Shown: in pieces, positions 1 to 32,754 of the stretch
How the letters are laid out: each line of letters opens with the position of its first letter
Numbering within the stretch: the first letter of the stretch is position 1
Assembly: GCA_004376645.1 (NCBI GenBank)
Contig: SOJC01000040.1
Coordinates: forward strand, 1 to 32,754
Length of the DNA: 32,754 nt
Source of the DNA: Candidatus Bathyarchaeota archaeon
GTDB taxonomy: Archaea; Thermoproteota; Bathyarchaeia; Bathyarchaeales; SOJC01
Direction of reading: 5' to 3'
The notes under the pieces: model-generated
The model's database searches: none
What the model was told of the DNA's origin: nothing
The model's input: only the letters and a program-made list of their open reading frames with translations
Position numbers and translations under genes: made by a program

Positions 1-293
1 CAACCTTAACTGATTCACGCTCTATTGAAGTTATGGCAGAACGGCATCAAACTTGTGGTCAATACACGCTCGTTTCTTCTAGAAAAAGAGGGGCTGTGTA
101 GGAGGTATCTACATGCATGCATGAACAGTGGATTAGCAGAATAGCAAAGGGATATCCACTAGAAAGAGTCTGCACAGTTGACGAGATCGCTAACGTTGCT
201 CTTTCTTAGGCTAGCGATTACTCCTCCTACGTCAATGGTCAGTGCATAATGGTTGATGGGGGAAGGTTCATTTCCGACACCCATGAGTTCTAA
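1..293 (+). pseudogene. C-terminal remnant of a short-chain dehydrogenase/reductase (SDR)
   Basis: The frame from about 117 reads MHEQWISRIAKGYPLERVCTVDEIANVALS*ASDYSSYVNGQCIMVDGGRFISDTHEF*, a typical SDR C-terminus with a TAG at 207-209. Upstream SDR-like text (NGIKLVVNTRSFLLEKEG) is in another frame. Confidence 0.65.
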
Positions 294-514
294 TCAAGCG
301 GTCTCTTTAAGTCATCAATAGCTTTTCAATGTTCTATTTCTTTATTCCTTGAAGCCCGAATCTAATAATTCCAAGAACCCCCCTGCCCTAATTTGGTTCT
401 ACATGTTAGATTAGTCACCGACACTTCAATAGAAAGTTTACCAGTGAATGCGCTCGTAATCTAGATTCACGACTTCGTTTGCGCGAGTTTGCATGTTTAT
501 GATTTATCGTCAGT

Positions 515-1126
515 CTATCCCTCTGAAATTCGTATCGTCTCGAGATATTGCTCCAACTTGTCTCTCAATGTTAGCCTCAGTAATTCCATTCGCACACTCA
601 GATATTCCTCTCGAAGTAAGTCAAAGTAGAAATGGTCCCATTTACGTCCATTTACATAATGGATTTTTCTGTAGGTTCCCGACTTCTTAAACCCGCACGC
701 TATCAAGGTCTTGTAGGCACGACTATTATACTCGGCACTACCTGCATCGCAACGTTCCATATTCAACTGCGTGAAGGCCATTTCCAATAGAGCAACTGTG
801 ATTTGTCGCCCTATGCCCCTCCCCCAAAGCTCTTTCTTGCCGATGTATGTTCCAATGTGCCCAGTCTTAACATTGTCCCAGTCTCTCTGCTCTAGACGGG
901 CAATCCCTATAGGCTTCATAGTGTCAACAAGTTCAATAATAAAACGTAGATGTTTCTCTTCCTTGAGCCTCTCTTCGAACCGTTTTTCCAGTTGAATCAT
1001 GCTCAGAAAGGTTAATGGTCTGCTTCTGGAGTACATCATCAATTCTGCATCGTTTTCCCACATATGCAATAACTCCAAATCCTGCTTCTCCATCGGTCTG
1101 AACAATACGTTGCCAAATTGAAACAT
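515..1126 (-). CDS. GNAT family N-acetyltransferase (RimJ/RimL-like)
   Basis: 203-aa ORF with FRPMEKQDLELL and the acetyl-CoA loop region GRGIGRQITVALLEMAF, then NSRAYKTLIACGFKKSGTYR. Confidence 0.85.
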   Translation of the reverse strand: MFQFGNVLFRPMEKQDLELLHMWENDAELMMYSRSRPLTFLSMIQLEKRFEERLKEEKHLRFIIELVDTMKPIGIARLEQRDWDNVKTGHIGTYIGKKELWGRGIGRQITVALLEMAFTQLNMERCDAGSAEYNSRAYKTLIACGFKKSGTYRKIHYVNGRKWDHFYFDLLREEYLSVRMELLRLTLRDKLEQYLETIRISEG

Positions 1127-1250
1127 GAGCGATCACTGCCTTGATTGCGCTGGATTGTATGGTTGTTGTTATTTAACTTTCACGTGCTCCAGCGCATCAA
1201 TTGGTTTAGAACTAGAACCCTACATGCATGAATGCTCGATGCGTACGTTC

Positions 1251-1691
1251 TTACAATGCTCTAAATCTTTTTCTCAGTATATCCCGAATCATTTCGGCAA
1301 CTACTTGCTCTTCTTCTAATATTTGCTGGGTGAGTCGTTCTTCCAATCGAGCGATTTCCACGGAACGGGCTTCTGCCTCTCTATTGAATTCTTCGACACT
1401 AAGATTAGTCCGGTCTACAACCTCTTTGACCCAATCAAGTTTCTCTTTCATGGCATTTGGTGAAGTGACCAACCTAAGTTTTTTTCCAACCACGAAAAGT
1501 TTTCTGTCCCACAAATGTCTGCTTGATTTCCATTGCCGTTCGAATATATCCTGCCAAACATGATCAGGTATCGAATCCAATGGTAGGTCAATAATATAAG
1601 CATTAGAAAAATATTGATCCTTTTTGATTGCAATTTTGTCAGCTTCGATAGGTTCCAAAAACATTACTTTCTTGACCACATTTTTCACCAT
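1251..1691 (-). CDS. Hypothetical protein with a C-terminal coiled-coil-like helix
   Basis: 146-aa ORF preceded by a GAGGAG-type Shine-Dalgarno on the minus strand; charged helical C-terminus (EEFNREAEARSVEIARLEERLTQQILEEEQ). Confidence 0.65.
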   Translation of the reverse strand: MVKNVVKKVMFLEPIEADKIAIKKDQYFSNAYIIDLPLDSIPDHVWQDIFERQWKSSRHLWDRKLFVVGKKLRLVTSPNAMKEKLDWVKEVVDRTNLSVEEFNREAEARSVEIARLEERLTQQILEEEQVVAEMIRDILRKRFRAL

Positions 1692-1842
1692 CTCTACTCC
1701 TCAAATGCTAATTGCTCTGTTTCCGCTTTAAGTTTTCTGTGTGCGCGCAGCCTTTTACTCATCGGTGGTGCATATTTAAAATCCCTACTCATGATTCTTA
1801 AGAGATTTATCTCCAACAACACACTTGAATTGAGATGACGGA

Positions 1843-2124
1843 ATGACTCTCTCAAAGCTTGAAAAGTACCTCAACATTCTTGAAGTTCTTGTCTCTTGGC
1901 CTCTGGAATTCGAGAACATTCTATATCAGGTCGATGAAAGAAGTAGCGTCCTGAAGAACTACCTAGATTTTCTGATTTCGCATAACCTTGTTGAAAAACT
2001 TCCCCTAGATGGAAAGGTTGTGGTTTACACGATCACTGACAAGGGTCTTTCGTTGCTCACAACAATGCAAGGACAAGATTATCTTGGCAAGCATGAGAAT
2101 CTGTTGCGTATATATGAGGAATAG
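1843..2124 (+). CDS. Winged helix-turn-helix transcriptional regulator
   Basis: 93 aa; pattern LEVLVSWPLEFENILYQVDERSSVLKNYLDFLISHNLVEKL...VVYTITDKGLSLL is typical of archaeal wHTH proteins. Confidence 0.7.
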   Translation: MTLSKLEKYLNILEVLVSWPLEFENILYQVDERSSVLKNYLDFLISHNLVEKLPLDGKVVVYTITDKGLSLLTTMQGQDYLGKHENLLRIYEE

Positions 2125-2297
2125 ATAGACCCGACGGTTTCGAAACGTGCGCCAAAGGCTGAGCACTCGCTTTGGTTCAGGGATTTGCGTGGTTGCCAAT
2201 CTTGCTTCATAGATTCATACTGATCTTTACAAGGTTCCATTCTAGCGTGTACGTTGATATATAGTGCTAAATAGTCCAAACTGGCTTAACAAGTTTA

Positions 2298-3383
2298 GTG
2301 ATTTCACGTTTGAAAATTCTGAACCATCAAGACCTATTAGATTTGGCGAACGGTTCTTCGATATTCTCTGCTGGGGGAGGAGGAGACCCTGCTGCCGGTC
2401 GCAAAATCGTGGACAAACTGGCTTCTGAAGGTTACGACGTTGAAATTGTGGCTCCCTCTGAGATACCTGACGGCGCAAAAGTAGTGAATTTCGCCTGTGT
2501 CGGCGCTACAACATCCATAGACTATGATTCTGACGCGGCAGTAAGAACCCTAAGGACTCTGGAAGAATACGGAAACTTCTCCAGCCATGCCATAATTCCC
2601 GTAGAGCTAGGAGGCTTCAACACTTTAGTGGCAGTTGACGTCGCTGCAAGGTGTCATATTCCGATTGTGGATGGAGACGGTGCTGGAAGGTCTGTTCCAG
2701 AAGTTCATCTAAAAGTCTACACAATCGACGATATATCATTAACTCCAATGGTAGTTGCAGACCTTCACGCAAAGAACATTATCATTGTTAAGGAAATAAT
2801 AGACTCCAAAGCTGGAGAAAGGATCGCCCGTAACCTCGCCGCTGAATGGAATCACAGCGCCTATACTGCTAGAAGAATTTTAACAGGTGTCCAAGCGAAG
2901 AGTTCTCCAATTCAACTTAGCTTGTCGAGATCCATGCGAATTGGAAGAATACTTAGGCTAGCTGCTGATCCTATAGACGCGGTTATGAAGGAAACAGAAG
3001 GCTTCAAACTCTTTGAAGGTATTGTAGACTGCTCTGGGCAGGAGACAAAGGATGGTTTCACATTTATCGAGGCAAGACTTCATGGAAACCACGAATTTGC
3101 AGAGAGTACGTTTGAGTTTAAAGCTAAGAACGAGGTGCTTGTTGCCTACAGAAGCGGAAGGTTGGCTGCAATTGCCCCAGACATAATTACTCCGGTAAAT
3201 ATGGAAACCTGTATGTGTATAACTGCAGAGAAGATCAAGAAGGGAGACAAGTTGGTGGTTCTAGGGTTGCCCGCACCACAGAGATGGAGGACTAGTAAAG
3301 GGTTGGAATTGTGGAAGGATGTCTTGCAGAGGTCAGAAGTCCTTGAGGATTACGTACCTATAGAGCATCTGCAAAGTGTCTGA
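2298..3383 (+). CDS. DUF917 family protein
   Basis: 361 aa with GTG start; N-terminal LANGSSIFSAGGGGDPAAGRKIV and VELGGFNTLVAVDVAARCHIPIVDGDGAGRSVPE are DUF917-like. Confidence 0.8.
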   Translation: MISRLKILNHQDLLDLANGSSIFSAGGGGDPAAGRKIVDKLASEGYDVEIVAPSEIPDGAKVVNFACVGATTSIDYDSDAAVRTLRTLEEYGNFSSHAIIPVELGGFNTLVAVDVAARCHIPIVDGDGAGRSVPEVHLKVYTIDDISLTPMVVADLHAKNIIIVKEIIDSKAGERIARNLAAEWNHSAYTARRILTGVQAKSSPIQLSLSRSMRIGRILRLAADPIDAVMKETEGFKLFEGIVDCSGQETKDGFTFIEARLHGNHEFAESTFEFKAKNEVLVAYRSGRLAAIAPDIITPVNMETCMCITAEKIKKGDKLVVLGLPAPQRWRTSKGLELWKDVLQRSEVLEDYVPIEHLQSV

Positions 3384-3529
3384 AAGCCGGAAGGGGACGC
3401 ATTCCAGCAAATGAGTCATACGCCTTGCGTGCAGCTTTTTGACATCATCAATATGTCTTAATCGATATTCATCTGAAATAGGTTTTTGAAGTGGCAGATA
3501 GAATTTAAGTTGTTAACTTGGTGAAGTGT

Positions 3530-3916
3530 ATGCGTGGAGAATGGATCGACATAGCGGAGATCGTAGCGGACAGGAAAGTTTACGGAAAAGGAGTAGAAGA
3601 CTACATACAAGCGATAAAGTCTGGAAAGGAAGTTAGACCTTTACTTGTGGTTAAGCATCCTAAAAGGAACTTGTATGCAGTGTTAGACGGTCATCATAGG
3701 TATTGGGCTCAGAAGGAAACGGGCGTCAAGAATGTTAAATGCACAGTGATTCGCGACACTGTTGGCCCACTTTTCTTCTTCACAAAAGAGGGCTATCTCC
3801 AACCGACACCGCTCTTCACAGAGTACATCCGAGTGCCCTTCAGGAAGATGAAGGGATATCTTGAAGAGTTCCTGAAGAACCCTGAAAAACTGAAAGACGC
3901 ACTTGCACAACAGTGA
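3530..3916 (+). CDS. ParB/sulfiredoxin-fold (ParB-like) protein
   Basis: KVYGKGVEDYIQAIKSGKEVRPLLVVKHPKRNLYAVLDGHHRYWAQKETG matches the ParB-like core (DGHHR). ATG at 3530 has GGTGA upstream, so I prefer it to 3518. Confidence 0.7.
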   Translation: MRGEWIDIAEIVADRKVYGKGVEDYIQAIKSGKEVRPLLVVKHPKRNLYAVLDGHHRYWAQKETGVKNVKCTVIRDTVGPLFFFTKEGYLQPTPLFTEYIRVPFRKMKGYLEEFLKNPEKLKDALAQQ

Positions 3917-4095
3917 GTTCCGCTGTGCGGCAAGGCTACTGACGAATTGCATACACGGCGTTGAACATTTAAGCCTCCAATCTATAATCATGGGGTCTAT
4001 GAAGGTTTCATCGCAAACAAACCCATGCGCTGCTCACATAGAAAGCTAAATATGATCAATATGTAAACTAATTCAAAGGCAGGTGGAGTTTTGAG

Positions 4096-4263
4096 GTGAG
4101 AGTGCACTTTTGGCCTTTGCTCATAGGCGGACTCATACTAATCTTCGGCTTGGTTGGAATCGCAAACGAAGCTGGCGGTTTCAACATCGATGTACCTTGG
4201 ATTTCCATCATTGTAATACTAATAGGAATCTGGGTGCTAAGCAAGGCATTTGAAAGAAGGTAA
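4096..4263 (+). CDS. Small two-helix membrane protein (55 aa)
   Basis: GTG start; reads (M)RVHFWPLLIGGLILIFGLVGIANEAGGFNIDVPWISIIVILIGIWVLSKAFERR*. Not in the supplied ORF track because of its length. Confidence 0.6.
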   Translation: MRVHFWPLLIGGLILIFGLVGIANEAGGFNIDVPWISIIVILIGIWVLSKAFERR

Positions 4264-4428
4264 CATTCTCCCAGACACGTGTGCAATTAAGATTCAAGTT
4301 TAGGACTGGGCCTTGAGCTACTTCCTATGGAATTGGTGAATAAAGCCATATCTGGGATATGGTGTAACATGTGTGCCTGATTGTCTCTACTATGGAAGCG
4401 ATGAGGGTTTGCAACATGGGAGTTACCA

Positions 4429-5493
4429 ATGATAGGCTTTAGAAAGGCGAACAAAGACGACAACGATTCTCTGATTCTACTTCAGAGAAAATGTCCCCAA
4501 GGCACCAATCTGATCCTTGGCCTCGATAGCTCACCTGACTACTTCGCGCGATCCAAACCCTATGAAGACTGGCGCGTTTTCGTGGCTGTGGAGAATGATA
4601 AGATTATTGGCTCTGCTGGCTGTGCTGTGAGGGATACGTTTGTTGGAGGCAGACTGCTAAAAACTGCGTTTCTATATGGTCTAATGGTTGACCCACAACA
4701 TAGACGAAAAGGCATAGCAAAAAAACTCCACACAAACCTAGAACAGTTCGCACTCAAGAGAGATGTTGATCTAATATACCTCATCGTTACTGAAGAGAAT
4801 ATTCCTTCAATGAACCTAGTCGCAAACATGGGATTTAGACGGGTGAAAGATTGCGCAGTATTTTCTTTGATGGTGTACAAGAAACATCTGGACACAGGAG
4901 ATGGTGTTGTAAGGAGTATGGTTGAGGACGACGTTCCGAAGGTAGTAGATCTAATCAACAATACATTTCATGATTATGATTTCTTTGCACCCTTCGAAAT
5001 CGACGATTTCGTGGAATACGTTGAGAGAATGCCCTTCTTCAACCTAAAGAACATTCAAGTTCTCGAGGAAGACGGAGACGTTAAGGCTTGTCTAGGATAT
5101 TGGGACTACAACAAAATAGTGAGATTTACCGTGGAGAAATTCAATTGGAGGATGAAGATGCTCTCCCTTACGACGAAAATATTGGGTTTGTTCACAGAGA
5201 TGCCGGGCATTCCTAAGCCTGGTGAGACACTCAAGAGCTATAGTTTAACTACACCAGCTTACGAGGACATTGAAAGCATTGCGAGGCTCATAGAGCACGT
5301 AGACAACATTGCTCTAAAAGAAGGAATTAGATTTCTAAACATGCCAATCGACCCGCAAAGCCCCATTGCAACAGTTGTATCCAAGTTTAAACACGCCACG
5401 GTGAAGCTTCACATCTTTGTTAAAAAGTTGAAGCGGAGAAGCCTGCCCGACTTCGCAGGAAGAAGCCTCAACATCGACGTAATTGACGTGTGA
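4429..5493 (+). CDS. Tandem GNAT-domain acetyltransferase
   Basis: 354 aa. First GNAT: LYGLMVDPQHRRKGIAKKLHTNLEQFA...NIPSMNLVANMGFRRVKD. Second GNAT-like half: VVRSMVEDDVPKVVDLINNTF. Confidence 0.8.
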   Translation: MIGFRKANKDDNDSLILLQRKCPQGTNLILGLDSSPDYFARSKPYEDWRVFVAVENDKIIGSAGCAVRDTFVGGRLLKTAFLYGLMVDPQHRRKGIAKKLHTNLEQFALKRDVDLIYLIVTEENIPSMNLVANMGFRRVKDCAVFSLMVYKKHLDTGDGVVRSMVEDDVPKVVDLINNTFHDYDFFAPFEIDDFVEYVERMPFFNLKNIQVLEEDGDVKACLGYWDYNKIVRFTVEKFNWRMKMLSLTTKILGLFTEMPGIPKPGETLKSYSLTTPAYEDIESIARLIEHVDNIALKEGIRFLNMPIDPQSPIATVVSKFKHATVKLHIFVKKLKRRSLPDFAGRSLNIDVIDV

Positions 5494-5519
5494 AGGGTTC
5501 CGCGCATAACACACTGAAG

Positions 5520-6200
5520 CTAGGTTTCGTCGAGAAGAGACAACAATGCAGTTAAACTTTCAATCTTGTCAACGTTTGATGGGGCTTTCCCCTCTCGATC
5601 AATAATTAAAGGTTTCATTCCAGCGCCTTCAGCCCCTTTATAATCGTTTTTCACCGAGTCGCCAACAAACAGAGCTTGCTCGGGATGGATGCCAAGCTTA
5701 TTGAGGGCAAATAGGAAGATCTCCTTATCCGGCTTCGCTTTGTCGCAGGTATCCATGCCCACAACGACATCAAAGCAATCGGCTAATTCCATTCTTTTCA
5801 ATAAATACTCAAAATCTCTCTTAAGCCCGTTAGTTACTAGCCCAAGCTTCACACCATTGGTTCTCAACTGGGCTAACATCGGGAATACGTCAGAATAGAC
5901 CTCCAGATCTGCATGATCCCACCATAACTCGTCGACTTTCTGAGCCAAGTACTCTATGTTTTCTGTTATGCCTATTCTCTCCAAAACTCTGAGATTCCAT
6001 TTAATCCAGAAATCTTGTCCGAATTCAAGTTGACCTTTGGCAATGTCAAATTCTTCTTCGTTGGCTCGATGGGCTTTGAGAATTTCGTCAGATGTAACAT
6101 TCACTCCAAAACGTTTGAGAATTCTCTTGTAGATTTCAGGGACCTCTGCAGTTTTTATAAGGGTTCCCCCAAGATCAAAGAGCACAGCTTTTACGCGCAT
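5520..6200 (-). CDS. HAD family hydrolase
   Basis: 226 aa; FDLGGTLIKT motif I, LVTNG motif II, K..PDKEIF and FVGDSVKNDYKGAEGAGM motif IV. Confidence 0.9.
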   Translation of the reverse strand: MRVKAVLFDLGGTLIKTAEVPEIYKRILKRFGVNVTSDEILKAHRANEEEFDIAKGQLEFGQDFWIKWNLRVLERIGITENIEYLAQKVDELWWDHADLEVYSDVFPMLAQLRTNGVKLGLVTNGLKRDFEYLLKRMELADCFDVVVGMDTCDKAKPDKEIFLFALNKLGIHPEQALFVGDSVKNDYKGAEGAGMKPLIIDREGKAPSNVDKIESLTALLSLLDET

Positions 6201-6517
6201 CCTGCATCCTCAAATCCCATAAGTCATCATCCATAAAACATTTGCGCACGAAATGGAAAGTTAGATCCATACGTTACAGAAGAAAACACATGCATACTTT
6301 CAAGATTCCGAGGATCGGAACCATATTGACGCGCGCTTTGCGACATGAACCATTAAAGCATGGTAAACGCTGCCAATTCACACATTTGAAGAAACAGCAA
6401 AAAGGCAATTGAGGACAATACACTTCTGAAAGTTCAAGAAAACAGAAATCAAGTTCAAGATTTTATTCTGAACAGCTGGAAACGTTTCTTGCGCGTGCTT
6501 ACACTTTCGCACAGATT

Positions 6518-7039
6518 CTACGATTTCGCAAGCCACTCAAGGAACTTAGGGGACAAAATGGAGAAGACTTTTAGAAGCAGGAAAAACGTCAAAACTAGCA
6601 CTACTATCAGGGCAATACCGTTAACCGCTGGGTGAAAACTGGCCAAGAATGGAAAATAAAGCCCGTAGAAAACCAAGGAGCAGACGATGCAGAGCAAGTG
6701 TTTAAACACCGCTAACGCATTCTCGCGACCAAGTCCTTTTGCCACACCGTATCTTCTTGCCAAAAGGTAAGCAGACACATCAATCAACCCCTTCAAACCT
6801 GGTAACGTCTGGACAATCAAAACACTAAAAGCAAAAAAGAACAACACAGAAACCAAAACTCTAGTCTGCCAGTTCAACGAATCAGCTAACGGAATAAACA
6901 CTAGAATGCCGAAAAGCCACACTAAGAGGGCGGCAAGCATACTAGTCAGCGTCTTTTGTCCATGCAGTCTTAAGTATTCAATTGCTCTTTTGATCTCTTC
7001 CTTATTCGAAACCATCATGTTGAACCCATCGGTTCCCAA
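6518..7039 (-). CDS. Multi-pass membrane protein, paralog of the 7101-7715 ORF
   Basis: 173 aa, several hydrophobic segments; LLVWLFGILVFIPLADSLN resembles ILIWLFGTLVFIPIADGMQ in the neighbour. Confidence 0.7.
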   Translation of the reverse strand: MGTDGFNMMVSNKEEIKRAIEYLRLHGQKTLTSMLAALLVWLFGILVFIPLADSLNWQTRVLVSVLFFFAFSVLIVQTLPGLKGLIDVSAYLLARRYGVAKGLGRENALAVFKHLLCIVCSLVFYGLYFPFLASFHPAVNGIALIVVLVLTFFLLLKVFSILSPKFLEWLAKS

Positions 7040-7100
7040 ATATCATAGTGACACCTAAAAAGGGGGCGGGACTCGCGCGCGGTTTTGAGTCAGTTGTATG

Positions 7101-7715
7101 CTATACTTCGCTTAGCTTCTCTATTTCGTTTGCGACTTTTTTAGTGTATTTTCCGATTTCTGCAGCGATTGCCCTTGCGCTTCTCCAAAGTGCGAAGATT
7201 GACCACACCACGATTAGGATGAGTAATATTGCAGGTATTGCAGCGTGGATTTGAGCAAGATAGTTGGCAAACAGCAGATAGCTAAGAACCACTATAACGA
7301 CATATAATACACCATCCAAGGCTGTTCGATAGTGCTTGATTGATTCAATGTCCACGTCTCCGCTTATTTTCCCGAATTGGTAAGCCAGTATTCCTGATAG
7401 TCCACTGGTTAGTCTGCGAACGTCAACAAATACTGTGAATACTATTATTGCCATTGCCGCAACAATAATGGTGCTGATGATTGCGTTCACGGGGTATCCG
7501 AAGAATATCTGTTGCATTCCGTCTGCGATAGGTATGAAGACAAGTGTTCCAAACAGCCAGATAAGGATTGCCGCGCCGATGGAGAGAGCTACACGAGTAC
7601 CAACTTCTCTGACAGCCTTGGCAGATTCCTGATACATTTTCGAGCCGTAAGCTTCTATCTTTCTCTCTTCTAAGCCATGTTCTTCTCTCTTAGGTTCATC
7701 TTTCTTTATGCTCAT
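7101..7715 (-). CDS. Multi-pass membrane protein, paralog of the 6518-7039 ORF
   Basis: 204 aa, several hydrophobic segments, shared signature with the adjacent ORF. Confidence 0.7.
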   Translation of the reverse strand: MSIKKDEPKREEHGLEERKIEAYGSKMYQESAKAVREVGTRVALSIGAAILIWLFGTLVFIPIADGMQQIFFGYPVNAIISTIIVAAMAIIVFTVFVDVRRLTSGLSGILAYQFGKISGDVDIESIKHYRTALDGVLYVVIVVLSYLLFANYLAQIHAAIPAILLILIVVWSIFALWRSARAIAAEIGKYTKKVANEIEKLSEV

Positions 7716-7924
7716 TTTAACACTTCCTTAATGCTAAATCTGAATGCCTCTATATAATCATGAGAGTATAAAAGCAATTCGTAGTGTAGCATATAATGCT
7801 TCGAAGTACGCCGGGACATGTATCGCGATGCGCGCGGATAGTTTCACACCCTTCTTATTTTGGCAGCATGCATGTTTCCGTCGGGGTGCGAAAAATCAGA
7901 CAGGTTCCTTATCAAGAGAGTCCG

Positions 7925-9184
7925 TTACATGGAGATTGTCTCTCTTGGCTCTGGTATGTGCACTTCGGTTATTCCAGAAATCTCTTTTGAAAGAGCTTGC
8001 GCTTGCTCCAGTTCTCCGTGGATTAGGAATGTGCTCTTCGGCCTTAACGTTTCCACTAGTTGAACCAGTTCAACTTGATCAGCGTGCCCAGAGAGCTCTA
8101 TTTGTTCAACTTCTGCTCGCACAGGAACTTTGATTCCGTTCTCGATGAGTTCCCCTTTTTCCATGGCAACTTTCAGCGGGCTGTCCGGAGGAAGGTACCC
8201 TGAATTAATAATTACAGAGTTGTTCTCGTCCGCTGCCCACTCGTTCAGCAAGTAAAGGCTTGCGCCCGCATGGCCAAAACCTGAGGTGCATATGACTATT
8301 GCAGGTTCTTTAATCTGCTTGGTTCGGCGAAGTTGCCTTACGTGTCGATAGTTGAATGGTTCGTTTTCCTTTTGGATGTTTTTAGTGAAGAATTGCTTGT
8401 GGCTGTTGAAGTACCCTGTAATTTTGTGAGCCAGCTTCGATATTGTATAAACGTTATATTTTGGTAGGACGCCATCTTCCATGGCTTGGTCAATTCTTTT
8501 TGCCATCTCCTGACTTCTGTGGAAGGCGAATGAAGGGATCAAAACATTTCCCTTTCTTTCAATAGTGCAGAGAATTCGCTTCAGAAGCTGATCGACAAGT
8601 TCACTTCTTCGCAGCCTAATTGTTCCCCCGTAAGTTGACTCGACTATTAGTGCTTCAGGCTCTTTTGGCAGGTTCTCCAGTTTGCTTCCTTCCAGAATTT
8701 CAGTGTCGTGAAGACAGAAGTCCCCTGTGTACAGTATCTCTTTACCCTCAGTGCGTATGCTGGTCATTTTTGCTCCAGCAACGTGTCCTGCTGGGTAAAG
8801 TCGAATTAGCATTCCAGGCAATGCGATAGAATCCCGAATCCACCACGATTTCTTGACATTGTCTGCGTCATGATAATTATATGGGAAGTAATTTCCATTC
8901 ATGCGTTGAATCTTTATCATATCACGTAGAAGTTCAGTGGTGACATCACGAGTTATCCTTGATCCAACTATCACAGATTTTTTGCGGGATAACTCTAAGA
9001 GACTGCCTGAATGATCTAAATGGGCGTGGCTGATGATCACCGCGTCGAAATCCCTTGGGAACTGATTAGTAAATTTCTCGCCAATCTTGGTTCCATAATC
9101 GAGGGCAACTTTCCCGTAGTTAGTTTCGACGGCGATGCAGGAGCCGCCTACTTCTCGGACTCCTCCGAGGAAATGAATTTTCAT
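7925..9184 (-). CDS. MBL-fold beta-CASP ribonuclease-like protein
   Basis: 419 aa; MKIHFLGGVREVGGSCIAVET, SHAHLDHSG (HxHxDH), YTGDFCLHD, ESTYGG, SGHADQ, LIHGE motifs. Confidence 0.9.
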   Translation of the reverse strand: MKIHFLGGVREVGGSCIAVETNYGKVALDYGTKIGEKFTNQFPRDFDAVIISHAHLDHSGSLLELSRKKSVIVGSRITRDVTTELLRDMIKIQRMNGNYFPYNYHDADNVKKSWWIRDSIALPGMLIRLYPAGHVAGAKMTSIRTEGKEILYTGDFCLHDTEILEGSKLENLPKEPEALIVESTYGGTIRLRRSELVDQLLKRILCTIERKGNVLIPSFAFHRSQEMAKRIDQAMEDGVLPKYNVYTISKLAHKITGYFNSHKQFFTKNIQKENEPFNYRHVRQLRRTKQIKEPAIVICTSGFGHAGASLYLLNEWAADENNSVIINSGYLPPDSPLKVAMEKGELIENGIKVPVRAEVEQIELSGHADQVELVQLVETLRPKSTFLIHGELEQAQALSKEISGITEVHIPEPRETISM

Positions 9185-9360
9185 ATGTATACCTCCTTGT
9201 TCTCATAAAACAACAACTTCTTAAAAATCGGATCAAAGTACTTACATTCCGACTAGAAGACTATCACACCAAAATTGTGTGAAATCAGTGCGTTTTACTT
9301 ACGCACAACAACAAACGGTAGTATATTAACCTATTGCACCGTCCGCGCTTGCATACCTAC

Positions 9361-9588
9361 CTACGTGCTCTGAGACAAGTGAAGCCTGTTAGGCTTTCCA
9401 CACTTAGGACAAGCTTCCATGCTTGCATCCAACCATTTCCCACAACTTGGGCAAGGTTCTCTGACGAGGGTTCCACAATCAACACAATAATAGAAACTGC
9501 CAGCTTCTCTTCCACATTTCGGGCATTTTGGCACAGGAACACACCGAATGACTTGTAGAGTTATTTTGCTCATAAGCTTTAATTCCAA
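9361..9588 (-). CDS. Double zinc-ribbon small protein
   Basis: CPKCGREAGSFYYCVDCGTLVREPCPSCGKWLDASMEACPKCGK: four CxxC pairs. Start may be the internal Met (MSKITLQ). Confidence 0.75.
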   Translation of the reverse strand: MELKLMSKITLQVIRCVPVPKCPKCGREAGSFYYCVDCGTLVREPCPSCGKWLDASMEACPKCGKPNRLHLSQST

Positions 9589-9748
9589 TTCATGTTAACT
9601 ATCTCATATCGTTGTGTGCACGCGTCCCGTTGTAAGGTATATTTTAAGATGGTCTTCTTCACAAAGAGAAATGTAACACTGTTAACAGAGGTAACACAAA
9701 ACAATAATGTAAGAGGAATATGATAGAAGATCCCGCTAGGTGTAATCA

Positions 9749-10252
9749 ATGAAGCTCTACCTAGTCCAACATGCTCACGCCAAGAGCAAGGAAGAAGATC
9801 CACTGAGACCACTCTCCAACGAAGGATGGGAGGAGATCAAGAAAGTTGCAGAATATGCAAGGCGCTGCCTTCACATTGAAGTAGACCAGATCCTTCACAG
9901 CGGAAAGCTTAGAGCCAAACAGACAGCTGAAACTCTGGCTAGACAATTTGAGCTACCAAAACTAGTCAGTAGTGTCGAAGGGTTGGAACCAAGGGCTAAT
10001 CCACATGTTATGAGAGATTACCTCGCTGAGACCCAGAAGGACATTTTGGTGGTTGGGCATCTTCCTCACTTAAGTAAGCTTGCTAGTCTTCTACTCGTCG
10101 AAAACGAGGAGAAAGACGTGATTGTCTTTAGAAACGCTTGCCTTGTGTGCCTAGAAAGGCAGATAGACCGTAGATGGAGATTAGTTTGGATGATTACATC
10201 AGAAACTGTACCACAAGACCTCTTCGCGGATGCAGCAATCTTGGAAAAATGA
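9749..10252 (+). CDS. SixA-like phosphohistidine phosphatase (histidine phosphatase superfamily)
   Basis: 167 aa; LYLVQHAHAKSKEEDPLRPLSNEGWEEIKKVA, ILHSGKLRAKQTAETLA, ILVVGHLPHLSKLASLL. RHG is replaced by QHA at the catalytic His. Confidence 0.85.
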   Translation: MKLYLVQHAHAKSKEEDPLRPLSNEGWEEIKKVAEYARRCLHIEVDQILHSGKLRAKQTAETLARQFELPKLVSSVEGLEPRANPHVMRDYLAETQKDILVVGHLPHLSKLASLLLVENEEKDVIVFRNACLVCLERQIDRRWRLVWMITSETVPQDLFADAAILEK

Positions 10253-11210
10253 CCAAAACCAGACAAGATCCTTGAGTGTGGCTAAGTTGGGGGTCAATCT
10301 TCAAATTTTAGGAAAAACGGCTATTCCTCGACTTGCACCGAAGCTCAACATCTCACCAGAGATCCCGGAAAGCCGTTTTCTATATGATATGAACATGAAG
10401 GAATTCGATGAAGTTGTTAGAAACGTTGAAAGAGTCTTGAAGGTGATTCTTGAAAAGGCTGATGTATCTTGGTGGGACATCTACCTTAACTCAGATATTG
10501 GAATGGAGAGGATAGCCTTGGCAAAGGAGATGGAATTGGATGATCAGGACATAGTTCTCGACGTAGGATGTGGCAGAGGATACTTCTCAATTGCAGCCGC
10601 AACAGAATCCAAATCCGTAGTTGGAATAGATTTGATGAATGGAAGTGGACGCGCAAATTGGTGGAGTAATTTCTACGAAGGTATGCATGAGCTGAACTTA
10701 GCTGACAGAGTGTCAGGTCTAAAGTCTAGCGCCACTCTTACACCTTTCAAATCTTCCAGGTTCACTGTGGCAGCCGTCGTACATTCAATCAGGAATTTCC
10801 AAAACAAAGAAACCATCAAAGCAGCGTTGAAGGAAATGAAACGTGTAGTCGTCAAAGGAGGAAGTGTAATACTAGCTGAGAACATCCCAACCCCACGCAA
10901 TAAAGCCCAAGAAGCCCACCTGCAAATGTTCAACTGCAAAGTGAAATACGCCACAGGGGAATTATCCTATCCACAGAAAGAAGAGTTGATAGAATGGTTT
11001 CAAAAAGTAGGATTCCGCGGAATCGAAATCAAAGAACTCAACTATAACTTGATTGCTACGCCACCACTTTTCTGCCTCGACTATTACCTCTCACCACTAT
11101 CAGAAATCCAGAAACACAATGCTAGGGCAGCCTATGACCAAGCAATTAGCATGATCCACACATGGGGTGAGACGTCACCACCGACCCTTCTAGTAAAAGC
11201 AAGAAAATAA
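10230..11210 (+). CDS. SAM-dependent methyltransferase (class I)
   Basis: VLDVGCGRGYFSIAAATESKSVVGIDLM motif I and II; later EMKRVVVKGGSVILAENIP. True start may be TTG 10272 or GTG 10278. Confidence 0.85.
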   Translation: MQQSWKNDQNQTRSLSVAKLGVNLQILGKTAIPRLAPKLNISPEIPESRFLYDMNMKEFDEVVRNVERVLKVILEKADVSWWDIYLNSDIGMERIALAKEMELDDQDIVLDVGCGRGYFSIAAATESKSVVGIDLMNGSGRANWWSNFYEGMHELNLADRVSGLKSSATLTPFKSSRFTVAAVVHSIRNFQNKETIKAALKEMKRVVVKGGSVILAENIPTPRNKAQEAHLQMFNCKVKYATGELSYPQKEELIEWFQKVGFRGIEIKELNYNLIATPPLFCLDYYLSPLSEIQKHNARAAYDQAISMIHTWGETSPPTLLVKARK

Positions 11211-11333
11211 TCTGATCCATTCTGCAATCAGGAGATGCACGAAGCGAGGGAGTATGAACTTCATGCAGCGTGCCGAGAGTTCTAAAAAGGGCAGTGGAAC
11301 CTTTTAAAGGACAGTTCTAAGAATTGTTCAGCG

Positions 11334-12050
11334 GTGAGAAACTTGGTTCTACCAGCAAAGATCTTCGAGATAAAAGAAGAAGCCGATCTTGGCTTAATCA
11401 TCTCCAAATTGAAAGATTTCAGAGAAGAAGAATCTTGCAGGACTGAGAATGGAGAGACCATAAATCTCCTGTCAGAGATCCTTGACCTCAAACAGGAAGA
11501 GGGCTCAGTATCAGGAGTCTTCAGCAAAGATTTCATACAGAGACGCTACTACAAACGCGAACTAATCGAGGCTCCCATCACAGAGGAATCCCCCTTCTGG
11601 ATAAAAACCTTCAAGAACAAAGTCTTCATCATCGTATCCGCACCATCCGTAGCAAGGGGAGTAAAGAAACTCCTCACAAACTACGTAGCCAACAAACTTA
11701 GCAAAGTCCTTTTCATCCTAAAAGGCTCGATCATAGAAGTGAAAATCTCACATGAAACCCTCAAAGAACTTCACGAGTCAAACCCACAAGCAACAAAGCT
11801 AATCTGGTTTGACCAAGTTGACCTACCTGGCGTAGAGAAGCTTTGCTTAGCCGGGTCAGACCTCGCCGACTCGGAACTCTATCAAGACTACCTCAAACAC
11901 GGAAAGATATGGTATGTCGTCTTCGGAGTCCACAAACGTGGAATCGTCGTCGGAATCACAAGAAATTGCGTTGTAACCCTTTTCAGCAAAAGCAGCGCAG
12001 ACGACTTCATCGACTATATCCTAAAAGACCTACTGATACTTGTAGAATAA
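11334..12050 (+). CDS. Hypothetical protein (238 aa)
   Basis: Complete ORF with coherent codon use; C-terminal GKIWYVVFGVHKRGIVVGITRNCVVTLFSKSSADDFIDYI. No family recognised. Confidence 0.65.
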   Translation: MRNLVLPAKIFEIKEEADLGLIISKLKDFREEESCRTENGETINLLSEILDLKQEEGSVSGVFSKDFIQRRYYKRELIEAPITEESPFWIKTFKNKVFIIVSAPSVARGVKKLLTNYVANKLSKVLFILKGSIIEVKISHETLKELHESNPQATKLIWFDQVDLPGVEKLCLAGSDLADSELYQDYLKHGKIWYVVFGVHKRGIVVGITRNCVVTLFSKSSADDFIDYILKDLLILVE

Positions 12051-12297
12051 CCTTAGATCATAACTCAACAACCACCCGCGATGCATGCAGATACCTAGCA
12101 TGGATCTAGAGACAATGGCAAAAGCTCTTGAAATATCAATTAGGGTGACAATCATAAACCTGTAACCCGACAGTCTCCTTCTCATTTGCCACTATATGAT
12201 TGCAAGCTAATGCCCAACGTAGAATCCACGATTGATCCACAACGAATCTCCTTGGAGCTAAACATCACTACTTAACGATTACAGAGACTCTTAACGA

Positions 12298-12312
12298 GTA
12301 TATTATAAACAG
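12298..12312 (+). promoter_or_regulatory. Candidate TATA element upstream of the NurA/HerA genes
   Basis: AGTATATTATAAACA about 60-70 bp upstream of ATG 12372; GGTGA Shine-Dalgarno-like at about 12363. Confidence 0.4.
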
Positions 12313-12371
12313 AAAGCTGATTCTAACTGTTTTAAGGCAAATCATTCTCTCTTAAAGAAACCGGTGACGAT

Positions 12372-14285
12372 ATGTCCTCAACTTCGCTCGGTAACACAGT
12401 GAGGAGAACAAGCGAACTGCTCAGAAAAGGTGCGGCTGAACAGATCTTGGAATATGAGAGACGCAAAAAACCTCTGCAGGCTCTCTATGAATGTTTCATA
12501 TCAGAACATATTGTGTCCAACTTCAGCAATCAAAGAGCGTACGAAACTGCTCAGGACTTCTTCGGCTCCCCCTCCATCAGCTTCGCTGCCATCGATGGCA
12601 CAATGTACGTTCGCCCCCTCTACGACCTGATAATATTCTTTGGTGGAGCTTACGCATCCACAGGATCAATCACATTTACCCCAACTTCCTTACCAACCAT
12701 CCAATACGACGCAAAAACAATTGAGAAAGGCGCAGGAATCTCCAGTGTCGTCCCCGTCTACATCAGTGAAGTTCCAGACATCGACCAGACGTTCTTTAGC
12801 GAAGAACAGCCTGGCGAAATCGCAACCAACAAACCGTTACAAGACAGTGCCATAATAAGCAACACTACAATTGCCAATTGGATAATGTCCTTCGCCGAAT
12901 ACTATCTAGCCTACAGATTCGCCACCGATCAAAGCCAAAACTTACATGTTATACTCTTAGATAGAAGCCTCTCCAACGAGCTAGCTAGCCTTCTCTATGA
13001 CACTTCAAAGAGAGAATTGTGGGAATCCAGATGCACCCTAATCGGCTACAGAATCAACAACACGACCATAGACCGCAACGATCTCTCTCTCGGACGGCAC
13101 CGTCTTCAAAACTATAAATTGAATATCCCTCCTCCAAGAGGTGTCTACCTCAACTCTGCGATATTTGACCTAATTCGAGAGAAAGGCCCCATTCAAAAAA
13201 GTCAGATCCTGCAGAATCTGAAAATAACAGATAATGAAAGAGCGAGAAGGGTAGGAAGATACCTCACAAGGTTAATGAGTGAAAAGATCATTTTGGAAAG
13301 AGACCACACATACGTTATCTCGGAGAAATACGCGACAACATGGCCAAGACTCAAGAAACTAGTTGACATAATAGGCAACCGTCTCTTCTATGGCAAAGGA
13401 ACTGAATCCACTTCTTCGAGCAACCTTCTAAAGATTAAGAAAGAAGGCAAAGACTATTGGCTCACAACCTTGGACATTGCCTTCCTTACTCTCTTCACTT
13501 TCCAGATGCTAATCGAAGAGTGTTGGAGAAGAAAAATCCTACTCGTGGGCATAACGAAGGACACTGCGGCCAGAGATATGAAACGTCAACTCATCCCAAT
13601 TCTCCACAGGAAAGGCCTGCTGAATCTGACCCGACCTACGGAGTTGTATAGGGATCTTCCTAATACTGACAGAATGATACTTCAATCCATCAGCCTTTTC
13701 AACCCTGAGAAAGTCAAAATCCCGTGGGCGCTGGCTGAGTATGACTCAGCCTTTCGCACTATGGTTCCTGACAATCAGGATTGTGGAGACTATGTGCTAG
13801 GGACAATCAAGAATCGGATAAGCCTTGAGAGGACCTTTCTGAAGACTTACATACAACTGGCACAAGCGAAGAAAGACCCTCTACTACGTAGCAACGTTCT
13901 TCTCATCGACCGGCTTGCATACTCACACTATGACGATGAATCAGAGGTAACCTTTCAGTTCTGGAACAAATTCGATAGTGCACGCGAGCCCCTTGAAGTG
14001 ATAATCTACAAGAACAAGACAACACCTAATCAGATCCAGAACTTAACAATGACAATTCTTCACGCTATGACACCATCAAGCATACCCGAAGCCTTCGGCC
14101 ATAACAAACCTCTCTTCATCGCCGACAAGATTGCCAAGTGGCATTATGGCCAATTCAAACGGATCGCAGACACAACAGCAATATGGATCCTCAACAATCA
14201 TAAATTAAGAAAGTTCGTATTTTACATGAGCACATTCAGAGAAAGGAGAGCCACAATTGAAGCAACAAGAAGAAGAGCAGTATAA
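12372..14285 (+). CDS. nurA: NurA-domain nuclease, long form with internal winged-helix-like insert
   Basis: SISFAAIDGTMYVRPLYDLIIFFGGAYAST (IDG motif), VILLDRSLSNEL (second Asp motif), C-terminal PEAFGHNKPLFIADKIAKW typical of NurA. Insert: IFDLIREKGPIQKSQILQNLKITDNERARRVGRYLTRLMSEKIILERDHTYVIS. Confidence 0.75.
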   Translation: MSSTSLGNTVRRTSELLRKGAAEQILEYERRKKPLQALYECFISEHIVSNFSNQRAYETAQDFFGSPSISFAAIDGTMYVRPLYDLIIFFGGAYASTGSITFTPTSLPTIQYDAKTIEKGAGISSVVPVYISEVPDIDQTFFSEEQPGEIATNKPLQDSAIISNTTIANWIMSFAEYYLAYRFATDQSQNLHVILLDRSLSNELASLLYDTSKRELWESRCTLIGYRINNTTIDRNDLSLGRHRLQNYKLNIPPPRGVYLNSAIFDLIREKGPIQKSQILQNLKITDNERARRVGRYLTRLMSEKIILERDHTYVISEKYATTWPRLKKLVDIIGNRLFYGKGTESTSSSNLLKIKKEGKDYWLTTLDIAFLTLFTFQMLIEECWRRKILLVGITKDTAARDMKRQLIPILHRKGLLNLTRPTELYRDLPNTDRMILQSISLFNPEKVKIPWALAEYDSAFRTMVPDNQDCGDYVLGTIKNRISLERTFLKTYIQLAQAKKDPLLRSNVLLIDRLAYSHYDDESEVTFQFWNKFDSAREPLEVIIYKNKTTPNQIQNLTMTILHAMTPSSIPEAFGHNKPLFIADKIAKWHYGQFKRIADTTAIWILNNHKLRKFVFYMSTFRERRATIEATRRRAV

Positions 14286-16146
14286 GGAAGCTTGCTTCAC
14301 AGACTTCAACGGGAAGTTCCACGCCCGGTTGATCAATGTCTTCCCCCGCCAACTCGGCAGTTCAAAAGACTCCAGATTCTCAGGTATAAGTTCAAGGTAC
14401 GAAGCCCGAATAAAGGTGGAATACCAAAAAGACCTCATGGGGCTACTAGAAGAAGGGATGCTTCTAGCCATTCCCAACTTCAAAAAAACTGAACCTGACT
14501 TTGAAAGGTTCACTCTAGTAGAGATCAGCAGGGTCTGGCCTGAACATTTCGGCTTAAAGGGACTCTCAGATCACAGCTACTACCCAATGTTATTCGAAAT
14601 TATAGAACAGTCAGAAGCAGATTGGCAAACCAACGATAAGGCCACAATGGTCATACAGATAAGTGCCATCCCAATAAATTACGACCTCACGATCCACTCC
14701 AATGGCAACTGCAAATTCACCAAAGGCTTTAGCTATCCAATAATAGCCAGCTCGGCCTACATCCTCAACAGCAGCCTGATAAATCACATGTATAATCAGA
14801 GGATAACCGAAAAAATCGCCACAGTCCCCATTGAAACAACACAGAATGCAAAACAAGATCCTCGATTAGGCACAGTGAGAATGTTCCAAACGAGCGAGAA
14901 GGCAATTCCAATCTATATAGATTTCGAAAACCTTTCACGTCATCATTTCGGCGTCTTCGCTTTCACCGGAGGCGGCAAGAGCAATCTCATGTCAAACATC
15001 CTCAGACGCATCCTCCTCCACACTAAAGATACAAAGATCATCATCTTTGACATAAGCTGTGAATACGTCTTCCTGCTCCTTGACATTCTCTCAGATCCCT
15101 CGATCCCTTCAAAAGTAATTCTTGAACGCAGAATCGACTCTATGGAGCAATTCTTCAATTCCATAGTGAAGCCCAGAGAATACGAAACCGACAAGAGAAT
15201 TAACAAAGGGCTGCAAAAAATCATGGATCAAGGTAAACTTTCATACTACACAAAACCCAAACAGAAAGTTCCCACCTACACTGGGTTTATCAAAGACTTG
15301 GAAAACCAAAGAAGAGAAAATTTCAGCAAACCCCACTACATAAATGCGATCGACCAAATCGGCGACGCCGTCCTCAAATACGTGGATCAACACGCCCTCA
15401 GCGAAAACCAAGAAGTTGATGAGGAATTCATTCGCTACATAGACTCTACAGCTGCAGAGACCGTTCAAACATTCAAAGTCCACGAAAAAAGCGGGCTATA
15501 CGCCTGGGCTACAACAAGAAATGCTCTACTCGATCTGATAAAGAAAGCTCAAGCAGAAGAGCAGAAAGAAGTTGGCGGACTGACAGTAGACAAAATATGT
15601 GGCTTCCTTGAAGGGGCGACAAGACTCGTCTGTGTTTCCATCGCAGATCCCTTCACGATAAAAGAGCTTGCAATAACCCTTACTGGAAATTTGATAGCTC
15701 GGCGAAAGCGAAGATTCCAAATCAAACCCTACATCCTCTTCGTGTTCGATGAAGCCCAAGAATTCATTCCAGACCTAGGAGGCTCCACAGGCATAGACAA
15801 AAAATGCAGCAAACAAGTTGAAACGTTGCTCAGGCAAGGACGTAAATATGGGCTGGGCGCATGCATTGCCACCCAAAGAATCGCCTACCTCAACACCAAT
15901 GCCCTCCAGCAACTCCACACATATTTTGTAGGCACATTACCTAGACCATACGATCGAGCCCTCGTGAGCAACACATTCATGATAGATCAAGGCATACTGG
16001 AAAAAACTCTTGAATTCGCGCCTGGCGAATGGCTGCTATCAAGCTTCACGGCAACTGGAATAGAGAACGTTCCCATATTCATCCAAGCAGACAACGCCCA
16101 AAACGAAATCAACAATTTCCTCTCAGCCAACAACCATCAATTGTAA
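14257..16146 (+). CDS. herA: HerA-type FtsK/HerA superfamily ATPase
   Basis: FAFTGGGKSNLMSNILRRIL Walker A, YILFVFDEAQEFIPD Walker B, TLLRQGRKYGLGACIATQRIAYLNTNALQQLHTYFVGTLPRPYDRALVS. TTG start overlaps the NurA ORF by 29 nt. Confidence 0.88.
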   Translation: MKQQEEEQYKEACFTDFNGKFHARLINVFPRQLGSSKDSRFSGISSRYEARIKVEYQKDLMGLLEEGMLLAIPNFKKTEPDFERFTLVEISRVWPEHFGLKGLSDHSYYPMLFEIIEQSEADWQTNDKATMVIQISAIPINYDLTIHSNGNCKFTKGFSYPIIASSAYILNSSLINHMYNQRITEKIATVPIETTQNAKQDPRLGTVRMFQTSEKAIPIYIDFENLSRHHFGVFAFTGGGKSNLMSNILRRILLHTKDTKIIIFDISCEYVFLLLDILSDPSIPSKVILERRIDSMEQFFNSIVKPREYETDKRINKGLQKIMDQGKLSYYTKPKQKVPTYTGFIKDLENQRRENFSKPHYINAIDQIGDAVLKYVDQHALSENQEVDEEFIRYIDSTAAETVQTFKVHEKSGLYAWATTRNALLDLIKKAQAEEQKEVGGLTVDKICGFLEGATRLVCVSIADPFTIKELAITLTGNLIARRKRRFQIKPYILFVFDEAQEFIPDLGGSTGIDKKCSKQVETLLRQGRKYGLGACIATQRIAYLNTNALQQLHTYFVGTLPRPYDRALVSNTFMIDQGILEKTLEFAPGEWLLSSFTATGIENVPIFIQADNAQNEINNFLSANNHQL

Positions 16147-16175
16147 CTCCAATCAGACAGCTGCAGTGTCAAAAA

Positions 16176-17126
16176 ATGCCTAACCCAACTCTTCCGCACA
16201 GCTGCATCTTGTTCATAGGACACGTCTCAACAGACAAAATTGAGAACATCAACGGAACAAGAACACAACCTGGAGGAGCCGCTCTATACGCTGCCATCGC
16301 CGCAAAGGCACTCAACGCTAGACCCGCGATAGTTTCAGCTATAGGCAAAGACTTCCCCTTCAAAGATTCCTTCTTAGGACTCGATTCCGCAAGCGTCAAG
16401 ACACTGAACATGCCAACTGCAAGATTCCACATCCGCTACAACCGAAGGTGGGAAGCCAATTACCTCCAAGTCAACATTGGAGCTGGAAGCAAGATTAGTT
16501 CCTCAATGATACCGTCAAGGCTTCTAATGCCTCAAAACCTGGTACACCTGTCACCGATGAAGCCCACGAAAGTCGCGAGAATCGTGGAGAACATCAGAAG
16601 AAGAGCCTCCAAAGTCAAGATATCAATGAGCACTTGGATTGGATATATGAAAGTGGCGAGACAAAGAAGATTACTTGCCAAGCTTGCTTCACAAGTCGAC
16701 TTCTTCATACTTAACGAGTTTGAAGCCAAAGCCCTTTCTCAAACAGATACTCTCCCCTTCGCACTAGAACGAATAAAAACTCGAAGACTGATAGTGACGA
16801 TGGGGAAACTGGGCGCCATAATGAGTGGTCCAGACATCGAACCTCAAATGGTTCCGGCTCTAAGCATCCCCACTGGCAAGGTAGTGGATACAACTGGAGC
16901 AGGAGATACGTGGCAAGGGGCCTTCTTAGCATCCTACCATATGACTAATGACCTGCTAAAATCTGTCACTGTGGCTTCAATAATCTCAAGCATAAAGTGC
17001 TCTCAATGGGGATTCAAAGCTATAGAAGGACTGAACTTCAAGAAGCCAGCAGACGTGATCTCTTATGTGCTTGCACTTAAGGAAGGGTGGATGCAGAAGA
17101 GAATCACAGATTTCGCCAAGATGTAA
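16176..17126 (+). CDS. PfkB/ribokinase family carbohydrate kinase
   Basis: CILFIGHVSTDKIE, GGAALYAAIAAKALN and the PfkB signature VVDTTGAGDTWQGAFLASY. ATG 16176 chosen because upstream codons are out-of-frame HerA sequence. Confidence 0.88.
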   Translation: MPNPTLPHSCILFIGHVSTDKIENINGTRTQPGGAALYAAIAAKALNARPAIVSAIGKDFPFKDSFLGLDSASVKTLNMPTARFHIRYNRRWEANYLQVNIGAGSKISSSMIPSRLLMPQNLVHLSPMKPTKVARIVENIRRRASKVKISMSTWIGYMKVARQRRLLAKLASQVDFFILNEFEAKALSQTDTLPFALERIKTRRLIVTMGKLGAIMSGPDIEPQMVPALSIPTGKVVDTTGAGDTWQGAFLASYHMTNDLLKSVTVASIISSIKCSQWGFKAIEGLNFKKPADVISYVLALKEGWMQKRITDFAKM

Positions 17127-17131
17127 CATTC

Positions 17132-17293
17132 TTAGCTTCTTTGATGTCGGATCCACTGTATTGTTTTCCATGCCAGGTAGATGATGAGCACTATCGCCAC
17201 CAGCTGGAACGTATCCTTTGCGTAGAACCAAACGACTACAAGAGCTATAATTACTGAGACGAGCGTTATCAGGTAAGCCAGTAAATCCTTCAT
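17132..17293 (-). CDS. Small membrane protein (53 aa)
   Basis: Minus strand reads MKDLLAYLITLVSVIIALVVVWFYAKDTFQLVAIVLIIYLAWKTIQWIRHQRS*; two hydrophobic stretches, tail-to-tail with the PfkB gene. Confidence 0.5.
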   Translation of the reverse strand: MKDLLAYLITLVSVIIALVVVWFYAKDTFQLVAIVLIIYLAWKTIQWIRHQRS

Positions 17294-17338
17294 ATTAAAG
17301 TCTTCCAAGTTGACAATTTATAACTCTTCACGTCATAC

Positions 17339-19651
17339 CTAAAGATTTGGGAGGAAATGGGTGAGTTTTGTGGGTTGATAGCCCCTGATTGCGTCGTAAA
17401 CGTCTTTAGTTGAATAGCTAAAGGGACTCAAAATGTTTGAGGCAGCTGAATAGAGGAGTAGGAGGTATTTTCTAACATCAGAGTTTGTTCCGTCTTCAAT
17501 CAATTCTTCCGCTCTCACCCTTCGGTTATATCTCTTATTTTCCGCACTTGTAAAGACGAATCTAACACTCTTTCCAGCGGATACCTCAACACCTTCCTTC
17601 AAGAGTTGCTCGGCAGCGATTACTTGACTAACTCTCTGTTTGTAGTCTTCCAGATTCTTAGAGAGTCGTTTAGTGACGACTAAATCCCAAATTGGAACTT
17701 CTCCACTTAGCAGCCTGCTTCTGTATTCCTTAACCACGTTCAAAGCATCAGGTATCTTCACAATGACCCCTTTAGAGTCTCCAGCTGCAGCTAACGCTTT
17801 GATCATCGCCATCTGAGCGTCATACACAAACTTCGGAGTATCCCTCCTCCTAACCTCTAGACCCCTGACCTTAATTCTGCCATCTTCTTTTACACCGTAG
17901 TAACGATTTAACACGGCAACATTAGGGTGCTGTTTAGAAGGGAGGAAAACTATCCATCTGTATCTGCCTTCAAAATTTAAAGACACCCCAGTTACCTCAC
18001 TTATCTCCTTACACAAACTGACGTATTCCTGAACTGTTGCATCTTCCTTCTTCAGCCACAACGAATCGACGATGCCGTGGATGACGCTGAATCCTCTCTC
18101 TTCCGCCATGTGAGCAGCCTCTAAAAAAACATGCCTGCCAAAGGCGCAAACACTAATATGTCCGTCAACAGTGCCAAATTTAGCGTTTCTATATCCGAGA
18201 TAGCCAAAACATGTTACTAGAATCCACTTAAGCGCGCCTTGGCGCCTCTCGTAAACTTCCCTTAACTTCGCATCCTTAGCTTGTCGCATCAACTCTTTGT
18301 AACGCTGTCTCTTCGCAATTACAAACTTCAGGGTCTTCGGTATAATTCCCTCTCGTTTCTCGCAGATATTATAGTTGAGTTCTGGTACACGTAAAGTTGA
18401 GGTTGGGCAACACTTGCAGAGAACAGTCTCGGCTGAGATGTTGTTTTTCGCCATCAAAAAAGGGTACATTGATGAAAAATCTACTTCTCCAACTTGATCA
18501 TGGATGCCCATTCTGGGTTCGTAAACGAAGCCACCTCGATCTCCAACTAGCAATTCATAAGCTGATTTAAAAGCCTCTGGAACCCGTTTGTTCCTGGGAA
18601 TTAAGATGCCATTTTTTATGGCTTGGAAAAGCTGGAGGGAAGTCATGCTTGAGCCTATTGAAGAGCGAGAAGCCCTATGCAAGGGTACTCTGCAGGTTCT
18701 AGCAACCTCGATGAGCCCTTCTATACCACATTCAACGAGAATGAAAGTGTTATTCACGTCGATGTGGATTCTGCCATAGAGCCTCCTCGTTGGAGCCCTA
18801 AAGTAGGTTCTGCCATAAGAAAAGTAGGTTTTTCCTTTTCTGTGCCTAGCAACAAGGGGCACATTCTCTCTGCTAAGAACAAACCTGTCTAAAACTCCGT
18901 TAATCGTAGCCCTTCTTGCAAGGTAAGGAAAGATATGTGAATCTCCACCTCTGGTGAGTAAGATGTCTGGATCAAGTTCTCTAACAACTTCTATGAGTTG
19001 TAACAGTTTCTCTTTCTCGTCGCCAGAGGCTATGATAATGGCTTCATCATCTTGAGAAACTGTCACCTCCTTTACAGGATCGTGGAAGCTCGCTATCTTT
19101 TTCTTCTTAGCGACATCTACGTTGATCTTCATAATTCGTAAAGGTGGAATCGAATAGTCAACGCTTTCCACACTGTCTAAGAGACGATATCTTAGTTCTT
19201 GCTTTTCAACTTCGATTTCGGCAAAAGCGAGAGGGAAAATATCCTTGTTGTAAAGATAAGATTGGGTGCTTTGCAAATCGCAGTTATACACTTGAAATCG
19301 TAAGTATCTGCCAATCTCTAAGATTTCATGTACAAAGAACGGGACTCTCCTGCAATCTTTTAATTCAACCTCCAGCACTTTCGACTTTTCAATGTCGGTT
19401 GGACTAACATATCTGTAGACGAACTCAAATGAAGCTATGGATTTATCTAAGAAGAAACGGGTTGAGAGTCTCTCCAAATCCACTACGTTGCCAGAAATGT
19501 AGATTTTAGGCTTGAACTTATCTACGAATCGTATTCTCTCCCCATTCTTAGTGATAACCCAAATGCTCATCTGCCCAAAAGCTGAAGGGTAGATGTCGAA
19601 TATCCAGCCTTCTACATGTTTAGGGTTGGCTGTGTTGCTTTCTAACTGCAT
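17339..19651 (-). CDS. Family B DNA polymerase, PolB2-like divergent/inactivated clade
   Basis: VDFSSMYPFLMAKNNIS motif A; AKRQRYKELMRQAKD...RRQGALKWILVTCFGYLGYRNAKFG motif B region; VIHGIVDSLWLKK motif C region. Exo I region reads LRIMKINVDVA without DxE. Confidence 0.88.
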   Translation of the reverse strand: MQLESNTANPKHVEGWIFDIYPSAFGQMSIWVITKNGERIRFVDKFKPKIYISGNVVDLERLSTRFFLDKSIASFEFVYRYVSPTDIEKSKVLEVELKDCRRVPFFVHEILEIGRYLRFQVYNCDLQSTQSYLYNKDIFPLAFAEIEVEKQELRYRLLDSVESVDYSIPPLRIMKINVDVAKKKKIASFHDPVKEVTVSQDDEAIIIASGDEKEKLLQLIEVVRELDPDILLTRGGDSHIFPYLARRATINGVLDRFVLSRENVPLVARHRKGKTYFSYGRTYFRAPTRRLYGRIHIDVNNTFILVECGIEGLIEVARTCRVPLHRASRSSIGSSMTSLQLFQAIKNGILIPRNKRVPEAFKSAYELLVGDRGGFVYEPRMGIHDQVGEVDFSSMYPFLMAKNNISAETVLCKCCPTSTLRVPELNYNICEKREGIIPKTLKFVIAKRQRYKELMRQAKDAKLREVYERRQGALKWILVTCFGYLGYRNAKFGTVDGHISVCAFGRHVFLEAAHMAEERGFSVIHGIVDSLWLKKEDATVQEYVSLCKEISEVTGVSLNFEGRYRWIVFLPSKQHPNVAVLNRYYGVKEDGRIKVRGLEVRRRDTPKFVYDAQMAMIKALAAAGDSKGVIVKIPDALNVVKEYRSRLLSGEVPIWDLVVTKRLSKNLEDYKQRVSQVIAAEQLLKEGVEVSAGKSVRFVFTSAENKRYNRRVRAEELIEDGTNSDVRKYLLLLYSAASNILSPFSYSTKDVYDAIRGYQPTKLTHFLPNL

Positions 19652-19895
19652 CTAACTCTTTCTCTATTCTGTTCAGCATCTTCTGTTGATGTAAGAGAAT
19701 TGAGAGGATCATGGGCTCGAAGATAATAGGGCGCGTGGCGTTACTTCCTGCAGACGCGTAGCTTCTACATGCATCCATTAGATGATCAAAAGCCTTTCTG
19801 TCTTCTCTGCGTAAGGCTCTTGCAAATCCATTCCACTTCAGTAATTCTCTATCTAATGCTATTCGATAGGACTCCACGGTTTTTCCCATGTTCAC
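19620..19895 (-). CDS. Small helical protein of the PolB2-like cassette (91 aa)
   Basis: ORF overlaps the RecA-like ORF by 4 nt (ATGA-type) and the polymerase ORF by 32 nt: MNMGKTVESYRIALDRELLKWNGFARALRREDRKAFDHLMDACR...FEPMILSILLHQQKMLNRIEKELDAV. Confidence 0.75.
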   Translation of the reverse strand: MNMGKTVESYRIALDRELLKWNGFARALRREDRKAFDHLMDACRSYASAGSNATRPIIFEPMILSILLHQQKMLNRIEKELDAVRKQHSQP

Positions 19896-20608
19896 GCCTC
19901 AAGGAACTCTGCTAAATTTTCTGAATGAAAGTAAGCGCTTCCAGAGTTTAGAAGTGGATGCTTCTCCAGAGTGAATTGCCGGCCATACTTTGAAAGTTCA
20001 ACGGAAGCAACGACGTTGGCACGGCCACAAATTATTGCCTTCAAAAACATGCCTTCTCTCGAAGCCCGATTTGGGAGAAGCGTGGTGACCACAACCATTT
20101 GATTTCTATCAGCAAATTTTGCGAGGTAACTGGTTAACTGGTTGAAGACATCTACTGACTCTCTCTTCGGGACATCCTTGTCAAGGTATAACCGGGCAAT
20201 GTCTGATATTATCACAAGTTTCGAGCGATACTTCTCAACAGTTCTCTGTAACCACTCAAATATCAAAGATGTCATCTGATAAGCTGTGAACGCTCTAGAG
20301 ATGAAAATCCGATTTAAAACATCCATTGGATAAAGCTTGTGAAGCTGAGCGAGGTAAGAAACATCGTATAGCCTGAAGGTGTTTCCTCCATCAACGAATA
20401 TCACATTTGTTTTTAATCCTCCAAGTTGATATGGGAGCTGGGCTCTAACGCAGAGGAGCATGGATAAGGGTAAAATTGCGGATGAGCCGTGAAAGACGGC
20501 GAAGTCGCCTGCGACGAATCCTGGAAAAACATGGTCAACATTTTTGATGTTGAAAGATAATTGGAATTGAGAGGATAAAGTAGTCTTCACTAATGTTCTC
20601 AGCGACAA
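19892..20608 (-). CDS. RecA/RadA-superfamily paralog with degenerate Walker A
   Basis: VFPGFVAGDFAVFHGSSAILPLSMLLCVRAQLP in the Walker A position, NVIFVDGGNTFRLYDVSYLAQ, SKLVIISDIARLYL as Walker B. TTG start. Confidence 0.7.
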   Translation of the reverse strand: MSLRTLVKTTLSSQFQLSFNIKNVDHVFPGFVAGDFAVFHGSSAILPLSMLLCVRAQLPYQLGGLKTNVIFVDGGNTFRLYDVSYLAQLHKLYPMDVLNRIFISRAFTAYQMTSLIFEWLQRTVEKYRSKLVIISDIARLYLDKDVPKRESVDVFNQLTSYLAKFADRNQMVVVTTLLPNRASREGMFLKAIICGRANVVASVELSKYGRQFTLEKHPLLNSGSAYFHSENLAEFLEA

Positions 20609-20771
20609 CTTAACCTGCTTTCTCCTATCGCGAATTAGAAGCTTAGGACTTGTACTCTTCTTAAGGATTTGGTGGAGTGATATATTGGAGAAGGGGAGAC
20701 TGCTAAGTGAAAGTGAAAGTTATGATTAACCTTAATCTACGATGTTGCCAATGTTAACAAGAGGGTGAAGG

Positions 20772-21692
20772 TTGACTGAGTACCTTATTGGAACTGGTGG
20801 CTGGGGCTACTTCAAAGTTCCAAGCAAACCCTCACTAAGAGCCTATTCTGAGCACTTCAACTTTGTAGAAGTCAACTACACCTTTTATGAATATCCAGAC
20901 TCGAGAACTGTTGAGAGATGGCGTCAAACCGTGCCCGACGATTTCACGTTTACAGTTAGATGCCACCAAGACCTAACTCACAAGATAGGGCTGCAATCAA
21001 CAGACGAAGCCATTGAAGTCTTCGGCCGAATGATATGGATCTGCAAGATTCTTGACGCTCCCTTTCTGCATCTGCTAACACCTGCAAATTACTCTCTAGA
21101 CAACAGAAAGATAAGGCAAGCTAGAGATTTATTCTCAACAGCAAACTGGAAAGGAGTTCAACTAGCTTGGGAAGTGAGAAGCACAATAACCCCTAAGCTT
21201 GGTGATTTGATGCGGGACATGGAGATAGTTAACTCAGTTGACCTCTCAAGAGAGAAGTTCCCTCAGAAAACTGATATCATCTACACCAGACTTTTCGGCA
21301 AAGGAAGACACAACATCTACCAGTTCATCGACGAAGAGCTAATGGAGATAGATCAAAGAATACTGAAGGCGGAAGCCAAAACCGCTTTCATAACCTATCA
21401 TGGGGTAAGGATGAATAGTGATGCCTCAAGATTCAAACACTATAAGGAAACCGGACGATTTCTACCTGTATCTGCCTTCACTGGTATAGATTCGATCAGA
21501 TCTGCACTTGAAGAGGATGCTAAGTTTCCATGCACAAAGACAGAGTTGGTCAAGCATCAAGGCTGGAAAGTAGTTGATTTGACAATTGATAAGCGAGTTC
21601 ATCTTTCAAAGATGCTCTCAAAGCTCCATGAAAAGACATATGGCAACATCCAAGAGGTCATCAAAGAATTAGAGGTTTCCACTCTTGAATGA
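20772..21692 (+). CDS. DUF72 (YecE-like TIM-barrel) family protein, divergent copy
   Basis: YLIGTGGWGYFKVPSKPSLRAYSEHFNFVEVNYTFYEYPDSRTVERWRQTVPDDFTFTVRCHQDLTH; TTG start. Confidence 0.8.
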   Translation: MTEYLIGTGGWGYFKVPSKPSLRAYSEHFNFVEVNYTFYEYPDSRTVERWRQTVPDDFTFTVRCHQDLTHKIGLQSTDEAIEVFGRMIWICKILDAPFLHLLTPANYSLDNRKIRQARDLFSTANWKGVQLAWEVRSTITPKLGDLMRDMEIVNSVDLSREKFPQKTDIIYTRLFGKGRHNIYQFIDEELMEIDQRILKAEAKTAFITYHGVRMNSDASRFKHYKETGRFLPVSAFTGIDSIRSALEEDAKFPCTKTELVKHQGWKVVDLTIDKRVHLSKMLSKLHEKTYGNIQEVIKELEVSTLE

Positions 21693-22503
21693 AAGCAACA
21701 TTTCGCTAGGTACTTCTGGGTGGAGCTACAAAGAATGGGAGCAATCATTCTATAGAAAGGGAGAGAAATCCAAGCTTCGGGCCTACTCGCGAATCTTCTC
21801 AACTGTCGAAATTGATTCAACTTGGTATAGGTATCCTTCAAAGGGAATGGTGATAGGATGGCTACGTTATTCTCCCTCAGATTTCGTGTTTACAGCCAAA
21901 ATGCCTAAGGTTATAACTCATGAAAAGATGCTTGGCCTCAAAGACGATGTCAAAAAGGATTTGGAAGCATTTCTGGAGATCATGCAGCCTCTGCAATTAA
22001 ATGGGAAACTAGGATGCCTTCTGATCCAGCTCCCCCCTAGCTATGAGTACAATCCTGAAAACTTGGAAGAATTCTTCGAGTCTCTCTCTCCTCAATTCAA
22101 ATTCGCCATCGAATTCCGAAACCTCTCCTGGATGCGAGAAGAAACTTGGGCACTGCTGAAGAAGTACAATGTTGCGTATACCAATGTGGACGAACCACTT
22201 CTGCCACCCGAAATTCACATCACAGCCGACTTCACCTATTTCCGCTGGCATGGAAGAGGACGAAAGCCTTGGTTCAACTATCTATACAAGAAGGAAGAAC
22301 TTGAACCATGGATCCCAAAGATTCAAGAAGCATCCAAACAAGTTCGCAGAGTATATGGATACTTCAACAATCATTTCCATGGCTACGCTCCCGAAAATTG
22401 TCTATCTCTGATCGAGAAGATAATGCCACTAACGCCCAAACAAAAGGAAGCTAAGAGAAGAATTAGCAAGAGGCAAGTGGGTCTTACCAGCTTTTTCGAA
22501 TAA
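21685..22503 (+). CDS. DUF72 (YecE-like TIM-barrel) family protein
   Basis: ISLGTSGWSYKEWEQSFY...FSTVEIDSTWYRYPSKGMVIGWLRYSPSDFVFTAKMPKVITHEK...FAIEFRNLSW...RRVYGYFNNHFHGYAPENC. Overlaps the previous ORF by 8 nt. Confidence 0.88.
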   Translation: MNESNISLGTSGWSYKEWEQSFYRKGEKSKLRAYSRIFSTVEIDSTWYRYPSKGMVIGWLRYSPSDFVFTAKMPKVITHEKMLGLKDDVKKDLEAFLEIMQPLQLNGKLGCLLIQLPPSYEYNPENLEEFFESLSPQFKFAIEFRNLSWMREETWALLKKYNVAYTNVDEPLLPPEIHITADFTYFRWHGRGRKPWFNYLYKKEELEPWIPKIQEASKQVRRVYGYFNNHFHGYAPENCLSLIEKIMPLTPKQKEAKRRISKRQVGLTSFFE

Positions 22504-22566
22504 ATCGAAAGCGCGCGATTTAAGCCTTTGCATCCTAAAGCTTGGGCTAGAACGGGCTAAAGGTCG

Positions 22567-23784
22567 TCATGACCGTCGCAATTCATAACTATCGGTTTCA
22601 TGAATGTAATGTAGCTTTCCAGTTTTCACTGATTCTGACAAACCAATTTCAACCTCGTCTTTGCTGAATCTTCTCAAGCTGCTGCATGTTGCAGAAATCA
22701 GCCAGTTTCGAGGATATGTGAATCCCGGTTTTACGTTTGTCATAAGCTCTCTGGCACATTCACCCAGTCTCTCTGACGCGAAAATCTTCGATTCTCCTGT
22801 GACAATCTTCATATCCTTCGTAAGCGGTGAAGATGGGATGTGCAGGGTTCTTTGAATTTTCTTGGCGAGAGCCATTTTTGATTTGCGGTTGCCATGACAA
22901 GTAAAGACGACTTTTGGTCTAGCCTCTTCCACATACTCGAGTAAACGGTAGAAGTCTGAGTGGTCGCTTAAACAGAAGGCTTTTCTCCTTCCTGAAAATC
23001 TGGAGCCCCAACCTGACACGAACGCTGCTTTGAACTCGGGTCTACCCCGTAAGTCAACGTTCTTTGGCAGTATAAGCGTGCATTCTTTTCCGTCAAGAAC
23101 CTCTTTGCCTTCTTTGCAGTTTTGGTCCAAGTACTCTAGCTTATGCCCAAATTCTCCATAGATGTTATTGTAGTTAGAAACTTTAGGATGAGTTATTACA
23201 GGAATATTAGTCAGTCTGTTTAGTAGTGCGATGAGTTCTTGAGCGTTCCCTAAGGCATCAGTTTGAAAAGCCGGTATCTTACCAGTCTTAATCGTATAGT
23301 TTGTCCATTTTGCGATTCTTTCATACATATACTCTTTAGAAGGAAAATAACAGGGAGTTCCATAAGTTGATTCGATGATCAGGATGTCACATGGTACAAC
23401 TTCTGCTCTCTTTATCAACAATGTGTCCCTGAAGTTGATGTCACCAGTATAGACAACATTTCCCAAAGGAGAAATTATCTCATATTGGGTTGAGCCTAAA
23501 ATGTGTCCGGCATTGTGGGCTTCAACCTCAACATCACCGAACACAATTTTCTCGCCATATTCAACGAAGTGATGATTCTTAGCTTTTCCACAGGAAACCT
23601 GGGCCAAGGCGAAGGTGGCTTGTGTGGAATACGCTTCGTCGACCAACTTCAACTTGCCACAGTGATCACCATGGGCGTGAGATATGAAAACAGGACTGTC
23701 TGATCTTCTTACTGCATCCAGAACAACTTGGGTGTCCTTAAACAGAACTTCGATTCCATTGGTCCGTCTGATGGAAAAAGCCAT
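22567..23784 (-). CDS. MBL-fold beta-CASP exonuclease/endonuclease-like protein (YSH1/SNM1-like)
   Basis: 405 aa; VFISHAHGDHCGKL, NAGHILGSTQYEI, VVYTGDINFRD, IIESTYGTP, LSDHSDFYRLLEYV, FTCHGN; C-terminal helical extension. Confidence 0.85.
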   Translation of the reverse strand: MAFSIRRTNGIEVLFKDTQVVLDAVRRSDSPVFISHAHGDHCGKLKLVDEAYSTQATFALAQVSCGKAKNHHFVEYGEKIVFGDVEVEAHNAGHILGSTQYEIISPLGNVVYTGDINFRDTLLIKRAEVVPCDILIIESTYGTPCYFPSKEYMYERIAKWTNYTIKTGKIPAFQTDALGNAQELIALLNRLTNIPVITHPKVSNYNNIYGEFGHKLEYLDQNCKEGKEVLDGKECTLILPKNVDLRGRPEFKAAFVSGWGSRFSGRRKAFCLSDHSDFYRLLEYVEEARPKVVFTCHGNRKSKMALAKKIQRTLHIPSSPLTKDMKIVTGESKIFASERLGECARELMTNVKPGFTYPRNWLISATCSSLRRFSKDEVEIGLSESVKTGKLHYIHETDSYELRRS

Positions 23785-23935
23785 AGCACCTTTTTAGGGT
23801 AGGCATCATATTAGTTTTTTAGTCAGCTTTAAGTAAATCTACTTGCCGGAGTCTTCTGTTTATGCATACTGGCCCAACTCGATCAGACACTTAGCAAAGA
23901 GAAGACTTAACTATTAATTTTACGAATGAACAGCC

Positions 23936-24988
23936 GTGAAATATTTGTCTAGTGAAATTCATCTTCTTGCCGCCCTTTCCAATGCCTTTGGGCCACCTGG
24001 AAACGAAAAGGAAGTGGGTAACATTCTGAAGCAAGAACTGGAAGAATACGCAGACGATGTGAAGATCGATAAGCTCGGAAATGTTCTCTTCTATCATCAT
24101 GGGAAGGAAGGTCTTCCAAAAGTGATGATATCAGCACATATGGATGAAGTAGCGTTTATGGTTACTTACATAGAGGACAACGGTTTTCTTCGATTTCATA
24201 TTCTAGGTGGAATACCCAGCACAACCCTTCCTGGACAGAGGATACTTCTCCGAGGCAACAAAGGTGACATCAAAGGAATCATCGGAACTAAACCACCTCA
24301 CCTCATGAGAGAAGAGGAGAAAAAACAGGCGTTTCCTCAGGAAGATCTCTTCATTGACGTAGGGGCTGAAACCCTCAAACAAGCAGAAGAAAAGGGTTTA
24401 GAGATTGGAAGCACAGGGGTCTTCAATGTTAGATTCGAAGAGCTTGGAGATGGCTATATATGTGGTAAAGCCTTTGACGACAGAGCGGGATGCACAGTCT
24501 TGGTAGAAGTCTTTAAAGCATTAAAGGAATCGTCCTGCAACCTTGTTGCTGTGGGAACAGTTCAAGAAGAAGTTGGGCTAAGGGGAGCCCGTACAGCTGC
24601 TTGGCAGATAAACCCTGACTACGGTCTCGCTCTTGAAGGAACCTTTGCAGCAGACGTTCCAGGCTCAAGACCAGATAGAGTATCTTCAAAGCTGAAGAGT
24701 GGCCCAGTAGTGACAATAGTTGATAGAGCCACAATTACCCATCCAAAGGTCTTACAAACCTTGGTTTCTCTTGGGAGGGAGAAATCGATACCATTCCAAT
24801 TTAAGAGAGTTCCAACGGGTGGAACTGACGCGGGAGCAATCCATCTTACAAAAGCTGGTGTTCCAAGCGGGACACTGGCAGTACCATGCAGATATATCCA
24901 TGGCCCTGCATCCATTGCCCATATGGATGATTTGAGAAACACAATACAGTTGGCTAAAGAATTCGTGAAGAAGATTTCAATCGAGTAG
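23936..24988 (+). CDS. M42 family metallopeptidase
   Basis: 350 aa with GTG start; LSNAFGPPGNEKEVGNIL, MISAHMDEVAFMVTYI, GKAFDDRAGC, TVQEEVGLRGARTAAWQINPDYGLALE, GGTDAGAIH, RYIHGPASIAHMDD. Confidence 0.93.
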   Translation: MKYLSSEIHLLAALSNAFGPPGNEKEVGNILKQELEEYADDVKIDKLGNVLFYHHGKEGLPKVMISAHMDEVAFMVTYIEDNGFLRFHILGGIPSTTLPGQRILLRGNKGDIKGIIGTKPPHLMREEEKKQAFPQEDLFIDVGAETLKQAEEKGLEIGSTGVFNVRFEELGDGYICGKAFDDRAGCTVLVEVFKALKESSCNLVAVGTVQEEVGLRGARTAAWQINPDYGLALEGTFAADVPGSRPDRVSSKLKSGPVVTIVDRATITHPKVLQTLVSLGREKSIPFQFKRVPTGGTDAGAIHLTKAGVPSGTLAVPCRYIHGPASIAHMDDLRNTIQLAKEFVKKISIE

Positions 24989-25008
24989 ATACTGCAGCTT
25001 CACAGTTA

Positions 25009-26007
25009 TTAAAGCGGGAGCCACCTGCCAACTCCTTTCTCCTTGGCTTTCCTATAGACGTATGTTGCAGTGGCCATGTCCTCAATGGCCAATCCTAAGT
25101 TCATCGACATTATTCGTTCATTGCAATCTTCTCGACCAGGCTTTTGTCCCCCTACAACCTCGCCTAGATCGGCATATACCTCAGGGATGTCCAAAAAGTA
25201 ACCCTGTTCTTTGTAGTACTTCAGTTGGGTTTTATCATCAGTGTAGAACTTGTCCATGGAGCGCATAGCTTCAGGCTTCCAGTAAGAGTCAAAATCCAAG
25301 GGACATGCAAAGCTACCATTTGGAAACCATGAATCTTCGATGATTGGCTTTGGATCCTTCAAGATTGGCCCCGCGGTAACAACCACGTCGCATTCTTCAA
25401 CAGCTTTTCTAGGCGAACTAACAGCTAAGACTTCCAATCCGTGTTTGGCAGTCATATCTCTAACATACGTACGTAGGTTTCTCTCGTTAATATCATAAGC
25501 TTGCACCCTTTCAAGACTATTGCAGACAACCGTCAGGGCTTCGAGATTGCTCCTTCCTTGGACCCCGCACCCTAATATGCCTACAACCTTTGAATCTTCC
25601 TTGGCCAAATGCTTAGCGGCAACTGCAGTTGCGGCACCAGTCCTCTTTGCAGTTACCCACGAACAATCCATAATGCAGATCGGCAAGCCAGTTTCCAAGT
25701 TATTCAGGACCAGTACACCTGTTATATATGGCAATTTTCGTCGTTCATTCTCTGGAAATCCTGACACCCACTTCACACCAGCAGAATACATCTTCGGTAT
25801 GTAGGCTGGCATAGCATGGATGAATGCGTCTTTCTGTGGATGAATGCCTGGTTTTGGAGGTGCTTCTGTCCTGCCGAGGGCCTTTTCGAGAAAAGCTTCC
25901 TTCACAATGCTAATAATCTCGTTCATGGGAATGCCTAGTTTCTCCACATCAGAGCGGGAAAGGTACAATATTTCGCCCAGTTGACTCATAGTAGATGCCT
26001 CTCTCAA
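25009..26007 (-). CDS. Ornithine cyclodeaminase / mu-crystallin family protein
   Basis: 332 aa; KWVSGFPENERRKLPYITGVLVLNNLETGLPICIMDCSWVTAKRTGAATAVAAKHLAKEDSKVVGILGCGVQGRSNLEAL. Start may be at internal MSQLG (25989). Confidence 0.92.
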   Translation of the reverse strand: MREASTMSQLGEILYLSRSDVEKLGIPMNEIISIVKEAFLEKALGRTEAPPKPGIHPQKDAFIHAMPAYIPKMYSAGVKWVSGFPENERRKLPYITGVLVLNNLETGLPICIMDCSWVTAKRTGAATAVAAKHLAKEDSKVVGILGCGVQGRSNLEALTVVCNSLERVQAYDINERNLRTYVRDMTAKHGLEVLAVSSPRKAVEECDVVVTAGPILKDPKPIIEDSWFPNGSFACPLDFDSYWKPEAMRSMDKFYTDDKTQLKYYKEQGYFLDIPEVYADLGEVVGGQKPGREDCNERIMSMNLGLAIEDMATATYVYRKAKEKGVGRWLPL

Positions 26008-26289
26008 TATCTTCGGAACCCTGCAAATAACAGCATTGTAGATACTATGATAGTTGTATTCAAAAGTTGGTCTTCATTGGCTTGCGCCTCTGACATCTTT
26101 TGGGAGGGGTAGTGAAAACGAAGATCGTCAATCAACGTATAAAGGCTTTGTGAAATATTTTTCCAGAAGATAAATCTGTTATCTCGCTGGGTATGTCGTA
26201 TCTCTGCTATATTTCAGCTTCTGTAATATGTTGTGAGAGGGAAATCTGTTTAAAAATTGAGACGTGTATCGTTTATTTAGTGTCAAGAT

Positions 26290-26406
26290 ATGAGTAGCAA
26301 TAGGCTGAAATCCAAAGACTTTATTATTTTAGCAAGGGCCTTCTGGAAGAATCACCTCAAAGTGAAGTACCAGAATCCTGACGCTTGGATACGCTACCTA
26401 AGATAA
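26290..26406 (+). CDS. Possible 38-aa microprotein
   Basis: ATG ORF MSSNRLKSKDFIILARAFWKNHLKVKYQNPDAWIRYLR*; otherwise unannotated intergenic gap. Confidence 0.25.
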   Translation: MSSNRLKSKDFIILARAFWKNHLKVKYQNPDAWIRYLR

Positions 26407-26417
26407 AGGTGACCTAT

Positions 26418-26714
26418 TTACTTATCACTTGCTTCTATTCTTACGCAGCCAGTTATCTCTAATTGTCCGTCGATCGTCTCAGAGAACTGTTTCTCCTCCG
26501 TAACTCCACATCGCAAACAACTTCTTTTGGAAAAGACATATTTTTTCTTGTTGACTTTGGTTCCTGGTAGAAATCCTGGCTCTCTCCAAACAACCATGAC
26601 CCGTTCTCCATAGTTTTTCCACTTGTGGACTCCAAGTCTACACAATAATGCGGGCAACAATCTAACCCTCAGACTATTGAAATTAACGATGAATAAAACT
26701 TTTTTCCTATACAT
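26418..26714 (-). CDS. Small putative zinc-binding protein
   Basis: 98 aa; CRLGVHKWKNYGE...KRSCLRCGVTEEKQF resembles the C..LGxHxW...CxRCG small Zn-protein pattern. Confidence 0.55.
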   Translation of the reverse strand: MYRKKVLFIVNFNSLRVRLLPALLCRLGVHKWKNYGERVMVVWREPGFLPGTKVNKKKYVFSKRSCLRCGVTEEKQFSETIDGQLEITGCVRIEASDK

Positions 26715-26817
26715 TTTCCGCAGAGATAAGTACTCAGCGCTACAGCGTCTGACTTACGTATGTACGAAAAGCATCTATAGAAGTTATCGCGGAATAGCCA
26801 GAGAAGGAAATGAGGAT

Positions 26818-27570
26818 ATGTTGCTTGTTCAAATCTCTGACATCCATTATGGTTCAATGTTTCGACCAAAAACGTTCCATACCGCTATCAATGAAATTAA
26901 CTCCATGACTCCAGATGCCGTTATAGTCACTGGAGATCTGACCGAGGAAGGACTAATGGTTGAATTTCAGAAGGTGGCGAAGGAACTGAAAAAGTTGACG
27001 GCTGAAAGAATCATATTTGTAAGTGGAAATCACGACTATCGCTCAACAGGCTATCTTATCTTCCGAGAGTTGTTCCCGTTTTCACGAGTAACAGAGATCG
27101 GAAACGTTGTTATCTTCGTCGTTAGTTCAGCAAGACCTGATAGAGATGATGGAGAAGTTGGTCATAGGCAGAACCTCTGGCTGGAAAATGTCTTGGCGAA
27201 ACACTCAGGTAAAACAAAAATCGTCGCAATCCACCATCACGTAGTTCCAGTTCCAGATACGGGAGCGGATCCGATTACCATAGTCGACGCAGGAGACATC
27301 TTGAGAACCCTAACCAGATCAGAGGTAAATCTCGTCTTATGTGGTCACAGGCATAGACCTTGGAGATGGCAGATAGAAGATATGAAAGTGATCCATGCTG
27401 GAAGTGTCTCTAGCGAAAAGCTCCGAGGTTTCTTTTTCAACTCCTATAACCTCATCACGATAGAAAAAGGTAGAATCGAAGAGAAGCTGAAGATAGTAGA
27501 CGGTGACATTATCGATTTTGATGACATAGTCAAAATGAAGGAGGTCTTGTGGGAATCCGATATTGAATGA
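26818..27570 (+). CDS. Calcineurin-like metallophosphoesterase
   Basis: MLLVQISDIHYGSMF, VIVTGDLTEEG, IFVSGNHDYRS, IVAIHHHVVP, LVLCGHRHRPW. ATG 26818 fits the domain start better than 26623. Confidence 0.9.
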   Translation: MLLVQISDIHYGSMFRPKTFHTAINEINSMTPDAVIVTGDLTEEGLMVEFQKVAKELKKLTAERIIFVSGNHDYRSTGYLIFRELFPFSRVTEIGNVVIFVVSSARPDRDDGEVGHRQNLWLENVLAKHSGKTKIVAIHHHVVPVPDTGADPITIVDAGDILRTLTRSEVNLVLCGHRHRPWRWQIEDMKVIHAGSVSSEKLRGFFFNSYNLITIEKGRIEEKLKIVDGDIIDFDDIVKMKEVLWESDIE

Positions 27571-27591
27571 CATCATCTGTTAAAGATAAGG

Positions 27592-27891
27592 CTAGCCTCC
27601 ATGGGAGACTGGCAGTAAAACTAGCTTGTCACCATCTTTAACTCCGGTTTCAAGTCCATTTAGGGCACTTATCTCCTTCTTATTCAGCATAATGAGAACA
27701 TTTGGTCGTGGGTCATTTAGTTCGGGATCAATCAAAGCCTGTTTAAACTCTTGTGAGAACCGGTTGACCAGTTCTGAGATTACATCTCCGACAACTATTG
27801 GGCTTTGAAGTTCAAGAGAAACAGTACTTCTCTCGGCAAGTCCAGCCAAGACTCCCAAGAATTCTATTCTTATTTTAGCCATCATCTTCAT
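27592..27891 (-). CDS. MoaD/ThiS-type ubiquitin-like protein
   Basis: 99 aa; KIRIEFLGVLAGLAERSTVSLEL...LIMLNKKEISALNGLETGVKDGDKLVLLPVSHGG with C-terminal GG. Confidence 0.85.
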   Translation of the reverse strand: MKMMAKIRIEFLGVLAGLAERSTVSLELQSPIVVGDVISELVNRFSQEFKQALIDPELNDPRPNVLIMLNKKEISALNGLETGVKDGDKLVLLPVSHGG

Positions 27892-27936
27892 TACATCAGA
27901 CTATGTAAGCCCCAGCTTGGGAACGCTTGAAAGACC

Positions 27937-28314
27937 CTATGATTTCTCGCCTACAAAGAGTTCCACAATATCAGATGCGATTTCCATTACATTGTTCGCT
28001 TGATCTATAGTTTTAGGAAGTTCTAAGTCTAGTGTTTGAGAGAGTTTCTGTATGGTCTTCTCAATTTCAATCAAGCATTTCAATGTCGGTTCATTTGCTA
28101 GTTGTGGTTGAGTTGAGAGCGATTGATAGACAATAGATTCTATGAACGCTGGGTCTCCGAGACTATAGTAGATCGCTGCTTGAGCCTTTCTCATAGCTTC
28201 AAGTACCAAACTGTGTGCAATTGATGGTGTCTTCCTAGCAGCTATGAGTTCTGCTTTCGCTTCTCTAAGGTAGCGAAGTGCCCATCCTTTTCTGTAATTG
28301 CCAATCGTTGTCAT
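27937..28314 (-). CDS. Small all-helical protein, possibly HEPN-like
   Basis: 125 aa; RKGWALRYLREAKAELIAARKTPSIAHSLVLEAMRKAQAAIYYSLGDPAF is HEPN-like in pattern. 7-nt gap from the S17e stop suggests co-transcription. Confidence 0.5.
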   Translation of the reverse strand: MTTIGNYRKGWALRYLREAKAELIAARKTPSIAHSLVLEAMRKAQAAIYYSLGDPAFIESIVYQSLSTQPQLANEPTLKCLIEIEKTIQKLSQTLDLELPKTIDQANNVMEIASDIVELFVGEKS

Positions 28315-28321
28315 CGTATTC

Positions 28322-28570
28322 TCAACTCTGCTCCTTTACCTCTCCCTCTTCAGATTCTTCCTCCTCTTCTTCTGAGGAAGAAGTTGAAAGCAACGATGTG
28401 ATGTAACCGGCAATTCTGTTCCTAAGCTTCACAGAAGAAGTGTGCGTTAGCGCGTTCACCATCTCCTTGTTATTCTGAAAGTCATTGTTGAATTTTTCAG
28501 GATTAAGCTTTATCAGTTCACGAGCGACCTTCTTCACATTCTCCGGGCGAACCTTACCCAACTTTTTCAT
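28322..28570 (-). CDS. rps17e: 30S ribosomal protein S17e
   Basis: 82 aa; GKVRPENVKKVARELIKLNPEKFNNDFQNNKEMVNALTHTSSVKLRNRIAGYIT is characteristic. Confidence 0.93.
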   Translation of the reverse strand: MKKLGKVRPENVKKVARELIKLNPEKFNNDFQNNKEMVNALTHTSSVKLRNRIAGYITSLLSTSSSEEEEEESEEGEVKEQS

Positions 28571-28836
28571 TCATCCTCTCTTTTTCAGATCTCTAGCCTT
28601 ACTCTTATTGGCTCTAAGTATTGAAGCTTCCATAAAAGCGATTTGGTATAGTGGACCCTTGCCTTAAGAGCAAACGCCTTAACGCCCAACAAACAGCTTG
28701 AGGCACAGTACATAATGTATTCGATGAGTTCAAGTTGAACGAGGCGACGTACCGGAAGATGCATGCAGTTTTCTACATAATACTTAAACAATCCCACGTT
28801 AGATTGGAATTAATAAGGTGCAAGGAGATTTATGAG

Positions 28837-29601
28837 TTGCTGGTGGATAGTCACGCCCATCTTCAATGGGCGAGTTTTAACAAAGATCTGGAAGATGTTC
28901 TTGACAGGGCTGCGAGAGAAGGTGTGGAAAACGTTGTGAATGTTGGATTTGATTTTGATGGCAGCAGAAAAGGCATCGAGCTTGCTGATAAATACAATGA
29001 GCTGTACGCAGCTGTCGGCTTTCATCCTCATGTGGCGAACCAATTAGATGATAATATACTTGATGAGCTGGAAAAGCTCTCTGAAAACCGAAAAGTTGTA
29101 GCTATCGGAGAGATCGGATTAGACTATTATAGGAAATTGTCTCCAATTGAAGTCCAATGGAGAACCTTCATTACTCAGTTATCATTAGCTGAGAAGTTGG
29201 ACTTACCTGTGATAGTCCACAACCGAGAAGCACACGCAGATGTTGTGAAAGCATTGTTAAAGTTCAAAGGAAAGATTAGAGGCGTAATGCACTGTTTCTC
29301 TGGAAGCAAAGACATGGCTAGACAATGCATTAAGATGGGCTTTTACATATCCTTCGCTGGGTCTGTCACTTATCCAAATTCTAGAGGACTGCGTGAAGTT
29401 GTCCAATGGATAGGTTTGAATAGGATTCTGTTAGAGACAGATTGTCCGTGGCTGGCTCCTCAAGATGTCAGAGGAAAACGGAATGAACCCGCATTCCTAG
29501 TCTTCACGGCTAGAAAGATTGCAGAGCTCAAGAAGATTTCATTAGAGGGGTTGGCCAGCGCAACTATGGCAAACACAAATGAACTCTTCAGAATGCACTA
29601 G
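28837..29601 (+). CDS. TatD family hydrolase
   Basis: LLVDSHAHLQ, AAVGFHPHVA, AIGEIGLDYYRK, PVIVHNREAH, GVMHCFSGS, LLETDCPWLAP. TTG 28837 with AAGGAGA upstream preferred over 28735. Confidence 0.92.
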   Translation: MLVDSHAHLQWASFNKDLEDVLDRAAREGVENVVNVGFDFDGSRKGIELADKYNELYAAVGFHPHVANQLDDNILDELEKLSENRKVVAIGEIGLDYYRKLSPIEVQWRTFITQLSLAEKLDLPVIVHNREAHADVVKALLKFKGKIRGVMHCFSGSKDMARQCIKMGFYISFAGSVTYPNSRGLREVVQWIGLNRILLETDCPWLAPQDVRGKRNEPAFLVFTARKIAELKKISLEGLASATMANTNELFRMH

Positions 29602-29774
29602 TTCCCTCATTATGTGTCAATCATGATGATTATCCTTCCCAACCTGCCACGGACGAAGGCTCAGGAGATTTTTGAAGCACGTCACAACTCGGAAGGGTCT
29701 AGCCTAGATTTGGACTTAAGAAGAAAACCTTAAGTACTGGCTTAAATAAGAAAAGAAGCCACGGAGATGGTTGA

Positions 29775-29996
29775 ATGGCTAATTTAGAGTTGTCCATTGC
29801 GCCAATGCATAGAATAATCAAAAAAGCCAAAGCAGACAGAGTCAGTGAGAGCGCAGCAAAAGCTTTGGCAATTGCCCTCGAAGATATCGGCATAAGAATC
29901 GCAAAAGAAGCAATAGAGTACGCTATGCATGCAGGGCGTAAAACTGTAAAGTCTGAAGACATAGAAATAGCAAAGCGAAAAGTGGTTGGAAAATAA
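29775..29996 (+). CDS. Archaeal histone (HMf-like)
   Basis: 73 aa; LELSIAPMHRIIKKAKADRVSESAAKALAIALEDIGIRIAKEAIEYAMHAGRKTVKSEDIEIAKRKV. TTAAATAAG TATA-like at about 29742. Confidence 0.95.
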   Translation: MANLELSIAPMHRIIKKAKADRVSESAAKALAIALEDIGIRIAKEAIEYAMHAGRKTVKSEDIEIAKRKVVGK

Positions 29997-30136
29997 CCAC
30001 TCACTCCTTTTTCGACACTCTTAGTAGGCTTCGTCGACTAATGCTAATTATGACAGTCTTAGACATTAATAGGCTCACCTATTCGACTTGTTGGGTCTAA
30101 TCGAAATGCAATGATTCCTAAAAGTTAGAAAGCTTT

Positions 30137-30793
30137 CTATCTCACCTGATATTCTTCGCCTTCCCGCAGAACTTGAACAGTAATATTCGAATTGGCTTCC
30201 ACTTTCTGTTTGAATTCTTGAGGATCCGTGTCCCATCTATGTATTGGCACTGCAACTTTGGGGTTAATCGCCAACGCAGCCTCGGCGGCGTCAGAATTGT
30301 CCATTGTATATGTATCTCCACTTGGGAGTAGAGCAACGTCAATACTTCCCAGTTCATTCATCTCAGGTATGAAATCTGTGTCTCCTGCATGATATATTGT
30401 CTTGCCATCAGCTTCAATCAAGTAACCAACGCCGAATCCTTTAGGATGATAAGGATTGCCGGGAGATCTAAACCGTTTGTGATTGTAAGCCTCAACTGCT
30501 CTAACCTTTATCTTTCCGTAAGTTTCCTCTTCTCCGGGCTTGAGTGTTCTAACGTTTTTGTCCAGTTTTGAAGAACAATCTTCAGGAGCGATTATCACTG
30601 TACTCTCTTTGGATGCTTCATTGACTTTAGCTGGGTGACAATGATCGAAATGTGAATGCGTTATCAAAATGACGTCCGCTTTCTTTGTGACTGGAGAGTT
30701 CTCTTCGAGGTCCACGTAGACTATTGTTTCATTGATAGAAATCTGAAAACCAGAGTGGGACAGCCACTTTATTAAGACACCCATCCTATCCAC
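30137..30793 (-). CDS. MBL-fold metal-dependent hydrolase (UPF0173-like)
   Basis: 218 aa; IKWLSHSGFQISINETIVYVDL, ILITHSHFDHCHP, IYHAGDTDFIPEM, VAVPIHRWDTDP. Confidence 0.88.
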   Translation of the reverse strand: MDRMGVLIKWLSHSGFQISINETIVYVDLEENSPVTKKADVILITHSHFDHCHPAKVNEASKESTVIIAPEDCSSKLDKNVRTLKPGEEETYGKIKVRAVEAYNHKRFRSPGNPYHPKGFGVGYLIEADGKTIYHAGDTDFIPEMNELGSIDVALLPSGDTYTMDNSDAAEAALAINPKVAVPIHRWDTDPQEFKQKVEANSNITVQVLREGEEYQVR

Positions 30794-30868
30794 AGATCTT
30801 CATATGGTTAATGCACTCATATTACAGTATCGCAAGAACGTATTCTCTCTCTAACTAGCTACTCTCCG

Positions 30869-32380
30869 TCAAGTGAACTTAGGAATCTTTCGTAGAAGCA
30901 TTCCTTCTATCGTGATTGGATTCATTTTCAGAGCTAGGGTGTAGGCTTCGTTGAGCTTTGAGTTTCGTTCAGCATGTATCTGTAGCAAAACATCGTTCTT
31001 CTTTATTTTGCAGCCTCTCTTCCAGAGTAGTTCGATTCCCGCTCCCTTCTCTCGAGGAGCCCCTGCTGCCCTAGCTATAGCTGTTATTGCAGCATTGTCG
31101 ACATTTGTCACGAATCCATCACACGGTGCTTTAAGCGCAATGGTTTCGTGTCCGATACTGATGTCTTGAGGTTGAACCTTTGGGTTACCGCCTTGGATTT
31201 CGATGATCTCTCGCATCTTCTTTAAAGCCTTTCCAGACGCAAGGATGTCCTTGGCGAGGATCTTTCCTTCATCAGGGTGGGCCTTGAATCCCATCTCTAG
31301 AAGTATACCTGCGAGGGCAGTAGCTTTTTCCACGAGACTTGCAGGCCCTTTTCCTTGTAGTGCCAATAATGCCTCTCTTGCTTCCAAGGCAGGACCTACA
31401 GTGTGACCGACAGGTTGCCCTCCATAAGTGATGCCGCATTGAAGGTGCATCTTGAAACGTTCGCTTAGCTCTACAAAACTCTCGGCAAGTTTTCGTGCTT
31501 CTTCCATGGTTGAGACTTTTGCTCCAGCTCCAATTGGGATGTCAATAACAACATGGTCGGCCCCGACAGACAGTTTCTTGGAAAGAATACTTGCAAGCAT
31601 CTGCCCGACAGGATCGATATTTAAGGGATGTTCAACACGAATCAACAAATCATCTGCTGGCGATATTCCCAGCTTTCCACCCCAAACTATCGCTCCTGAA
31701 GCCTTTAACGCGATACTCTTAAGTTCATCAATGTCAAATTCAACATCTGCAAGAACTTCCATCGTGTCTGCAGTTCCTGAAGAACTAGTTATAGCTCTGC
31801 TGCTAGTCTTCGGAATCAGCAATCCAGCAGCAGCCACTATCGGAACTATCAATAAAGAAACCTTGTTGCCTGGCACTCCTCCTATACTATGTTTGTCATA
31901 GCAAGACCTATCGAAGTCGATAACTTTCCCTGCTTCGATCATAGCCCGCGTCAAATACTCAATCTCGTCAATTGTCGAGCCATGAAATTCTCCTGCTAAG
32001 AGAAATGCAGCAATTTGGATCTCGCTCAACTTGTGGTCAACAACATCTCTTATGATGCTGAAGTATTCGTCCTTAGTCAGAGATTCACCTTCAATCTGTT
32101 TGTGAATGAACTTGATTGATTCAGGTGGCTGTGCTAGAGATACGGAAACCGTCCCGCCATCTTTTGCTTTCAGTTGGTCGTGGAGATCTTTGAAAATCCC
32201 GATTTCTCCTTGCTCCAAATAAGATTGTGTGGTGTCCACGAAAGCTGCTGTCTTATACTTTGCAGATGATATTTTTACCCAGTCATGAGCTAAAACACCG
32301 ATTTCCAGAGCATCTTTTTCGTGCAATAGAACCATTCGTTTGCCAACTTTCAAATCAATTATCTTCGCTCTAAGTTTCAT
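30869..32380 (-). CDS. deoA: AMP phosphorylase (archaeal DeoA-family)
   Basis: N-terminal MKLRAKIIDLKVGKRMVLLHEKDALEIG; YDKHSIGGVPGNKVSLLIVPIVAAAGLLIPKTSSRAITSSSGTADTMEVLADVEF; ATG 32380 has a GAGGAG Shine-Dalgarno. Confidence 0.93.
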   Translation of the reverse strand: MKLRAKIIDLKVGKRMVLLHEKDALEIGVLAHDWVKISSAKYKTAAFVDTTQSYLEQGEIGIFKDLHDQLKAKDGGTVSVSLAQPPESIKFIHKQIEGESLTKDEYFSIIRDVVDHKLSEIQIAAFLLAGEFHGSTIDEIEYLTRAMIEAGKVIDFDRSCYDKHSIGGVPGNKVSLLIVPIVAAAGLLIPKTSSRAITSSSGTADTMEVLADVEFDIDELKSIALKASGAIVWGGKLGISPADDLLIRVEHPLNIDPVGQMLASILSKKLSVGADHVVIDIPIGAGAKVSTMEEARKLAESFVELSERFKMHLQCGITYGGQPVGHTVGPALEAREALLALQGKGPASLVEKATALAGILLEMGFKAHPDEGKILAKDILASGKALKKMREIIEIQGGNPKVQPQDISIGHETIALKAPCDGFVTNVDNAAITAIARAAGAPREKGAGIELLWKRGCKIKKNDVLLQIHAERNSKLNEAYTLALKMNPITIEGMLLRKIPKFT

Positions 32381-32620
32381 AGTGTGAAACTCCTCTCTTT
32401 GTATAGTGCTAGCGGAATTAAAGTAAGCATCTCTTTTCATTTCTTGATGCTTAAGTTATATACTATTTTGGGAGGTATTCAACTCAAGTTGAAGGAAACG
32501 CCACTTCTGGCGTCGATGATTACTGTTCATGTTTTTCCTGTTGATACACAACAGTCTTCTCTGTTTGAATTCCAACCGGATATTCTTTTGTTTGTGCAGG
32601 TGTGAGATAGTCAATGTCAA

Positions 32621-32754
32621 TTGGCTTTTTGGCGGGAATCTGGGTTCTCGTTTGTGGCAGCGCCGCATTGCGAGATGTCGACGGATGGGGAAGCTCTCCA
32701 GGAAGCTTTCCACGAATTGTCCGATGTGTTGAAAACCTTCCCCAAGTGTAAGCC
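32621..32754 (+). CDS. Possible 5' part of a CDS running off the window
   Basis: Open frame to the window edge: (L/M)AFWRESGFSFVAAPHCEMSTDGEALQEAFHELSDVLKTFPKCK. Start could be TTG 32621 or ATG 32675. Confidence 0.35.
   Translation, partial: MAFWRESGFSFVAAPHCEMSTDGEALQEAFHELSDVLKTFPKCK

Follow-up and report, generated by a model that had tools for sequence, protein, structure and literature searches.

A probable PolB2 mutasome of Bathyarchaeia and a promoter box that it shares with radA

Introduction

The closest described counterpart of the locus studied here is the archaeal PolB2 mutasome. The operon is known from work of Makarova and colleagues in 2014 (PMC4104785), and a heteropentameric complex was modelled by Timinskas and colleagues in 2025, who argue for its likeness to bacterial Pol V and report DUF72 genes as enriched neighbors (PMC11791011). 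The S. islandicus PolB2 protein, Dpo2, is reported to be active, damage-inducible and needed for targeted mutagenesis (PMC11791011, PMC7390963, PMC8764526).

Bacterial Pol V (UmuD'2C-RecA) and the ImuA-ImuB-DnaE2 system similarly combine an error-prone polymerase with a RecA-fold partner and a small subunit, but their polymerases and small subunits belong to other families and the operons are not homologous. With regard to regulation, the bacterial SOS (LexA) and PafBC regulons are the functional counterparts of a system in which a recombinase and a mutasome would be controlled through one box. On a limited check, we know of no defined archaeal damage regulon outside the Sulfolobales. In that order, the Orc1-2/ANTTTC damage element is a hexamer that occupies positions -39 to -44 relative to the start site and immediately precedes the BRE/TATA (PMC5817253, PMC9738581).

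Here we describe a Bathyarchaeota locus by its gene identities, lost catalytic residues and gene order, and by a promoter box with a fixed TATA spacing that recurs at other genes. It resembles the published mutasome (Timinskas 2025, Makarova 2014; S. islandicus Dpo2) in having the same three genes in the same order, a PolB2 that lost a DxD aspartate and its exonuclease, an ATPase-dead RadA, a small protein with an MG[KR]T arm, and a nearby DUF72 gene. Unlike the published systems, it has in the window's family a tandem DUF72 pair placed divergently beside the cassette, tails on iRadA and on PolB2 that weakly resemble clamp motifs, and a promoter box for which we found no description.

Results and Discussion

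Gene content and order of the locus

The window, that is, the whole 32,754-nt stretch of DNA analyzed, is contig C19 of a source genome of 1.25 Mb in 142 contigs. The following features were assigned:

17339-19651, minus strand: PolB2 of polymerase family B; motif C is HGIVDS and the exonuclease motifs are lost
17342-17374, minus strand: PolB2 C-terminus PTKLTHFLPNL, possibly a weak PCNA-binding tail (resemblance only)
19620-19889, minus strand: PPB2 (arCOG07300), small helical partner with N-terminus MGKT
19892-20608, minus strand: iRadA, RadA/Rad51 core with the ATPase site lost, TTG start
19895-19924, minus strand: possible PCNA-binding tail of iRadA, SENLAEFLEA (resemblance only)
20659-20664, minus strand: TATA-like element TTAAGA, 30 nt past the box
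20695-20718, minus strand: promoter box TTTCACTTTCACTTAGCAGTCTCC, with a footprint in 17/24 mutasome promoters and also at radA and other genes
20772-21692, plus strand: DUF72 protein a (Pfam DUF72, 7.2e-27), divergent from the mutasome
21685-22503, plus strand: DUF72-like protein b, tandem to a, which it overlaps by 8 nt; recurs beside the mutasome in 10 loci

An earlier note on this DNA had listed three minus-strand ORFs, which were found in the window with the coordinates and strand claimed. Pfam profiles identified Rad51 in 19892-20608 (E 1.6e-12) and DNA_pol_B in 17339-19651 (E 1.1e-40), and matched no family in the 91-aa protein between them. Among related Bathyarchaeia, a gene-neighborhood survey recovered the iRadA-PPB2-PolB2 order in approximately 25 loci, so that the arrangement is not a chance one. 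The locus extends beyond 20608, previously taken as its upstream end, since it also includes the promoter at 20659-20718 and the divergently oriented DUF72 genes at 20772-22503.

Two overlaps had been claimed within the cassette. The 32-nt overlap of PPB2 and PolB2 stands; most members of the family have it at precisely this length, a conservation consistent with coupled translation. The 4-nt overlap of iRadA and PPB2 does not stand, because it depended on taking GTG at 19895 as the start of the 91-aa ORF. In the alignment, 12/12 PPB2 orthologs open with a start codon (ATG, GTG or TTG) followed by GKT or GRT, which points to ATG 19889, two codons further on at the conserved MGKT, as the likely start and leaves a 2-nt gap between the two genes.

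The PolB2 polymerase

IQ-TREE was used to infer a maximum likelihood phylogeny from 47 archaeal family B polymerases of these genomes. As the earlier note had suspected, the window polymerase falls in the PolB2 clade, with 100/100 support, and not in PolB1 or PolB3; the PolB3 clade is likewise supported at 100/100. PolB2 and PolB3 are joined opposite PolB1 as sister groups, and PolB2 is also separate from a group of short B polymerases.

Motif A (DFSSMYP) of the PolB2 protein is intact. Motif C reads HGIVDS in the window and its relatives versus YGDTDS in PolB1 and PolB3, and its first aspartate is replaced by isoleucine in 21/21 aligned mutasome PolB2 proteins. The exonuclease sites are lost (INV for DIE in ExoI, GGDSH in ExoII, ExoIII lost). 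Three positions are invariant in the alignment: the motif A aspartate, the last aspartate of motif C and the motif B lysine. At a candidate position for the D(K/R) loop, the motif expected to contact PPB2, relatives have SRDK or SREN. The C-terminal tail (TKLTHFLPNL in the window) resembles the PCNA-binding tails found on other B polymerases of these genomes (MKLTEWF, GLTKLERFM), a resemblance only. A PADLOC homing-endonuclease match of PolB2 was set aside, as it falls on the polymerase domain.

The iRadA and PPB2 partners

In the phmmer alignment to RadA, both the GKT and the Walker B aspartate of iRadA are replaced. The protein has only 238 aa and is missing the N-terminal helical domain of RadA. 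Its AlphaFold model (pTM 0.82) was matched by Foldseek to RAD51/RadA (E ~1e-14, TMq ~0.77), which bears out the proposal of a RecA-like pseudo-ATPase: a Rad51/RadA core fold with the Walker A and B residues gone. Most iRadA orthologs end in a C-terminal L-x-x-F-hydrophobic tail (NLTLTEFMEA and similar), identified by eye, with a similar resemblance to those PCNA-binding tails and no more than a resemblance. PCNA motifs are described as rare in both iRadA and PolB2 (PMC11791011). In one genome (G034, locus L194), iRadA has its own box, and PPB2 and PolB2 were not detected.

The small partner has the properties of PPB2, being a helical protein of about 90 aa with an MG[KR]T N-terminus that adjoins PolB2 and iRadA. 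Positions M1, G2, T4, S7, Y8 and R9 are invariant among the 12 orthologs, and the N-terminal arm, named MGRT, is described as highly conserved in PMC11791011. Members of this family are expected to form a trimer and, together with PolB2 and iRadA, a heteropentamer. The predicted model is all-helical and of modest confidence (pTM 0.44), and a comparison of it with the PDB gave no structural match. PADLOC found no defense-system match for iRadA or PPB2. The names PolB2, iRadA and PPB2 were assigned because the tree, the motifs, the lost ATPase residues and the fold match the properties of these families.

PPB2 is present in 65/199 sampled genomes of the class. Five loci (L096, L100, L103, L104, L106) have PPB2-PolB2 without an adjacent iRadA. 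Four genomes (G177, G172, G140, G166) contain 3-7 PPB2 matches each, mostly on separate contigs, which suggests amplification of the mutasome or mobile copies.

The promoter box and its TATA element

The box TTTCACTTTMACTNANCTCTCYCC is located upstream of the cassette at 20695-20718, with a TATA element ~30 nt downstream; a repeat in the divergent intergenic region turned out to be part of it. The sequence TTTCACTTTCAC was found upstream of iRadA with at most two mismatches in 17 of the 24 loci, representing several families, against a mean of 1.0 and a maximum of 7 loci in Markov-shuffled sequences. Apart from the box, the upstream region of the window contains no 12-mer common to more than 8 loci.

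A search of 41 genomes with the box model (A4, R1) identified further copies elsewhere, most of them intergenic. Recurrent targets are radA, a family of 80-84-aa proteins, a family of 108-118-aa proteins, PPB2-like genes, stand-alone or second iRadA genes, and an RNA of ~92 nt; one copy lies upstream of an ADP-ribosylglycohydrolase gene. With two mismatches allowed, the pattern TCACTTTMACTNNNCTCTCYCC gave 63 matches in the 41 genomes versus 12 for the reversed pattern, a comparison that is partly circular because TCACTTTMACTNNNCTCTCYCC was drawn from the same genomes.

Two tests escape this circularity. A matrix trained solely on mutasome promoters found sites of at least 8 bits in 15/28 radA upstream regions, versus 3 for the reversed matrix and 1 on the opposite strand; in families f3, f5 and f9 the box at radA is absent or very weak. 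The other test is the spacing to the TATA element, which lies outside the box model: TTWAAD occurs 23-40 nt past the box in 34 of the 46 non-mutasome sites that score 15 bits or more, compared with a background of 3.2%, and in 0/6 sites of the reversed matrix. The distance from the end of the box to TATA is about 25-34 nt. The box gives no more than 6 matches per genome at two mismatches; being rare and found repeatedly at radA and the mutasome, it is not a general promoter element.

In the window's own genome, the probable box members are radA (C134; weak, 8.5 bits), an 84-aa gene (C69:17125), a 109-aa gene (C28:10702) and the RNA (C115:8060). The 12-mer GTGAAAGTGAAA alone revealed no regulon in this genome (22 matches versus 17 in the control), and the signal needs the full box.

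Judged by sequence, the box-TATA unit looks like a Bathyarchaeia-wide regulon that is probably responsive to DNA damage. Like the Sulfolobales element, it is a cis-element above TATA, and the window box contains ACTTTC. It differs in its length of ~24 nt, in ending 25-34 nt above TATA, and in reading ACTTTA in many copies. We did not accept the box as the ANTTTC element, and membership in the Orc1-2/ANTTTC regulon is not claimed, because the hexamer is unconserved in other copies and the distance to TATA is different. As for the bacterial regulons, no LexA-type palindrome is present here and the promoter is an archaeal TATA promoter.

Small proteins and a candidate small RNA behind the box

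The 80-84-aa family carries VNLHLKDGSVIINV and is found behind the box in L169, L181, L193 (the 84-aa gene of the own genome) and others, often preceded by a Cys-rich ORF of ~60 aa; it had no match in Pfam or NCBIfam. The 108-118-aa family (..IYVYYENGNGEPIPIYCD..MMFVLSFHP..) lies directly behind the box in six genomes (L174, L180, L195, L198 (the 109-aa gene of the own genome), L203, L204) and received no confident family assignment.

The box target without a clear ORF is a ~92-nt RNA candidate at 7 loci in six genomes of the window's family (G000:C115 (L197), L191, L237, L238, L239, L242, L244). It is closed by a 12-13 bp stem, GCTTGCGGTTCA...TGAATCGCAAGC, and contains the conserved TTCAC(A/G)AATGCAC; in all loci its 3' end falls 166-180 nt past the box start. 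Covariation is slight: in four sequences, one pair differs on both sides and another changes between U-A and U-G; a further locus has A-U in place of the G-U pair. Neither the window nor the RNA loci had a match in Rfam. In two genomes (G003 and G007) the RNA lies ~0.85 kb upstream of a gene for a DinB-type polymerase.

Proposed function and alternatives

The interpretation of such a protein cassette is already published; the loci described here extend this known mutasome family with well-tested members from Bathyarchaeia. We consider it highly probable that the cassette is a PolB2 mutasome for translesion synthesis, in which an extender polymerase acts with iRadA and PPB2 under a box promoter shared with radA. 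The earlier note had pictured an archaeal translesion or repair module with dedicated partners, and the PolB2 clade, the iRadA without Walker residues, the MG[KR]T of PPB2 and the conserved adjacency support this; its guess that the association had been noticed before was also right, with the operon in PMC4104785 and the Pol V-like model in PMC11791011. We infer that the proteins form a complex in the Bathyarchaeota host; they may also bind the clamp, and damage may induce them through the box.

The earlier note had also called the PolB2 clade apparently inactivated, a view that is now out of date. It corresponds to the reading of Makarova 2014, in which PolB2 is catalytically dead and iRadA-PPB2-PolB2 would have a non-catalytic role in regulating replication or stalled forks (PMC4104785). 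The isoleucine in 21/21 motifs C and the lost exonuclease agree with that reading, but the three invariant residues of motifs A, B and C would be needless in a dead enzyme, and S. islandicus Dpo2, with the same kind of substitution (IID), is reported as an active extender (PMC11791011, PMC8764526), which makes a dead PolB2 very improbable. It is unlikely, to a lesser degree, that the module mainly extends D-loops with RadA instead of performing classical bypass, with iRadA capping or interrupting RadA filaments and passing the 3' end to PolB2. Such a role would suit both the RadA-fold subunit and the promoter box common to the cassette and radA; however, PolB2 was modelled as binding iRadA, not RadA, and the Dpo2 genetics indicate targeted mutagenesis, both according to PMC11791011.

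A further alternative concerns the box alone and leaves the mutasome identity unaffected: it could be a growth-phase, redox or other promoter element and not a damage signal. No inducer is known and several box-linked genes are without known function, so this alternative retains some weight, but the rarity of the box and its repeated presence at radA and the mutasome argue against it and we regard it as the less probable one. Returning to the damage-responsive reading, since radA and the other targets carry the same promoter unit, recombination and error-prone bypass are probably switched on together, most likely after damage. We lean, with reserve, toward an SOS-like regulon of Bathyarchaeia in which the box-TATA unit controls the mutasome, radA, two small-protein families and a structured RNA, bypass and recombination are co-induced, and the regulator has no relation to LexA and may also differ from Orc1-2.

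Under this proposal, damage or stalled forks would activate a regulator; once bound to the box above TATA, it would induce radA jointly with the mutasome. iRadA would probably dock on PolB2 through a contact like that in RadA filaments, its C-terminal tail may tether the complex to PCNA, PPB2 would place its MGKT arm near the active site, and PolB2 with iRadA and PPB2 bound would extend past lesions. The coding part of this scheme draws on the published biochemistry of the relative, and the co-regulation on the shared box.

The shared box, the radA link and the small RNA were not found described in the searchable literature, on a limited check, and the box has apparently not been described before. 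Throughout a mostly uncultured class, a single cis-element would thereby connect a mutasome with a recombinase, with small proteins of unknown function and with an RNA. The 24-bp box suffices as bait for the regulator, and the box-linked small proteins are concrete candidates for damage-response factors.

Other B polymerases and neighboring genes

In four genomes (G012, G007, G011, G005), pieces from the 3' end of PolB2 stand isolated at other sites (L018, L050, L061, L062); some contain stop codons, and they are probably decayed second copies. Short B polymerases of 614-648 aa, sister to PolB1, were found at L003 (own genome, C109), L055-L058, L063 and L064. Their exonuclease domain is deleted, YGDTDS is intact and the tail is of PCNA type (MKLTEWF), which makes them candidates for another error-prone polymerase. 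Bathyarchaeia PolB3 (L019-L032, L059) has lost the ExoI Asp/Glu (FSIICYS for DIE), and DTD is retained. Those members of f6 and of the window's family that carry a mutasome yielded no PolB3; the mutual exclusion of PolB2 and PolB3 hinted at by these two families fails in f7, where many genomes have both.

In the window's family the tandem DUF72 pair is head to head with the cassette, and the 10 loci with this pair include two more distant ones, L033 and L105. Given that DUF72 was an enriched neighbor in PMC11791011, the divergent pair is a tighter version of a known link. On the other side, at 12372-16146, a HerA-like ATPase (PADLOC HerA, 2.4e-39) overlaps an uncharacterized 637-aa ORF, convergent with the cassette; in relatives neither is conserved beside the mutasome. 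The DUF72 pair is adjoined at 22567-23784 by a metallo-beta-lactamase/RMMBL nuclease that resembles TIGR04122, the family of ligase-associated damage-response exonucleases (146 bits, below the cut-off of 325). An RMMBL nuclease is also found beside the DUF72 pair in L041.
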